From: Sphingobacteriales bacterium
GTDB lineage: Bacteria > Bacteroidota > Bacteroidia > Chitinophagales > CAIOSU01
Length of the DNA: 60,254 nt
Assembly: GCA_027486795.1 (NCBI GenBank)
Contig: JAIXOI010000026.1
Coordinates: 1-60,254 of the forward strand
Reading direction: 5' to 3'
Part shown: piece by piece, positions 1 to 60,254 of the stretch
Numbering within the stretch: the first letter of the stretch is position 1
Layout of the letters: each line of letters opens with the position of its first letter
The notes under the pieces: model-generated
Databases searched by the model: none
What the model saw: the letters and a program-made list of their open reading frames with translations, nothing else
What the model was told of the DNA's origin: nothing
Translations under genes and position numbers: made by a program

Positions 1-78
1 AACCACCATCAATTTGAAGGATAGGCTGTAATCTTTCTGGGTCTTCCTTGTTAAGTCCCGAACTCTTGTGTTTCCCAT
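1..78 (-). CDS. IS3-family transposase OrfA, N-terminal 26 residues (partial)
   Basis: An ATG at 78 on the minus strand opens a frame that stays open to the window edge. The 26 visible residues are basic and include the stretch RKTQKDYSLSFKLMVV. That resembles the start of the helix-turn-helix OrfA proteins of IS3-family elements common in Bacteroidota, in which a Y/F-S-x-x-FK-L-x-VV motif precedes the HTH. In that family OrfA binds the terminal repeats and is joined to OrfB by programmed -1 frameshifting to give the transposase. Only the first part is present, so activity cannot be judged. The adjoining terminal repeat at 79-118 supports the call. Confidence 0.7.
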   Translation of the reverse strand, partial: MGNTRVRDLTRKTQKDYSLSFKLMVV

Positions 79-118
79 ATAAGTCAACTTTTGTGTCAAC
101 TTATTTCAGGACGGGACA
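1..118 (-). mobile_element. Terminal part of an IS3-like insertion sequence (runs off left edge)
   Basis: On the minus strand the element begins at about 118 with TGTCCCGTCCTGAAATAAG, carrying the 5'-TG expected of IS3-family ends. It continues through a paired motif, GTTGACACAAAAGTTGAC, and then opens into a transposase reading frame at 78. This layout (terminal repeat, about 40 nt, OrfA) is usual for IS3-type elements. The other end, OrfB and any target-site duplication are outside the window, so I cannot say whether the copy is intact. It ends about 13 bp from the terminator of the tRNA-Asp gene. Confidence 0.7.
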
Positions 119-130
119 TCCATAAAAACG

Positions 131-164
131 AAAAAGCCTTCCCAATTAAATGGGAAGGCTTTTT
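131..164 (-). terminator. Intrinsic terminator of tRNA-Asp
   Basis: A near-perfect hairpin with arms AAAAAGCCTTCCCA and TGGGAAGGCTTTTT and a short A/T loop lies directly after the tRNA 3' end. It ends in a T run on the minus strand. The symmetrical A/T flanks mean it could also work on the plus strand. Confidence 0.85.
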
Positions 165-165
165 G

Positions 166-239
166 CGGTCCGGACGGGACTCGAACCCGCGACCACATGC
201 GTGACAGGCACGTATTCTAACCAACTGAACTACCGAACC
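166..239 (-). tRNA. tRNA-Asp (anticodon GUC)
   Basis: The minus strand folds into a complete cloverleaf. The acceptor stem is GGTTCGG/CCGGACC with one G-U pair, followed by a four-pair D stem and a five-pair anticodon stem with loop CTGTCAC, giving anticodon GTC. A five-pair T stem carries loop TTCGAGT, and the discriminator base is G. GUC reads aspartate codons. CCA is not encoded, as is common in this phylum. The gene stands alone, with a promoter-like box just upstream and a strong terminator directly downstream. Confidence 0.95.
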
Positions 240-254
240 ATTCAATTAGGACTG

Positions 255-262
255 CAAATATA
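255..262 (-). promoter_or_regulatory. -7 promoter box for tRNA-Asp
   Basis: The minus strand reads TATATTTG, a match to the Bacteroidota -7 consensus TAnnTTTG, ending 15 nt before the tRNA 5' end. I see no clear TTTG at -33. The position suits a short leader. Confidence 0.5.
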
Positions 263-488
263 ATGGGTTTTGTACTCACTGTAAACTATTTGCAGGCTTT
301 TTTTGGAAAAATATAGAATCCATTGGTTCTCAGGCTATTTATTTTGTCCACTCACAATATCTATTTGCTTTTACAAGGCTGTAAGTATTAGCTATTATGC
401 TATATCTTAAGCTAAATAGCGTCTTACAATCACACTTGCAGCTATAATAACAAAGTTCTCTCCGATAAAGGAAGAGATAATACTCAAT
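263..488. other. Gene-free AT-rich stretch
   Basis: No reading frame or RNA gene is visible. An imperfect hairpin at about 382-437 pairs GTAAG and GCTATT with AATAGC and CTTAC around an A/T-rich loop. It lies 50-110 nt downstream of the stop of the giant minus-strand gene and could end that transcript, but it lacks a T run, so this is weak. Confidence 0.3.
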
Positions 489-3400
489 TTACCTAATCAC
501 CGTTATACTTCCCTCGCGGTTCTGCAACCTCAAATCAGGAAAGTTGAAGGTGAGTTTGTACACATAAACTCCTGGGTCAACCAAAGTACCATTAAAGGTG
601 CCGTCCCAACCGTTGGCTTGGTCGCGTGTTTCAAAAACCTTTTCGCCCCAACGATTGAATATTTGGAAAACGATATTGTCTAAACCTGAGCCAAAGATGT
701 AAAGCAAATCGTTTCGCCCATCATAGTTTGGGGTAAATGCGTTCGGAATAAACAAACGAGCAGGCTCCACAATACGCACATAGTCTGGCAGCAGCAAAGT
801 ATCGGCACAACCGTTAGCATTCGTCACTATCAAACCTATGGCATATAAACCTGTATCTTGGTATTGGTAATTAAAAGAAGGCTGTATAAAGCTCTCGCCT
901 GTACCAATATCCCACAACCAAGTCAATACGCCTGCCGTATCAGCTACAAATGCCAATGAGTCCTCCCCTGCTTCTCCTTCGCGTGGCGTAACTGTAAATG
1001 CAGCGGTTGGTTTATTGAACACGCTAACGGTAGTAGTGATAGTATCTGCACAACTACCATTGCTGGCAATAAGGGTTACATCGTAATCGCCACCTGTGCC
1101 ATAAACAAAGGAAGGGTTGCTGGTAGTATCGATTTGCCCTGCACCAAACAACCAACTATAGCTGGTGGCATTGGTTGAGTTATTGGTAAATACCGTAGGG
1201 TCGCCTGCACAAGCAGTAGATGCTGCGTAATCGGCAATTGGCTGCGCAGATACCACTACCTGAACACTGTCAATAGCTATACAGCCATTTACATCGGTTA
1301 CAGTTACTAGGTAAGTTGTATTAGCAGTTGGTGTAGCAACTGGTGTTGCAATATTGGCATTATCAAGGTCGGTTGCAGGGATCCAAACATAGCTAGCACC
1401 GCCAGTAGCGGTCAGTTGGGTTGATTCCGTTTCGCAAATATTTACATCAGTTCCAGCATCGACAATTGGCAAGGCATTAACCGTAAACACCATAGTATCG
1501 GCATCGTTGCAATTAGTAACAACATCGGTTACGGTGTAAATAAGGTTAAACGTTCCTGCTCCCGCCAAAACAGGGTCAAAACTTCCACCGCTGGTAACCA
1601 CACTGCCCGACCAAACACCTCCCACAGGGGCACCTAAAAGTGCAACAGCTGCATCATCAACACAGGCACTGGCATCAACACCAGCATCGGCAACAGGGGC
1701 TGGCGTTATTTGGGTAACAATGGCGCTGCTAGTATCCGAACATCCATTTTGTGTAGCTACTACTGTGATACTATTGCCAGCTACCAAGGTTGAAGAAGTA
1801 TAAGTTGCGTTAACACCTGATTGCGCAAGGGTGGTATTGTCATAAAAATCATACAACTGCAAACCCGCTGGCGATGCCGTGAACGTTACCGAGGTGCCGC
1901 CGCAGACAATATCATCAGCATCGGAACTTGTAAGGGTAACGACAGGGTAAGGATTTACGGTAATGGTTATTGCTGCAGCAACTGTGCTAGTGCAGCCATT
2001 GTTAGTAGCACTGGCAGTTACCGCAGTGCCCGTTGTAAGAGCCGCGGTAGTATAAGTATTTGATGCTGAGCTTTGCACTGGATTTCCATTTTCGAAGAAA
2101 TTGTATTGCGCTAAGCCAGCAGGGGTAATAGTAAAGGTAACACTCTCGCCTGCACAGATACTATTATCTCCATCAGAAGAAACCAAGGTAATTACTGGCG
2201 TTTGGTTAACCACCGTTACTATAGCGGCACTAGTATCTGCACAATTGGCATTACTACCAATAACCGTAATGCTGTTGCCTGTTGCCAGCGCAGTAGTAGT
2301 ATAGGTATTTTGAGCGCCTTGTTGCAAAACCAAAGCACCGCTCAAGAAAGTATAGCTGGTAAGACCTGCAGGACTAGCCGTGAAGGTTACGCTTTCGCCA
2401 GCACAAATAGTGTTATCCACGTCGCTGCTGGTTAGTGTAACTACTGGATAAGTGTTTACAGTAATGGTTATTGCAGCGGTAAGCGCGCTAGTGCAGCCAT
2501 TGTTGGTGGCAATAGCCGTTACAGCGGTGCCTGTGGCAAGCGCAGTGGTTGTATAGGTATTGGCTGCATTACTTTGCACCGGGTTTCCATTTTCAAAGAA
2601 ATCGTATTGACCCAAACCAGCAGGAGTTACAGTAAATGTTACCGACTCACCTGTGCAGATGATATTGTCCACATCAGAGGATGCTAAAGTAATGGTAGGT
2701 GTAATGTTTACTACTGTTACTATTGCCGCACTTGTATCAGCACAACCATTGGATGAAGCAATTACCCTAACGGAATTGCCCGACACCAAGCCAGAGGTGC
2801 TGTAAGTGTTGGATGTTGTTTGTTGGACGATATTGTTTCCATCCAAAAAGGTATATGTGCCTAGGCCAGTTGGCGTGGCTGTAAAGGTAACAATCTCACC
2901 AGCGCAAATCGTGTTATCCGCATCGCTGCTTGATAAAACCAACGTTGGAGGAATATTTACGGTAGGGAATATAGTAGCACTTGGGTTTGAGTAACATGCG
3001 CCATCAAACGCCCTTACAATTACACTATCACTGGGTTGCAATGCCGCAGTGGTAAAGGCATTTTGAGCACCTGTTTGTATCAAAGTAGTATTGATGTAAA
3101 AATCATATTGCTGATAATTGGCAGGACTAGCGGTATACGTAATTGGCGAACCTACGCAAATTGTGCTAGTAGAGGCTGCCAAAGAAACGTTAATAGCGTT
3201 AGGCACAGCCGTTACCAAAATGGTATCGCGGAGCACCCCGCAGCAAGTGGTGCCCGTAGTTAACTGCAAAATTACTTCATAAGTGCCTGGCGAAAGGAAA
3301 TAAACACTATCAACTACCTGCTCATTAGGCCCCGAAACACTCGCAGGACTGGCACCATTAAACGTCCATTGGTAGTTGCTGCCAGCTAAAGTTGAACGGA

Positions 3401-5180
3401 AAGTATGGAAACAACCTACCGGAATGGTAGTATCGCCTGGCGAAATAAAACTTCCACTACCAGCGGAATTATTAAAAATATCAACATAGTCGGCAAAAGC
3501 GGTTCCGTTGAAGGTTATGGTTCGCCTACCCACAGTGGTATACTGAACGTTGTGCGGCCCTGCGCCGTTTGCCGTGGCTGGCTGGGCTCCTGCGCCAAAG
3601 TTCCAAGTACCAGCGGCGGTAGCTTCAAACACAATATCTTGGTTTACGCAACCTGAATTCAGTACACTAATTACCGGCGGATTGCCCGGCACTGCAACAA
3701 TATTAGATACCGCGGCTGCCGTACCCCCTGGGTGCTCGTAAATGGCCTGCGAAACACCGTTGGCACCATTTGCACCATTACCACCATTACCGCCTCGGCC
3801 ACCATTGCCGCCATTGGCACCGCAACCCACTTCTTGGTTGTCGCCAGGCGCACCTACGCCACCACTACCGCCATTTGCGCCTAGCGCACCAGCACCACCA
3901 GCACCACCAGCACCGCCTAGGCCAGCTGTAAGACTGCAATCGGTTACATTGCCATTTGCTCCGTTGTTAAAAACATAAATAGCATAAGAGCTACCCCCGC
4001 CCGTTCCACCAGCACCACCCGAACCGCCTTGTCCGCCGCCGCCACCGCCGCCTGCACCGCTGCCAGTGCCGCTTGTGCAGCCAGCAAACAAACAAGCCCC
4101 ATCCGGAAAACCTTTATCGCCGCTGCCACCACCACCGCCAGTGCCACCTTGTCCTCCAAATCCATCAGTACCCGCTAATCCGTCACCGGGCACAAAAAAA
4201 CCAGCAATGTTTGCGGTTGCTCCCACTGTTCCGTTCGCGCCGTTTGCTCCATTCGTTCCTGCCGAACCAGGGAAACCGTTCATACCAGGCACATTGCAGT
4301 TAGCATTACCTTGCACACAGCATCCACCACCACCTGCAGCACCGTTACCAATTACTGTATTATTGCCTGCAGGGCCAGAACCTTGTCCGCCATTGCCACC
4401 CCTTAAATCGTCATGAGCGCCCGAACCGCCGCCGCCACCTGCACCACCATTCCTATTGTTTGCGGGTGCCGCGCCATTGGCACCAGCCACACCGGTTCTG
4501 CTTGAACCACCAGGCAAAACTCCTCCGGCCCCGCCAACCGTGCCACCACCGCCATTTCCGCCAGCGCCGCCGCGGCCAGTTTGGTTTTCCGCATCTTGCG
4601 ACCCAACCTGACCGTTGACACCATTGCTACCTACTAATCCTGCAATACCCGAAGCTCCGCCTGTGCCCGCAGCTCCGTTGCCAGAAGTAATAACGCACCT
4701 TACAATATTATAACTCGAGCAACCAACCAAACGAACACCGTATACCGAAACTCCCGTCCCAGTGGCATTAGCTACGGTAATGGTTATGTCTTGCAACCGG
4801 AAACCACTTGCATTTGTGGCGCTAAAGGCCACCAAAGCTCTATTTGCTATATCAGGGTTCAAGGCACTCCTGTTTATTGCAGTTACGTTGCTATTGGTTT
4901 TCGCCCAAGTACCAATCGTAAAACCACCTTCAATAGTTACGTTCGAAGGTATTGTAATGGTATTGTCGATATTGTAGTTTCCGTTGGCCATCCAAATCCG
5001 TGTATCGGTAGCCGTTACGAGCGTTAAACCGTATACAAAACTCGCCGGATTGGCTTTGGTTCCAGCTACGCCCGATGCCGCACCTGTTGGGCTTACATAT
5101 ATAATTCCGCACTCTTGAGCCTGCACCATGATTGGCAAAAGAATTGATAGCGCGAGTAGTATTAATATATGCAGTTTCAT
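489..5180 (-). CDS. Giant secreted surface protein: beta-helix, Gly-rich region, Ig/PKD repeats, T9SS type B sorting domain
   Basis: This protein has 1563 residues. A signal peptide ends near AQE at 22. The next ~150 residues open with IYVSPTGAASG and contain stacked phrases such as ITIPSNVTIEGG, typical of right-handed parallel beta-helix proteins. Residues ~165-490 are dominated by GGx/GAN triplets, with a return to a helix-like rung (AIYVFNNGANG) inside. Several ~80-residue Ig-like repeats follow, marked ICAGESVTFT, then PKD-like domains. The last ~85 residues start IPNAFTPNYDGRND and end in VYVYKLTF, the gliding-motility-associated (type B) C-terminal domain used for T9SS export and cell-surface attachment. 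A -7 box lies 21 nt upstream of the ATG. A related protein starts at 55532. The role is probably adhesion, matrix or cell-surface coat; the ligand is unknown. Confidence 0.85.
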   Translation of the reverse strand: MKLHILILLALSILLPIMVQAQECGIIYVSPTGAASGVAGTKANPASFVYGLTLVTATDTRIWMANGNYNIDNTITIPSNVTIEGGFTIGTWAKTNSNVTAINRSALNPDIANRALVAFSATNASGFRLQDITITVANATGTGVSVYGVRLVGCSSYNIVRCVITSGNGAAGTGGASGIAGLVGSNGVNGQVGSQDAENQTGRGGAGGNGGGGTVGGAGGVLPGGSSRTGVAGANGAAPANNRNGGAGGGGGSGAHDDLRGGNGGQGSGPAGNNTVIGNGAAGGGGCCVQGNANCNVPGMNGFPGSAGTNGANGANGTVGATANIAGFFVPGDGLAGTDGFGGQGGTGGGGGSGDKGFPDGACLFAGCTSGTGSGAGGGGGGGQGGSGGAGGTGGGSSYAIYVFNNGANGNVTDCSLTAGLGGAGGAGGAGALGANGGSGGVGAPGDNQEVGCGANGGNGGRGGNGGNGANGANGVSQAIYEHPGGTAAAVSNIVAVPGNPPVISVLNSGCVNQDIVFEATAAGTWNFGAGAQPATANGAGPHNVQYTTVGRRTITFNGTAFADYVDIFNNSAGSGSFISPGDTTIPVGCFHTFRSTLAGSNYQWTFNGASPASVSGPNEQVVDSVYFLSPGTYEVILQLTTGTTCCGVLRDTILVTAVPNAINVSLAASTSTICVGSPITYTASPANYQQYDFYINTTLIQTGAQNAFTTAALQPSDSVIVRAFDGACYSNPSATIFPTVNIPPTLVLSSSDADNTICAGEIVTFTATPTGLGTYTFLDGNNIVQQTTSNTYSTSGLVSGNSVRVIASSNGCADTSAAIVTVVNITPTITLASSDVDNIICTGESVTFTVTPAGLGQYDFFENGNPVQSNAANTYTTTALATGTAVTAIATNNGCTSALTAAITITVNTYPVVTLTSSDVDNTICAGESVTFTASPAGLTSYTFLSGALVLQQGAQNTYTTTALATGNSITVIGSNANCADTSAAIVTVVNQTPVITLVSSDGDNSICAGESVTFTITPAGLAQYNFFENGNPVQSSASNTYTTAALTTGTAVTASATNNGCTSTVAAAITITVNPYPVVTLTSSDADDIVCGGTSVTFTASPAGLQLYDFYDNTTLAQSGVNATYTSSTLVAGNSITVVATQNGCSDTSSAIVTQITPAPVADAGVDASACVDDAAVALLGAPVGGVWSGSVVTSGGSFDPVLAGAGTFNLIYTVTDVVTNCNDADTMVFTVNALPIVDAGTDVNICETESTQLTATGGASYVWIPATDLDNANIATPVATPTANTTYLVTVTDVNGCIAIDSVQVVVSAQPIADYAASTACAGDPTVFTNNSTNATSYSWLFGAGQIDTTSNPSFVYGTGGDYDVTLIASNGSCADTITTTVSVFNKPTAAFTVTPREGEAGEDSLAFVADTAGVLTWLWDIGTGESFIQPSFNYQYQDTGLYAIGLIVTNANGCADTLLLPDYVRIVEPARLFIPNAFTPNYDGRNDLLYIFGSGLDNIVFQIFNRWGEKVFETRDQANGWDGTFNGTLVDPGVYVYKLTFNFPDLRLQNREGSITVIR

Positions 5181-5200
5181 GGAGCTAGTTATTTAAGGCG

Positions 5201-5208
5201 CAAAAATA
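5201..5208 (-). promoter_or_regulatory. -7 promoter box for the giant surface protein
   Basis: The minus strand reads TATTTTTG (TAnnTTTG), 20 nt upstream of the ATG at 5180. The divergent accA promoter lies ~120 nt away. Confidence 0.55.
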
Positions 5209-5327
5209 AGACTTCCACTAAGCAATAGGCTAGTTTGCTTATTTAATTAAACTAACCATAATATAGCCTTATTCTTGCAATTCAGTTTGCCAACCCCACT
5301 GGCTTTTCATTTTCTACTATCTTTGCT

Positions 5328-5335
5328 TTAACCGC
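5328..5335 (+). promoter_or_regulatory. -7 promoter box for accA
   Basis: TATCTTTG matches TAnnTTTG and lies 25 nt before the accA ATG. No convincing -33 element is seen. Confidence 0.6.
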
Positions 5336-5360
5336 ATCATTGTAAAAGAAATTTCAGTCC

Positions 5361-6314
5361 ATGGTATTCTTAGATTTTGAAGCACCTATATCGGAGTTGT
5401 ACGATCAGCTGGAAAAGCTAAAAGCAATTTCATTAAAAGGTAAAGTAGATGTGAGCAACTCTATTGCAGAGTTGGAGGTGAGGATAAAAGAGGCTCGTAA
5501 AGAAATTTATGCGGGCCTCAACGGTTGGCAGCGTGTGCAGGTATCAAGGCACCCTGAGCGGCCTTATACGCTTTACTATATTGATGCACTTACCACCAAA
5601 TTTCAAGAATTGCATGGCGATAGGCATTTTGCCGATGATAAAGCCATTGTAGGCGGATTTGGGGATATGGACGGCGAAACAGTAATGTTTATTGGCCACC
5701 AAAAGGGCATTAATACCAAAATGCGCCAATACCGCAACTTTGGGATGCCCAACCCCGAAGGCTACCGCAAAGCGCTGCGCTTAATGAAGCTTGCCGAAAA
5801 ATTCAACAAACCCATTGTTACTTTTATTGATACCCCAGGGGCTTACCCTGGTCTAGAGGCGGAGGAGCGCGGACAGGCCGAAGCTATTGCACGCAACCTA
5901 TACGAAATGGCGCTGCTTAAAGTACCGGTTATTTGTGTAGTAATTGGTGAAGGTGCCAGCGGAGGTGCCCTAGGTATTGGTATTGGCGACAGAGTGTTTA
6001 TGCTAGAGAATACTTGGTACTCAGTTATTTCGCCCGAATCGTGTTCTTCCATCCTTTGGCGCACTTGGGACTATAAAGAAACCGCTGCCGAGGCGCTAAA
6101 ACTGACCTCTAAAGACATGCATGGATTTGGTTTAGTGGATGGCATCATAAAAGAGCCATCAGGTGGTGCCCACTCTGACCCAGAAGAAATGGCCAAGATA
6201 TTGAAAAAGCACTTAAAGAAACATTTGGCAGAGCTGAAAGAGCTTACCCCGGAGCAACGTCTTGCCAACCGAATAGCCAAATATAGCGCTATGGGCGAAT
6301 ATGTAGAAGGTTAA
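5361..6314 (+). CDS. accA: Acetyl-CoA carboxylase carboxyltransferase subunit alpha
   Basis: With AccD this subunit moves the carboxyl group from carboxybiotin to acetyl-CoA, giving malonyl-CoA for fatty-acid synthesis in the cytoplasm. The 317-residue length is normal for the family. An N-terminal helical part (residues ~1-60) precedes the crotonase-like carboxyltransferase fold, with [18 protein letters not shown], then [19 protein letters not shown] and the oxyanion-hole region [15 protein letters not shown]. It stands as a single gene: its own -7 box lies upstream and a strong terminator follows the stop within 10 nt. AccD is not in the window. Confidence 0.97.
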
Positions 6315-6320
6315 CAAAAA

Positions 6321-6357
6321 AAGAAGACGCCTCAACTACATTGAGGCGTCTTCTTTT
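6321..6357. terminator. Bidirectional terminator between accA and the DUF5777 gene
   Basis: A perfect 15-bp stem (AAGAAGACGCCTCAA pairing with TTGAGGCGTCTTCTT) with a 5-nt loop. A/T tracts on both sides let it serve the two convergent genes. Confidence 0.9.
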
Positions 6358-6383
6358 ATCACTTACGTGCAGATCAGAAAAAA

Positions 6384-7358
6384 TTACTTAATCCCTCCTT
6401 CCTTCTTCAGGCGCTTGGCATCTTTCCGTTGCTTAATCTTATCATAATTGGCCAACGTAAATACGCGATTTACGTTGAAACCGATATGAATGTCGCCTTT
6501 GGTCAGTTTACCCGAAGTAGCACTAGTAAAATATTGGTGCTCCGACATACCTAGGTTATTGGTAGCCATAATTTGAAACACGTGACCACCCGTTTCTAAA
6601 TCGAAACCGAGCGAAAAAGCATGGTCGGTTATGGGCGCATCAATAGCACTTACCAACCTGCCAGGTATCAAATAATGGTACTCGGCTGTTAAACCAAAAC
6701 TGCCCGTAAGTAAAAATCGCCCGCCAGCGCCAACCATAAAGTGGTCATTTTTATCTTCGTTAGTAGCAACCAAATTTTTGTGCACCATGGTGCTCATTAC
6801 TTGCAGCGAGAATTTACGGCTAAACTTACGAGCCACCATTAACTGAAACACGTATGATGCACGACTGCTTATGTAGTTCTCTCTGCTAGGATTAGTCCAT
6901 TTGCCTGAGTTCATAGCAACACTTGCCAAAAACTCGGCAGTGATGGGCATTTTACGTAAGCCTGTACTTTGGCTCAAAAACTTTGCCCTTGCAAATCCAT
7001 CCCATTGTTTAAATACGTTGCTCCTACCCCAACCCACGCTCAACCAATCGGTAATACCATACTCCAACTCCAAACGAATATTTGCTTGGTCGAGACCAAA
7101 AAACTCTCGCCAACCGCCATTTACCCTACCAAACCGGTGCGCAATTATAAATTGCATCTCGCCTTTTGATGGGGTTTCGATAGACCTACTGGTAATAATA
7201 CGCGTGGTCTTAAAAGTAGCCTCTGTATAATCGGTTACAGGAGTTGTTACTACTGCCGAGTCCAACAAATCTAACAAGTCGCCTTGTGCGAAAGCCGGGA
7301 ATGATGCAAAGAATAAGAACGCAGTTAGTAAGCTACGGGTAAGTATTGTACGCAACAT
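6384..7358 (-). CDS. DUF5777-type outer-membrane beta-barrel protein
   Basis: A signal peptide (cleavage after FPAFAQ) is followed by ~300 residues rich in alternating hydrophobic/aromatic strands. Phrases such as MQFIIAHRFGRVNGGWREF and LELEYGITDWLSVGWGRS are typical of the DUF5777 beta-barrel family. The likely location is the outer membrane; the substrate is unknown. It is last in a four-gene minus-strand run with two haem-motif lipoproteins and a YceI protein. The gap to the YceI gene is 29 nt, so co-transcription is likely. The family name is by recognition; the transport or redox role is inference from the neighbours. Confidence 0.75.
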   Translation of the reverse strand: MLRTILTRSLLTAFLFFASFPAFAQGDLLDLLDSAVVTTPVTDYTEATFKTTRIITSRSIETPSKGEMQFIIAHRFGRVNGGWREFFGLDQANIRLELEYGITDWLSVGWGRSNVFKQWDGFARAKFLSQSTGLRKMPITAEFLASVAMNSGKWTNPSRENYISSRASYVFQLMVARKFSRKFSLQVMSTMVHKNLVATNEDKNDHFMVGAGGRFLLTGSFGLTAEYHYLIPGRLVSAIDAPITDHAFSLGFDLETGGHVFQIMATNNLGMSEHQYFTSATSGKLTKGDIHIGFNVNRVFTLANYDKIKQRKDAKRLKKEGGIK

Positions 7359-7387
7359 GTGTGGTAAGGTTTGGGGATATTAAGGTC

Positions 7388-7939
7388 TTATTTAACCATC
7401 TCGGTATAATCGGCATTTACTGATACATCAACGGTTTCGGAAATATTATCTTTAACCGCTCCAGGTATTTTCACGTCATGGTCGGCCAGTTTAACCGGAA
7501 ACTTAGCTTGAACAGATACTTTGCTACCAGCCACCGTAATTACACCAACGGTGCTATACTTTTTGGTTACACCATGGATGGTTAAATCGCCAGTAACAGC
7601 CACTTTATACTCGCCATCTTTCTTAAGGTTAATCGCGGTATAGTTATCAATTTTGCCTTTAAAGGTAGCCTCCGGATATTTCTCTGACTCCAAATACTTC
7701 TCGTTAAAATGTTCCTGCATCAATGCCTTCTCAAACTGAAAAGTCTTGATTCTGATTTTAAACACAATATCGCCAGTAGCAAAATCGATAATACTCGTGG
7801 TTTGGCCACTCTTGGCATCAATATTTTCCATCGGTGTAGCCGAGAAAAATTGCACACTAGCGGTTTTGGTAAAATATTTTTGGGCAAATGCAGTATAGCT
7901 TGAAACCACTAAGGCCAGCATTAAAATGGTTATTTTCAT
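7388..7939 (-). CDS. YceI family periplasmic lipid-binding-like protein
   Basis: It has 183 residues with a signal peptide ending at TAFAQ. The body has the YceI pattern: an early SVQFFSATPMENIDAKSG strand pair, FEKALMQEHFNEKYLESEKYP in the middle, then FKGKI and GDLTIHGVTKKYS. YceI proteins form a lipocalin-like barrel that binds long isoprenoids or fatty acids in the periplasm; in Bacteroidota their ligand is generally unproven. It sits between a haem-motif lipoprotein and the DUF5777 barrel, 22 and 29 nt apart, which points to one operon and a shared envelope or redox task. Confidence 0.88.
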   Translation of the reverse strand: MKITILMLALVVSSYTAFAQKYFTKTASVQFFSATPMENIDAKSGQTTSIIDFATGDIVFKIRIKTFQFEKALMQEHFNEKYLESEKYPEATFKGKIDNYTAINLKKDGEYKVAVTGDLTIHGVTKKYSTVGVITVAGSKVSVQAKFPVKLADHDVKIPGAVKDNISETVDVSVNADYTEMVK

Positions 7940-7961
7940 TTGAGTTATGTTTTGTTGTTTA

Positions 7962-8354
7962 TCAATTATTTAGGGCGCCACGGTCAACCCAAGCTTTAAT
8001 TTTGTCAATATCGCATTGTTGTAATCGGCCACCACCTTTGGGCATTTGGCTGCATCCGTTTCCATGGTCTACAGAGCAATACAACTTGCCGTTATCGGCC
8101 CAGCCTTTCAAAGGGGCATAGTCTTCAAGGTTTATACCTGCCCCCGAGGCTGCGGCAGCCGAAGCACTGTGACAGCCGTAGCAATTGCCTTGCAAAATAG
8201 GTTTTACGATGCCCGACAACGATACACTGCTAGTGTCGCAAACGCCTGTAAATGGATACAAATCTTCTTCGTTGTCATAATAGCATCCGGTTTGAACCGA
8301 AAGTGCTAATGCCATAACTATGCCAATTGCTATTAATGGAAAAATCTTCTTCAT
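7962..8354 (-). CDS. Small c-type-cytochrome-like lipoprotein
   Basis: It has 130 residues. The N-terminus is hydrophobic and ends in QTGCYYD, a plausible but not ideal lipobox. One haem-binding CYGCH motif lies at residues ~58-62, and MPKGGG near 104 could give the axial methionine, as in one-haem cytochrome-like domains. From the CYGCH motif to the C-terminus it closely matches the last part of the next gene upstream (8465-9184): both have GAGINLE, MPKGG, IDKI and end GALNN. This looks like a gene-scale duplication of one domain. It probably carries electrons or binds haem in the envelope; the partner is unknown. Confidence 0.75.
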   Translation of the reverse strand: MKKIFPLIAIGIVMALALSVQTGCYYDNEEDLYPFTGVCDTSSVSLSGIVKPILQGNCYGCHSASAAAASGAGINLEDYAPLKGWADNGKLYCSVDHGNGCSQMPKGGGRLQQCDIDKIKAWVDRGALNN

Positions 8355-8464
8355 GTAATGTAAAATTAGTTAAAGCCTTAAAACTGTTGTGCACAGTATC
8401 ATTAAGCAAAATAAATACTTAATTGTTCAGCCGCGCAATACTACTATAACATTTCTAGCCCAAT

Positions 8465-9184
8465 TTAGTTATTCAATGCTCCGGCATTTATCCACGATTG
8501 AATTTTATCAATCTGGCATTGGGGTAGCTTAGTACCGCCTTTAGGCATGGCAGAGCAAGTTGCTGCATGGGTGATGCTACACATCAATTTACCACTAGCA
8601 ACACTGGTTTGTAAGTTACTATAAGTCTCTAAATTGATGCCGGCACCTGATCCACTGGCTGCTGCGCTGCTATGGCAACCATAGCAGTAAGTGCTCAGTA
8701 TAGGCTGCACATTGGCACTCAAGGTTTGGTTGGCTGTATCGCATGTGGTCTCTGTGCAACCATTATTTAAGGCCCCTTGCAAAATCCACATATAGATAAT
8801 GTCCTTTTGGTCGGCAGTTAGCGGCGTGTTTCCTGATGGCGGCATTACATCTCTAGGGTCTGTTTCGGTTATCACGTCGTACAACTTACTGTCGTTTGGC
8901 CTTCCTGGCTTAACCGTTTCTGATTGAATGGTGCTTTGATAAGTGGAATAATCAATATCCTCTGCTCGGGTGTTTGCATCGTGGCATCCCGGTTTTGCAC
9001 AATTCGACACCAAGATAGGCTGCACTTGGTTGATAAAATATACCACATTGGGGTCGCAGGGTTGCGTCAAGTCTGTACTATCCACAATCAAAATACCGTC
9101 TGGAATATAAGGGTTGTGTTTGCAAGAAGGGGCCAACCCCAACATGAGTACCAACGCAAGCGGAACAAGGAACAGTTTTTTCAT
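8465..9184 (-). CDS. Two-motif cytochrome-c-like lipoprotein
   Basis: The start is placed at the ATG at 9184 because the next residues, MKKLFLVPLALVLMLGLAPSC, form a good lipoprotein signal with lipobox APSC; an upstream in-frame ATG at 9235 would bury it. The 239-residue product has two haem-type sites: CAKPGCH (three residues between the cysteines, atypical) and CYGCH, each followed by a methionine (VMPPSG and AMPKGG). The C-terminal half is nearly the same as the 130-residue neighbour. It is first in the run that continues with that neighbour, YceI and DUF5777, though the 110-nt gap leaves room for a second promoter. Confidence 0.75.
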   Translation of the reverse strand: MKKLFLVPLALVLMLGLAPSCKHNPYIPDGILIVDSTDLTQPCDPNVVYFINQVQPILVSNCAKPGCHDANTRAEDIDYSTYQSTIQSETVKPGRPNDSKLYDVITETDPRDVMPPSGNTPLTADQKDIIYMWILQGALNNGCTETTCDTANQTLSANVQPILSTYCYGCHSSAAASGSGAGINLETYSNLQTSVASGKLMCSITHAATCSAMPKGGTKLPQCQIDKIQSWINAGALNN

Positions 9185-9247
9185 TCGGGGCCAGTATGTG
9201 TGTAAATCTTTCTGTACAATGCTAAAGTTAGGCAAATTATTGTTTCG

Positions 9248-9255
9248 TAACTTTG
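9248..9255 (+). promoter_or_regulatory. -7 promoter box for the OB-fold protein gene
   Basis: TAACTTTG (TAnnTTTG) lies 29 nt before the ATG at 9285, in the intergenic region shared with the divergent cytochrome-like lipoprotein. Confidence 0.55.
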
Positions 9256-9284
9256 GCTACTCAACATTAAACTAATCATGACCT

Positions 9285-9734
9285 ATGAAAAACTGGCTTA
9301 AAATAATCCTAATACTTATTGTGCTTGGCGCTGCCGTTGGCGGTGGGGTTGCTTACTTCATGTTTAATAAGCCCCATCAAGATGTAATAGACACAAAACC
9401 AGCGTTTGAATATACCGCAAACACGTTAGTGTCTGAATTGGCAAAAGATACCGCAGCCTTTAATTTAAAAACCAACGGGCAAGTAATACAAGTAAGCGGA
9501 CCCGTGCGAGTAGTTACCCCTGACAATGCCGGTGGCGCTACGTTGCTACTTGAAGCAGGCGAATATGGATTGGACGATATTAGATTGCAAATTGACAGTG
9601 CCTACATGGATGGTATACTTACCTTGCCTACCGGCAAAATAGTTACGATAAAAGGTATTTACACTGGCCATGAGTATGAAGATGTGCTAGAAAGCTGGAC
9701 GGTAGATTTGAACCGTTGTGTAATGATGCGCTAG
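9285..9734 (+). CDS. Membrane-anchored OB-fold protein (tRNA_anti-like)
   Basis: It has 149 residues: one N-terminal transmembrane helix (residues ~5-27, ending in FMFNK), then a soluble domain. The phrases NGQVIQVSGPVRVV, TLLLEAG and GKIVTIKGIYTGHEY fit the OB-like fold of the tRNA_anti-like family found in many Bacteroidota. In this setting the family is not a tRNA binder with known function; the domain would face the periplasm. It is a single gene divergent from the cytochrome-like operon. The true ligand is unknown. Confidence 0.65.
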   Translation: MKNWLKIILILIVLGAAVGGGVAYFMFNKPHQDVIDTKPAFEYTANTLVSELAKDTAAFNLKTNGQVIQVSGPVRVVTPDNAGGATLLLEAGEYGLDDIRLQIDSAYMDGILTLPTGKIVTIKGIYTGHEYEDVLESWTVDLNRCVMMR

Positions 9735-9922
9735 GCATGGTTGATTGGGCACAAGTGTTTGCTATGCTTGAATTGACGTGCATACTGGCTTTTTAGCCTT
9801 TGGCTATACACCGATGGCGGTAAATTCAATAAAGACAAAATGTGGTTTTTAGCCAAAAGATATTTTTTATCAAATAAAAATGTCAACTGGCAAAAAAATA
9901 CAACACTTTATACCGAAAAAAT
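9735..9922. other. Gene-free stretch upstream of a candidate small RNA
   Basis: No frame or terminator of good quality is visible. Short repeats of AGCC and TTGGCT could pair weakly at long range; I do not claim a structure. Confidence 0.3.
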
Positions 9923-10013
9923 TATCTTTGCAATACCCTGAATGTCGCAAGTCGGATTGTCGGATTTTTCAGGCATACCCCTGCTAGTATCACTAGTAGG
10001 GGTTTGATTTTTT
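9923..10013 (+). ncRNA. Candidate small RNA (promoter box, two stem-loops, T tract)
   Basis: TATCTTTG at 9923-9930 is a consensus -7 box with no gene behind it. Within the next 80 nt come CCTGAA...TTCAGG (about 9937-9973), able to close a loop. A hairpin follows with arms ACCCCTGCTAGT and ACTAGTAGGGGT (9977-10002, one G-T pair), then TTTGATTTTTT. Promoter, structured body and terminator in ~90 nt is the layout of a small RNA. The alternative is a distant terminator for the OB-fold gene, whose stop is 240 nt upstream. Confidence 0.4.
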
Positions 10014-10062
10014 AAGACCACCTTGATTGGATGCACTCCGACAATTACCCACGATAAATTGA

Positions 10063-10070
10063 TACTTTTG
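10063..10070 (+). promoter_or_regulatory. -7 promoter box almost touching the GT39 start codon
   Basis: TACTTTTG is followed by only CCGC before the ATG at 10075. Transcription would begin at or within the start codon, so the mRNA should be leaderless or nearly so. trpS at 13257 has the same arrangement. Confidence 0.6.
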
Positions 10071-10074
10071 CCGC

Positions 10075-11607
10075 ATGACTGAGGCTTCCTCATTACCTAT
10101 TGATGGTACAAAGTATAGCAACAAGCGCATGCTGTTGGTTGCTGGTTTGTTTGCCGTTATAGCCTACTTCCCACTTTTTCTTCACCTCGATAGCGACCCA
10201 ATACACGCTTGGGATGAGGCCATGTTTGCCATGCGAGCATACCAACTAGCCAATAGCGGTACTTTTCTAGAAAACTTTGGCGACTATATAGCCGGTTTCG
10301 ACAACCCCAATATAAAGCCCCCGTTTGGCACGTACTTTCAGGCTCTGGCTTTCAAAGTGTTGGGGTACAATGAGCTGGCCCTGCGCCTACCTGTAGCGTT
10401 GTTTTGTTTGGCTACTGGCTTGCTGCTCATTTGGTATTTTTATCGCTACTTCGGCAATCCAGTATTGGGTTTCCTTTCGGCCATGGTGCTGGTGTGCAGC
10501 CCTGGCTATATTGGCCCTCACCTAGCCCGCACTGGCGACCACGAGGGCATATTGATATTCTTGGCACTGGCAGCGCTACTAAGCTTCTATCAGTTTACCG
10601 CCACCAATCAACCTACGTGGATTTACGTAACCGCGATGCTCTTTGCTTTTGGCTTCCTTACCAAAAACTTGGTGGTGTTTTTTTCGCTACCAGCTATGGT
10701 ATTGTATCTGGTTTACCAGAAGCAGTTGCGCGCATGTATCAAAAGTAGAGCAGTATGGCAAGGTGCGGGCCTATTTGGGCTTATTCTTGGTCTCAACTAT
10801 CTGGTTGTTTGGTGGGTAAGCCCTAACAACTTTAGGTTTTTGGGGTTTGGCAATGTACAAGATAGATTTGTGAATGTGGTACAGGGCCATGCCGCACCTT
10901 TTACATACTATTGGACCGAACTGGCCAACATAAACTTTTTCCCTTGGGTATTGCTGCTGCCTATTGGGCTGATAGCTTTGGTGGTTCAAAAAAACAGCCG
11001 GTACCGAAACCTCATGCTGCTGCTTTTGGGCTCAACTGTTTCGCACCTTTTGGTAATTTCTGTTTCTAAAACCAAACTGCCGTGGTACGATGCCTCCGTT
11101 TATCCTTGGCTCTCCATCATTGCAGCATTCGGCTTATGGGCTATTTGGGAGCAATTTGCATCCAAGTTCAAACTTACTGCAATAGCTCAACTTGCTTCAG
11201 TTTGCCTACTTACTATTGCTATATTTAGCTATAGCTATGCCAAGGAGGTTACCGAAAACATGCAGCACCTTATTTATTCGCAACAACAAAAGGTAGGTAT
11301 GCTACTTCAGGAGGTGCGAAACCAACATGCTGATTTGAAAACCTTTACGGTAATTGATGAAGGTAGCACCGGAAACCTTGTGGCATCGTTTTACATAAGC
11401 AGCATGAACGACCATTATGGCTACCACATTGATTGGCAAACAGATTATCGCAATATAGCAGTAGGCGATACCGTAGGTTTTTGTACCTCGGCAGCCATAC
11501 AATGGGCCGATAGCTTATATGCACAGCAAACACTAACAGAAAAAAGCGGGTGTAAAATAGTAGTACTTACCGATACCCTCAAAACAGACCATACAACTCC
11601 GCATTAA
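10075..11607 (+). CDS. GT39-family membrane glycosyltransferase (ArnT/PMT-like)
   Basis: The protein has 510 residues and about ten or eleven hydrophobic helices. The first loop carries WDEAMFAMRAYQLANSG and KPPFGTYFQALAFKVLG. This acidic D-E loop and the PP motif are typical of the dolichyl-phosphate-mannose/ArnT family, which takes sugars from polyprenyl-phosphate carriers at the periplasmic face. A C-terminal soluble domain begins near residue 405. The acceptor (lipid A, protein or other) cannot be told. The 3' end overlaps the convergent nucleoside kinase by 29 nt. The ATG is fixed by a -7 box 4 nt upstream, though a start at the later Met19 cannot be excluded. Confidence 0.85.
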   Translation: MTEASSLPIDGTKYSNKRMLLVAGLFAVIAYFPLFLHLDSDPIHAWDEAMFAMRAYQLANSGTFLENFGDYIAGFDNPNIKPPFGTYFQALAFKVLGYNELALRLPVALFCLATGLLLIWYFYRYFGNPVLGFLSAMVLVCSPGYIGPHLARTGDHEGILIFLALAALLSFYQFTATNQPTWIYVTAMLFAFGFLTKNLVVFFSLPAMVLYLVYQKQLRACIKSRAVWQGAGLFGLILGLNYLVVWWVSPNNFRFLGFGNVQDRFVNVVQGHAAPFTYYWTELANINFFPWVLLLPIGLIALVVQKNSRYRNLMLLLLGSTVSHLLVISVSKTKLPWYDASVYPWLSIIAAFGLWAIWEQFASKFKLTAIAQLASVCLLTIAIFSYSYAKEVTENMQHLIYSQQQKVGMLLQEVRNQHADLKTFTVIDEGSTGNLVASFYISSMNDHYGYHIDWQTDYRNIAVGDTVGFCTSAAIQWADSLYAQQTLTEKSGCKIVVLTDTLKTDHTTPH

Positions 11608-12211
11608 CGCGGCTTACCACATCGGCCAAATGCTCTTGGTTGTCAATGAAGTTGCAATTGTCTACATCGATAATCAACAACTTGCCCTCTTTGTAGGTGC
11701 TTATCCAATTTTCGTAGTACTCGTTTAGGCGGCGCAAGTAATCTAATCGCAGGTTTTCTTCGTACTCGCGGCCACGCTTTTGTATTTGGCCAACCAGGGT
11801 AGGTATACTGCCACGAAGGTAAATCAACAAATCGGGTGGGGTAATAAGCGAGTTGATGGTATTGAATAAGGTTGTGTAGTTCTCAAAATCGCGAGTGGTC
11901 ATCAAGCCCATGGCATGCAGGTTAGGCGCAAAGATGAATGCATCCTCGTAGATAGTACGGTCTTGTACCACGGTTTCGGGGCCGCTCTTAATTTCAATAA
12001 TCTGCTTGAAGCGATTGTGCAAGAAGTAAATCTGCAAATTGAACGACCACCTAGGCATATCATTATAGAAATCGTTCAGATACGGATTGTTCTCAACGTC
12101 CTCGTAATGGGGTTTCCATTTAAAATTTTTAGCCAAAACTTCGGCCAATGTAGTTTTACCGGCACCTATGTTGCCAGCAATAGCGATATGTTTAATGTTC
12201 CTTTCTTCCAA
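11579..12211 (-). CDS. Deoxynucleoside kinase
   Basis: It phosphorylates deoxynucleosides for salvage of dNTP precursors. The P-loop GNIGAGKT lies at residues 13-20; RWSFNLQIYFLHNRFKQ follows near 54, and DRTIYEDA (the DR(S/T) motif with the base-binding region) near 84. The 210-residue length is normal. The first usable codon is TTG at 12211, with no in-frame ATG ahead of the P-loop. The stretch GAAAGGAAC just before the ATT codon for Ile6 could also act as a ribosome-binding site for a rarer start. It follows trpS by 47 nt and is likely co-transcribed. It overlaps the GT39 gene tail to tail. Confidence 0.88.
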   Translation of the reverse strand: MEERNIKHIAIAGNIGAGKTTLAEVLAKNFKWKPHYEDVENNPYLNDFYNDMPRWSFNLQIYFLHNRFKQIIEIKSGPETVVQDRTIYEDAFIFAPNLHAMGLMTTRDFENYTTLFNTINSLITPPDLLIYLRGSIPTLVGQIQKRGREYEENLRLDYLRRLNEYYENWISTYKEGKLLIIDVDNCNFIDNQEHLADVVSRVNAELYGLF

Positions 12212-12258
12212 AACGTAGTGGTGGTTTGCGAGGCCTAATATAAATGAATAATGCCTAA

Positions 12259-13257
12259 CTAGAAAAATCTTTTAATACCAATTGCCTCTCTAACCTCTTT
12301 AATTGTTTGTGAGCCACTGGCGCGGGCCTTTTCGGCACCTAGTTTTACGGTTCGCGATATTAATGCGTCGTCCTTACTTATCTCCAGCATTCGCGCTCTT
12401 ATTGGCGCGGTAAAGGCTACCACATCTTCAGCCAATTGCTTTTTCAAATCGCCGTATCGGATGCTGCCACCTGCGTATTGGTCTAAAAAGAATTGTACTG
12501 TATCGGGGCTGCTCACTGCCTTCATTACAGCAATCAAATTAGCAACTGGCTCGGTAAGGGGCTGGTTGGTGCCAGTTGGGCCAGCATCGGTTACAGCGCG
12601 CATTACTTTCTTGCGGATGCTATCGGGGTCTTCGCCCAAATAAATAGCATTCTTTCCGCCTTCCGATTTGCCCATTTTTCCCGTGCCGTCCAACCCAGGA
12701 ATTTTTACCAAGTCTTCGCCAAAATTGAAACCCTGCGGTTCCGGAAAAATCTCACAGTTGTATTGAAAATTGAAACGATTCGCAAAGTTGCGACTCATCT
12801 CTAGGTGTTGTTCTTGGTCTTTTCCCACCGGCACTTTGGTGGCCTTGTGCAGGATAATGTCCGCAGTCATCAACACTGGGTAAGTAAGCAGGCCAGCATT
12901 CAGGTTATCTTGTTGTTTCGATGCTTTTTCTTTATAGGTAACGGTGCGCTCCAGCTCACCAATGCCTGCCAGCATATTCAAAATCAAATACAGCTCCGGT
13001 ATTTCAGGCTGGTCGCTTTGTACATAAAGGGTCGCTTTCTCGGGGTCGAGACCGCAAGCCAAAAAGGTAACCAACACCTCGCGCACATTAGCATGCAAAT
13101 CGGCTGGGTTTGGATGCGTGGTAAGGCTATGATAATCAGCTATAAAATAGAAGCAATCGGCTTGCTCTTGCAAGCGCACATAATTTCGGATGGCACCAAA
13201 ATAGTTGCCCAAATGTATCTGCCCCGTTGGGCGTACGCCACTTACAACTCTTTCCAT
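12259..13257 (-). CDS. trpS: Tryptophanyl-tRNA synthetase
   Basis: It charges tRNA-Trp with tryptophan in the cytoplasm. It is a class I synthetase with the HIGH-type signature HLGN at residues 15-18 in TGQIHLGNYFG, and the KMSKS-type loop KMGKS near residue 195. The conserved VPVGKDQEQHLEMSR lies between them. The 332-residue length matches bacterial TrpS. The start at ATG 13257 is directly preceded by a -7 box, suggesting a leaderless message. No trp leader peptide or T-box is seen upstream. Confidence 0.97.
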   Translation of the reverse strand: MERVVSGVRPTGQIHLGNYFGAIRNYVRLQEQADCFYFIADYHSLTTHPNPADLHANVREVLVTFLACGLDPEKATLYVQSDQPEIPELYLILNMLAGIGELERTVTYKEKASKQQDNLNAGLLTYPVLMTADIILHKATKVPVGKDQEQHLEMSRNFANRFNFQYNCEIFPEPQGFNFGEDLVKIPGLDGTGKMGKSEGGKNAIYLGEDPDSIRKKVMRAVTDAGPTGTNQPLTEPVANLIAVMKAVSSPDTVQFFLDQYAGGSIRYGDLKKQLAEDVVAFTAPIRARMLEISKDDALISRTVKLGAEKARASGSQTIKEVREAIGIKRFF

Positions 13258-13261
13258 GCGG

Positions 13262-13269
13262 CAAAGGTA
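13262..13269 (-). promoter_or_regulatory. -7 promoter box adjoining the trpS start codon
   Basis: The minus strand reads TACCTTTG, then CCGC, then the ATG. It matches the TAnnTTTG consensus and has the same 4-nt spacing as the GT39 gene at 10075. Confidence 0.6.
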
Positions 13270-13279
13270 ACTATCATGT

Positions 13280-13377
13280 GCGATTTACGATGTACGAAGT
13301 ACGATTTTATTATTTCAACAAACAGACCCAATTTCCACAGGGCTAAAAACCGTGGACTGTCGACCGTCGACCGTGGA

Positions 13378-13380
<3 letters not shown>
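13280..13380. repeat. Two 7-bp-period repeat tracts between trpS and the GH1 gene
   Basis: The first tract (13280-13308) reads as four heptads of the ACGATTT/ACGAAGT kind. The second (13352-13380) is four heptads, GTGGACT, GTCGACC, GTCGACC, GTGGACT, and runs into the TAG stop of the GH1 gene. The unit sequences differ but the 7-bp step is the same. Similar tracts occur at other boundaries in this window. Confidence 0.75.
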
Positions 13381-14877
<1,497 letters not shown>

Positions 14878-14919
14878 TTATGCTTTAGTAATTGGTAAAA
14901 TGGGGGGGGCCTTAAACAA

Positions 14920-14946
14920 CAATAGCCCCAATGATGGGGCTATTGC
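14920..14946 (-). terminator. Terminator downstream of lolA-like gene
   Basis: A perfect stem, AATAGCCCCA/TGGGGCTATT, with a 4-nt loop lies 22 nt after the minus-strand stop at 14969. It is followed on that strand by TGTTGTTT. Confidence 0.75.
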
Positions 14947-14968
14947 GGTTATGTGTATCGGTTAACGA

Positions 14969-15646
14969 TTATTTATCGTTCGTCAAGTCTTCGATATTGT
15001 AGCCAGGGTATTGGGCTGGTGCAAAACCAAATTTACTCTCGTCAATTTTAATGTTCGGGTTAAAGGTTACTATCTGCCAGTTGTACTCTACCCCATCTTT
15101 ACCAACAATGCGCGCCTTACGGATAACGTTCTCGGCATCGATAAGCAAATAAATATTGCTGTATGGTGAGTTTTTGGCATCAATTGGTATCAACTTTACG
15201 CGGGTAAGTTGCTTGCCATTCAAAGCCTCAGTGCCATCTAGCATGTAGTAATAGTTGTTTTTGTAAATGGTAAATAACTGGCTTGGGCTCTCAATATTAT
15301 TAGCGTCGGGTTCGTAAAACGAAATCTGTACTTCTTTCTCGCCTTTCAATATCATCCAGCGCTTTACGTTGTCGCAAATAATTTCGATATCGCCAGTGTT
15401 AACGCGGTATTTTTGGCCTTTCAACCAAACATTGCCATTCATACTCTCCGTTAAATCGTCAACCTTACTTACAATACTCAGCTTGAACGTTACTTCTAGC
15501 GAGGTGTAAGATTGGTACTTGGCACTTACCTTATCCAATAATGTTTTGGCAGCAGGGTCGTTCGCAATTTTTCTATCTACTGGTTTCTGTGCAAATGCGC
15601 TCACCGACACCAACATTACCAAACAAAGGGTTTGTAAAAATTTCAT
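14969..15646 (-). CDS. LolA-like outer-membrane lipoprotein carrier family protein
   Basis: It has 225 residues with a signal peptide ending at VSAFAQ. The mature part has the LolA pattern, with SLEVTFKLSIVSKVDD and GNVWLKGQKYRVNTGDIEIICDNVKRW near the front and a VRKARIVGKDGVEYNWQI strand towards the end. LolA-fold proteins carry lipoproteins or other lipids across the periplasm. The gene starts 15 nt after ftsK, a pairing common in Bacteroidota, and the terminator after it closes the unit. Confidence 0.85.
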   Translation of the reverse strand: MKFLQTLCLVMLVSVSAFAQKPVDRKIANDPAAKTLLDKVSAKYQSYTSLEVTFKLSIVSKVDDLTESMNGNVWLKGQKYRVNTGDIEIICDNVKRWMILKGEKEVQISFYEPDANNIESPSQLFTIYKNNYYYMLDGTEALNGKQLTRVKLIPIDAKNSPYSNIYLLIDAENVIRKARIVGKDGVEYNWQIVTFNPNIKIDESKFGFAPAQYPGYNIEDLTNDK

Positions 15647-15661
15647 GATTTACAACGTTTA

Positions 15662-18199
15662 CTATTGATTGTTCAAAAACTGTTCCAATTGATACAAATC
15701 GGGGTATAACACTTCTCTAGCCTTGCTACCTTGGCTCGGGCCAACTATTCCGGCCTGCTCCAATTGATCCATAACTCTACCCGCACGGTTGTACCCCAAT
15801 TTTAAGCGACGCTGCAACAACGAGGTAGAACCTTGCTGTGTTTGCACCAATATTCGTGCCGCATCTTCAAAGTACGAGTCGCGTTCGCCAATATCAAGGC
15901 TAGCTCCCCCTTCTTCCTTTTCATCTACATACTCTGGCAACCTAAACGCCTCCGAATAGCCACGCTGCTGTCCTATGAATTTGCAAATATCTTCTACTTC
16001 TGGCGTATCTACAAATCCGCATTGCAAGCGTATCATTTCGCCACCTTCCGATAGTAGCATATCGCCGCGACCAATCAACTGGTCGGCACCTCCCCCGTCC
16101 AAAATGGTACGAGAGTCGATTTTGGAAGTTACCTTAAACGCCACACGTGCCGGGAAGTTAGCTTTGATAGTACCCGTAATAATGTTAACCGACGGACGCT
16201 GCGTTGCAATAATCAAATGTATACCAATGGCGCGAGCCAACTGCGCCAAACGGGCAATGGGTGTTTCTACCTCTTTTCCGGCGGTCATCATTAAATCGGC
16301 AAACTCATCCACTACCAACACAATGTAAGGCAAAAACTGGTGGCCTTTATTGGGATTCAGGCGGCGAGCTACAAACTTAGCGTTGTATTCCTTAATGTTA
16401 CGCACCTGCGCCTCTTTCAAAAGGTCGTAGCGGTTATCCATTTCAATGCAAAGGGCATTAAGGGTATGAATAACCTTCTTGGTATCGGTAATAATGGCCT
16501 CTTCCTCGCCAGGCAATTTGGCCAAGTAGTGCTTCTCTATCATTGCATACAAGGTCAATTCTACCTTTTTAGGGTCGACCAACACAAACTTTAGTTGAGA
16601 AGGGTGTTTTTTGTAAAGCAATGACACCAATATGGCGTTCAAACCAACTGATTTACCCTGACCCGTAGCACCCGCCATCAGCAAGTGAGGCATTTTTGCC
16701 AAATCAGTGGTAAATATTTCGTTGGCAATAGTTTTACCAATAACGATAGGCAACTCGGCCTTACTGTTCTGAAATTTCTCTGATGCTATCAATGAGTGCA
16801 TACTCACCACTTCCTTCTTCACATTTGGCACTTCTATACCAATAGTACCCTTGCCCGGAATTGGAGCAATAATACGGATACCTAAGGCTGCCAAACTCAA
16901 AGCTATGTCATCCTCAAGGTTCTTGATTTTGGAGATACGCACGCCAGCAGCTGGTACAATTTCGTATAAAGTAACTGTTGGACCAATGGTAGCCTTTATC
17001 TTCGATATCTCGATATTGTAGTTCTGTAGTGTTTCAACAATCTGGTTTTTATTCTTCTCCAGTTCTTCAGTATCTACCAAAATCTTCTCACTGCCATGTA
17101 TTCTCAGTAAATCCAAAGGCGGAAATTGAAAATCCCTCAAATCTAACGTTGGATCGTATTCGCCTAAATCATTAAATATCTCCCCAGCCTCTTTCTCCAC
17201 AATCCCTTCATTCACTTCCAGCGCAAGGTCTTCATAAGGTGCCACTATTTCATGAGGCGTTTCGGGCTGATTTACTTCAAACGAAAGCCCCGGAACAGTG
17301 GTTGCAGTTGCTGTGGTGGCCGCAACTGGCGGAATAATGTCAAAATCCAACGGGCCATCTTCCTCTTCTTCCTCTTTTTTATCAACCTCCCAAGGTAGGT
17401 CTATTTCGCCTTCGGTCATCTCTTCCTCAACGGCGTCAAGCTCATCGTTCTCGGTTTCAATTTTCTTGGTCCATTGTTTTACATCAGTATCATCATCCTC
17501 ATACTGGAATCCAGGAACACGGTTCTTGTTATTGGCAGCATTGGCTTCTGCTACTTTATTAAACACTTTGGCAGGTATGAGTTTGCCAGGATTATAGTTG
17601 AACTTGAATACCAAGTATGCCAGCAAGCCAAAACCTAATAATGCAGCCGTGCCCAACATGCCCATAAACTCCATCAACCACTCGCTTACCGAACGACCAA
17701 AAGCACCGCCCCAGGGAAAACTCATCACCTGAAACACAAACGCTAACGCTACTGAGAAGTATACTAAACAAAGAAAACCGTACTTGAAAATACGACCCAA
17801 CTGCAAAGGCAAACCAAAACCCCACTTTAAGCCAATAGAAACGAGTATGCCTACAATTGCCCACGAAGCAACCCCAAACAAGTTGTAATAAAACTGGTGC
17901 GACAGCACTGCGCCAAAGCGGCCGAGCATGTTATCCACCGTTACATCGCTATTCAGGATCATCCTCCACGAAAACTCCAGCACGCTGCTTTGGTCTTTCT
18001 CCCAAGTAAAAAGATACGAAAACATGGCCGCACCAATAAGCAGGCCCAAGAACATACTAGCTAACCCCAAGATGCGCGGCGTGCGCTCATCGGCCAGCAT
18101 AGCGTTGATAGCGGAAGGCTTTGCCTTGGCAGCGGCTTCTTCACCATCAATAGGCTCTTTACCTTTGGTGCTCTTTTGATTTTTTTCTTTGACTGCCAT
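15662..18199 (-). CDS. ftsK: DNA translocase FtsK
   Basis: This membrane-anchored hexameric ATPase pumps DNA through the division septum. The start is set at ATG 18199 (MAVKEKNQKS); the longer frame to 18238 would begin with a non-coding-looking leader. Of 845 residues, four hydrophobic helices lie within ~45-210, then an acidic linker (~210-330), the alpha/beta motor with Walker A GATGQGKS near 508 and Walker B VLVVDEFADLMM, and a C-terminal winged-helix gamma domain (SLLQRRLKLGYNRAGRVMDQLE) that reads oriented chromosomal motifs. lolA follows by 15 nt. It is shorter than E. coli FtsK because the linker is short. Confidence 0.96.
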   Translation of the reverse strand: MAVKEKNQKSTKGKEPIDGEEAAAKAKPSAINAMLADERTPRILGLASMFLGLLIGAAMFSYLFTWEKDQSSVLEFSWRMILNSDVTVDNMLGRFGAVLSHQFYYNLFGVASWAIVGILVSIGLKWGFGLPLQLGRIFKYGFLCLVYFSVALAFVFQVMSFPWGGAFGRSVSEWLMEFMGMLGTAALLGFGLLAYLVFKFNYNPGKLIPAKVFNKVAEANAANNKNRVPGFQYEDDDTDVKQWTKKIETENDELDAVEEEMTEGEIDLPWEVDKKEEEEEDGPLDFDIIPPVAATTATATTVPGLSFEVNQPETPHEIVAPYEDLALEVNEGIVEKEAGEIFNDLGEYDPTLDLRDFQFPPLDLLRIHGSEKILVDTEELEKNKNQIVETLQNYNIEISKIKATIGPTVTLYEIVPAAGVRISKIKNLEDDIALSLAALGIRIIAPIPGKGTIGIEVPNVKKEVVSMHSLIASEKFQNSKAELPIVIGKTIANEIFTTDLAKMPHLLMAGATGQGKSVGLNAILVSLLYKKHPSQLKFVLVDPKKVELTLYAMIEKHYLAKLPGEEEAIITDTKKVIHTLNALCIEMDNRYDLLKEAQVRNIKEYNAKFVARRLNPNKGHQFLPYIVLVVDEFADLMMTAGKEVETPIARLAQLARAIGIHLIIATQRPSVNIITGTIKANFPARVAFKVTSKIDSRTILDGGGADQLIGRGDMLLSEGGEMIRLQCGFVDTPEVEDICKFIGQQRGYSEAFRLPEYVDEKEEGGASLDIGERDSYFEDAARILVQTQQGSTSLLQRRLKLGYNRAGRVMDQLEQAGIVGPSQGSKAREVLYPDLYQLEQFLNNQ

Positions 18200-18303
18200 A
18201 TATGTATTGGTGCAAAGTGTAAAATTACGAAACGCCAATCACATTGAAGGGGTAATGCCAAACAGGCTATAAACAGGTGTCGTTTGTTGTGGACATTTTT
18301 TCT

Positions 18304-18480
18304 TAGTATCAAGTAGTGAGTATCAAGTATCAAGTACTTTCGATTTACGAGGTACGATTTACGATTGAATGGTCGATAAATTAAGGAATTTGACTGGAGA
18401 TAAAACTAAAAAAACAATTCACACAACATTTTATACGTAGTACTAACTACTTGATACTTGATACTCACTACTTGATACTA
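18304..18480. repeat. Perfect 33-bp inverted repeat of AAGTATC heptads, with an ACGATTT heptad tract inside
   Basis: Positions 18304-18336 and 18448-18480 are exact reverse complements over 33 nt, built from 7-bp steps (TATCAAG, TAGTGAG and variants). The 111-nt spacer starts with a second 7-bp-period tract (CGATTTACGAGGTACGATTT and on to about 18367). It lies between the divergent ftsK and egtB starts. A second copy of the same composite, in the same orientation, lies behind egtB. Confidence 0.9.
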
Positions 18481-18534
18481 AAATTGAACTTTTGCTCGTA
18501 AACTTGTTTTAACTTGTAACAAAGCTTTCATGTT

Positions 18535-19809
18535 ATGGAAATGCAACTAAATTACCCACCTAGCCTTTCTGATACTTTTGCGAAGCGTTTTAAGCATATC
18601 CGCGCTCAAACGGAAGCTATTTGCGCGCCTTTGAAGGTGGAGGATTATGTGGTGCAGCCTATTGTGGATGTTAGCCCCCCGAAATGGCATTTAGCCCATA
18701 CTACGTGGTTTTTCGAGAATTTCATATTGTTGCCGCACTTGTCTGGCTACAAGGTTTTTGATGCCGACTTTAGCTATATGTTCAATAGTTATTACGAGAG
18801 TGTGGGTGAGCGTGTATTGCGCGACCACCGTGGCCACATGACCCGCCCTAGTGTTGATGAGGTGTATGAGTATAGGCGCTATGTAGATGCAGCCATGCTA
18901 CAGTTTTTTGATAAAAATGATGAATTGGATGCGGCATTAAAATACACCTTGGAGATTGGCTTACAACACGAGCAGCAGCATCAAGAGCTCTTGGTTACGG
19001 ATATTAAATACATACTCGGCCACCACCCATTGCATCCCGTGTACAAGGTAATTGAGTTGCCAGAAACCGGAACTACACTACCGCCGCAATGGCACGAAAT
19101 AGCCGAAGGAATTTATAGTATTGGTTACGATGGTAGTGGATTTTGTTTTGATAATGAACAAGGTGTGCATCAAGTTTACCTGCAACAATATCGCATCATG
19201 AACCGCCCGATAACCAACGCAGAGTATCTGCGCTTTATGGAAGATGGGGGCTACACTAACCACCAATGGTGGTTTGCTGATGCCTGGGCTTGGCTAAGCG
19301 AAACGGGCATAAAAGCCCCACACTACTGGGAACAGCGTAACGGCCAATGGTACCAATACCAATTGGATGGCTTAAAACCCATTGACCCCAATGCACCCGT
19401 AACCCACGTAAGTATGTATGAGGCTGCGGCCTATGCCATGTGGGCAGGCAAGCGCCTACCTACCGAACAGGAATGGGAAGTAGCTGCCAAAACATTGCAG
19501 CCTGGCGGGCCTAGTGAGGGCAACTTCCTAGAGCAAAGCAAATTTCAATCGTTACCTGCCCAAGAAGGCAGCCAATGGTATGGCGATGTTTGGGAATGGA
19601 CCAACAGCGCCTACCTGCCTTACCCCTATTACCAGCGGCCCGATGGTGCGCTGGGCGAGTACAATGGTAAGTTTATGATTAGCCAAATGGTATTGCGCGG
19701 CGGTTCGTGTGCCACGCCGCAAAGCCACATTAGGCCTACTTACCGCAACTTCTTTCAACCGGATAAAAGGTGGCAGTTTACGGGTTTTCGTTTGGCGGAG
19801 CACGTTTAG
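18535..19809 (+). CDS. egtB: EgtB-like sulfoxide synthase (ergothioneine-type biosynthesis)
   Basis: EgtB is a non-haem iron enzyme that joins hercynine to a thiol donor with oxygen. This 424-residue protein has an N-terminal DinB_2-like domain with the iron-site pattern: HLAHTTWFF (His52/His55) and HEQQHQE at 145-151, the HX3HXE signature. It is followed by a C-terminal formylglycine-generating/C-type-lectin-like domain (GGSCATPQSHIRPTYRNFF and FTGFRLAEHV at the end). Family members also include OvoA-like enzymes, so the thiol substrate is uncertain. The EgtD methyltransferase that usually accompanies it is absent here. The gene is bracketed by composite repeats on both sides. Confidence 0.85.
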   Translation: MEMQLNYPPSLSDTFAKRFKHIRAQTEAICAPLKVEDYVVQPIVDVSPPKWHLAHTTWFFENFILLPHLSGYKVFDADFSYMFNSYYESVGERVLRDHRGHMTRPSVDEVYEYRRYVDAAMLQFFDKNDELDAALKYTLEIGLQHEQQHQELLVTDIKYILGHHPLHPVYKVIELPETGTTLPPQWHEIAEGIYSIGYDGSGFCFDNEQGVHQVYLQQYRIMNRPITNAEYLRFMEDGGYTNHQWWFADAWAWLSETGIKAPHYWEQRNGQWYQYQLDGLKPIDPNAPVTHVSMYEAAAYAMWAGKRLPTEQEWEVAAKTLQPGGPSEGNFLEQSKFQSLPAQEGSQWYGDVWEWTNSAYLPYPYYQRPDGALGEYNGKFMISQMVLRGGSCATPQSHIRPTYRNFFQPDKRWQFTGFRLAEHV

Positions 19810-20020
19810 CAAGTACCGTGTAGCAAGTAGCAAGTATTTTTGATTTACGAAGTACGATTTACGATTGAATGTTGGTTAATTTAAGAGTTGTAAATTGCAA
19901 CAAAACAAGAGTAATAATTTAAAGGCCATAATACCTTCCAATCTCGTAATCAGGACTTTGCAAAACCTATTTAAAATTTGATAAGTAGGTCTTGATACTT
20001 GATACTCACTACTTGATACT
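19807..20020. repeat. Second composite heptad repeat, downstream of egtB
   Basis: The left part (19807-19836) is a diverged AAGTATC tract, with AAGTAGC-like units. It is followed by an ACGATTT/ACGAAGT tract (to about 19869) that ends in the same GATTGAATG as the copy at 18367. After ~120 nt comes a right part (19991-20020) identical over 30 nt to the right arm at 18451-18480. Order and orientation match the element in front of egtB, so the two are related copies. Confidence 0.85.
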
Positions 20021-20073
20021 TATTCTGTATCTTTTTCCTGCTTATCCGTTAGCAGTGGGTAAAGCGTTTCGTT

Positions 20074-20667
20074 ATGTCTTATAACACCTATCAGATGCAG
20101 CAACCATCCTATACTGCCCGCTCGGCCGATGTAAGCGAAGAACAAGCTTGGGTAATGGCCGCCCAGCAAGATTCGCGTAAATTTGAGCCCCTCTACAATC
20201 GCTATTACGAGGCTATTTACCGCTTTGTTTACCAGCGCGTAAACGACAAGCATGCCACTAGCGATATTACCTCGGAGGTGTTCATTAAAGCCTTATCGAG
20301 CCTCAGCTCATTTTCAAATCAAGGCATTCCGTTTAGTTCGTGGTTGTTCCGCATTACGCGCAACATGCTCATCGACCGTTTCCGTAAGGGCAAAAACCAC
20401 CGAGTAATAAACGTTGAAACCAGCGCATTGGCAGGTATGGCCGAAGAAGCTGAAGTATCCAACGTAGATGAGGGCAAAATGAACCGAATGCTGCAGTGCC
20501 TCGAAAACCTTGCCGATGAGGATATGCAACTGATAGAGATGCGCTACTTTGAAAAGCGCAGCTTTAAAGAAATAGGCGAGATACTGGATATAACCGAAAA
20601 CAACGCCAAAGTAAAAACCTACCGCATCTTAGATAAGATGAAAAACCTTATGCTACAAGCTAAATAA
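20074..20667 (+). CDS. ECF-type RNA polymerase sigma factor
   Basis: It has 197 residues with sigma-70 region 2 (FEPLYNRYYEAIYRFVYQRV, then FSSWLFRITRNMLIDRFRKG at ~87-107) and region 4 near the C-terminus (IEMRYFEKRSFKEIGEILDI, the recognition helix). It lacks region 3, as group 4 factors do. A TATCTTTT box lies ~38 nt upstream, near the -7 consensus. The next gene begins 7 nt after the stop and encodes a one-pass membrane protein, the usual place for an anti-sigma factor. The regulon cannot be told from the window. Confidence 0.92.
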   Translation: MSYNTYQMQQPSYTARSADVSEEQAWVMAAQQDSRKFEPLYNRYYEAIYRFVYQRVNDKHATSDITSEVFIKALSSLSSFSNQGIPFSSWLFRITRNMLIDRFRKGKNHRVINVETSALAGMAEEAEVSNVDEGKMNRMLQCLENLADEDMQLIEMRYFEKRSFKEIGEILDITENNAKVKTYRILDKMKNLMLQAK

Positions 20668-20674
20668 CCCAGCC

Positions 20675-22363
20675 ATGGAAAAGAACAAATTCAATACAAA
20701 CCCTTCCCCTGTTACGCCAGAGGATATACAAGCAGGCAAAAATTTCGATGCCTTTCATAAGCAATACCAAACTACCCAGCGCGGTTCGGTGCTACGCCGC
20801 ATGGCTCTGCCTAGCTTAGCTGCAGTTGCCGCATTGGTGCTGGTGTTTATGCTATTTAGGTTGCCCAACGGCGGTACCCAAATGGTGGCACAGTTTATAG
20901 CGCCGCCCATTCAAGGGCTGGAGCGCACCTATGAGCAAATTAGCTTTATGGTTGAAGAAGGACTCATGATAGACCTACCAAGTGGCACTAAAATAAACAT
21001 ACCGCCCAATGCCTTTGTAGATGCCAAGGGCAACCCATACAAAGGCCCTGCAATCCTTAATTACCGCGAATATACCGACCCAATATCTATTGCACTTAGC
21101 GGTATACCAATGACCTATGATTCGGCTGGAGTATCGTATACTTTCGAGTCGGCGGGGATGTTTGATATGGTGGTTGAAGGCAAACCAGTTGGCGAGGCTA
21201 CTGATGCCAGCCAAGCACTTTCGTTGGCCAATGGCGTCATAGTATCGGTAGGCATGCCTACTACCAACCTAAACGATGGCTTTAACGTGTATGAACTGGA
21301 TACAGCAAACAAAAACTGGGCCTTGCGCGGCAAAGATTCAATTGCACCAGTGGTAGCAGATACAGCCCCAGAACCTACGCCAACCAAAACTGCCGCTACC
21401 AAACCCGCTAAGGTAGAGGTAACCGATGCCAAACTGCAGCAACTGTACAACACCATCCAAATGATTGGCGATAGTATTGCCTATTACCAAAACTTTGAGA
21501 TGATAAAACCGCTTAGAGCCTCTACTGAAGCGCACCACTTTACCACTGAAATGAAATTGAATGATTACCCGGAGTTGCCTTTGAATGAAACTGTTTCGTG
21601 GGAAGTGGCACCCTACACTGCTGGCTTTGAACCGACCTTTAAAAGCACCCGATGGGACAACAAGAAAGTAACTCGCATAAAAGGCACCGAGTACAACCTG
21701 CTGCTGGAAAAAGGCAGTACCAAACACATTTTTGCATGCAAGCCTGTGTACCAAGGCAAACACTACGCTACTGCCCTAAAATACTACGATGCCAAGATGG
21801 TCACCAACCAAGAGCGTATGGCTTTTCTTGTGCAGCGCCGCAAAGAGTTGCAAACCGAATACGATGCTTACAAAAATGAATTGATTGCCAAACAGGGCAA
21901 CAACACTAAACAGGTATTGGACAATACCGAAGCGCAGTTCGAAAACCAATACAACCTAGCCACCACCCAAAACACCGTGTACCGTTTTGTGGCTGTAGAC
22001 CGCATGGGAATTTGGAACATTGACCAAATATACAAACAGCCAGATTACGTAAGGGCCGAAAGCGAGTTTGTGGATAGCAAGGGAAAAGTATTAACCATGC
22101 ACCGTGTTATCCTTTTCGAAAAAGGAGTGCAGGCTAGATTTGAGTTCTTTAAAATGCCAGATAGCGAAACGGTAAGGTTTCTATATAACCCCGAAAAGGC
22201 GTACACCGGCATTGGCATTACTACCGATGGCAAGGTATTTCTACTTGGGCCAACTGATTTAAAGAAGGTTAAATTGGATGGTATTAACACCATTAAAACC
22301 AAAGAGTTATTTATTCCAAAATCGGAAAAAGAGCTTAGGGATAAATTGAAAAGCATTGCCTAA
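20675..22363 (+). CDS. Membrane protein next to sigma factor, probable anti-sigma partner with large periplasmic domain
   Basis: The protein has 562 residues. The first ~45 are polar and cytoplasmic in character, then one helix (~47-65, SLAAVAALVLVFMLF), then about 490 residues outside the membrane. Soon after the helix comes a ZU5-like segment: MIDLPSGTKINIPPNAFVDAKG and a beta-rich stretch to ~170. A lysine/glutamate-rich helical segment follows near 400-430, and a C-terminal beta-rich region. The N-terminus does not show a clear zinc anti-sigma HxxxCxxC motif. Adjacency and topology suggest control of the sigma factor by an envelope signal; this is inference. Confidence 0.6.
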   Translation: MEKNKFNTNPSPVTPEDIQAGKNFDAFHKQYQTTQRGSVLRRMALPSLAAVAALVLVFMLFRLPNGGTQMVAQFIAPPIQGLERTYEQISFMVEEGLMIDLPSGTKINIPPNAFVDAKGNPYKGPAILNYREYTDPISIALSGIPMTYDSAGVSYTFESAGMFDMVVEGKPVGEATDASQALSLANGVIVSVGMPTTNLNDGFNVYELDTANKNWALRGKDSIAPVVADTAPEPTPTKTAATKPAKVEVTDAKLQQLYNTIQMIGDSIAYYQNFEMIKPLRASTEAHHFTTEMKLNDYPELPLNETVSWEVAPYTAGFEPTFKSTRWDNKKVTRIKGTEYNLLLEKGSTKHIFACKPVYQGKHYATALKYYDAKMVTNQERMAFLVQRRKELQTEYDAYKNELIAKQGNNTKQVLDNTEAQFENQYNLATTQNTVYRFVAVDRMGIWNIDQIYKQPDYVRAESEFVDSKGKVLTMHRVILFEKGVQARFEFFKMPDSETVRFLYNPEKAYTGIGITTDGKVFLLGPTDLKKVKLDGINTIKTKELFIPKSEKELRDKLKSIA

Positions 22364-22372
22364 TGAGGCAAT
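22355..22372. terminator. Short hairpin at the convergent end of the sigma operon and desaturase
   Basis: ATTGCCT and AGGCAAT pair around a 4-nt loop, overlapping the stop codon at 22363. There is no T run, so its strength is doubtful. Confidence 0.4.
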
Positions 22373-22390
22373 ACAATTTGGGAGTGATTA

Positions 22391-23122
22391 CTACTGTTTG
22401 GCAAGCTTCACAATGTGGAGCTTGTCGAACACCCAAATGAAAGGATACACGGGGTCGACCTCGAACCATTTAACCCCGAAATTGGCTCGTGCGCCATACT
22501 TGTGGTGGTTGTTGTGGAAACCCTCACCCAACATAAATACATCTATTGGCATCAGGTTTTTAGAGGTGTCTTTCACCTCAAAGTTTGTATAGCCGTATTT
22601 GTGGGCAAACCAATTGATTACTACCCCATGCACCGGGCCCATAAGAATGTGCACCGGCACCAACAGCAAGAACCATAGTGAAGGGGCAAAATACAGATAG
22701 AATGCTATGTAAAAAATAATCCACAACAAGCGGTTGAGCTTGCTAGAGGCAAACGTGTCAAACCATTTCCACTCAGGGAGGTTTTTATAAAACGAACCTT
22801 CGTTGGGCGTAATTTTCCTTTCAATGTCAAGATATACCTTACGAGTGCGCATCATCATACTGAACATGTTGGCATCGTACTTAGGCGAGTGCGGATCTTG
22901 CGCAGTATCGGCATAGGCATGGTGCATACGGTGCATGGCGCCATACACATAAGGGCTAAGATATGAGGAGCCTTGAACAACGTAGGAATAGACAAAAAAA
23001 GTCTTTTCCCAAAACTTGTTCATGCTGAACATTTGATGGGCCGCATACCGATGGTGAAAAAAGGTTTGGGCAAATAGCGAAAGATACCAATGGGCAATAA
23101 AGAAAATGAGGATAACGAGCAT
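22391..23122 (-). CDS. Membrane fatty-acid (acyl-CoA) desaturase
   Basis: It inserts a double bond in acyl chains using a di-iron centre. In 243 residues it shows the three histidine boxes of the family: HHRYAAH at the first helix end, HRMHH near 70 and HNNHH near 210, between four hydrophobic segments. ATG 23122 is preferred over the TTG two codons upstream. The enzyme is short compared with stearoyl-CoA desaturases but typical of bacterial ones. It follows lepB by 122 nt on the same strand, so it may have its own promoter; AAtaTTTG, one mismatch from the -7 box, lies just before the start. Confidence 0.9.
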   Translation of the reverse strand: MLVILIFFIAHWYLSLFAQTFFHHRYAAHQMFSMNKFWEKTFFVYSYVVQGSSYLSPYVYGAMHRMHHAYADTAQDPHSPKYDANMFSMMMRTRKVYLDIERKITPNEGSFYKNLPEWKWFDTFASSKLNRLLWIIFYIAFYLYFAPSLWFLLLVPVHILMGPVHGVVINWFAHKYGYTNFEVKDTSKNLMPIDVFMLGEGFHNNHHKYGARANFGVKWFEVDPVYPFIWVFDKLHIVKLAKQ

Positions 23123-23244
23123 TAGCAAATATTAGCGGTGTACCTTAAAGTTAAGGCCAATAGTGCTAACCACAAAACACGGCGCGCAATTTAACCCAAT
23201 AGTATCACAACATAATAATCGACGTTATAGTTTGCGGCCAGCAA

Positions 23245-24765
23245 TTACTCCATGTTGCTAACCACGGTAAAGCTACGGTTCCAGCGGATTTTGCCTTCCA
23301 TCCAAGTTTTGTATTTATCCAACGATAGCCAAATAAACCAAGCCTTGCCTACGATGTGGTCTTCGGGTACAAAGCCCCAAAACCGCGAATCGAGGGAGTT
23401 GATGCGGTTATCGCCCATCATAAAGTAGTAGTTCATTTTAAAGGTATACTCCGTAACGGCCTTTCCGCCCATAGTGAAAGCACCATTGCTGCGCACTATA
23501 TCGGCTTTCTCATAATCGTTAATGGCCATGCCATAGGTTGCCCAACTCTCTTGGTCTAACTGAATGGTCATACCGGCATAGGGTATTTGTATAGGGCCAT
23601 AATTATCCAAATTCCATCCTTTTGCTTGCGCAAACTCTGGATACAACTGGCCATCGGTTTGGCCGGGCATACCTACCACTCTATAAATGGTATCGATAAA
23701 CGAAATGGCCTGAATTTTGGCAATCAGTTCATTATTGTTTATCGGCAAACGGTAGCTATCAATGCCGTGCGCTTCAGGGTAGATGTCGCAAAGGTTCACG
23801 TCCAAGTCTGCCAATTCTTTCAAAAATGGATAGTTTTTGTACAGCTGGGTAATGTTCAAATTGCACTCATCGCCATTGGCGCTGCCGTGTATCAAACGAC
23901 CCACACTTAACTCTGGATTGGTATAGGTTACAAAAAACTTTCCTTGCAGGTTTTTGGGTACAAATGCCTTTTCGCCATTAATACTCAATACGCCTTCGTT
24001 TATCTGCAAGGTATCGCCAGCAATGGCCACACAGCGCTTAATGTAGTTCTGCTTTTTATCAACCGGAAAATCAGCTTGTGTATAATAGTTCTCCACCGGC
24101 CAGTTAAACACCACCATATCATTGCGCTCTACACTTTGAAAACCTGGCAAACGGTAATAAGGCAAGCTTGGTTTCTCTAAATAAGACTTACCACCCACAA
24201 AAGGCATATCGCGGTGCACCATCGGGAAGGTGAGCGGTGTATTGGGTACCCTTGGGCCATAGTGTATCTTGCTCACAAATAGGAAATCGCCTACCATCAA
24301 GGTGCTTTCCATGGATGAGGTAGGGATGGTATAAGCTTCGAACACAAACGTACGGATGATGGTGGCGGCCACTACCGCAAACAACAACGCATCGGCCCAC
24401 TCCATGCCCGTGCTGCGCTTTTCCATTACTTTAGGTTCGTATTTCAGTGTTTCTTTAAAGTTAAGGAACGGCAAATACAACGGCCAAAAGAATATACCTG
24501 CCGCTTGCTGCAAAAAGCCACGTTTGCCATACATTTTCAATAGCTCCGTTACCATCCAAATAATTAAGATGATATTGAAATAAGGCACTAAAATAAACAC
24601 CAACCACCAAGGCTTGCGGTCCATTATCTGTATCCAGGCATACACGTTCAGCACCGGTATGCGCGATTTTGAAACCGCTATACCTGCTTTCTCAAAAAAC
24701 TGGCCCATGAGCATGGTTACCGCGATCATAAACAACAATGGACCGAATATTAGGACTAACCACAT
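23245..24765 (-). CDS. lepB: Signal peptidase I with extra N-terminal membrane domain
   Basis: It cuts signal peptides from exported proteins. The protein has 506 residues, about twice the minimum. An N-terminal DUF5684-like part with several helices (1-105) comes first. The S26 domain then carries catalytic Ser151 in [12 protein letters not shown] and the general-base Lys243 in [14 protein letters not shown], and ends with [19 protein letters not shown] near 460. A long insertion (~255-400) between the Lys box and the GDN box is usual for Bacteroidota enzymes. It sits at the end of the parA-parB-DUF5683-dapB run, after a 188-nt gap filled by repeats. Confidence 0.95.
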
Positions 24766-24773
24766 GGGGTTTG

Positions 24774-24955
24774 AAATTTAAAATTGAAAATTCAAAATTT
24801 AAAATTGACCAAGTCTCTCAAAATACGAATGTACTTATATGCACTTTACCAATTCTAATTCTCGATTACATTTATAGTTATTTAACAATATTGCTTCTCA
24901 CGCTAAAACAAATCTAAAAGCCAATTTTGAATTTTGAATTTTCAATTTTGAATTC
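24774..24955. repeat. Inverted pair of AAATTGA heptad tracts between lepB and dapB
   Basis: Positions 24774-24807 and 24922-24955 form a 34-nt inverted repeat with about four mismatches, each arm stepping by 7 bp (AAATTGA, AAATTCA, AAATTTA). The spacer is 114 nt, close to the 111 nt of the egtB-side repeat although the unit sequence is unrelated. The right arm supplies the stop codon of dapB. Confidence 0.85.
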
Positions 24956-25673
24956 AAAATTGCAACATATCACTCATAGTGTAAACACCTTGCTTGCCGT
25001 GCACCCACTCGGCGGCTTTTACAGCGCCTTGTGCAAAACCCAAGCGAGAATGCGCCACATGGCTTATCTCAATAGTATCAATGCCCGATTGGTAGGTAAC
25101 CAAGTGTGTACCTGGCACGCCTGCTTCGCGCTTTGATATAATGCTCAATTGCTCCTCTCCTTCTGCTGGTTGGTTTACCCATACATGCTTGCGGTCTAAT
25201 TCTTCTAGCACACCTGTTGCTAGGGTAATGGCAGTGCCGCTTGGCGAATCGAGTTTCTCGGTATGGTGTATTTCTTCAAGGGTTACTTCATATTGCTCTT
25301 GCTCGTTCATTACCTTGGCTAGGTATTTGTTTACAGCAAAAAAAATATTGACCCCGATACTGAAATTACTAGCCCAAAATAGGGTGCTATTGGTCTCTTC
25401 GCATTGTATAGTTAACTCAGGCAAGTGTTTGTACCATCCAGTGGTGCCTACTACAACTGGTACGCCCGCCTCAAAACACTTATTGATATTGAATATGGCA
25501 GTTGCTGGTGTACTAAACTCAATAGCCACATCAGCCTCCTTCAGCATCGACGTGGTCAATGGTCCGTCGCTCTCACCATCGTATTTCAAAATCACTTCGT
25601 GTTGGGGTATGCCATCAATTACGCTTTCGATAGCCTTACCCATTTTGCCATATCCTAACAATGCTATCTTCAT
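24954..25673 (-). CDS. dapB: 4-hydroxy-tetrahydrodipicolinate reductase
   Basis: It reduces HTPA to tetrahydrodipicolinate on the path to lysine and meso-diaminopimelate. It has 239 residues. The nucleotide-binding motif GYGKMGKA lies at ~8-15, GTTGWY near 76, and the catalytic region IHHTEKLDSPSGTA near 145. The ATGA overlap with the DUF5683 gene fixes its start and shows translational coupling. The last codon and stop lie inside an AATTTTG-type repeat arm. Confidence 0.96.
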   Translation of the reverse strand: MKIALLGYGKMGKAIESVIDGIPQHEVILKYDGESDGPLTTSMLKEADVAIEFSTPATAIFNINKCFEAGVPVVVGTTGWYKHLPELTIQCEETNSTLFWASNFSIGVNIFFAVNKYLAKVMNEQEQYEVTLEEIHHTEKLDSPSGTAITLATGVLEELDRKHVWVNQPAEGEEQLSIISKREAGVPGTHLVTYQSGIDTIEISHVAHSRLGFAQGAVKAAEWVHGKQGVYTMSDMLQF

Positions 25674-26392
25674 AATCGTAGTTGTATTCTTAAGCCTGTA
25701 AATCCGTTGGTGCTACCCAAGTTTGGCTGCCAAACGGGTTCAATGCGCATGCTCAGGTCGTCGCTCACATCAAAATCAAACAGATGCGCATCAACGGTGG
25801 CATCTATAACATTGAGGAAGTACATTACGCCCGTAAAAATAATAAACATGTCGCGGTTGCGCTTATAATAGTTTTTAAGCTCCCGCAATTGCGACTCGGA
25901 GTAGGTTCGGCCATCCAACTCGTAAGTGCTTATTGCTGGATCGTTGACTACAATTCGGAATGCATTGCTGTAGGTTCGCCAGTTTCGGTGGTTCAGGCCC
26001 ACCCCTACACCCAAGCCGCCAAGCCCGGCATACACAATAGGTATTTTCCAATATTTGCGGTTGTAGGCTTGCCCCAAGCCGGGCAACAGGGCCGAAAAAA
26101 TGGCCGCCTTCCGGGGGGAATGGCGGCCTTTGTAAGATATTTTTTTGGTCGAGGCGGTATCAATTACCTCTACCGTATCGCGGGTGGTCTCTATCTGTGC
26201 TTGTGTGGTGTTGGGCAGTAGCCAAAGTAATAGCAACAATGCTAAAAACGGGAAGCCTATTTCGCCAAACACAGATAAACACTGGGTTTGTGATATTGCA
26301 CTTGCCCCATGCGACACCTCCCTACCCCTCCTTATTAGGAGGGAAATGGTTTGTCCCAATTTTTGTAGGCTCTGCTTATACATTAAATACAT
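25670..26392 (-). CDS. DUF5683 domain protein with displaced N-terminus
   Basis: The product has 240 residues. Its conserved part starts near residue 70 (SPRKAAIFSALLPGLGQAYNRKYWK, typical of DUF5683), with two or three membrane helices and a C-terminal tail ending in a beta-like LRIQLRL. It lies between parB and dapB in the order widespread in Bacteroidota. The start is uncertain. ATG 26392 overlaps parB by 17 nt and is followed by ~35 residues of odd composition, encoded partly by a GC-rich hairpin repeat. A signal-peptide-like stretch (FPFLALLLLLWLLPNTTQAQ) only begins near residue 47. A GTG upstream of that stretch could be the original start. Confidence 0.8.
   Translation of the reverse strand: MYLMYKQSLQKLGQTISLLIRRGREVSHGASAISQTQCLSVFGEIGFPFLALLLLLWLLPNTTQAQIETTRDTVEVIDTASTKKISYKGRHSPRKAAIFSALLPGLGQAYNRKYWKIPIVYAGLGGLGVGVGLNHRNWRTYSNAFRIVVNDPAISTYELDGRTYSESQLRELKNYYKRNRDMFIIFTGVMYFLNVIDATVDAHLFDFDVSDDLSMRIEPVWQPNLGSTNGFTGLRIQLRL
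26326..26343. repeat. GC-rich hairpin inside the 5' end of the DUF5683 gene
   Basis: CCCTCCT and AGGAGGG pair around TATT, with flanks ACCTCCCTA and AAATGG. It resembles a worn copy of the elements at 28612-28838, which share the CCCCTCCTT core. On the minus strand it would sit in the mRNA near the start codon of the DUF5683 gene. Confidence 0.55.
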
Positions 26393-27272
26393 CAAGGATG
26401 CGGTCCAAATCGTCGTCGGAGTAGTAAGCGATGGTTATTTCACCTTTGCCTCCTTTACGGGCCTTCACTTCTACTTTAGTGCTTAGTAACGTACTTAGCT
26501 TATCCTGTATTTTGCGGTAGGCCAGCGGCTGCGCTTCTTTAGTATTTTTTAACTTTTTGCCATTGGTGCTACTCTGCTGCTTTTTCGCTAACTCTTCCAC
26601 CTGGCGCACCGATAGGCCTTTCTTTACTACTTCTTGGTATATGGCCAATTGTATTTCTGGCTGCTCAATGGCAATCAAGGCACGGGCGTGGCCCATGGTT
26701 ACATCGCGGTTTTTTATGCCGTTCTGTATTTCGGGTGGCAAGCGCAATAAGCGTAAGTAGTTGGTAACGGTGGTGCGATTTTTGCCCAAGCGCTTGCTCA
26801 AGTCTTCTTGCGTAAGACTGCACTCGTCCATCAAACGCTTGTAGTTAATCGATATTTCGATGGCGTTCAGGTCTTCGCGCTGGATGTTCTCAATCAAGGC
26901 TATTTCTAGCATCTCTTGGTCATCGGCTTTGCGCAGGTATACAGGTACCTCCGTCAATCCGGCCATTTTGCTGGCCCGCAGGCGGCGCTCACCGCTTATC
27001 AACTGAAACTTGTTGTTGCCTAACGAGCGAACCGTAATAGGTTGGATAACGCCGTGGTTACGGATGCTTTCGGCTAGGTCTTCCAAGGCGGCTTGGTCAA
27101 AATCGGCACGTGGCTGAAAAGGGTTCACCTCAATCTGCCCTAGCGGAATGCTGGTGTTGTTTACTTTGTTGCGCAACTCAGCGGCTACTTCGGGATTGGC
27201 CTTCATGTCATCATTAATGCCACCCAGCAAGGCACGGATGCCTTTTCCTAAATCTTCTTTCTTTGCGCTCAT
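26376..27272 (-). CDS. parB: Chromosome-partitioning protein ParB
   Basis: This CTP-dependent DNA clamp loads at parS sites and works with ParA and condensin in chromosome segregation. It has 298 residues. The N-terminal domain has IPLGQIEVNPFQPR near 43 and the CTPase motif GERRLRA near 96. Then comes the HTH region (LTQEDLSKRLGKNRTTVTNYLRLL) and a C-terminal dimerisation domain ending DRILDVFNV. Its ATG overlaps the stop of parA by 4 nt (ATGA). No convincing parS site (TGTTTCACGTGAAACA-like) is visible in the window. Confidence 0.96.
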   Translation of the reverse strand: MSAKKEDLGKGIRALLGGINDDMKANPEVAAELRNKVNNTSIPLGQIEVNPFQPRADFDQAALEDLAESIRNHGVIQPITVRSLGNNKFQLISGERRLRASKMAGLTEVPVYLRKADDQEMLEIALIENIQREDLNAIEISINYKRLMDECSLTQEDLSKRLGKNRTTVTNYLRLLRLPPEIQNGIKNRDVTMGHARALIAIEQPEIQLAIYQEVVKKGLSVRQVEELAKKQQSSTNGKKLKNTKEAQPLAYRKIQDKLSTLLSTKVEVKARKGGKGEITIAYYSDDDLDRILDVFNV

Positions 27273-28078
27273 TCCTCGAAGTCCAAAATTTTGTCAGCAC
27301 TCTTCACCCAGGTATTATCGTGCTTTTGCACCATTTCGCGGGCAAGGTTCATATAGTTAATACTGCCCGAGCTATCGGCATCGTACAATATAGCAGGCTT
27401 GCCGGCACTTGGTGCCTCACCCAGCTTGGTATTGCGGTGTATAATCGTTTCGTATACTAGCTCGTCAAAGTGGCGCTTTACCTCTGTGGCTACTTGGTTG
27501 CTCAGGCGTAGGCGGGTATCGTACATGGTCAGCAGTATGCCGTCAATGTCCAAATCGTTGTTTAGTCGGTTTTGTACAATTTTGATGGTATTGAGCAACT
27601 TGCCCAAGCCCTCCAAGGCAAAGTACTCGCACTGCACCGGCACCAATACGGCATCGGCAGCGGTAAGGGCATTAACGGTAACCAAACCCAACGATGGCGA
27701 ACAATCCACAATCAAATAATCGTAGTCGTCCTTAATCTCTTCAAACACCCCTTTCATGATGCGTTCGCGGTTGGGGTGGTTGATGAGTTCAATCTCGGCA
27801 CCCACCAAATCCAAATGCGACGGCATAAGCCAAAGGTTCGGCACCTCGGTTTCCAGAATCAAATCCTTAGCGCGGGTCTCGTTCACTAAGCAATCGTATA
27901 AGCTCGCCCTTACGTTCTTGGGGTCGATGCCCACACCAGAAGTAGAGTTGGCCTGCGGGTCGGCATCAATCAGCAGTGTTTTGTATTCTAGTACAGCAAG
28001 GCTGGCCGCCAAGTTAATGGCCGTTGTGGTTTTGCCTACCCCACCCTTCTGGTTCGCTATCGCAATAATCTTACCCAT
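27269..28078 (-). CDS. parA: Chromosome-partitioning ATPase ParA (Soj-type)
   Basis: This Walker-type ATPase moves or positions ParB-parS complexes on the nucleoid. It has 269 residues from ATG 28078; the frame can extend ten codons to a TTG, but MGKIIAIANQKGGVGKTTT is the classic N-terminus. The deviant Walker A KGGVGKTT is at 11-18, with DADPQANST near 40 and DYLIVDCSPSLG near 112. It has no N-terminal HTH, as for chromosomal Soj proteins. It is first in a coupled operon with parB, DUF5683 and dapB. TATCTTTA, close to the -7 consensus, lies ~60 nt upstream. Confidence 0.96.
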   Translation of the reverse strand: MGKIIAIANQKGGVGKTTTAINLAASLAVLEYKTLLIDADPQANSTSGVGIDPKNVRASLYDCLVNETRAKDLILETEVPNLWLMPSHLDLVGAEIELINHPNRERIMKGVFEEIKDDYDYLIVDCSPSLGLVTVNALTAADAVLVPVQCEYFALEGLGKLLNTIKIVQNRLNNDLDIDGILLTMYDTRLRLSNQVATEVKRHFDELVYETIIHRNTKLGEAPSAGKPAILYDADSSGSINYMNLAREMVQKHDNTWVKSADKILDFEE

Positions 28079-28285
28079 CCTAAAACCCGTGTTTTTACTT
28101 GTTTTCAACGGTGCATACCGTTGTTTTGAAGTGGATGTAAAGATACGATAATTAAAGGAATAGCGCGCCCGAAAACCGCAATTTTATGAACACGATATAC
28201 ACAAAATGGACACTGTTTTTGGGGATAATGGGTGGGTAAAAATGGATTGGGTTGGTGGTGAAGGGGGTAGGTTTTTACGGATGCC

Positions 28286-28415
28286 AGTTCGGATTTGCAA
28301 TCCGAACTATGGAGCTACGGATTTGTAATCCGTTATCCTGCAGGTATGTTACGTTACTGGTGTTTCGGCGGATTGCAAATCCGCAGCTCGGTTGCGACGG
28401 ATTATAAATCCGTCG
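28286..28415. repeat. Four palindromes with core CGGATT-N3-AATCCG
   Basis: They lie at 28286-28308 (10-bp arms), 28317-28333 (7-bp), 28368-28384 (7-bp) and 28395-28415 (9-bp), each with a 3-nt centre (TGC, TGT, GCA, ATA). The core is constant while outer pairs change together: AGTT/AACT, A/T, G/C, CGA/TCG. Such paired changes indicate that base pairing matters. The spacing is uneven (8, 34 and 10 nt), so this is not a CRISPR array. They could be REP-like elements or protein-binding sites near parA. Confidence 0.85.
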
Positions 28416-28611
28416 AGGCAGGTAGTCGGTGCATCCTTAATCCATTCAATTATAACAAACTCTAAATCAATTAATTACCAAACCAAAAACCACCTAACCC
28501 ACACACAATCAAGGGCTTACATTTTAACAGACGGACACGCTTAAACCCGCGCCAATAAACGATTCGTGGACGACAAAACTCGATTAATTAAGGTTAGCGC
28601 TTCACCGGTGC

Positions 28612-28838
28612 AACCACCCCCAACCCCTTCCTTCGATTACCGCTCAGGACAGGCTCTTTTGCATGCGCCGCACTGGCTTACCGAAGGAGGGGAGCTGTCA
28701 AGTTCACCGCTTACATTAGCTTCATTACTTTCCATTTATTTTTCCATTGACTGTGGAATGGTTGTTCGTCGAACTGCTGGTAGCTCCCCTCCTTCGAATG
28801 GCCTTTTTGCGCTGCGAAAGGAGGGGTTGGGGGTGGTT
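28612..28838. repeat. Inverted pair of GC-rich palindromic elements (MITE-like)
   Basis: Two copies of one unit face each other. The left copy (28612-28696) reads AACCACCCCCAACCCC, then a 46-nt loop, then CGAAGGAGGGGAGCT. The right copy (28782-28838) reads AGCTCCCCTCCTTCG, then an 18-nt loop, then GAGGGGTTGGGGGTGGTT. The inner 15-bp arms are exact complements and the outer 24-nt arms match at about 22 positions. The 85-nt centre is ordinary sequence. Each copy is itself a hairpin. No transposase is attached. Confidence 0.8.
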
Positions 28839-28948
28839 AAACGTAACACAACCCTCGCCAAACCTCACTTCTTGCACGACAAAACCCACCCTTCTAGGTT
28901 ATCAACACCACAACAGCATTTCCCCCAAACTAAAACCCATACTTTCAA

Positions 28949-28956
28949 TACTTTTG
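28949..28956 (+). promoter_or_regulatory. -7 promoter box for the FMN reductase gene
   Basis: TACTTTTG (TAnnTTTG) lies 44 nt before the ATG at 29001. The leader between them is mostly a 7-bp-period repeat. The box supports the short start over the long frame from 28566. Confidence 0.55.
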
Positions 28957-28965
28957 TAATTACAA

Positions 28966-28995
28966 TAGTACTTCGTAAATCGTACTTCGTACATA
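28966..28995 (+). repeat. GTACTTC heptad tract in the leader of the FMN reductase gene
   Basis: Four 7-bp steps (GTACTTC, GTAAATC, GTACTTC, GTACATA) end 5 nt before the ATG. It is the reverse complement of the ACGATTT/ACGAAGT family seen at 13280, 18341 and 19840. Confidence 0.75.
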
Positions 28996-29000
28996 GAACC

Positions 29001-29528
29001 ATGACTTATACCATCATAGCTTCAACCAACCGCCCCGGTAGCAACACGCTGAAGGTGGCCAAGCAATACCAAATACTAATGCGCGAAGCGGGCATTGAGG
29101 CCAAGCTACTATCGCTGGAAGTGCTGAATGGATTGCCCATAATTGATGCGGACATGTACGACGAGCAACCTGCCAGTCTGAAGGCCATACAGGAGGAATA
29201 CCTAAGCGCCGATAAGCTGGTAATGATAGTACCAGAATACAACGGCAGCGCTTCGGGCATAACTAAACTGTTTATTGATGCTACCGACGTAAAGCACTAC
29301 TGGAACCACAAGAAGATATGCCTAGTGGGCGTGGCCGATGGCCGTGGTGGCAACCTGCGCGGACTGGAGCACCTTAGCGGACTGATGCTGCACATGAAAA
29401 TGAACGTGTTCCACCTGCGCCAACCGCTGGCACAAATCAATAAGGAGTTGGATGAAAATGGTAGGTTTGTGAACGAAGGCACTATTAATATGCTGCGCGC
29501 CCAAATTGAAGCCTACAAAGCGTTTTAA
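29001..29528 (+). CDS. NADPH-dependent FMN reductase (flavodoxin-like)
   Basis: It is a 175-residue flavoprotein of the NADPH-dependent FMN/azo/quinone reductase family. The FMN phosphate loop is ASTNRPGSNTLKVAKQ at ~7-22 and the isoalloxazine contact PEYNGSASGITKLFID near 75-90. GVADGRGGN follows near 110. ATG 29001 is chosen because the fold begins there with MTYTIIASTNRPGS and a -7 box lies 44 nt upstream; the longer frame adds 145 unrelated residues. The next gene starts 3 nt after its stop, so both are probably one transcript. Physiological substrate unknown. Confidence 0.85.
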   Translation: MTYTIIASTNRPGSNTLKVAKQYQILMREAGIEAKLLSLEVLNGLPIIDADMYDEQPASLKAIQEEYLSADKLVMIVPEYNGSASGITKLFIDATDVKHYWNHKKICLVGVADGRGGNLRGLEHLSGLMLHMKMNVFHLRQPLAQINKELDENGRFVNEGTINMLRAQIEAYKAF

Positions 29529-29531
29529 ACT

Positions 29532-31199
29532 ATGACCAAATCTATATTTAACCGCAACAATACCTCAATCGTACTTCGTACCTCTTACATCGTGCATTAT
29601 GTTGTAGTAGCGTTAATCATTGTATTGGCGACTAGTTGTGGCGGTGACGGCAAAACTACGACCAACAACACTTTCAAGTTTAACATGACCAGTGGGGTAA
29701 CCTCGCTAGATCCAGCCTTTGCTCGCGACCAGAGTAATATTTGGATGGTGAATGCCATGTTCAATGGATTGTTACAGTTTGACGAACTATTGAACCTACA
29801 GCCGTGCCTAGCCAAAAGCTGGACCATCAGCGAAGACGCACTTACCTACACCTTCGCGCTCCGCACCGATGTGTACTTTCACGATGATGAGGTATTTGAC
29901 GGCAACAAACGAAAGCTAACCGCGGCAGATGTTGCCTATACCTTTAACCGATTGATAGACCCAACTATGGCATCGCCGGGTGCGTGGATTTTCAATGGCC
30001 GGGTAGCAGAGACCAACCCTTTTGAAGCACCAAACGATAGCACCTTTGTATTGCACCTAAAAGAGCCATTTGGCCCGATGCTTAGCTTGCTGACCCTGCA
30101 ATATACCTATATAGTACCCAAAGAAGCTGCCGAGAAATACGGTAAAGAGTTTCGGCTGCATCCGTTGGGCACCGGGCCATTTATGCTTAAAATGTGGGCA
30201 GAGGGCAACCAATTGGTCATGCAAAAGAACCCTGACTATTTTGAGCGGGAAGGCGACCAACAACTACCCTATTTGGACAATGTGCAGGTGTATTTCATCC
30301 AGAACAAATACTCGGAATACTTAGAGTTTAATCAAGGCGGCCTGGACTTTATTAGCAGTGTTGATGCCACCACCGTAAACGAGTTATTGGCTACCGATGG
30401 CGGCCTAAAGCCTGAGCACAACGGCAAAATGACCTTATACAAAATACCGTACCTCAATAGCGAATACCTAGGCTTTCTGTTGGATGAAACCAGCCCCGAC
30501 GCCAACAAAGCGCTGTTGAATAAAAAGGTGCGCCAAGCCATAAACTACGGTTTCAACCGGAAGGAGATGCTGCAATATCTGCGCAACAACGTGGGCCGCC
30601 CAGCCAATGCTGGCTTTGTGCCCTACGGTTTGCCTTCGTTTGACGAAAAAGCTACGCCCGGTTATACCTACGATGTGGCCAAGGCTAAGCAACTGCTAGC
30701 CGAAGCGGGCTACCCAGGTGGCAAAGGCTTGCCTGCCATAAAGTTGCTTACCAACCCCACCTATAAAGACATAGCCGAGTACGTGCAAAAGCAATTGGCC
30801 GAAATCGGAATGAATATTGACGTGGAGATAATGCAGCCATCGCTGCTGCGCGACCAAATGTTGAAAGGCAAAGCCACTTTTTTCCGTGGTTCGTGGATAG
30901 CGGACTATCCAGATGCGGAAAGTTTTCTGTCGGTATTTTACGGCAATGTGCCTGCGCCGCCCAACTATACCCGTTTCCGAAATGCGGAGTTTAACAGTCT
31001 GTACACCCTTTCGCTAAAAGAAACGGACCAAACCAAACGCTTTGCATTATACCAAGCCATGGACCGTATTGTAATTGAGGAAGCGCCTATTGTGCCGCTA
31101 TACTATGACGAGGTGCTGCGCTTTGTGCGCACTGGCGTAACGGGCCTAGAGCCCAATGCCATGAACTTGCTGGACTTGAAGCGGGTAAAGGTAAAATAG
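29532..31199 (+). CDS. ABC transporter substrate-binding lipoprotein, peptide/nickel family (SBP_5)
   Basis: It has 555 residues. The signal peptide ends with the lipobox LATSC (Cys at ~37), so it is membrane-anchored. The body is the DppA/OppA-type family 5 fold: MTSGVTSLDPAFARDQSN near 52, ADVAYTFNRLIDP near 137, the GTGPFMLKMWAEGN region near 217, and RQAINYGFNRKEMLQ near 335. It binds oligopeptides or similar small ligands outside the membrane. No cognate permease or ATPase is nearby, so it must work with a transporter elsewhere. The codons for residues ~12-24 are a 7-bp-period repeat (29566-29600). Confidence 0.88.
   Translation: MTKSIFNRNNTSIVLRTSYIVHYVVVALIIVLATSCGGDGKTTTNNTFKFNMTSGVTSLDPAFARDQSNIWMVNAMFNGLLQFDELLNLQPCLAKSWTISEDALTYTFALRTDVYFHDDEVFDGNKRKLTAADVAYTFNRLIDPTMASPGAWIFNGRVAETNPFEAPNDSTFVLHLKEPFGPMLSLLTLQYTYIVPKEAAEKYGKEFRLHPLGTGPFMLKMWAEGNQLVMQKNPDYFEREGDQQLPYLDNVQVYFIQNKYSEYLEFNQGGLDFISSVDATTVNELLATDGGLKPEHNGKMTLYKIPYLNSEYLGFLLDETSPDANKALLNKKVRQAINYGFNRKEMLQYLRNNVGRPANAGFVPYGLPSFDEKATPGYTYDVAKAKQLLAEAGYPGGKGLPAIKLLTNPTYKDIAEYVQKQLAEIGMNIDVEIMQPSLLRDQMLKGKATFFRGSWIADYPDAESFLSVFYGNVPAPPNYTRFRNAEFNSLYTLSLKETDQTKRFALYQAMDRIVIEEAPIVPLYYDEVLRFVRTGVTGLEPNAMNLLDLKRVKVK
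29566..29600 (+). repeat. Heptad tract inside the signal-peptide region of the SBP_5 gene
   Basis: The DNA steps by 7 bp (TCGTACT, TCGTACC, TCTTACA, TCGTGCA) while encoding IVLRTSYIVH. It is the same family as the tract at 28966. Here it is part of a coding sequence. Confidence 0.6.
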
Positions 31200-31297
31200 T
31201 CAGAATCAGAATTAACCGAATTTTAGAATTAAAGAATTCCTAGGAAATGGTTTGAGTTAATTCTAAAATTCATTAATTCTGCACATTCTGATTCAGA
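31199..31297. repeat. Inverted pair of GAATTAA-type tracts with 8-bp period
   Basis: The left arm (31199-31233, TCAGAATCAGAATTAACC and on) and right arm (31257-31297, AATTCTAAAATTCATTAATT and on) pair over about 30 positions, with one 8-nt unit added on the right. The loop is ~22 nt. It could act as a terminator for the SBP_5 gene, but the 8-bp periodicity and the repeated unit resemble the heptad repeats elsewhere. Confidence 0.75.
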
Positions 31298-31309
31298 CAA
31301 ACGGCAAAA

Positions 31310-31594
31310 ATGAGCTTAACAATTCTCCACGAACAACCCGACCATAAAGGGTCGTTTTACATTGAGCAAGATGGCAAGCGTGTTGCCGAAATGACCTACG
31401 TAATGGCAGGTGAAAAGAACATGATTATTGACCATACCGAGGTGTCGGACAGTCTGCGTGGGCAAGGTGCTGGTGCACAGATATTGGCCGAATTAGTGGC
31501 CTATGCTCGCAAAGAAGGTATAAAGGTTCGCCCACTGTGCCCCTTTGCTAAATCGGTGTTTGACAAGACACCTGAGTACGCCGATGTGCTATGA
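31310..31594 (+). CDS. Small GNAT-family N-acetyltransferase
   Basis: A 94-residue compact GNAT of the YjdJ/NATD1 type. The acetyl-CoA loop DSLRGQGAGAQILAELVAYA lies at ~46-66 with the core RGQGAG, then a C-terminal RPLCPFAKSVFDKTPEY that closes the fold. The acceptor is unknown. The stop codon directly abuts the stop of the convergent gene at 31595, with no nucleotide between them. Confidence 0.85.
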   Translation: MSLTILHEQPDHKGSFYIEQDGKRVAEMTYVMAGEKNMIIDHTEVSDSLRGQGAGAQILAELVAYARKEGIKVRPLCPFAKSVFDKTPEYADVL

Positions 31595-32113
31595 TTACCC
31601 TTTCTTAAACGCCCCCAAGTAATCATCCAACTCCACCTGCAGCACATTATTGAATAGGTTGGTAGCTACCATGATACCTGCAAAACCAATTAAATTAACT
31701 ACAAAAGCTTCGCCATACTTATCCTTAAAAGGCACTATCATTTCGGCGGGCACTTGGTTGTAGTTGGTGGCAATTTGTTGGCCCAATAATGCCAGCGCCT
31801 GTTGCTCCTCGGATAGCACCAGTTCATCTGGGTTTTCGCCCCACTCCATCAATATCTTCCGGAAGAAGGTTGAGCATATCAGGCAATCGGTTCCATTGCT
31901 AATGGCATGTGCAAAAAGTATCACCGCCCGCTCCCCTATTACTTTAGCAACTTCATCTTTCAAAGGATACCAGCTCAGGTAGCTGCCCAAGGTAACTGGG
32001 CTGTGCGCCATGGTGCGTTTCATGTTGGTCATGCGGCCGTGAGTGGCCACTTGCTCGTCCCATAATACTTTGGCGGCGGCTGATGCCTCGTCGTATGATG
32101 ATTGCGAAATCAT
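31595..32113 (-). CDS. Carboxymuconolactone decarboxylase/AhpD-like protein
   Basis: It has 172 residues, mostly helical. Its start at ATG 32113 overlaps the stop of the asparagine-synthase-like gene by 4 nt (ATGA), showing coupling; the longer frame to 32161 is not needed. GTDCLICSTFFRKIL near 85-99 holds a CxxC pair like the AhpD redox site, but the histidine three residues after the second Cys is replaced. Family members act as peroxidases or decarboxylases. Here it is the last gene of a surface-polymer-like operon, where its role is unknown. Confidence 0.65.
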   Translation of the reverse strand: MISQSSYDEASAAAKVLWDEQVATHGRMTNMKRTMAHSPVTLGSYLSWYPLKDEVAKVIGERAVILFAHAISNGTDCLICSTFFRKILMEWGENPDELVLSEEQQALALLGQQIATNYNQVPAEMIVPFKDKYGEAFVVNLIGFAGIMVATNLFNNVLQVELDDYLGAFKKG

Positions 32114-33720
32114 GCTTCCGTTTTTTGGGTTAGATGTTTGATGGTCTCTAGGTACCAGCAAGCGTGCACATGGTTCAATGCCCTGGGGTCAACCACTACC
32201 GACTTGTCTTCAATTTCCTGGTAAATGCGCCCCGATAACCATTGCTGGCGGTTGGCGTCAATCTGGTTTTCGGGTATCAATAATTTCTTCAGTCCTTGCC
32301 TTATTGGTTTTGGGGTGATAGCCTTTATCTTGGTTAATATGTTATCCGTTTCAAACAGGCCATCCACCTTGTTCATATTCTGCTCAATGCCAAATGGCTC
32401 AAACAAATAGGCATTCAGAAACTGCTTATATAGCGTCCTATCCTTGCGGTACTGGTTCGGTATATTATACCACAACTTTACATAGCCATCGTCCCACAAG
32501 GGCATGCGCCACTGCAAGCCATAATACTCATACACCCTCACCGCATTCACAATAAACCGCGAAAGCCTATTTACGCTTAGCCAATGCTCATACACCGATA
32601 CAAACTCATCGCGATTGGTGACGGTATAGCCTTCAAGTTCCTTGCTCAGCAATTGCAACATTGCCGATTTAAACTTAGGATTGCCGGTGCGGATAAAGTG
32701 GGTTTGGTAAATGTAATCCACCAAACCGCTGATGCTAGTGGTGATATTCGCCCGAGTAATCTCTTTAGGCAAATAACTACCCGCAGGAAAATCGCCGCAA
32801 TAGCCGGGTATAACCACACCGTTTTTAGGTATGGCACCAGAAGCCAATAAACTGCCTACCGCAAACCAATCCTGCTCGTGGGCAATAGAGTTGTATTGTG
32901 CGCCATAGGTTCGGTAAGCCTCACCCTTTTCGTGCATCAGTGTTTCCTGCAGTTCGGCTGTATATTCTACAAAATGCCAAGGGAAACCCAATTGCAGTGC
33001 CACTTGCTTCGATACCGCTACTTCAGGACTATCCTTGCGGCCGTATGTGTAACAGATTACTTTGGGGTAATTGAGTTTCTTGAGCATGGCGGCAATAAAC
33101 CTAGAATCGTGTCCACCACTCAAAGGTATTATTGCTGGCCTCCCTTCCAATGAATTGATGAGCCGTTCAAAAACCGCTTTCGATTCTTGCACCAAAGCAG
33201 CTACATAATCATTGGTGCCATTAAGCTTAAGGTTATACTGATGGAGGTGCTGATAATAAGTAATTACGGACAAAGCCTTACCTTCAAAATTTAGCCATTG
33301 CCCAGCTTGCAATTGGTTGAGTCCATTAAATAGGGTGTTGTTTCCGGTTACACTGTTCAGGGTTCTTAGTTGCTCCGATGCTAGTGCATTTAGGTTCTTA
33401 AGATCGGATGCTTTTTGCAGCCAAACAGCATCATCGCTTATCACTAATCCGGCTTTGGTTTGGTGGTAAAACAACGGAAACGCCCGTAGCTTATCAACGG
33501 CAGCCCAAACACCATTATCAGTCTCTTTGATGATAATAAAATGACCGTTAATGCCACCCAGCCAGCGCTCTGGCTCACCTGCTTTTTGCACATACTCAAT
33601 CAAGGTATCACCTTGCAAGTATTGGTTATTGTCGCCAAACAAATATCCCTTCACATGCCATCCATCTCGTTGATGCCATGTAAAACCTCGATTGTGTATT
33701 AGCTGCAGGTGAACGCTCAT
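32110..33720 (-). CDS. Asparagine-synthase-like ATP-dependent amidotransferase, lacking the glutaminase cysteine
   Basis: It has 536 residues. The N-terminal ~160 resemble a class II glutaminase domain (GGINGHFIIIKE, DKLRAFPLFYH), but the protein begins MSVHLQ and lacks the Cys2 nucleophile, so it cannot take ammonia from glutamine in the normal way. The synthetase domain has the PP-loop PLSGGHDS at 199-206 for ATP, then CYTYGRKDSPE near 233. Such proteins activate a carboxylate as an AMP ester and amidate or cyclise it, often in antibiotic or polysaccharide pathways. The ATG follows the CapA-like gene's TAA directly, and the CMD-like gene overlaps its end. Confidence 0.85.
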   Translation of the reverse strand: MSVHLQLIHNRGFTWHQRDGWHVKGYLFGDNNQYLQGDTLIEYVQKAGEPERWLGGINGHFIIIKETDNGVWAAVDKLRAFPLFYHQTKAGLVISDDAVWLQKASDLKNLNALASEQLRTLNSVTGNNTLFNGLNQLQAGQWLNFEGKALSVITYYQHLHQYNLKLNGTNDYVAALVQESKAVFERLINSLEGRPAIIPLSGGHDSRFIAAMLKKLNYPKVICYTYGRKDSPEVAVSKQVALQLGFPWHFVEYTAELQETLMHEKGEAYRTYGAQYNSIAHEQDWFAVGSLLASGAIPKNGVVIPGYCGDFPAGSYLPKEITRANITTSISGLVDYIYQTHFIRTGNPKFKSAMLQLLSKELEGYTVTNRDEFVSVYEHWLSVNRLSRFIVNAVRVYEYYGLQWRMPLWDDGYVKLWYNIPNQYRKDRTLYKQFLNAYLFEPFGIEQNMNKVDGLFETDNILTKIKAITPKPIRQGLKKLLIPENQIDANRQQWLSGRIYQEIEDKSVVVDPRALNHVHACWYLETIKHLTQKTEA

Positions 33721-34860
33721 TTACTTGCCCAATTTTTGTTTTAAAGTATGTGTTAGTGCGCCAGTGGCTATGGGCCTAGTGTGCGGGTTGCGGTACATCT
33801 GCCAAATAGCCTTCCATGCCGATGTTTTGAAAAGCTTTTTCAATATGTTTGGCGAACCTTTGCTAGCACCTTCACTAGTGTCGCTGTTGGCCACTTCCCC
33901 ACCCGAGCGGGTCATCCAAAAAACACGGTGTGCTTCTGCCAACCAATGTTTTTCATGCTCCGCCCAGTTATTTAAGGCTTCTATTTCATTAGCAAAAGCC
34001 TCTTGCTGGCGGGTTTCAATAATGCCTGTTGAAGTATTAATGTTGATGGGCAACCAATTATAAGAGCCGCCTGCTTGGTCAAACTCAGCAAACAATATAG
34101 CCGATTGGCTGATATAACCTCTATTGGCTTGCAGCTTCAAATCGAAAACAAAGTTGCCCAACGAATAAAACACCTGATTCCCCTTAACCGACTCAACGCC
34201 CTGCAATGTGTGCGAGTGATGCGCCACCACCCACGATTGGGCGTTTAAAGCAAGGCTTCGCAGCCGTTTCCTCCGTTCAGGTGCCGGATAACGGGTATAC
34301 TCTTCACCACCGTGATAGTTAATAATCAATTGCTTGCCTGCCTTTTGATAGTCCATTATTGCCCTAGAAATCTCTTTTTGACTCGTCTCGCAAAGCACAC
34401 CAGCTTGGCTATTGCTGGCAATCATCCCTTCGTTGTGGGCAATGCCTATCATGCCTCGAGAGATGCCGTTGGCAGCAAGTTCAATGGGTTTTATGGCTTG
34501 TTCCAAGTTTTTTCCAGCACCAAACCACATTCCACCATGCTTGTCAATTAATGCCACGGTTTCTTCAAAACCGGCTGCAGCATAATCGAACAAATGGTTG
34601 TTGGCCAAATTGAACACCTTGATGTTGCGCGCGATTAAATAAGGTATGGCCTCGGGCGGGCTATGCAGCGCCACACCGCCGCTCTTTTGTGAGGGTAGAT
34701 TGGTGGCAGGGCCTTCCAGGTTAATGACTACAAAATCTTGTTCGCGCAGCTGCTGTAGCACTTCTGGCGCAAATATTTCCTTGCCTTCCAGCAGTTGCTG
34801 CCGGAAAACACCTGAGAAATTTACATCGCCAGCAAAGGCTATTTTTAGCTTTTGTGCCAT
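33721..34860 (-). CDS. CapA-family (poly-gamma-glutamate synthesis-like) metallophosphatase
   Basis: It has 379 residues. CapA/PgsA-type proteins are calcineurin-like enzymes needed for poly-gamma-glutamate or related capsules. The metal-site blocks are visible: FAGDVNFSG near 8, INLEGPATN near 49, NLANNHLFDYAAAGF near 85, YHGGEEYTRYP near 182 and AHHSHTLQGVE near 214. ATG 34860 is chosen over the upstream TTG; it has GGGAGG 4 nt before it, one of the few SD-like sites here. It overlaps the flippase end by 16 nt. No membrane anchor is seen, unlike classical CapA. Confidence 0.88.
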   Translation of the reverse strand: MAQKLKIAFAGDVNFSGVFRQQLLEGKEIFAPEVLQQLREQDFVVINLEGPATNLPSQKSGGVALHSPPEAIPYLIARNIKVFNLANNHLFDYAAAGFEETVALIDKHGGMWFGAGKNLEQAIKPIELAANGISRGMIGIAHNEGMIASNSQAGVLCETSQKEISRAIMDYQKAGKQLIINYHGGEEYTRYPAPERRKRLRSLALNAQSWVVAHHSHTLQGVESVKGNQVFYSLGNFVFDLKLQANRGYISQSAILFAEFDQAGGSYNWLPININTSTGIIETRQQEAFANEIEALNNWAEHEKHWLAEAHRVFWMTRSGGEVANSDTSEGASKGSPNILKKLFKTSAWKAIWQMYRNPHTRPIATGALTHTLKQKLGK

Positions 34861-36134
34861 ACTGCCTCCCAAGCTTTTTGCCAGCCTAGCTTATCGGCAC
34901 CACTAATGTACCATATATAGCCGAGCATAAACCCATTAAACAATACCCCTACTAAAGCGAAACCCGCCACAGCCCAAACCGGTTCGCCTGCATAACCAAA
35001 CCAAGCTAATACCGCTGTTCGGGCAATAAAAATGGCTACGTTGTACCCTAATTCAAAGCCTAATTTGGACTTGATATTGAGCACGTAAGTAAGCGGATTG
35101 ACGGTAAACAATAGCAAAAACCAAGGGGCCAGGTATTGTGCAAATACGCCCGCTTCCAACCACTTAGGGCCTAGTGTCCAAGCAAATAACTGCGGGCCAG
35201 CGATGCCCAATAACAATACTGGCAAAATACCTAAAGCAAAGAGATTGCGGGTAGTTTTTACCACTAATGCCAAAAATGAACTATCCTGTTCTAGCTCATG
35301 CTCACGGGCTGCCCGCTGATAAAATACTTGCCCGAACGATTGTGCCACCAGCAACACCGGAGTGCCCAACAGCCTATTGGCCATGCTAAACTGCCCCACT
35401 ATGGCCGAATTGAAAAAGTACTGCAACAGATACACCGGCACTTGCCTAGAGAAGGTATTGAGCAACGTGCTGGCCGATGAATACAATGGAAAGTGCTTGT
35501 ATTCAACTGCTACCAAACGCATTTCGGTGCGATGAAAGAATTGCCCAAAACTGCTAAAAGATAGCGCCGTTAAAGAGAATATTAATGCTAATAACTGCCC
35601 CACAACAAAACCTACCAAAAGGCCCATTGCGCCCCAACCAGCATAACCCAAATACAAACTAGTAAGCCCTGTGCTAAATGCCTGCACTACTTTTGCTACA
35701 GCTATAGTGCGATATTGGTTGTTACGATTAAGGTATACAGTAAGTGGCTGCAATATGGCACCCAATAGACTAGATAAGGGCAACCAATGCAACAAAGCCC
35801 ATACTTTGGCCTCAGCAACCCAACCACTCAGCAATTGTTCGGCGGCAAATACACCCATAAATACAAAAACACTAACACCAGAACCTATTAGCCAGCATAA
35901 CCCCAAAAGGCTTGATGCGCGATTGTTTTCCTTAGGTAGCATTATGGCATTGTCGTAGCGGGCGTTAGAGAGCTCGGCCAGTATCAGTTGGGTGGCGGCA
36001 AAAATGGCCATTACGCCAAAATCGACATCGCTATATACTCTAGCTAACAGCAACGTTATGCCTAATGTAAACACCTGTGCCAAGCCCGAGCCGGTCATTA
36101 ATACTACGGTGTTTCGCAAAAAGCCTGATGCCAT
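34845..36134 (-). CDS. Oligosaccharide flippase family membrane protein (Wzx/MurJ-like)
   Basis: It has 429 residues with about twelve hydrophobic helices. The start MASGFLRNTVVLMTGSGLAQ and the following VFTLGITLLLARVYSDVDFGVMAIF are typical of polysaccharide-biosynthesis/MATE-like flippases that move lipid-linked sugars across the inner membrane. A longer frame to 36221 adds 29 residues encoded by a GAAATGN heptad repeat, so ATG 36134 is taken. A near -7 box (CATCTTTG) lies 4 nt upstream. It is the first gene of the four-gene operon with CapA-like, asparagine-synthase-like and CMD-like proteins. Confidence 0.85.
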   Translation of the reverse strand: MASGFLRNTVVLMTGSGLAQVFTLGITLLLARVYSDVDFGVMAIFAATQLILAELSNARYDNAIMLPKENNRASSLLGLCWLIGSGVSVFVFMGVFAAEQLLSGWVAEAKVWALLHWLPLSSLLGAILQPLTVYLNRNNQYRTIAVAKVVQAFSTGLTSLYLGYAGWGAMGLLVGFVVGQLLALIFSLTALSFSSFGQFFHRTEMRLVAVEYKHFPLYSSASTLLNTFSRQVPVYLLQYFFNSAIVGQFSMANRLLGTPVLLVAQSFGQVFYQRAAREHELEQDSSFLALVVKTTRNLFALGILPVLLLGIAGPQLFAWTLGPKWLEAGVFAQYLAPWFLLLFTVNPLTYVLNIKSKLGFELGYNVAIFIARTAVLAWFGYAGEPVWAVAGFALVGVLFNGFMLGYIWYISGADKLGWQKAWEAVWHKS

Positions 36135-36153
36135 TAGCACAAAGATGGAATAT

Positions 36154-36258
36154 GAAATGCGAAATGAGAAATGGAAAAGAAAGAGATGACAAATGAAAAA
36201 CAAAAGATACCGGAAAATCACTTTGTAACTTGTACAAGGTACAACGTACTTTGTCCTT
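36154..36258. repeat. Two heptad tracts between the flippase and thioredoxin-like genes
   Basis: The first (36154-36202) steps by 7 bp through GAAATGC, GAAATGA, GAAATGG and then drifts. The second (36224-36258) is GTAACTT, GTACAAG, GTACAAC, GTACTTT, GTCCTTA. They lie side by side in the divergent promoter region. The two unit sequences are unrelated, yet the period is the same. Confidence 0.75.
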
Positions 36259-36298
36259 ACAGCATTAGTTCCTAACTTGGAGGTTACAACGCTCCTAT

Positions 36299-36769
36299 AT
36301 GAAAAGCTATTTCATTTTACTCCTTTTATCTATTGGTTTTATGGCTACTGCCCAAAATGAACTTACCGGACCCACCACTCGCAAGCAACTAGAAGCTTTT
36401 GATTGGTTTAAGGATGAATACAACGCCTACAAACCATCGGGCAAGGGCATAAAAGCCTTAAAAGAAGTAGATAAAACGGCCGATTACCGCATTGTGGTGG
36501 TACTGGGCACTTGGTGCAGCGATAGCAGGCGCGAAGTACCTCGCTTTTATAAAATTGTGGATGCCTTGGGCTATCCACAGGCCAATATACTCACCATATT
36601 GGTGGATGAAAACAAAAACGACGCCAGCGGCCTTGCCAAGCAGTTTACCATAAAATATGTACCTACCTTCGTTTTTATTGACCCAAACGGCAAAGAGCTT
36701 GGCCGAATAGTAGAAGCACCCGCCAAAAAGTTGGAGGCTGATTGGTTAACTATAATATCTGGCAAGTAA
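36299..36769 (+). CDS. Exported thioredoxin-fold protein with CxxS site
   Basis: It has 156 residues with a signal peptide ending at MATAQ. The thioredoxin fold shows VVVLGTWCSDSRREVPRF at ~66-83 and the cis-proline stretch KYVPTFVFIDPNGKELGRI near 120-137. The active site is Cys73-Ser-Asp-Ser76, so the second cysteine is missing. Such CxxS proteins can bind a substrate thiol but not reduce a disulfide by the normal two-cysteine route. The next gene starts one base after its stop. Confidence 0.85.
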   Translation: MKSYFILLLLSIGFMATAQNELTGPTTRKQLEAFDWFKDEYNAYKPSGKGIKALKEVDKTADYRIVVVLGTWCSDSRREVPRFYKIVDALGYPQANILTILVDENKNDASGLAKQFTIKYVPTFVFIDPNGKELGRIVEAPAKKLEADWLTIISGK

Positions 36770-36770
36770 A

Positions 36771-37352
36771 ATGGCTGCAAAGCTCTATATGCTATTCATG
36801 CTAATATTGTTGTTCGGCTGCCATGCAAAGCATGACACTAGAGGCCTACATGTTGAGTATGTTAACGATGAAGCACTTACTGGCGACTCAGAGCCTACAC
36901 AAGATACCGAAGAAGAAAACCTGGAGTGTGAAAATGATAGCAGCTATAATGTAGCAGCTACTACGCAATATACCATTACTCATTGCCACTCGTTCTGGGA
37001 ATATTGCCCCGGTGCGGCACATGGCGCTTATGGTGCCACCTATGCCAACAAATGGCTTAACGAAGCGCGTACCGATGAAATTTCGTTGAGCGATGTGCTG
37101 GATATAAACGACAGCGTAAAAGCTATAGCTACAAGACATTATCTTATTGCTAAAGGTTATATACCTGAGGATATTGACGAAATAGAAGCCTTCTCCTTTC
37201 CTGACAATTTCATTATTGATACTACACAGATAACTTTTGTGTATCAACTGTATGAAGCTGGCAGCTACATGGAAGGAATGATAGAATTCTCCATTCCTTA
37301 CAACGAATTGGCCCCGCACCTTAAACCAGAGTTTCAGTGGTTATTGCACTAG
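36771..37352 (+). CDS. DUF3298-like lipoprotein
   Basis: It has 193 residues. The N-terminus (MAAKLYMLFMLILLFGCHAK) is a lipoprotein signal with Cys17. The body has the DUF3298/RsiV-like pattern: a YTITHCHSFWEYCPGAAHG segment near 64, SLSDVLDINDSVKAIATRH in the middle, FSFPDNFIIDTTQITFVYQLYEAGSY near 140, and IPYNELAPHL near the end. In RsiV this domain binds lysozyme, but most members are uncharacterised. It is co-transcribed with the thioredoxin-like gene (1-nt gap). Confidence 0.75.
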   Translation: MAAKLYMLFMLILLFGCHAKHDTRGLHVEYVNDEALTGDSEPTQDTEEENLECENDSSYNVAATTQYTITHCHSFWEYCPGAAHGAYGATYANKWLNEARTDEISLSDVLDINDSVKAIATRHYLIAKGYIPEDIDEIEAFSFPDNFIIDTTQITFVYQLYEAGSYMEGMIEFSIPYNELAPHLKPEFQWLLH

Positions 37353-37367
37353 TAATAACAATACAAT

Positions 37368-38324
37368 TTACTTATAAGTAACCGAAGTTTCCGATACATT
37401 TCGCCTTTTGCCTGAAGGGTCGGTGCCGTAAATCTCCGTTTTGGTGGTTACCGATGTCAACCAACCGCTAGTGGCGTTATAAACCCAATCGCTGTAGTTA
37501 GTCATATTAAAAGTAATATCGTCGAACTCAGCATTCTTTTTAACGATGCTGCTATCTTCTACACCAAAAGATTTGCCCATTTCGCTCATCATTTCCTTCA
37601 TCATAGCCACAAAACCCGACATATCAAACTGAATGCTATAGTTCAGGTTGTAAATACCTTTTCCCTTTTCGGTAAGGTAATACAAGTGCGTGGTCGACAT
37701 TTCCTCAGAGGCATTAAAGGGGTTCACTTCCGCTCGCTCTACTTTCACCGTATCATTTAGCACGAATGCTTGCGAGTATGGGGTCACCAAATAATTTATC
37801 ACGTTTTCCATGTATCCTTCTACCGCCTCTTTTGAACTAAATAAACTCACAATAGGATTCATCAGCATTTTAGCATACTCAACATCTTCGGGCAATTTCT
37901 TTTTCAGCAGTTTTTCGGCTTGCTCAAATGACTCCAAAATAAAAGCCTTGCTTTCTTTCCAGTTCAATAAATCGGCCGTGCCACCCAGCTTGTTTACTTG
38001 ATACATGAGCACCAAACTTTTATATTTTGGAAGCTCATCAGCAATCTTATCATACATTTCTGCTACCGGCGATAGCGCAATGTTATCCATAGTTACCTTC
38101 ACGGTATAGTCCGTTGCACTTTCTTTTACTATTTCAAATACCACCTCTAGGGTTTCAGTAGTTTCCTCTGTCAACTCATCCCCTTTGTATTCGGTATCGT
38201 GGGTTATGATGATAGCCGTGCGCTTATCGCCCACTTTCCACTTTGGCTTAAATGAAATTTCGGTTTGTGCAAAAGATGCAATAGCGGTTAACAAAGAAAA
38301 AAGTAGCAGTATCTGTTTCGGCAT
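37368..38324 (-). CDS. Exported protein of unknown function
   Basis: It has 318 residues with a signal peptide ending at ASFAQ. The mature part starts EISFKPKWKVGDKRTAII and is a mix of beta strands with one helical segment (~125-180, rich in K/E). The form resembles DUF6263-type envelope proteins, but I am not sure of the family. No catalytic motif is visible. It faces the DUF3298 gene tail to tail across 15 nt, where a perfect 14-bp palindrome (TTACTTATAAGTAA) spans its stop codon. Confidence 0.55.
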   Translation of the reverse strand: MPKQILLLFSLLTAIASFAQTEISFKPKWKVGDKRTAIIITHDTEYKGDELTEETTETLEVVFEIVKESATDYTVKVTMDNIALSPVAEMYDKIADELPKYKSLVLMYQVNKLGGTADLLNWKESKAFILESFEQAEKLLKKKLPEDVEYAKMLMNPIVSLFSSKEAVEGYMENVINYLVTPYSQAFVLNDTVKVERAEVNPFNASEEMSTTHLYYLTEKGKGIYNLNYSIQFDMSGFVAMMKEMMSEMGKSFGVEDSSIVKKNAEFDDITFNMTNYSDWVYNATSGWLTSVTTKTEIYGTDPSGKRRNVSETSVTYK

Positions 38325-38486
38325 GGCCTTTTTTTGCTAAGATATTTAATTTGCAACCAATAATGGTTACTAAACACTATCAAATGCAATTTCGCAATAT
38401 GGCCAGCATTTATGACGCCTCAACTTCTGATATATATCATGTATTGCAGTGGAATGGGCTACATTTTTTTTGCTAACTTTAAAAAT

Positions 38487-39566
38487 ATGAAACCACTATA
38501 TTATTGCATCCCACTACTGTTATTATCGGGATGCAAAAACGACGAAGAATCCGTAACTGTTGAGCGTAAAAGCATTACCGAATCAGTATATGCTTCTGGA
38601 GTAGTTAAAGCTCAAGGGCAATATCAATCTTTCGCATTGGTTAGTGGCATCCTTAAGGAAATAAAAGTGAACGAAGGCGATTCGGTATCAATTGGCGATA
38701 CACTATTTGTAATCGATAACAGAAGTTCATCACTTAGCGTAGATAACGCTGCCTTGGCATATGAGCTATCGCAAAAGAATGCCAGTGCCAATTCAGATAG
38801 GTTGCAAGAGTTGGAGACCGCCAAAAACTTGGCCCTCGAAAAATTGAAGAACGATAGCCTAATGATGGTGCGCCAACAAAAGCTTTGGCAACAGAAAATT
38901 GGCTCGAAAGTAGAAGTGGAGCAGCGCGAACTGGCATTCGCAACCTCAAAAAGCAATTACAAAAGTGCAGTAAACCGACTGGACCAAGCTAAACTGCAAT
39001 TGGAAAGCGAAAAAAACATGGCACTAAACAATCTTAAGATAAGCAAAAAGAATGTGGGTGATTTTGTGGTTACCAGCGAATTGAATGGCCGAGTTTACGA
39101 TATTATGAAAGACCCAGGCGACTTGGTTAGCCCGCAAATACCTTTGGCCATTGTTGGTAGTGCCGATGGCTTTGTAATGGAGCTGCAGGTTGATGAATAT
39201 GACATTACCTCGTTGCGTATCGGGCAAAACGTATTGGTAAGCATGGATAGCTATAAAGGGCAGGCATTTGAGGCCGTGTTGAGCAAAATTAACCCAATTA
39301 TGAACGCCTCCTCGCGCACGTTTATGGTGGAAGCTACCTTTACCAAGCAACCGGAGGTGCTTTATCCCAATTTAACGGTGGAAGCCAACATTATTTTAGA
39401 AACACACACAAACGCCCTGATTATACCCCGCTCCTACCTTATACGTGATTCGTTGGTGCTTACCTCAGATAAGGATACTACCAAAGTCACTACAAGCTTG
39501 CGCAACTACGAGTATGTAGAGATAACCAATGGCATAAGCGAAGGCCAAAAAATATACAAGCCCTGA
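38487..39566 (+). CDS. Efflux periplasmic adaptor (HlyD/MacA-like), lipoprotein
   Basis: It has 359 residues. ATG 38487 is preferred to the frame start at 38412 because MKPLYYCIPLLLLSGCKN is a clean lipoprotein signal with lipobox LSGC. The lipoyl/barrel-sandwich halves (ILKEIKVNEGDSVSIGDTLFVI near 52 and ELNGRVYDIMKDPGDLVSP near 200) flank a long alpha hairpin (~85-190, coiled coil). They are followed by a beta-barrel (NASSRTFMVEATF) and a C-terminal domain. It would bridge an inner-membrane ABC exporter to an outer-membrane channel. The permease gene begins 1 nt after its stop. Confidence 0.9.
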   Translation: MKPLYYCIPLLLLSGCKNDEESVTVERKSITESVYASGVVKAQGQYQSFALVSGILKEIKVNEGDSVSIGDTLFVIDNRSSSLSVDNAALAYELSQKNASANSDRLQELETAKNLALEKLKNDSLMMVRQQKLWQQKIGSKVEVEQRELAFATSKSNYKSAVNRLDQAKLQLESEKNMALNNLKISKKNVGDFVVTSELNGRVYDIMKDPGDLVSPQIPLAIVGSADGFVMELQVDEYDITSLRIGQNVLVSMDSYKGQAFEAVLSKINPIMNASSRTFMVEATFTKQPEVLYPNLTVEANIILETHTNALIIPRSYLIRDSLVLTSDKDTTKVTTSLRNYEYVEITNGISEGQKIYKP

Positions 39567-39567
39567 C

Positions 39568-40827
39568 ATGGCCTCAAGGCTAATACTGAGTATTTCTAAA
39601 ACCTTGCTTATGGCAAGGCTCAAGCAGAGCATTGTGGCTGCCGCTGGGGTAACGTTTGGCATAACCATGTTTATTACCCTCATGGGGTTTATGACAGGCC
39701 TAAATAGTATGTTGGATGGGTTGATACTTAACCGCACCCCGCACATAAGGCTATACAACGAAATAAAGGCCAGCGAAGACCAGCCTATAAGTCTATCGCC
39801 AGAATATAAGGACCACATAAACAACATTCGCTCAATAAAGCCCCGCGACGACGGTAAAGAAATTTACAATGGCCCAGCCATAGTAGCGGCCTTGCGCAAC
39901 GACCCGCGAGTATTTGGCGTAGCAGCTAAGGTAGTGGCTCCAGTTTTTTATAACGTAGGCGCTACTGACATTACGGGCTCGGTAAACGGTATTGACGTAA
40001 CCAACGAAGAGGCATTATTCGCATTTAGTACCTATGTGCCCGAAGGCGATATAACCGACCTGAACAACATAAGCAACAGCGTAATATTGGGCAAAGGCCT
40101 AGCCGATAAAATGCTGGCCGAAATAGGTGATATAGTGCCAATAACAACCGCTAGAGGCCAACAAATGAACCTTAAAGTAGTGGGCTTTTACCAATCGGGA
40201 TTAGCAGATGTTGACAACATAACCAGTTTCGCATCAATTGGCACAACTCAAAAGTTACTAGGTAAAACGGATAGTTACCTTACCGACATACAGGTAAAAC
40301 TGCACAACCTGAACCTAGCCCCTGCCCTAGCCAAAGAGTTTCAGGCAAAATTTGGTACCGAAGCGGTGGATATACAAACTGCCAACTCACAATTCGATAC
40401 CGGAACTCAAATACGCAATATCATCACTTACTCGGTAAGTATAGTATTGTTGGTGGTGGCAGGTTTTGGAATATACAACATCCTCAACATGATGATATAT
40501 GAGAAGATGGACAGTATAGCCATACTAAAAGCAACTGGCTTTTCTGCCAACGATGTGCGCAACATTTTTATCAACCTTTCTCTAATCATTGGCATCTCCG
40601 GCGGGTTACTGGGCTTGGGGCTAGGTTTTGTTTTCCAGATTATCATTGACCATTTGCCGTTTGAGACTTCTGCCCTGCCTACCATAAAAACCTTTCCCGT
40701 AAACTACGACTTTAAGTACTACCTCGTAGGCATTGCGTTTGCTTTGGTTACTACTTTTTTAGCAGGCTGGTTTCCTGCCCGTAAGGCTAGTAAAATTGAC
40801 CCAGTTGAAATTATAAGGGGGAAATAA
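39568..40827 (+). CDS. ABC exporter permease, MacB/LolCE-FtsX type
   Basis: It has 419 residues. One helix near the N-terminus (AAAGVTFGITMFITLMGF at ~25-42), a large periplasmic domain (~45-285), then three helices from ~286 with ILKATGFSANDVRNIF between the first two, and the end signature PARKASKIDPVEIIRGK. This is the FtsX/MacB_PCD arrangement; such permeases export or extract lipids, lipoproteins or drugs by a mechanotransmission mechanism. It is the middle gene of an adaptor-permease-ATPase operon with 1-nt gaps. The substrate is unknown. Confidence 0.9.
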   Translation: MASRLILSISKTLLMARLKQSIVAAAGVTFGITMFITLMGFMTGLNSMLDGLILNRTPHIRLYNEIKASEDQPISLSPEYKDHINNIRSIKPRDDGKEIYNGPAIVAALRNDPRVFGVAAKVVAPVFYNVGATDITGSVNGIDVTNEEALFAFSTYVPEGDITDLNNISNSVILGKGLADKMLAEIGDIVPITTARGQQMNLKVVGFYQSGLADVDNITSFASIGTTQKLLGKTDSYLTDIQVKLHNLNLAPALAKEFQAKFGTEAVDIQTANSQFDTGTQIRNIITYSVSIVLLVVAGFGIYNILNMMIYEKMDSIAILKATGFSANDVRNIFINLSLIIGISGGLLGLGLGFVFQIIIDHLPFETSALPTIKTFPVNYDFKYYLVGIAFALVTTFLAGWFPARKASKIDPVEIIRGK

Positions 40828-40828
40828 T

Positions 40829-41506
40829 ATGAGCGAGCAGATAATAGAAGCTAAAAATATAAGCAAGTACTTTCACGACCCCGTGAAGGTAAAAGTGTTG
40901 AAAGAGGTTTCGTTCTCAATCAACAAAGGTGAGTTTGTATCTATAACTGGTAAGTCGGGATGCGGCAAAAGTACTTTGCTCTATATCCTGTCAACCATGG
41001 ATACCGACTATGAGGGGGATTTATATTTTGACGGGGAATTGTTGCGCGATAAAAAACGAGACCAGTTGTCGCACATCCGCAATAAGAAAATTGGCTTCGT
41101 GTTCCAGTTTCACTATTTGTTACCAGAGTTCTCGGTACTTAAAAATGTAATGCTGCCGGGCCTAAAGTTGGCTGAGTTGAGTGCTCAAGAAGTAGAGCAT
41201 AATGCCATGGAAAAGCTTCGCATATTGGGCATTGACGACCAAGCCAAGAAACTAGCCAATCAGCTTTCGGGCGGACAAAAGCAGCGGGTAGCTATTGCTC
41301 GCTCGCTAATTAATAACCCACTAATTATAATGGGCGACGAGCCTACCGGAAACCTAGATAGTAAAAACGGGTTGATAGTATTCGATATTTTCAAGGAATT
41401 GGCTGCCATGGGTCAATCGCTGCTAATTGTTACCCACGACCAAGATTTTGCCGATAAAACCGATAGGATTATTGAAATGGATGATGGAAAAGTGATAAAG
41501 CAGTAG
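40829..41506 (+). CDS. ABC exporter ATPase, MacB/LolD type
   Basis: It has 225 residues. Walker A is GKSGCGKST at ~37-45, the Q-loop [12 protein letters not shown] near 90, the signature [15 protein letters not shown] near 142, Walker [15 protein letters not shown] near 163 and the switch His in VTHDQDF. It pairs with the permease 1 nt upstream. A terminator and a heptad repeat pair follow. Confidence 0.95.
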
Positions 41507-41514
41507 GTTTTGCT

Positions 41515-41672
41515 AGTATTAAGTATCAAGTACCAAGTATCAAAATAACCTATTTCATTGCAAATGTGAAAACAAAAAGCCTCGAAACATATTATGTTCC
41601 GAGGCTTTAATTTATTATTTAAATATCAAGGTACTTGATACTTGATACTTGATACTTGATACTTGATACTTT
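41515..41672. repeat. Inverted pair of AAGTATC heptad tracts flanking a terminator
   Basis: The left tract (41515-41541) has four units of the AGTATCA kind. The right tract (41631-41672) has six units in the opposite orientation, five exactly ATACTTG-like in a row. The spacer of 89 nt contains the terminator of the ABC operon. The right tract stops one base before the queA stop codon. The unit is the same as at egtB, 22 kb away. Confidence 0.85.
41576..41608. terminator. Bidirectional terminator between ABC exporter and queA
   Basis: The arms AAAGCCTCG and CGAGGCTTT, extended by AACAT/ATGTT pairing, enclose a tiny loop. A tracts precede and T/A tracts follow, so it serves both convergent units. 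Confidence 0.85.
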
Positions 41673-41673
41673 A

Positions 41674-42720
41674 TTACAAAATCAACATTGCATCGCCATA
41701 GGTAAAGAAGCGGTAATTTTCCTTAATGGCTTCTTCGTAAGCTTTCATTATTAGGTCGTAACCACCAAATGAAGCGTTCATAATCAACAAGCTTGACTTA
41801 GGTAAGTGAAAGTTTGAAATCATGCAATTGGCAATACTAAACTCATGTGGTGGGTGAATAAACAAGTTTGTCCAACCTTCCATGGGTTTAAGCAAGTGCT
41901 GTGCCGATACTGCCGACTCCATAGATCGCATACTAGTGGTGCCTACTGCACAAATTTTATGCTTACCTTCTTTACCTTTATTTACAATATCGCAGTTCTT
42001 TTGATTGATAAAAAAGTACTCGGCATCCATTTTATGCTTGCTCAAATCTTCCACATCAATGGTACGGAAAGTACCCAAGCCAACGTGCAAAGTAAGTTCA
42101 GCAAAGTTTACACCCTTAATTTCTAGGCGCTTCATCAACTCCTTACTAAAGTGCATTCCTGCAGTTGGTGCAGCCACAGCGCCTTCGTTGCTTGCAAATA
42201 CGGTTTGGTAGCGGTCTTTATCTAAATCTTCTGGTTTGCGTTTAATGGCTTTAGGCAGTGGCGTTTCACCAAGACTGTATAGCAATGCCTTAAACTCTTC
42301 ATAACTACCATCGTGCAGAAAACGAATGGTACGGCCCCGTGAGGTGGTATTGTCAACAACTTCAGCTACCAAATCATCTTCGCCAAAGTAAAGTTTGTTG
42401 CCTACCCGTATTTTACGGGCAGGGTCAACCAATACGTCCCAAAGTTTATTTTCAGCATTCAATTCACGAAGCAAGAACACTTCAATTTTGGCTCCAGTTT
42501 TTTCCTTTTTGCCATACATACGCGCAGGAAACACTTTCGTGTTGTTCAACACCATTACATCGCCATCATCAAAGTAACCCAAAACGTCGCGAAACATCTT
42601 ATGTTCAATAGTGCCTGTAGCACGATTTACTACCATCAAGCGGCTTTGGTCACGTTCATCGTTAGGGTAAGAAGCAATTAGGTTGGGAGGTAATTCAAAG
42701 TTAAACTGGGATAACTTCAT
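41674..42720 (-). CDS. queA: S-adenosylmethionine:tRNA ribosyltransferase-isomerase
   Basis: It transfers the ribosyl part of SAM to preQ1 in tRNA, making epoxyqueuosine. The 348-residue length is normal for QueA. Family marks include [18 protein letters not shown] at ~14-31, [10 protein letters not shown] near 63, the [10 protein letters not shown] block near 185, HVGLGTF near 213 and [17 protein letters not shown] near 305. Its own -7 box lies 25 nt upstream. The queD-type gene of the same pathway lies at 51318; tgt and queC/E/F are not in the window. Confidence 0.96.
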
Positions 42721-42745
42721 ATTGGGCCATTATTTTTTAGCGTTG

Positions 42746-42753
42746 CAAAAATA
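42746..42753 (-). promoter_or_regulatory. -7 promoter box for queA
   Basis: The minus strand reads TATTTTTG (TAnnTTTG), 25 nt before the ATG at 42720. No preQ1 riboswitch-like structure is seen in the short leader. Confidence 0.55.
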
Positions 42754-42937
42754 CAAATTGTCAGTGTAAAAGACTAAAATCAGCCTATATTTGTTCCGTG
42801 GCAAGGTGTAACTTGGCTATTTTGCACTATCCGTTTCAATCAGGAAACCATTAACAGGTCAAACTACCGAATATTTGTGTACTTTGTAATGCTCTAGCTC
42901 TTACAACCTAACAACCAACAATTACGATAATACCACT

Positions 42938-44203
42938 ATGAAGGTGCTGCTCAATTTGATTAAAGAAAGTTTTATCAGCGCGCTTCACGAAATCGTAAAC
43001 AATCGGTTGCGCGCGTTTCTGTCTTTATTGGGCATAACCATTGGTATATTCTGCATCGTATCGGTGTTTACGGCCATTGGCTCTTTAGAGTATAACGTGC
43101 GCACCAGTCTCGATAAAATTGGCAACCGGGTATTGTACATCGAAAAATTCCCTTGGAGCCAGGATGCTAAAAACTCTTGGTTTAAATACCTGCGCCGCCC
43201 CAACCCCAATATCGATGACTTTAATGCCCTCAAAGCTAGCGTGCCGGGTGCCGAAGGCATCAGCATGATGTTTACGATAAACAAACTGGTAAAACACGAA
43301 GGCAATGCCATGAAGGCCAATGTTTTCGGTATTACCTACGATTATTACCTCATCAAAGACATGAGTTTCGAAGAAGGCCGATACTTTACTGCAACTGAGA
43401 TAGAGCGAGGTGCCAATGCAGCCATCATTGGGAGCGAAGTAGCTGATATTCTTTTCCCGGGTTCGATAAGCGCAATAGGAAAAGAGATAAATGTTTTTGG
43501 CGCAAGCGTTCAGGTAATTGGCATATTAGAGAAAGAAGGCGAAGATGTGTTGGGCATAACCGGAGACGATGCCGTGATACTGAATTATAACTTCGTGAAG
43601 AAAATAATTGACCTTAACAGCAATTTTATAGGAACTCGAATTGCGCTTAAGGCCAAAGCAGATGTTTCAGATGAGGATATAAGAGACCAAGTAACCATTG
43701 CCATGCGCCAAGCTAGAAGACTTAGCCCATTGCAAGAAGATGACTTTGCAATAAACGAAATGAGCATGTTCAGCAGTATTCTGGCATCTATTTTCGGCAT
43801 TATCAATTTCGCTGGCGGATTTATAGGTGCGTTTTCAATATTAGTTGGCGGCTTTGGGGTAGCCAATATCATGTTTGTGAGCGTAAAAGAACGAACGGCC
43901 ATCATTGGCATCAAGAAAGCCTTAGGTGCCCGTAATTTCTTTATTCTGTTAGAGTTTTTGATTGAGGCAATTGTGTTGTGCCTTATTGGCGGCATACTGG
44001 GCCTTGTACTTGTGTTTTTGTTGGTTACTATTGGCGAGTACGTAATACTTAATAGCTTCGAAATGAACTTCAAATTCATCATTTCGGGCGGGCAAATAGC
44101 TTTTGGATTGCTATTCTCTGCATTTATAGGTATCGTTTTTGGTTTTATTCCGGCATACATCGCTTCGAAAATGCGCCCTGTAGATGCCATTCGCTCTAAA
44201 TAG
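42938..44203 (+). CDS. Orphan ABC permease, MacB type
   Basis: It has 421 residues. The start has the MacB_PCD layout (FISALHEIVNNRLRAFLSLLGITIGIFCIV), a periplasmic domain to ~285, then three helices with MFVSVKERTAIIGIKKALGARN and the end signature PAYIASKMRPVDAIRSK. It has no ATPase or adaptor beside it. It may use the ATPase at 40829 or one elsewhere. Sequence and length differ from the permease at 39568, so this is not a recent duplicate. Confidence 0.88.
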   Translation: MKVLLNLIKESFISALHEIVNNRLRAFLSLLGITIGIFCIVSVFTAIGSLEYNVRTSLDKIGNRVLYIEKFPWSQDAKNSWFKYLRRPNPNIDDFNALKASVPGAEGISMMFTINKLVKHEGNAMKANVFGITYDYYLIKDMSFEEGRYFTATEIERGANAAIIGSEVADILFPGSISAIGKEINVFGASVQVIGILEKEGEDVLGITGDDAVILNYNFVKKIIDLNSNFIGTRIALKAKADVSDEDIRDQVTIAMRQARRLSPLQEDDFAINEMSMFSSILASIFGIINFAGGFIGAFSILVGGFGVANIMFVSVKERTAIIGIKKALGARNFFILLEFLIEAIVLCLIGGILGLVLVFLLVTIGEYVILNSFEMNFKFIISGGQIAFGLLFSAFIGIVFGFIPAYIASKMRPVDAIRSK

Positions 44204-44543
44204 CAGCGCTTTTTTATGGAGTAATTGATATTATTTTCTTCAATTGTCAATCATCCTCCAATCGATATTACATATTCGACTTCTAAACAATAAAATTTCT
44301 TTTGCAATCCAATGGCAATAAGCCTTTCAGCAAATTAGTTTAGGTATTCCAAAGCCTATCAGACGTCCAAATGTCACAATCTTTATTACATCGCAAACTA
44401 TTGAATTTCAATTACTTAAAAAGGTTTTTAGTGTTATTTATAGCCCTTTGAGTTCATAAAAAACGGTTTTTTGTTGTTGGAGCACCTATTATCTACAAGT
44501 AGCTTTACCGACGAATGAACATAGTTCATAAAAAACTAAGGCT
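44204..44543. other. 340-nt gene-free region with a 14-bp direct repeat
   Basis: AGTTCATAAAAAAC occurs at 44451-44464 and again at 44523-44536, 72 nt apart in the same orientation. The second copy ends 7 nt before the ATG of the unknown gene at 44544. Between them lies a small A6/T6 hairpin (44459-44472). This may be a regulatory site or the mark of a small duplication. Nothing else is recognised. Confidence 0.5.
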
Positions 44544-45131
44544 ATGAAGAAGATAATAACCCGAGATTACAAGAAACACTTTATCTTGAATATATTGCCT
44601 TGCAGCACCAATAACGAATCTGCAACATACTACGCAAATGCCGAAGAAGCGAAACAATTGAACTTTTGGACCCGCTCGCTGGTGAGGCAATTGATTGCCG
44701 AACCAACTCACTACAAAAACATACAACTGAGAGCCGATAACCTCAAAAAGCAAGGCGGTGCCTTGGCAAGCTTGCAAACCATTGAGGTGCCTGCCCATAC
44801 AAGCGAAACCAAAGCCCCTTTGGTATATTTAGACTTAAACTATAGTGTAAATAAAGAAGTACAATTACTAATCGGTGGCATTGACGTTACAAATGTGGTC
44901 TCTAAATCTGATAAGCTAACCGGCTTGGTTACCCGGTTTTTGAAAGAACTATACGCTGGGCATGAAATGCAATTCGGTGCCGAATCAACGGACTGCTTCA
45001 TAGAGGAGCTTTATCTATTGGACGATGTACAAATGGTGGTTGACGAAAACAACCTTTTCAAATTACAAGTCGACCGTTCGTTGCGAGATTATCTTGTAGC
45101 GCTCAATTCAAGGTTGAGAGTAAATGCTTAA
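44544..45131 (+). CDS. Protein of unknown function
   Basis: It has 195 residues. No signal peptide or membrane helix is seen. The sequence is mixed alpha/beta, with a basic start (MKKIITRDYKKHFILN), a helical segment near 30-75, a beta-rich middle (PLVYLDLNYSVNKEVQLLIGGIDVTNVV) and a helical LVTRFLKELYAG. A terminator hairpin follows the stop by ~85 nt, so it is a single-gene unit. I do not recognise a family. The direct repeats just upstream suggest its own control. Codon use looks like its neighbours'. Confidence 0.7.
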   Translation: MKKIITRDYKKHFILNILPCSTNNESATYYANAEEAKQLNFWTRSLVRQLIAEPTHYKNIQLRADNLKKQGGALASLQTIEVPAHTSETKAPLVYLDLNYSVNKEVQLLIGGIDVTNVVSKSDKLTGLVTRFLKELYAGHEMQFGAESTDCFIEELYLLDDVQMVVDENNLFKLQVDRSLRDYLVALNSRLRVNA

Positions 45132-45214
45132 TTGCATATTGGGGGGATACATGATATGGCGATTTTCCCAAAAAATTATTAATTAATTTCTTGTATCCCC
45201 CTTTATAATACAGC

Positions 45215-45246
45215 AAAAAACCCATGGCTGCGGCTATGGGTTTTTT
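45215..45246 (+). terminator. Terminator of the unknown gene, just upstream of recQ
   Basis: AAAAAACCCAT and ATGGGTTTTTT pair around GGCTGCGGCT. An in-frame ATG of the recQ frame (45224) falls inside this hairpin, so it is unlikely to be the start. Confidence 0.85.
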
Positions 45247-45277
45247 GTTGCCCGCAGCTATACGTAATTTAGCATCC

Positions 45278-47176
45278 ATGCACAACCTGAAGGGTATACT
45301 AGAGCAATACTGGCACTACAAAGAGTTCCGCCCGCTGCAGGAGGATATCATCCAATCAGTTATAGATGGGCGTGATACCTTGGCCATATTGCCAACCGGT
45401 GGCGGCAAATCATTGTGCTACCAAGTGCCGGCAATGGCCTTGCCGGGCATTTGCATAGTGGTTACGCCCCTTATTGCCCTAATGAAGGACCAGATAGCCA
45501 ACTTAAAAAAAAGGGGTATAAAAGGGCTTGCGGTGCATGCCGGCATGACTAGGGAAGAAATTGACCACACTTTTGACAATGCCGTATATGGCAACTTCAA
45601 GTTTTTATATCTTTCTCCAGAACGTTTATCGAGCGAAATACTATTGGCACGCATTGCCAAAATGAAGGTAAACCTATTGGCTATTGACGAAGCACACTGC
45701 ATAAGCCAATGGGGCTATGATTTTAGGCCAGCATACCTCAATATTGCCAACATAAAGCCATTAATACCCAATGTGCCCATTATTGCCCTTACGGCTACTG
45801 CCACACCCAAAGTAAAGGAAGATATACAACTCAGATTGGAGTTTGAAAACCAAAAGGTATTTCAAGCCAGTTTTGCCCGCCCAAACATATCGTTTGTAGT
45901 GCGCCGAACCGACGATAAAATGGGTAAAGTGATGCAAGCGCTAAAAAGCGTGCCTGGTTGCGCCATAATATACGTGCGCAGCAGGCGCAAAACGCAGGAG
46001 GTGGCCGATTTGTTGGGTAAAAAAGGCATTAAAAGCAGCTTTTATCATGCAGGCCTAAGCCATGAGTTGCGTAGCCGCCGACAAGAAGAGTGGATACAAA
46101 ACAAGGTAAGGGTAATGGTGTGCACCAATGCCTTTGGTATGGGCATAGATAAACCCGATGTAAGAACAGTAATCCATATTGATTTGCCCGAAAACGTTGA
46201 ATCATATTATCAAGAGGCCGGCCGTGCGGGCAGAGATGGAAAGCACTCATTTGCGCTATTGTTATACAACCAAATAAACGAAGACGAGATAAATTATAGG
46301 TTGGAAAACAATTTCCCCTCGCCCGAAGAGATTATGAATGTATACAATGCCTTAGGCAACTATTTGCAACTGGCAGTGGGTGCCGGCGAAGGCGAAAGTT
46401 TTTTGATTGATACTACCCAATTCATCAAAAACTTTAACCTAGACCCACCCAAAACATTTGGTGCACTAAAAATATTGGAGCAACATGGGCTGTTAGCACT
46501 CTCTGAAGCAGTGTATATGCCAAGCCGATTGAAGTTTGTAACCGATAAAGAGGAGTTGTATAAGTTTCAGGTAGCAAACCGAAAGTTTGACCCGTTTATA
46601 AAACTGCTACTGCGCTCTTACCCAGGCTTGTTTGAAGAATACACCACTTTTAAAGAAAGTGAGTTGTCTCAAAAAGCGGGGTTGAGCTTAAAAGATATCC
46701 AGAACTACTTGAGTTTCCTTAAAAAAGCAGGTTTGATTGACTATTTGCCCCAAACCGAACAGCCACAGGTAACCTACCTAAAAGCTCGCGAAAACCCCAA
46801 ATACCTGAAAATTGACAAGCGATTTGTATTAGAGCGCAAAACGGTATTTGAGGAACAACTAAAAGCCATATTGGGCTATGCCTTAAACCAACAGCAGTGC
46901 CGAAGCCAATACATGCTGACCTATTTTGGCGAAATAGTTTCGGAGCCGTGTGGACACTGCGATATATGCAAAGAAGGGCACAAAAACACCGATAACAGCG
47001 AGGCCATTAAAAACGCTTTGCACATTGCACTGCAAAACGGCCCATTGAGCAGCACCAATGTGGTACAACTTTTGGCCCAGCATAACCCCGACAGCGTATT
47101 GATGGCCATTAGGCATTTGATTGAGCTTGGGCAAATTTCGCTTACTGACGATAACCAGTTAACTTGGCTAAAGTGA
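45278..47176 (+). CDS. recQ: ATP-dependent DNA helicase RecQ
   Basis: This 3'-5' helicase acts in recombination and fork repair. It has 632 residues from ATG 45278; the upstream ATG at 45224 lies in a terminator. Walker A is PTGGGKSL at 39-46 and the DEAH box is AIDEAHCISQWG near 140. VAINVER-type motifs IV-VI include the QEAGRAGRDGK stretch near 313. The RQC zinc site CRSQYMLTYFGE...CGHCDIC lies near 546-570 and a winged helix follows. The C-terminus is a short HRDC-like or wHTH part. The next gene overlaps its stop by 4 nt. Confidence 0.95.
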   Translation: MHNLKGILEQYWHYKEFRPLQEDIIQSVIDGRDTLAILPTGGGKSLCYQVPAMALPGICIVVTPLIALMKDQIANLKKRGIKGLAVHAGMTREEIDHTFDNAVYGNFKFLYLSPERLSSEILLARIAKMKVNLLAIDEAHCISQWGYDFRPAYLNIANIKPLIPNVPIIALTATATPKVKEDIQLRLEFENQKVFQASFARPNISFVVRRTDDKMGKVMQALKSVPGCAIIYVRSRRKTQEVADLLGKKGIKSSFYHAGLSHELRSRRQEEWIQNKVRVMVCTNAFGMGIDKPDVRTVIHIDLPENVESYYQEAGRAGRDGKHSFALLLYNQINEDEINYRLENNFPSPEEIMNVYNALGNYLQLAVGAGEGESFLIDTTQFIKNFNLDPPKTFGALKILEQHGLLALSEAVYMPSRLKFVTDKEELYKFQVANRKFDPFIKLLLRSYPGLFEEYTTFKESELSQKAGLSLKDIQNYLSFLKKAGLIDYLPQTEQPQVTYLKARENPKYLKIDKRFVLERKTVFEEQLKAILGYALNQQQCRSQYMLTYFGEIVSEPCGHCDICKEGHKNTDNSEAIKNALHIALQNGPLSSTNVVQLLAQHNPDSVLMAIRHLIELGQISLTDDNQLTWLK

Positions 47177-48261
47177 AACACCTCATAGCCACCGTAACCA
47201 ACGATCTCACTTTCGACCGCCGTATGCAGCGCATTTGCCGCACGCTGGCCACCAATGGCTATGCGGTAACGTTAGTTGGCCGCGAGTTGCCAAACTCCAA
47301 GCCGTTGGCCACTGAGCCATTCAAGCAACATAGGCTGAGGTGTTGGTTCAACAAGGGCAAGCTGTTTTACCTTGAGTTCAACATCAGATTATGGTGGTAT
47401 TTGCTTTGGCAAAAGGCAGATTTGGTTTGCGCCATTGACCTTGATACCATTGTGCCCTGTTTTGTAGTTGGAAAATGGAAAGGTTGGAAACGCATATACG
47501 ATGCCCACGAATACTTCAGCGAAGTGCCAGAAGTGGTGCATCGCCCAATGGTAAAGAAAGTTTGGGAATGGGTAGGCAAAATATTTATACCCAAAGCAAA
47601 CCTAGCCTATACTGTCGGCCCTGCATTGGCCGAGATTTTTGCCACACGATATCACATCTCTTTTCACAGCATTCGTAATGTGCCCGATGAAGCAACTAAA
47701 GCCCCTACCCCAACCGAAACAGGCTATCTATTGTATCAAGGAGCTTTGAATAAAGGTCGTGGTTTGGAGGCGCTACTTACCGCTATGCAACACATCAACC
47801 TAAAGCTTAAAATTGCCGGTGAAGGCGATTTGTCTAGCGAGTTAAGAGAGATGGCAAAATCGCTTGGAGTGGCTGATAAAGTCGAGTTTTTGGGCTTTGT
47901 AAAACCTGCCGACCTGCCTGAACTTACCGCTGGTGCTTGGCTTGGGCTTAACTTACTTGAGAACATGGGGTTGAGCTATTACTACTCTTTGGCGAATAAA
48001 TGCTTTGACTACATTCAAGCTGAAGTCCCGGCGTTGCACATGGATTTCCCTGAATACCGAAGTTTGGTCGAAAAATATCCAGTAGCTATTTTACTCAAGG
48101 AACTCTCCCCCGAAGCAATTGTTAATGCTGTAAATACATTGCAGCTTGACGGGCCAAGGTACAATGCCTTAGTAAGCGAATGCAAACAAGTTAAAAAGAA
48201 CTTTACATGGCAATTAGAAGCGCAGAAATTGTTAACATTGTATCGTGACATCAGAAGTTAA
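47173..48261 (+). CDS. GT4-type glycosyltransferase
   Basis: It has 362 residues from GTG 47173, which overlaps the recQ stop (GTGA). A TTG nine bases earlier is the alternative. The N-terminal Rossmann half starts HLIATVTNDLTFDRRMQR; the second half has YLLYQGALNKGRGLEALL near 187 and the KIAGEGDLSSELREMAK region near 216. This is the usual donor-binding half of GT-B family 4 enzymes. The last part lacks a clean E-x7-E motif. It probably adds a sugar in glycan or exopolysaccharide assembly. It is paired with the following glycosyltransferase, which overlaps it by 17 nt. Confidence 0.82.
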   Translation: MKHLIATVTNDLTFDRRMQRICRTLATNGYAVTLVGRELPNSKPLATEPFKQHRLRCWFNKGKLFYLEFNIRLWWYLLWQKADLVCAIDLDTIVPCFVVGKWKGWKRIYDAHEYFSEVPEVVHRPMVKKVWEWVGKIFIPKANLAYTVGPALAEIFATRYHISFHSIRNVPDEATKAPTPTETGYLLYQGALNKGRGLEALLTAMQHINLKLKIAGEGDLSSELREMAKSLGVADKVEFLGFVKPADLPELTAGAWLGLNLLENMGLSYYYSLANKCFDYIQAEVPALHMDFPEYRSLVEKYPVAILLKELSPEAIVNAVNTLQLDGPRYNALVSECKQVKKNFTWQLEAQKLLTLYRDIRS

Positions 48262-49387
48262 GCATATTCACATAGTATCGTTCAACGTACCTTATCCGCC
48301 AAACTATGGAGGGGTTATTGATGTGTTTTACAAGATAAAAGCACTTCACGACCTCGGCGTTAAGGTACACCTTCATACATTTCACTATGGACGGGAAGAG
48401 GCCGAAAAACTGAACCAACTCTGCGAGAAGGTGTATTATTACCCTCGTCAAAAGTTTTACCAAGCCATTTACAGCAGGGTGCCCTATATAGTAGGTTCAA
48501 GACAATCAGATAGCTTGTTATCAACCTTGATTGTCGACGATTACCCAATCCTTTTCGAAGGGCTGCACACCTGCTTCTATTTAAGCCATCCTTCTATTCG
48601 CAACCGCTTTAAAATTGTGCGCATGCACAATATTGAGTGGGATTATTACAATAGCTTAGGTAAAGCGGAGCGAAATTTCTTTCGCAAGTTTTACTTTTAT
48701 GCTGAGTCGAAAAAGCTAAAGGAGTACGAGGAAGTGTTGCGCGATGCTAACTTGATTGTAGGCATATCAACAAGCGATACAGAATACTTAGGCGAGCGTT
48801 TTAAAAATGTAGCCCACCTCCCAGCCTTCCATCACAATACAGCAGTAGGCAGTAAAGTTGGGCATGGCGATTATGCGCTATACCATGGCAACCTGAGTGT
48901 GCAAGAAAACAACCAAGCAGCCATATACCTTACGCGTAAAATATTCGACAATATTGGGCATCGGTTAAAAATAGCTGGCAGCAAACCATCGAGTATGCTA
49001 CAGCAGGAAGTGAAAACAAGACCTAATTTCGAGCTATTTGCCAGCCCAGATGACACTACTATGGCCTCGCTTATTGGCAATGCGCATATCAATGTTTTGC
49101 CAACTTTTCAAGCAACTGGTGTAAAGCTGAAGCTAATAAATGCCCTTTTCAACGGGCGTTTTTGTGTGGTAAACAAACCGATGATTGAAAACACTGGACT
49201 AGAAAGCCTTTGCGTTGTTTGCGACTCGGCAGATGAAATGAAAGCCGCCATCAAAAACCTGTTCGACCAAGAGTTTACGCAAACGGAGTTAGACAAAAGA
49301 ATAGCAGTGCTCGAGGCTAACTACTCAAATGCTGCTAATGCCAGGCATCTAATGCAATTAGTTTGGCCCGCGATTTCGGTAGGATAG
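48245..49387 (+). CDS. GT4-type glycosyltransferase
   Basis: It has 380 residues, starting at GTG 48245 inside the end of the preceding gene. The N-terminal half carries VSFNVPYPPNYGGVIDVFYKI, the glycine-rich acceptor-side loop of GT-B enzymes. The second half has ALYHGNLSVQENNQAAIYL near 213 and a donor site around NVLPTFQATGVKLKLINALFNGRF near 283. The overlap suggests the two transferases act on one glycan. Their coupling to recQ seems chance or local transcription rather than function. Confidence 0.82.
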   Translation: MTSEVKHIHIVSFNVPYPPNYGGVIDVFYKIKALHDLGVKVHLHTFHYGREEAEKLNQLCEKVYYYPRQKFYQAIYSRVPYIVGSRQSDSLLSTLIVDDYPILFEGLHTCFYLSHPSIRNRFKIVRMHNIEWDYYNSLGKAERNFFRKFYFYAESKKLKEYEEVLRDANLIVGISTSDTEYLGERFKNVAHLPAFHHNTAVGSKVGHGDYALYHGNLSVQENNQAAIYLTRKIFDNIGHRLKIAGSKPSSMLQQEVKTRPNFELFASPDDTTMASLIGNAHINVLPTFQATGVKLKLINALFNGRFCVVNKPMIENTGLESLCVVCDSADEMKAAIKNLFDQEFTQTELDKRIAVLEANYSNAANARHLMQLVWPAISVG

Positions 49388-49410
49388 ATTTATTAATAGC
49401 GCTTGCCGAG

Positions 49411-50100
49411 TTAAATACTCATGTGCTCTTCATCCTTTATGGTGCCATTACTGCACCTAATAATTCGAGACGGGAATTTCTCTATGATGTGATAGTTATG
49501 TGTCGCCATAAGCACTGCCGTATTAAGCTCTTTGTTGAGCATGATAAGCAGTTGCATAATGTCGTCGCTGGTATCTGGGTCAAGGTTTCCAGTAGGCTCA
49601 TCCGCCAATATCAATTCGGGGTCATTGAGCAAAGCCCTGGCTATTGATACGCGCTGTTGCTCGCCACCCGAAAGCTCGTGAGGAAATCTAAAACCTTTGG
49701 TTTGCAAACCCACCTTGCTCAGCACTTCGTCGGCCTTTTGGCTCATTTTTTTTTCGTCGCTCCAGCCAGTGGCCTTCATTACAAACGTCAAATTATCAGT
49801 AACACTTCTATCGGTAAGCAGCTGAAAATCCTGGAAAACAATACCCAGTTTGCGCCTCAAATAAGGTATATCTTTCGTTTTAAGGGCATTTAAATCATAA
49901 CCCACCACTCTACCGGTTCCTTGGTCGAGCAATAGATCGCCATACAAGGTTTTCATTAGGCTACTTTTGCCACTACCAGTTTTACCAATAAGGTAAACAA
50001 ACTCCCCTTGTTTTACCTCAAGCCCTACCCCATTAAGCACCAAGGTTTTACCCTGATACACAAATGCATTGTGCAGTTCCAAAATGGTTTCAGCGCTCAT
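49411..50100 (-). CDS. ftsE: Cell-division ABC ATPase FtsE
   Basis: It has 229 residues. Walker A is GKTGSGKSS at ~39-47, the Q-loop is [17 protein letters not shown] near 87, the signature [15 protein letters not shown] near 142 and Walker [15 protein letters not shown] near 160. The spacing and the DFQLL form match FtsE, which with FtsX controls cell-wall hydrolases at the septum. FtsX is not adjacent. A -7 box lies 22 nt upstream. Confidence 0.88.
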
Positions 50101-50121
50101 ATAATCGGTGTTTGCCTAGGG

Positions 50122-50129
50122 CAAATATA
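50122..50129 (-). promoter_or_regulatory. -7 promoter box for ftsE
   Basis: The minus strand reads TATATTTG (TAnnTTTG), 21 nt before the ATG at 50100. It lies between the response-regulator stop and ftsE, so ftsE can be transcribed alone. Confidence 0.55.
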
Positions 50130-50157
50130 GCTAATTAGTAACGCAGTAGACCTGCAA

Positions 50158-50679
50158 TTAGTATTCGGCCGACGTAACTAGGTAAATAACGAAACCAATC
50201 AGGAACAAAATAAACAAACCGAGAATGGTGTATGCTATTTTGGTGCTTTCCTTAAACTTAGAAGCTACGGTTTCTTTGTTTATTTCGTGAATTACGTTGC
50301 GAACCACCAGTTGTGCGCGAGCATAGGCAGTTTCATTCTTGATGATGTAATCTTTAGCACCATAGTCATAACAAGTAACGGCCACTTCAATTTTATCTTG
50401 GTGCGACATCATTACTACAGGTATTTCGGGGCGCTTGTTCTTGATTTTCTTTAAAACCTCAACACCATCAGATGCTTCTTTGTCTTCACCATCAAAATAA
50501 TAGTCCAATATAATCAAATCAGGATTTGCAGGTAAGTCAACCATTGCATCATCCCCGTTGGTATAAGTTCTTATATCTAGGGTGTAAGGCAGGTGCTTGC
50601 TAAGGTGTTCTTTTAACAATAAAAGGTGCTTTGCATCATCATCAACAAGAAAAATGAGGTACTTGCGATCTTGGGCCAT
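50158..50679 (-). CDS. Response regulator receiver domain with C-terminal transmembrane helix
   Basis: It has 173 residues. A full receiver domain (1-~130) has the acidic pocket VDDDA at 12-16, phospho-acceptor Asp59 in LIILDYYFD, Ser92 in MMSHQD and Lys109 in YGAKDYI. After a short helical linker (~131-147), residues 148-168 (IAYTILGLFILFLIGFVIYL) form one membrane helix, leaving a tiny tail. There is no DNA-binding output domain. Such a tail-anchored receiver is unusual; it may hold a phosphorylated receiver at the membrane to sequester or scaffold a partner. No histidine kinase lies nearby. A -7 box is 31 nt upstream. Confidence 0.85.
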   Translation of the reverse strand: MAQDRKYLIFLVDDDAKHLLLLKEHLSKHLPYTLDIRTYTNGDDAMVDLPANPDLIILDYYFDGEDKEASDGVEVLKKIKNKRPEIPVVMMSHQDKIEVAVTCYDYGAKDYIIKNETAYARAQLVVRNVIHEINKETVASKFKESTKIAYTILGLFILFLIGFVIYLVTSAEY

Positions 50680-50709
50680 ATTGGGAGTCGTTTATTTGTC
50701 TAAAGATTG

Positions 50710-50717
50710 CAAAAATA
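50710..50717 (-). promoter_or_regulatory. -7 promoter box for the membrane-tethered response regulator
   Basis: The minus strand reads TATTTTTG (TAnnTTTG), 30 nt before the ATG at 50679. Confidence 0.55.
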
Positions 50718-50961
50718 TCAATCATATCCAACGAAAGCTAACTTGTAACAAGTTAATTTGAAGATATTATTAAGTTTTCCACATTTTTTCCACGAGTTGT
50801 TTCTGTAGCGGCAAATTAACAGGAGATTAAAATTATTTGCAGCGCATCGAAACTTATTCAATATTGCCGTATATTGTATCTTGTGAAATAGGTTGCATGG
50901 CCTATCAATGTTAAACAGATATTTATTTTAACAAACCGTTGCTTATTGAACATACCTCTAC

Positions 50962-51312
50962 ATGAACCTATTAGTTAAAGTAACTTTAATGGCATTTTGC
51001 TTTGTGGCACCTTTGTGCGCATTTGCACAAGTGCCTCAGCAAATAAATGTGCCTGAGGTAAGGCATTACCCCAATCCGGTGGGTAACAGTAGTTTCGTAA
51101 ATATCACTTTTTCTTTGCCTATCAACTCTTACGTCAGCCTTAAAATTTTCAACCCGTTGGGTATCCAGTTGAAAGAGCTGGTAAATGGAAACCTAGTTGC
51201 AGGCGACCATAACATTCCGTTTGATGTTTCGGTAATAAACGAGGGTGTCTATTTTTACACATTGCGTGTAAACGACCATTCGGAAACCAAGAAACTAACG
51301 ATAAAAAAATAA
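50962..51312 (+). CDS. Small secreted protein made almost only of a T9SS type A sorting domain
   Basis: It has 116 residues. After a signal peptide (to CAFAQ, ~23) comes a short linker and then VRHYPNPVGNSSFVNITFSL, the YPNP opening of the T9SS type A C-terminal domain. This continues to GVYFYTLRVNDHSETKKLTIKK at the very end. There is no cargo domain in front. The gene ends 5 nt from the convergent queD stop. It may be a stand-alone sorting-domain protein, a remnant of a larger one, or a small surface anchor. Confidence 0.8.
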   Translation: MNLLVKVTLMAFCFVAPLCAFAQVPQQINVPEVRHYPNPVGNSSFVNITFSLPINSYVSLKIFNPLGIQLKELVNGNLVAGDHNIPFDVSVINEGVYFYTLRVNDHSETKKLTIKK

Positions 51313-51317
51313 AAGGC

Positions 51318-51725
51318 TCAAACGGGGTACTCAACCACGTTACGTTCCGTTTCATAAAGCTTAATGTGCAAATCGTATTGCGCAGGTAGTTCAGCCCTAA
51401 TTCGGTTGTATATAACGTAAGCAATGTGCTCAGCAGTAGGTATTAGCTCCGCAAAATCGGTTACATCCAAGTTCAGGTTTCGGTGGTCAAATCGCTCAAC
51501 CACTTCGGCATCAATAATATCCTTTACTATTTTCAAATCGATTACATAACCCGTCTCCGGGTCAACTTCGCCAGTAACCTTTACTTCAAGGTTGTAATTA
51601 TGCCCATGAAAATTTACATTATTGCAAAGGCCAAAAACCTCATTGTTCTTTTCCATGCTCCAATCGGGCCTATACAAACGGTGTGCGGCATTAAAGTGAG
51701 CCTTGCGTATTACTGACATCCTCAT
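51318..51725 (-). CDS. queD: 6-carboxytetrahydropterin synthase family (QueD/PTPS)
   Basis: It converts dihydroneopterin triphosphate to 6-carboxytetrahydropterin on the queuosine path, or to a related pterin. It has 135 residues. The zinc histidines are His15 in NAAHRL and His40/His42 in FHGHNYN; Cys34 in GLCNN is the likely catalytic cysteine. HRNLN near 82 and the ELIPTAEHIA helix close the fold. A -7 box lies 26 nt upstream, inside the 3' end of the SpoIIE gene. queA, later in the same pathway, lies at 41674. Confidence 0.9.
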   Translation of the reverse strand: MRMSVIRKAHFNAAHRLYRPDWSMEKNNEVFGLCNNVNFHGHNYNLEVKVTGEVDPETGYVIDLKIVKDIIDAEVVERFDHRNLNLDVTDFAELIPTAEHIAYVIYNRIRAELPAQYDLHIKLYETERNVVEYPV

Positions 51726-51740
51726 TTTCGACAGTTGTGT

Positions 51741-53237
51741 TTAAAATGCAACAAAGGTAGCAGCTTTTTGGTTTAGCTCAGCTGGTTGGGGCACATTGGT
51801 TTGGTCACTCAACTTCATTATGAGGCAAGTTAAATCATCATCATAATTTTCTTGTTGCACAAATCGCCTCAAATCGAGCTGTAAATGGCGCAGCATGCTT
51901 TCTGGCTGCAAGTGCTTATTACTGTCAATAAAATCGGTTAGGCGTTGTTCTTCGTAAAGCACATCGTTTTTATCCGCAGCTTCCGATACGCCATCGGTAT
52001 AGGCAATTAGCATATCGCCAGGTTTTAGTTGGACAACTTCGGTTTCAAAAAGATAGTTGTCATCAAAAAAACCGAGAATGGTTCCGCCCTTTTGCAGCAG
52101 TTGGCTCTGGTCATTTTTGGCATTTACTATTATTGGGGCAGGATGACCGCAGTTTACGCTTTCCAGTTGTTGGGTAGTTTGGTTATAAACCCCTACCCAA
52201 CCAGTAATAAACCGGCCATCTTCCATGATGCGGCAAAGCACGCCATTAAGTCTAGTTACAAACTGGTCAAGGCGGAAGTGCGCAGTGTTGTTTAAATGCG
52301 TTTCGATGTAAGAATGTAATGTTGATACCATTATTGATGCCGGCAAACCTTTGCCCGATACATCGGCTACTACAACCAAAAACCGGTCTTTATCTACTTT
52401 CCGCACATTATAGTAATCTCCGCCCACTTCTTTCGACCATTGCATAAAAGCCGCCACTTCTGCTGCTTCAATTTTGGGCAGTTGTTCTGGAATCAAGCGC
52501 TCCATTACCTTTTTTGCCAATTGCAACTCTTGGGTAAACTGGTCGTTGTGCTGCCTAACCTTGTTTAACAGGCCCATTATCTTGTCTTCGTAGCGCTTGT
52601 TCTCAGTTTGGTAAAAGGAAATACTACCGTACATAAAAAACAATAGCACCATGGGCATTACAGTAGCTTGGTAGTATTGGTGAAAAACCAGCCCAAACTG
52701 CGCATGGCCCACCCCGCAAACATCATGAACAAAATCGAAAAGCAACAGGCATACTACGTTTATGCCAAGTGCCAGATAAAACATAAACCGTTCGCTTATA
52801 TCTATTAAAAACAACGGAAGCAAACTAATAGCTACTAAATAGTAGCGCGGGGTGTAAAAGTGGTACTCGCTTACCACAAAATTGGTTGCGGTGCTATATA
52901 CTTTAAGCATTACTATTATTACCAACACCATTAAAGGCATTAATACCCCAAAAACCAAACGGCTATACTTGGTAAAACCTAAGTGGTTGAGGCTCAAAGC
53001 CAAAACGGGGATGGCCATTATAGAACCTACCAAATAGGTTACATCTTCATTTCCGTTTGCTAATGAAAAAATAAAGGTAATTAATGCCGAAATGGCAAAA
53101 GTGATAATACTGAGCCTGTTGGATAGTTGTATTTTTTTTCGAACCCTATTTTCGGTATCGGTACGTATACCCAACTCTGATATGGTGGCCCATAACTTGC
53201 CGTACCTTTGCGTAATATTGTTTAAAGCTCCATCCAT
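51741..53237 (-). CDS. Membrane PP2C/SpoIIE-type serine/threonine phosphatase
   Basis: It has 498 residues. Six helices lie between ~34 and ~215 (for example LSIITFAISALITFIFSL), then a coiled-coil linker (~216-250, rich in K/Q/E), and the SpoIIE domain from ~255. Its metal motifs are DYYNVRKV near 275, VVVADVSGKGLPA near 290, NCGHPAPIIV near 363, AYTDGVSEAAD near 410 and DDDLTCLIMKL near 470. These enzymes dephosphorylate anti-sigma antagonists or related partners; none is encoded next door. The sensing part is the membrane domain, not a PAS/GAF. Confidence 0.9.
   Translation of the reverse strand: MDGALNNITQRYGKLWATISELGIRTDTENRVRKKIQLSNRLSIITFAISALITFIFSLANGNEDVTYLVGSIMAIPVLALSLNHLGFTKYSRLVFGVLMPLMVLVIIVMLKVYSTATNFVVSEYHFYTPRYYLVAISLLPLFLIDISERFMFYLALGINVVCLLLFDFVHDVCGVGHAQFGLVFHQYYQATVMPMVLLFFMYGSISFYQTENKRYEDKIMGLLNKVRQHNDQFTQELQLAKKVMERLIPEQLPKIEAAEVAAFMQWSKEVGGDYYNVRKVDKDRFLVVVADVSGKGLPASIMVSTLHSYIETHLNNTAHFRLDQFVTRLNGVLCRIMEDGRFITGWVGVYNQTTQQLESVNCGHPAPIIVNAKNDQSQLLQKGGTILGFFDDNYLFETEVVQLKPGDMLIAYTDGVSEAADKNDVLYEEQRLTDFIDSNKHLQPESMLRHLQLDLRRFVQQENYDDDLTCLIMKLSDQTNVPQPAELNQKAATFVAF
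51752..51759 (-). promoter_or_regulatory. -7 promoter box for queD
   Basis: The minus strand reads TACCTTTG (TAnnTTTG), 26 nt before the queD ATG, within the end of the SpoIIE coding sequence. Confidence 0.5.
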
Positions 53238-53284
53238 CGAATCGTGCCCTTAAGGTAAGCAGGATATATTACGCAGATAGCCAG

Positions 53285-53317
53285 AAAAGGTTTATGCTGA
53301 TAACACATAAACCTTTT
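53285..53317 (-). terminator. Terminator of the lipoprotein gene at 53343
   Basis: A 12-bp perfect stem, AAAAGGTTTATG/CATAAACCTTTT, with a 9-nt loop lies 26 nt after the minus-strand stop. Confidence 0.8.
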
Positions 53318-53342
53318 GTTAAACTAACTTTGACCTTAATTA

Positions 53343-54392
53343 TTACGGAATAACTGTATTTATTGTCGATTGCAAATCAACAGTACCTTTAATACTCAGA
53401 GTAAATGGCTTATCGAAAGGAAACTGGATATACTCTCCAGGCTGCGGAACCAAATCGGCATTGGTATCATAAATTACGTTCAAATAATAACTGCCAGGGT
53501 GCATATAATCAAACTGGTAGCTGCTAGCTTGCGCGCCAGTGAGCAGCACATATCGAGATCGATATTTTAAATTTGCAGGCACATATTGAAACCCGCTAAA
53601 CAATGGCTGAGTGGTAATAATGATAATGACCTGCGCTCCAGCTTGGATTTGCACTGCGTTGCCAAAACTGCAGGTAACATTGGTTTGCCCCAAATATGGA
53701 TGCTCCGCTTGCGGATAGGGATCAACTTGGTTGCCATAATATACCGCCTCAGTTGCGCTGTCGAATGCAGTTGAAAAGTCTTTCACCTCCTGTTTCTGAG
53801 GGAAATTAAAATTCTGCTTGCTTTCTACTGCAGAAGAGGTGTCTACGCGCTTTGCGTTCCATTGCATGTGCAATGTTGGTTCCGAAAGCGAGTTGTACTT
53901 ATTAGTGAAGGTTTGCATGTATACACTATCGTTTCTGAAGCGAAACTCGACAAACAGGCGGTTCACGCCAGCCTTAAAATCAACAAACCGATAGTACCGC
54001 TCCAATCCGCTACTATAGCTACTATCGCAGCGGGCATAGCTTACCCGCTGCTGCCCAGCAAACCCACCACCATTGCGAAAAGCCATAACATACTTTTGCT
54101 CGAATTTGGCTATAAAAAAGCCCATAAAAATATCGTTTACAGTATCCAATTCGGCCTTACCCGAAAGCTGGGCAGGTGATATAGGCCTAAAATCAACTAT
54201 CCATTCAGGGTAGCTACCTAATGGAGTTGTAGAGGTTACTGGGCCATCCCATATCCCCGAAAAGTCATCGAGAATACCATAGCCCAATACGTTGGTGGTA
54301 TCGTCTATGGGGTCGAGAGTATCGTCATTCTTAGGAGTGTTTTTATTACAAGCGCTGGCAAGCAACAATACTAATAACCAAGCATATTTCAT
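53343..54392 (-). CDS. Lipoprotein of unknown function
   Basis: It has 349 residues from ATG 54392, chosen since MKYAWLLVLLLASACNKN is a good lipoprotein signal (lipobox ASAC). The longer frame to 54455 starts upstream of the -7 box. The mature part has an N-terminal linker, then beta-rich segments. The last ~100 residues (from AQVIIIITTQPLFSGFQY, then YVLLTGAQASSYQFDYMHPGSYYLNVIYDTNADLVPQPGEY) resemble a carboxypeptidase-regulatory or Ig-like beta domain of Bacteroidota surface lipoproteins. No enzyme motif is visible. Confidence 0.6.
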   Translation of the reverse strand: MKYAWLLVLLLASACNKNTPKNDDTLDPIDDTTNVLGYGILDDFSGIWDGPVTSTTPLGSYPEWIVDFRPISPAQLSGKAELDTVNDIFMGFFIAKFEQKYVMAFRNGGGFAGQQRVSYARCDSSYSSGLERYYRFVDFKAGVNRLFVEFRFRNDSVYMQTFTNKYNSLSEPTLHMQWNAKRVDTSSAVESKQNFNFPQKQEVKDFSTAFDSATEAVYYGNQVDPYPQAEHPYLGQTNVTCSFGNAVQIQAGAQVIIIITTQPLFSGFQYVPANLKYRSRYVLLTGAQASSYQFDYMHPGSYYLNVIYDTNADLVPQPGEYIQFPFDKPFTLSIKGTVDLQSTINTVIP

Positions 54393-54408
54393 TGGGCAAT
54401 GTTTACAA

Positions 54409-54416
54409 CAAAAATA
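54409..54416 (-). promoter_or_regulatory. -7 promoter box for the lipoprotein gene
   Basis: The minus strand reads TATTTTTG (TAnnTTTG), 16 nt before the ATG at 54392. It supports the shorter start. Confidence 0.55.
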
Positions 54417-55014
54417 GCGACAATTTAAATGCACTACTTCAATAACCATAAACATACCCTCTTTAAACGGACAACTTTGTCTTTATGGCAGGCAAGTGGG
54501 GTTAAAAAATACACTTTGTTTATTGTAAAAAATCACTTTTAATCACTTGTTGTAATTATTTGGATAAATTATTATACACGTACCAAAAACAATACACTTT
54601 TATTTCAACCTTAAAATATTGAAAACTAGATGTTTAGATTTACGTACTAATTATAGGGTAGTAGCAAGTAATTGCGTTGATAGGAAATATTACGGAACTA
54701 TTAATGTTTTTATAACAAAGCCAATTTTGCACAAAATCGGATGAAAATTGCTTAATTTGTATTAGCTCTTATCTTAAGGGTACGTATAACTACTTACAAC
54801 TAGCCGATAGCAAAGTGTGGATTGCCTTTACTTAACCCATTAATATTGCCTGTAGCCTTTTCGCTAGCAATGGTCTACTGCCAATGCTGCTAAAAAGTCT
54901 ACCCACAGTGTTGGTTATTTAAAAGGAGTGATGTTACTATTGAAATCATAATAAAATAAAAATAGTTAATAAAACATGGCAGATAGTATCTGCAAAAATC
55001 CAGAAACGCGCTAT
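54417..55014. other. 600-nt gene-free AT-rich region
   Basis: No gene is seen. It holds an operator-like palindrome ATTTTG-CA-CAAAAT (54724-54737). A short frame of seven codons including the stop, with an AAGGAG sequence in front (54931-54951, MLLLKS), has no further support. It also has long A/T runs. This is the upstream region of the lipocalin-like gene and of the giant protein behind it. Confidence 0.4.
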
Positions 55015-55488
55015 ATGAAAAGACTGATACTCTTGTTGTTGCTTGCCACGCCTATGTTTTCATTCGCGCAAAAAGTGGATTTGAACTTGCTGCAAGGCGA
55101 ATGGGTGCTAAGCGATATACAATCGAAAGATTCGGTTTGGGTAGCTGCCAACCCCGATGGACAGGGCACTGTTACTGCCAACGGCAAAACCATGACCAAG
55201 AACTATCAGGAGAAAAAAATGTCGTTGGTGGAATACATGCAGCAAAGCATGACCTGCGGATTGACCAAATTTGTGTTCAAAAGCAACGAATTTGAGTTTT
55301 ACCGAAACAACGAACTCACATTTGCAGGCAAGTTTATGGTTAAAGGCAATAAAATAATATTGGAATACCAATCAGGGCCAGATGCAAAAACAAAGGAAAA
55401 TACCTTGGTCTCTTTGTCGGCTACTAAACTGGTACTTGCTTCCGAATCGAAAGAAAAGCCCGTACTGCTTACCTTTTCCAAGAAATAA
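55015..55488 (+). CDS. Lipocalin-like exported protein
   Basis: It has 157 residues from ATG 55015 (MKRLILLLLLATPMFSFAQ, a good signal peptide). The frame could begin at 54976, but that would hide the signal. The mature part starts NLLQGEWVLSDIQSKDSVW, the GxW opening of lipocalin-like domains, followed by eight short beta strands (EFEFYRNNELTFAGKFMVKGNKIILEYQ). Its ligand is unknown. The giant surface-protein gene follows 43 nt after its stop on the same strand, and no promoter box is seen between, so they may be co-transcribed. Confidence 0.72.
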   Translation: MKRLILLLLLATPMFSFAQKVDLNLLQGEWVLSDIQSKDSVWVAANPDGQGTVTANGKTMTKNYQEKKMSLVEYMQQSMTCGLTKFVFKSNEFEFYRNNELTFAGKFMVKGNKIILEYQSGPDAKTKENTLVSLSATKLVLASESKEKPVLLTFSKK

Positions 55489-55531
55489 ATCATCGCTTGT
55501 AACCGCTTGATATTAAAGGAAACTGAAACAG

Positions 55532-58500
55532 ATGAACAAACATATACTCACCATACTATTAACGCTTTCGTGCTTGAGTACCATAGCACAAAACGTTAAT
55601 TACCAGATATATACCACCCGGTACTATACCGGCAGGGGCAATTCGGATTTCTGGACAGACGATGACCCAAGGTGGGTAGTATTGTTTTATGACAACACCG
55701 ATGGTTATGTATCCGGACAAGGCGTGATACGCTCTATTGACAATGGCCTAGATGGTGCCGCTTGGGACGACCCAACCGACTTTTTGTGCCGTACTGAAAA
55801 CAACACAGCAGCCACTTCTTTAAGGGTAAGGCTTGAGGCTTGGGAAGACGATGCGTGTGGGGGCTCAGATACTTACAATACAGGGTGTGCAAACAACGAC
55901 GAAGCCTATTGCAACATACTTAGTGGTAACGTCAATTTTAGGTCGGATGCGATTTGCAACTGGAACACTTACAACATTTTTTGTAACGGCAATTGGCAGG
56001 TTGATTACCGCGTAAGGTGGGAATGGGCCAATGCCCCTGCCATTACAACCCAGCCCAGCCCTACAGATAGAAACCTTTGCATTGGCGCCACTACCACGCT
56101 TACCGTTGTAGGCGATGCCTCGGCAAGGTTTTATAAATGGCAGGTGAACACCAATACCGGCCTTCCGCAAAGCCAATGTGCTACTAGTGGCTGGGCCGAT
56201 ATTAGCGGTGCTACCAGCAGCAGCTACACCCCGCCTCAAACGGCAGGAGCTAGACAATACCGGGTGCTAATAACCAGCAACTGTACAGCAGATTTTACCT
56301 CAAAAACAACTACTTCTAACTGCGTAAGGGTAAACTATTTTCCATACTCCCCTCCTATTATCAGCGCCGCTTGCGGAAACAGCATCTTTATTGGTTCTAC
56401 CCAAAGCTTTGCAGCTACTTTGCCCCCGGCGGTTGGCGCCATAGGGAATGGTTCGTATGTATGGACGGTTAGCCCAACTACAGGTGTAACTATTGGCACG
56501 GCTAACAGTTCATCAACCAACATTACTTTTGCCAGTGCAGGCAGTTTTACCGTAACCCTAACTACCGATGATAGCGGAGGCCCTTGCAACACCACCAGCA
56601 CAAGCTGCACGGTAAATGTTAGTGCCCCTGATTGCGACTTTGTGTACGTAAACAGCTCCACCTCCAATACTTTGGTGGGCTCATCCAACTCGCCAGTAAC
56701 GCTGGCAGCGGGCATAGTGCTCGCTAGCGGCTCAGGTCGCAAGCACATTCGCATGGCCAGCGGCACTTACAGTATAAGCGCTATATTAGAGATACCTTCT
56801 GATGTAATTATTGAAGGAGGCTATGTACAAACTGGCAATAACTGGACCAAAAGCAGCGCTGCTGCTACCATTATAAACTTTTCTGGTATTGAGACCATTA
56901 ACTCAGATGTTCGACATGTAATGGGCTTTCGATCTAACAATACCGATAACTGGACATTGCAAGATCTTACCATTACAACGGCAAATGCTACTGGCAACTC
57001 TAGTAGCGGCAATGGAACATCAAACTACGCCCTTTGGATAGGAAATGGCTCAACAGGCTATACCATAACTAGGTGCAGCATAACCAGTGGCAGCGCAACT
57101 GCCGGTTCAGGAAAGCCAGGTGGTACAAATGGTGCTTTTGATTCGTCATGGGATGGCAGCAATGGCTCTCCAGGAGTCGCAGGTTCTGGCGGAAGTAGTG
57201 GTGGAGCTGGATGCGGAAATGATAATGGTGGCAACGGCGGTAGTGGCGGTAGCGGCGGAAGTGGCGGTGCCAATGCCACCCAAATAGGCGGCAGTGCTGC
57301 TTCGGGCGGTAGCGGCGGAGCTGGTGGTAGAGGAGGTAACGACAATGGCTGCGGCGGCCCTGCAAACACTTGTAATGGTTCTGCAGGAGACCCTAGAACA
57401 CTAACCCAGGGTACCGGCGCAGGAACAGCAGGCACTGCTTGCAGAACCGGCTCAGAAAACTGTGGCACAGGAGGTAATGGATCAACTAATACTGTGGTAG
57501 GCGCTGCAAGCAGCAATGGGTCGACAGGTGTTGCAAGTTTCACTGGAGGATATTATTCGCCAGCCGTAGGAACTAATGGAACTTCTGGTGGCGGTGGTGG
57601 AGGCGGCGGAGGCGGCGGAGGCGGCGGCGGTGCAGACCGTTCGTGCTTTGGTTGTTGCGACTGGGCTGGAGATGGCGGCGGCGGCGGCGGTGGCGGCGGC
57701 GGGGGCGGCGGTGCCGGTAAAGGCGGCGGCGGTGGCGGCAGCTCTTTCGGTATTTATATATGGAATAATACTGCTAGTGGTTTAATTGAGAATACGCTCA
57801 TAAATACAGGGGCTGCAGGTGCAGGTGGTGCTGGTGGCAAAGGTGGAAGTTTTGGAGCAGGTAATTCTGGAGCTGGTGGTGGCACGGGCGGTGGCAATGA
57901 CGGTGGTACTGGAGGTTCGGGCAGCCGTGGCGCAGCAGGCGGGGATGGAGGCACAGGTTCTATCGGAGTAAGGTATGCCATTGCAGTGCAAAGCTCATCT
58001 GGCAATCCTTCAATATCGATTTCACCAACTGTCACTTTTAACTCTAGTGTAAGTGGCGGTGCAGTTGCCAACCCAACCAACGCACTCATTGTAAATTACG
58101 ACAACTCTAAAGGTTGTACAAACTCTTACATCAACCTACAAAAAACCACCGGCAATTGGAGCAGTTATGGCACCGGTGGCGATGAGGTGTTTGATATTAC
58201 CAGCGCCCTCTCAAGTCAGAATGTTACGGCTACCAATATATCTGTTTACTACTCCACCGGCTCAACTGGCTGGAAAGATGTATCAACTACTACCGATACC
58301 CGCACCCGGTTGCTATTAATCTCAACCGATAGAACCCCACCGGTAATTAACGGCATCACTTCGCCTATTTGCGCCGATGGTAGTTTAAGCCTTACTGTTA
58401 CTGCAAATAGCCCATCGAGTGTAGTGGCCTATGAGTGGACCATACAGGCACAATCGGTAACCGGATTGAGTACCCCAACTCCTATTATTACTTCGAGCAG

Positions 58501-60254
58501 CGCAACCCCAACCTTTGCTTTCCCTAATGCTGGCTCTTCCAACATTACATATCAAGTAAAGCTCAGGGTGCAAGACCAATGTTGTGGATGGTCTATTCCC
58601 GTGTTTGGTTTCGTAACCGTAGCACCGGACCCTACTCCACCAACCGCAACCAAGAGCCCAACGGATGCTATTATTTGTGAAGGACAGACACTTACACTTA
58701 CCAACCCTACATCGGGTTTAGGCGGAGCAGGCACTTGCAGTTTCGAATATAGGTATAATGACGGTTCTGGGTTTAGTACTTGGAACAGCACGGTACCTAA
58801 CTTTGCAGCAATACAAGGTACTAATACCATAGAGATACGCACCAACTGTAATGGCACCGGCTGCGATGTAAGCACTGCAACCGCCTATAGCTGGACGGTA
58901 GCAGCGGACCCTGCTTTGCCAGCCGCAACACGCTCCCCTAATATGGATACTGTGTGCGTAGGTGCCACACTAGTGCTTACAGGTGTAGCTCAAGGCCAGG
59001 GCGGCACGGGTACTTGTACATTGCAATATGCCTTTTCTACCACTGGTGCAAGTGGGTATGGAGCTTGGAGCACAACTCCTCCATCATTAACCGCTACCGG
59101 CACCGATAACCGCATAAAAGTACGTACGAGCTGTACCGGCTTAGGTTGTGGCACCTCGCCCGAGGCAGAGTTTGTATGGTTTGTAAAAGCGGACCCAATT
59201 GCCCCTACCATTACCAAAAATCCGACTGATGCAACAGTTTGTATTGGAGCAGTGGTGGCCGCCAACGTTACCGCATTCGGCACTGGCGGGGCTGGTACCT
59301 GCCAAGATGAATTGCGCTACAGCATTGACAACGGCGCTAATTGGAGCGCTTGGGGTACTACCATACCATCTATAACTACCACAGCAGCTGGTACCTTTTT
59401 GATAGAGGCACGTCGTAATTGTGGCGCAGGAGGTTGCAACTCTAACGTAAACAGCATTAGCTGGACGGTAGTTGCAGACCCTGCCATCTCAACTCCAACC
59501 TTTAACCCAACTACTATTTGTGCTGGCGGTACTACTGTAGTAAGTGCTACCATAAGTGGTGGTGCAGGTACGCCTAGCCCGCAATGGCAATATTTTAATG
59601 GCAGCACTTGGAATGATGTAGTAAACAGTACCCCAGCGGGCGCTACCTATACCAATGCCACCGCTGTCAGCATGACCATAGCAGGTATCACAGCCACCGG
59701 AAGCCATCAGTATAGGCTCATAACAACAAATGCACAAGGCTGTACCGCCACGGGTGCTGGTGCTAGCTTTAGTGTTGTGGCAGACCCCATTTGGGCTACC
59801 AACACCGTTTCGCCGGGCACTATTTGCAATGGCGGTTCGGTTACGTTCTCAGCTACCGTTAGCGGTGGCTCGGGCGGCACTGTAAGCTGGGTGCGGGCAA
59901 CCACCCCGGGAGGTGCAGGTACGGCGGTTACATCTCCTGATATACCACCAAGTGCAACTACCTATTACTACCGTCCGGTTTACAACCCAACAGTATCAGG
60001 TTGTAACCTTGCCGATGGCGTGGAAACTACCGTAACCGTAGTAGCAGACCCCACTTGGGCAACCAACACCGTTTCGCCGGGTACTATTTGCAACGGCGGT
60101 TCTGTTACGTTCTCTGCTACCGTAAGCGGTGGTTCGGGTGGCACGGTTGGCTGGCTGCGGGCAACTACCCCAGGTGGCGCGGGTACAACCGTTACTTCGC
60201 CCAATACTCCTCCATCTGCGGGTACTTACTACTATCGTCCGGTATACACAGGTA
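55532..60254 (+). CDS. Giant secreted Gly-rich/Ig-repeat surface protein (partial, runs off right edge)
   Basis: An ATG at 55532 opens 1574 codons with no stop to the window edge. The signal peptide (MNKHILTILLTLSCLSTIAQ) is followed by a novel ~150-residue part, two Ig-like domains, then a beta-helix section (GTYSISAILEIPSDVIIEGG) close to the one in the 489-5180 protein. Residues ~515-820 are a Gly-rich region with pure glycine runs of 15 and 13 codons. Ig-like repeats follow. The last two visible (from 59781 and 60045) are ~88 residues long and nearly the same, with WATNTVSPGTICNGGS. A T9SS sorting domain is expected beyond the edge but not seen. Confidence 0.85.
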   Translation, partial: MNKHILTILLTLSCLSTIAQNVNYQIYTTRYYTGRGNSDFWTDDDPRWVVLFYDNTDGYVSGQGVIRSIDNGLDGAAWDDPTDFLCRTENNTAATSLRVRLEAWEDDACGGSDTYNTGCANNDEAYCNILSGNVNFRSDAICNWNTYNIFCNGNWQVDYRVRWEWANAPAITTQPSPTDRNLCIGATTTLTVVGDASARFYKWQVNTNTGLPQSQCATSGWADISGATSSSYTPPQTAGARQYRVLITSNCTADFTSKTTTSNCVRVNYFPYSPPIISAACGNSIFIGSTQSFAATLPPAVGAIGNGSYVWTVSPTTGVTIGTANSSSTNITFASAGSFTVTLTTDDSGGPCNTTSTSCTVNVSAPDCDFVYVNSSTSNTLVGSSNSPVTLAAGIVLASGSGRKHIRMASGTYSISAILEIPSDVIIEGGYVQTGNNWTKSSAAATIINFSGIETINSDVRHVMGFRSNNTDNWTLQDLTITTANATGNSSSGNGTSNYALWIGNGSTGYTITRCSITSGSATAGSGKPGGTNGAFDSSWDGSNGSPGVAGSGGSSGGAGCGNDNGGNGGSGGSGGSGGANATQIGGSAASGGSGGAGGRGGNDNGCGGPANTCNGSAGDPRTLTQGTGAGTAGTACRTGSENCGTGGNGSTNTVVGAASSNGSTGVASFTGGYYSPAVGTNGTSGGGGGGGGGGGGGGGADRSCFGCCDWAGDGGGGGGGGGGGGGAGKGGGGGGSSFGIYIWNNTASGLIENTLINTGAAGAGGAGGKGGSFGAGNSGAGGGTGGGNDGGTGGSGSRGAAGGDGGTGSIGVRYAIAVQSSSGNPSISISPTVTFNSSVSGGAVANPTNALIVNYDNSKGCTNSYINLQKTTGNWSSYGTGGDEVFDITSALSSQNVTATNISVYYSTGSTGWKDVSTTTDTRTRLLLISTDRTPPVINGITSPICADGSLSLTVTANSPSSVVAYEWTIQAQSVTGLSTPTPIITSSSATPTFAFPNAGSSNITYQVKLRVQDQCCGWSIPVFGFVTVAPDPTPPTATKSPTDAIICEGQTLTLTNPTSGLGGAGTCSFEYRYNDGSGFSTWNSTVPNFAAIQGTNTIEIRTNCNGTGCDVSTATAYSWTVAADPALPAATRSPNMDTVCVGATLVLTGVAQGQGGTGTCTLQYAFSTTGASGYGAWSTTPPSLTATGTDNRIKVRTSCTGLGCGTSPEAEFVWFVKADPIAPTITKNPTDATVCIGAVVAANVTAFGTGGAGTCQDELRYSIDNGANWSAWGTTIPSITTTAAGTFLIEARRNCGAGGCNSNVNSISWTVVADPAISTPTFNPTTICAGGTTVVSATISGGAGTPSPQWQYFNGSTWNDVVNSTPAGATYTNATAVSMTIAGITATGSHQYRLITTNAQGCTATGAGASFSVVADPIWATNTVSPGTICNGGSVTFSATVSGGSGGTVSWVRATTPGGAGTAVTSPDIPPSATTYYYRPVYNPTVSGCNLADGVETTVTVVADPTWATNTVSPGTICNGGSVTFSATVSGGSGGTVGWLRATTPGGAGTTVTSPNTPPSAGTYYYRPVYTG

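What the first reader, a model, noticed from the sequence alone, without database searches (positions are those of the whole stretch)
18304..18480. Perfect 33-bp inverted repeat built from 7-bp units, with a second unrelated heptad tract in its spacer
Arms 18304-18336 and 18448-18480 are exact complements, far longer than a terminator needs, and step by 7 bp. The 111-nt spacer opens with a different 7-bp-period tract. This is not an IS end, a tRNA-like fold or a usual terminator. The exact match implies recent copying, gene conversion or selection for pairing.
Basis: seen in the sequence. Interest (0 to 1): 0.68.

Follow-up and report, generated by a model that had tools for sequence, protein, structure and literature searches.

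The report
Heptad-capped, replaceable intergenic spacer
The mirror-image repeat is two copies of one 33-letter sequence, built from 7-letter units and found at many gene edges in this bacterium and its relatives, and gaps between genes that carry such caps seem to be swapped whole more often than other gaps, for reasons that are not known.

Summary
In detail: 18303-18336 and 18448-18481 are exact complements (34 bp; at most 16 in 40 shuffles), and a second heptad tract follows the left arm. It is not a lone expansion. Both arms are consensus copies of a dispersed ~33-bp repeat, R, with a fixed order of 7-bp units; congener G002 has 66 copies. R begins a median 8 bp from a gene edge, start or stop, and usually points outward (32 of 35). 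AGTATCA arrays keep this polarity in Bacteroidota (52 of 58), not in other phyla (9 of 24). R comes in inverted pairs (9 "+-", 0 "-+"); the cores tested are single-copy. About ten other heptad families look alike. Between two genomes 90-95% identical in aligned blocks, 5 of 15 tract-bearing spacers but 1 of 86 others differ almost wholly; in some, both caps and core differ at unchanged gene boundaries. My reading: a two-ended, replaceable spacer unit whose heptad arms slip; how it moves is inferred, not shown. Closest in print: GGGAATC heptamers of Xanthomonas, same layout, but discussed as quadruplexes, which R cannot form.

The parts
18303..18336 (+). left cap: R repeat, units AGTATCA-AGTAGTG-AGTATCA-AGTATCA-AGTA, reading outward from the ftsK side
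   Evidence: exact inverted repeat; consensus of 28 own and 35 G002 copies
18341..18366 (+). second cap, Q family (TACGATT-TACGAGG-TACGATT-TACGATT)
   Evidence: period 7; same family after R at 19842 and in L005, L025, L225
18367..18447 (.). core; no second copy among the listed matches in G001-G003
   Evidence: listing cut short; alignment with G004
18448..18481 (-). right cap: R repeat, reading outward from the egtB-like gene
19803..19834 (+). R-like cap (TAGCAAG variant) at the end of the egtB-like gene; the TAG at 19807 is its stop codon
19842..19866 (+). Q cap
19991..20021 (-). R cap upstream of the ECF sigma factor gene; a 30-bp stretch is identical in G002, not seen in G001
13276..13305 (+). 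Q cap upstream of a class I tRNA synthetase gene; that edge carries a K cap in G002
24770..24807 (+). C cap (AAAATTC family); T family in G004, G001, G002
24922..24959 (-). C cap, partner of 24770-24807
31200..31239 (+). E cap directly after a stop codon (7-8 bp period); V family in G003, G in G004, C in G002
31254..31297 (-). E cap, partner of 31200-31239
41515..41543 (+). R cap between two convergent genes
41577..41608 (.). terminator-like hairpin in the core of that spacer; in G003 another hairpin stands between K caps (the left one interrupted)
   Evidence: read from sequence
41632..41671 (-). R cap, partner of 41515-41543

Best explanation
SHOWN: the inverted repeat is a pair of copies of one dispersed, ~33-bp, heptad-built repeat (R) that caps both edges of the spacer between ftsK and an egtB-like gene. 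R sits at gene edges with an outward polarity in the genus; about ten other heptad families look alike in the own genome; spacers tend to carry the same family at both edges; the cores tested are single-copy; arms change length mostly by multiples of 7; spacers with heptad tracts differ wholly between near relatives far more often than others. INFERRED: cap-core-cap is a two-ended unit that replaces the non-coding DNA between two functional limits (stop codon, promoter or start region), after which polymerase slippage changes the number of heptads and one cap can be exchanged alone. The likely route is recombination or template switching of DNA ends with other alleles or cap copies. Coding DNA and promoters set the visible limits because deeper replacements are lost. 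Pairing of the arms is a by-product. A benefit to the host is not needed, though weak constraint on cap sequence is possible.
For: Dispersed repeat with fixed unit order and a sharp gene-side end: 66 copies in G002 at up to 2 mismatches in 19, 36 exact; consensus. Polarity: 32 of 35 copies from 30 G002 loci and 19 of 22 own intergenic copies nearer the 5'-side gene, at starts and stops; median distance in G002 8 bp. Pairs in G002: 9 '+-', 0 '-+', 3 same-strand. Same family at both edges of a spacer 11 of 19, permutation mean 3.2, 0 of 5000 as high; two edges of a gene block 2 of 8, mean 1.26. Whole difference: 5 of 15 against 1 of 86, Fisher P 0.0002. Both caps and core differ together at window 24766 (C/C against T/T), window 41500 (R/R against K/K with another terminator-like hairpin) and contig C33 147080 (D/D against G/G). 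Core 24808-24921 matched only itself and, over 50 bp to a contig end, the orthologous place in G003, among 5 genomes. Seven of eight length changes noted inside shared arrays were 7, 7, 14, 21, 21, 28 and 42 bp.
Against: No donor copy of a swapped core, no enzyme, no target duplication and no intermediate was seen. Single-edge differences (stop edge 31199; downstream of the egtB-like gene) and mixed-family spacers show that the unit is not always whole. Only 2 of the 6 low-identity spacers reach the tract threshold in both genomes, and one of the five (C33 114844) differs largely by extra DNA in G000. At the ftsK edge G003 has Q where G000 has R then Q, which could be a plain insertion of R. 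One length change, 16 bp in a T-like array at C33 172022, is not a multiple of 7. Caps differ less than other intergenic DNA (19 of 642 against 1071 of 20311), and one T cap is 37 of 37 identical between G004 and G001, whose flanking gene is ~74% identical to the window's; both fit selection on the cap, though tract detection favours unmutated tracts.
Confidence: 0.42

Rival explanations
1. R is a very small non-autonomous mobile repeat (MITE-, REPIN- or small-dispersed-repeat-like) that inserts by transposition, singly or as an inverted pair, near gene edges; unrelated cores are old and diverged.
For: Dispersed copies, inverted pairs, intergenic sites, sharp outer end; T before the first unit in 44 of 63 R and 18 of 28 K array starts pooled from several genomes; the ftsK edge of G003 looks like an R-free site inside a T run; Y1 transposases are present, 6 matches in G000.
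Against: The two spacers' cores examined are not shared between copies; whole spacers differ rather than being interrupted; arms are not palindromic; the palindromic repeats next to the transposases differ from the caps and lie inside a cap-bounded spacer at L300 and L287; paired G002 copies are not better conserved than the rest (12 mismatches in 18 against 32 in 48, hand count).
Confidence: 0.25
2. The caps are selected sites, e.g. a boundary element or transcript-end structure read by a protein, and different families are interchangeable versions.
For: Fewer substitutions; conserved caps at some orthologous edges; fixed polarity in Bacteroidota; strong fold of the pair, -66.4 kcal/mol, z -10.
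Against: The same stop edge has four families in four genomes of the genus, and the sigma-factor edge has R in two and no cap in a third; mixed pairs cannot fold; caps occur at starts and stops alike; no known RNA family there.
Confidence: 0.2
4. Ordinary slippage of simple 7-bp repeats, paired by chance.
For: Length changes are mostly multiples of 7; heptamer repeats were the most abundant class in most genomes of a survey cited in PMC4679880 (passage seen).
Against: Fixed unit order at dozens of loci, polarity, pairing and family matching; the pattern read backwards gave 0 matches in the five genomes of the genus, own included.
Confidence: 0.04
5. Assembly artefact of a metagenome bin.
For: G000 and its congeners appear to be draft bins; repeats break contigs.
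Against: Same layout in independent assemblies of the genus and in records titled as strains, such as Taibaiella soli and Daejeonella lutea.
Confidence: 0.01

Closest known systems
GGGAATC / GGGGA(C/T)T heptameric repeats of Xanthomonas and Nostoc (PMC4692102; passages and sections 10, 11, 16 read)
   Same: Heptad arrays, most often of four units, dispersed, mostly intergenic; in Xanthomonas nearer the gene on their 5' side (28 against 160 nt on average) and often convergent inverted pairs (70 and 75 cases; few in Nostoc); [quoted passage not shown] length and sequence vary between close relatives.
   Different: They studied one G-rich family and its quadruplexes and found no role; here about ten families stand in one genome, and R has no run of two G, so quadruplexes cannot be the common cause. 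Fixed unit order, family exchange at one edge and whole-spacer swaps are not in the sections I read.
TAACTGA heptamer repeats of Beggiatoaceae, some Cyanobacteria and Bacteroidetes (PMC4679880; abstract, passages, section 10)
   Same: Intergenic heptad arrays, also in five Bacteroidetes, some with several heptamers per spacer; a role in gene rearrangement was suggested for Gramella.
   Different: In the Beggiatoaceae studied mostly direct repeats before start codons, one inverted case; proposed as sites of a translational regulator.
REPINs / REP sequences with RAYT transposases (PMC3116915, abstract and passages)
   Same: Short extragenic repeats in inverted pairs with a less conserved spacer.
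   Different: REPs are palindromic and tied to a RAYT, and paired copies are better conserved than single ones; none of these was found for R.
BrickBuilt MITE with minisatellite, Porphyromonas gingivalis (PMC4596501, abstract and section list only)
   Same: Bacteroidota, intergenic element with tandem repeats and inverted ends.
   Different: 23-bp unit inside one element with leader and tail; 49-591 nt from genes.
STRR and small dispersed repeats of cyanobacteria
   Same: Heptanucleotide repeats and short dispersed repeats.
   Different: Recalled, apart from mentions in other papers' passages; the original papers were not seen, so not compared further.

Membership tests
gene-edge heptameric repeats (Xanthomonas type) | 7-bp unit, arrays of about four units, intergenic | tested here: met
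   0 of 35 G002 and 3 of 25 own copies inside called ORFs
gene-edge heptameric repeats (Xanthomonas type) | nearer the 5'-side gene, whatever that gene's direction | tested here: met
   32 of 35 and 19 of 22
gene-edge heptameric repeats (Xanthomonas type) | convergent inverted pairs | tested here: met
   9 '+-', 0 '-+' in G002
gene-edge heptameric repeats (Xanthomonas type) | G-tracts able to form a quadruplex | tested here: not met
   R consensus has no GG; read from sequence
REPIN / REP | palindromic arm | tested here: not met
   R consensus, read from sequence
REPIN / REP | arms flank a RAYT gene as its REPs | tested here: inconclusive
   flanks read at 6 of the 18 genus matches: palindromic repeats of other sequence at them, no R; G caps only outside these at L300 and L287
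REPIN / REP | paired copies better conserved than single copies | tested here: not met
   0.67 mismatches per copy in both groups in G002, hand count
MITE | terminal inverted repeats | tested here: met
MITE | core shared between copies | tested here: not met
   (listing cut short); cores of the R spacers of 17800-22400 and of the C spacer only
MITE | target-site duplication | tested here: inconclusive
   none obvious by eye; not counted
MITE | mobilised by an autonomous relative | not tested
   G002 R pairs within 400 bp lie 85-227 bp apart; no search for a larger relative was made
intrinsic terminator | short GC-rich stem with a T run | tested here: not met
   34-bp AT-rich arms, 111-nt loop

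The most novel reading that the evidence does not exclude
Bacterial genomes of this kind carry a pool of intergenic cassettes, each bounded by matching outward-pointing heptad arms, that are exchanged whole at fixed gene boundaries between strains, promoters and terminators included, by a dedicated but unknown recombination route. The heptad arms would be its recognition ends, and the Xanthomonas heptamers another instance.
Probability: 0.22. Interest if true: 0.85.

Novelty: new variant of a known kind. Interest (0 to 1): 0.62.

Why it matters
Heptamer repeats were the most abundant class of longer simple repeats in most genomes of a survey cited in PMC4679880, and their role is open (PMC4692102). 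This genus separates the layout from the sequence: many unrelated heptads, most without runs of three G, share a position, a polarity and a pairing rule, so quadruplex or slippage accounts tied to one word cannot be the whole story. If capped spacers are swapped as units, regulatory DNA would turn over in modules, which is directly testable in five near relatives and in cultured Bacteroidota.

Tried and rejected
Chance or lone expansion: rejected. Selection for exact pairing: not needed. RAYT/REP origin: transposases present, but the caps seen are not their repeats (6 of 18 genus matches read). Gene cassettes capped at both ends (e.g. integrated cDNA): the two edges of a gene block do not match in family beyond chance (2 of 8). 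Known structured RNA: only a tRNA at 166-239 reached an Rfam cut-off. Polarity as a cross-phylum rule: one search pooled all phyla (67 of 82 nearer the 5' gene); after splitting it holds for Bacteroidota only. One search left out 7 of 65 Bacteroidota and 14 of 38 other tracts that fell inside called ORFs, where some inward arrays may hide; phyla were assigned by hand from titles, and records named only 'bacterium' went to 'other'. A unit motif common to all families and a promoter role were tried by eye and dropped. Nineteen stretches from 19 family- and order-level relatives (18 of up to 20 kb and one of 1 kb) held 3 period-7 tracts. Phylum survey: 5 of 247 genomes have AGTATCAAGTATCAAGTATC, three of them once; two others have the backward control word instead, 3 and 16 times.

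Weak points: the family words were picked from the same sample they were counted in, with up to 3 mismatches in 15; inward hits (18 against 67 outward within 40 bp; 41 against 93 edges) show the background, and searches are the independent tests. ORFs were called mechanically. In one search, 3 of 25 own copies fell inside called ORFs and were left out. Only 19 two-edge spacers exist. The 0.72 identity cut was chosen once; 101 spacers with anchored flanks were used, others were not examined. In one search, 141 tract columns in swapped spacers were kept apart from the 642 counted. On re-checking I corrected a median (8 bp, not 7), the places per congener, one length change that is not a multiple of 7, and a claim that G004 is nearer to G000 than G003: their block identities overlap.

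Full report
Observation. Arms 18303-18336 and 18448-18481 are exact complements, 34 bp, 111 nt apart; 40 Markov shuffles of the window gave at most 16. Both arms and the tract 18341-18366 have period 7. The spacer lies between ftsK (minus strand) and an egtB-like gene with FGE-sulfatase and DinB_2 domains (plus strand) (the name egtB is from memory). As RNA it folds at -66.4 kcal/mol, z -10, as any such inverted repeat would.

It is one of many. The window has further capped spacers at 13276, 19803-20021, 24770-24959, 31200-31297 and 41515-41671. In 380 kb of the own genome there are 39 period-7 tracts, 0 in a Markov control; periods 14 (a multiple) with 30 and 9 with 28 also stand out, the rest have 12 or fewer. 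The tracts fall into recurring families: AGTATCA (R), AAGACAC (K), AAAATTC (C), GGTTATT (T), CGATTTA (Q), GGGTTGC/GAGTTAC (G), GTCCACG (V), AGATAAC (D), GAAATGA (M), and a 7-8 bp GAATTAA family (E). The letters are mine. At a slightly looser threshold 35 of 58 tracts begin or end within 20 bp of a called gene edge and 4 lie inside ORFs (hand count).

R is a dispersed repeat, not just a simple repeat. The own genome has AGTATCAAGTATCAAGTA (up to 1 mismatch) 28 times forward and 42 reverse, overlapping hits included, and never backwards; all five genomes of the genus, own included, have it and none has the backward form. A query with window 17800-22400 found the arm again at some 45 places in G002, 14 in G003 and 10 in G001 among the listed matches (hand count, mostly 88-100% over 30-40 bp; the listing was cut short), although matched genes in G001 and G002 are only 71-74% identical. 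With the diagnostic register TCAAGTAGTGAGTATCAAG (up to 2 mismatches) G002 has 66 copies, 36 exact. The consensus starts sharply at AGTATCA, after a T-rich stretch, and fades after about 31-33 bp. Both window arms equal this consensus, which is why the inverted repeat is perfect.

Position and polarity. Orienting each copy as AGTATCA, the gene on its 5' side is nearer in 32 of 35 copies from 30 G002 loci and in 19 of 22 own intergenic copies (3 more lay inside called ORFs); the median 5'-side distance in G002 is 8 bp; edges are starts (22, 14) and stops (10, 5). Without family definitions, 9-mers of edge-oriented sequence in 271 own spacers show a minority share of 0.247 against 0.323 (lowest of 20: 0.308) when edges are flipped at random; part of that signal is the -7 promoter word, named here from memory.

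Pairs. In G002 neighbouring R copies within 400 bp are '+-' in 9 cases, '-+' in none, same-strand in 3; about 1 '+-' pair would be expected by a rough estimate. In the own sample, spacers with caps at both edges have the same family in 11 of 19, permutation mean 3.2, 0 of 5000 as high; the two edges of a gene block match in 2 of 8, mean 1.26, 1834 of 5000 as high. So the spacer, not the gene, looks like the unit. The cores tested are not repeated: window 24808-24921 is found only at home and, over 50 bp to a contig end, at its orthologous place in G003, among 5 genomes, and the cores of the two R spacers in window 17800-22400 do not appear in the listed matches.

Replacement. G004 aligns with the window in order, in blocks of mostly 90-95% identity. 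It shares the R spacer, but its left arm is 7 bp shorter and its right arm 21 bp longer. Of eight length changes noted inside shared arrays, seven are multiples of 7; the eighth is 16 bp, in a T-like array at C33 172022. At 24766-24953 the whole spacer differs: C caps in G000 and (as far as its contig goes) G003, T caps in G004, G001 and G002. At 41507-41673, between convergent genes, G000 and G004 have R caps around one terminator-like hairpin; G003 has K caps, the left one interrupted, around another hairpin; G002 has a K cap and a third hairpin on the side that was matched. On contig C33, 147080-147171, D caps in G000 face G caps in G004. After the stop codon at 31199 four genomes have four families: E, V, G, C. 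At the ftsK edge G003 is 96% identical up to the R boundary and then has Q and other sequence to the end of its contig. The last two cases concern one edge. Of 101 spacers aligned between G000 and G004, 15 have a period-7 tract in either genome and 5 of these are below 0.72 identity, against 1 of 86 others, Fisher P 0.0002; only 2 of the 6 have a tract at this threshold in both genomes, and one (C33 114844) differs largely by extra DNA in G000. At 24766 G000 goes with G003, at 41500, at L025 and at the ftsK edge with G004; this disagreement between loci fits exchange between lineages or sorting of old variants. No tree was made, and G003 and G004 are about equally near to G000 in the stretches compared.

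Constraint. In spacers alignable between G000 and G004, tract columns differ in 19 of 642, other intergenic columns in 1071 of 20311, four-fold sites in 3557 of 26765. A T cap is 37 of 37 identical between G004 and G001, and the R cap before the sigma factor gene 30 of 30 between G000 and G002, yet G001 shows no cap there. Mild selection, homogenisation and detection bias all fit.

What it works like. The layout equals that of the GGGAATC heptamers of Xanthomonas: most often four units, intergenic, nearer the gene on the 5' side, often as convergent inverted pairs (PMC4692102, sections 10, 11, 16). Those authors discuss quadruplexes and found no role. R has no GG, so the layout cannot rest on quadruplexes. 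TAACTGA repeats (PMC4679880) differ in being mostly direct repeats before starts in the Beggiatoaceae. REPINs (PMC3116915, abstract and passages) share paired, extragenic arms with a less conserved spacer, but palindromic arms and better conserved pairs were tested and not met here. Eight paper searches listed no paper whose title or abstract describes several heptad families exchanging at one gene edge; the library lacks most subscription journals.

Verdict. A real, non-random feature and a member of a genome-wide class: a cap-bounded, apparently replaceable intergenic spacer. Identity as a paired dispersed repeat: about 0.95. Replacement as a two-ended unit: about 0.4. The route of movement and any benefit are open. 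The organism is taken to be a Bacteroidota: contig C4 of congener G004 has the length of CAMDKI010000004.1 and an R array at the same place (L169), a record whose depositors' label is Chitinophaga pinensis.

Noticed in passing
L073:11403-11530: A dispersed element of ~128 bp with inverted ends (GGTTCGACTCCGCTCACC type) matches some 25 places in G002 (hand count), on both strands; a different class of intergenic inverted repeat.
   Followed up: no
L300 and L287 (G000 and G002 transposase loci): A Y1 transposase with palindromic repeats sits inside a spacer whose outer edges carry G-family heptad caps, with similar flanking genes in both species.
   Followed up: partly
window 28270-28480: Palindromic GGATTTGTAATCCG-type repeats between divergent genes, diverged in G004.
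   Followed up: no
L245 (G002): Three R copies in tandem with a 45-bp period, sharing the flank between them.
   Followed up: no
G113 in the phylum survey: 16 matches of the backward control word, so other genomes amplify other heptads.
   Followed up: no
L109 (Parcubacteria contig JAGLXN010000039.1): 13 period-7 tracts of many words in 8 kb: a very heptad-rich stretch of a candidate-phylum genome.
   Followed up: no
window 57590-57906: GGC-rich repeats of period 3, 9 and 21, not looked at further.
   Followed up: no
window 31595 / G004 L057:12223-12387: G004 has some 160 bp more after this gene, with a CTCCTCCCC...GGGGGAGG hairpin that recurs in G001-G003.
   Followed up: no
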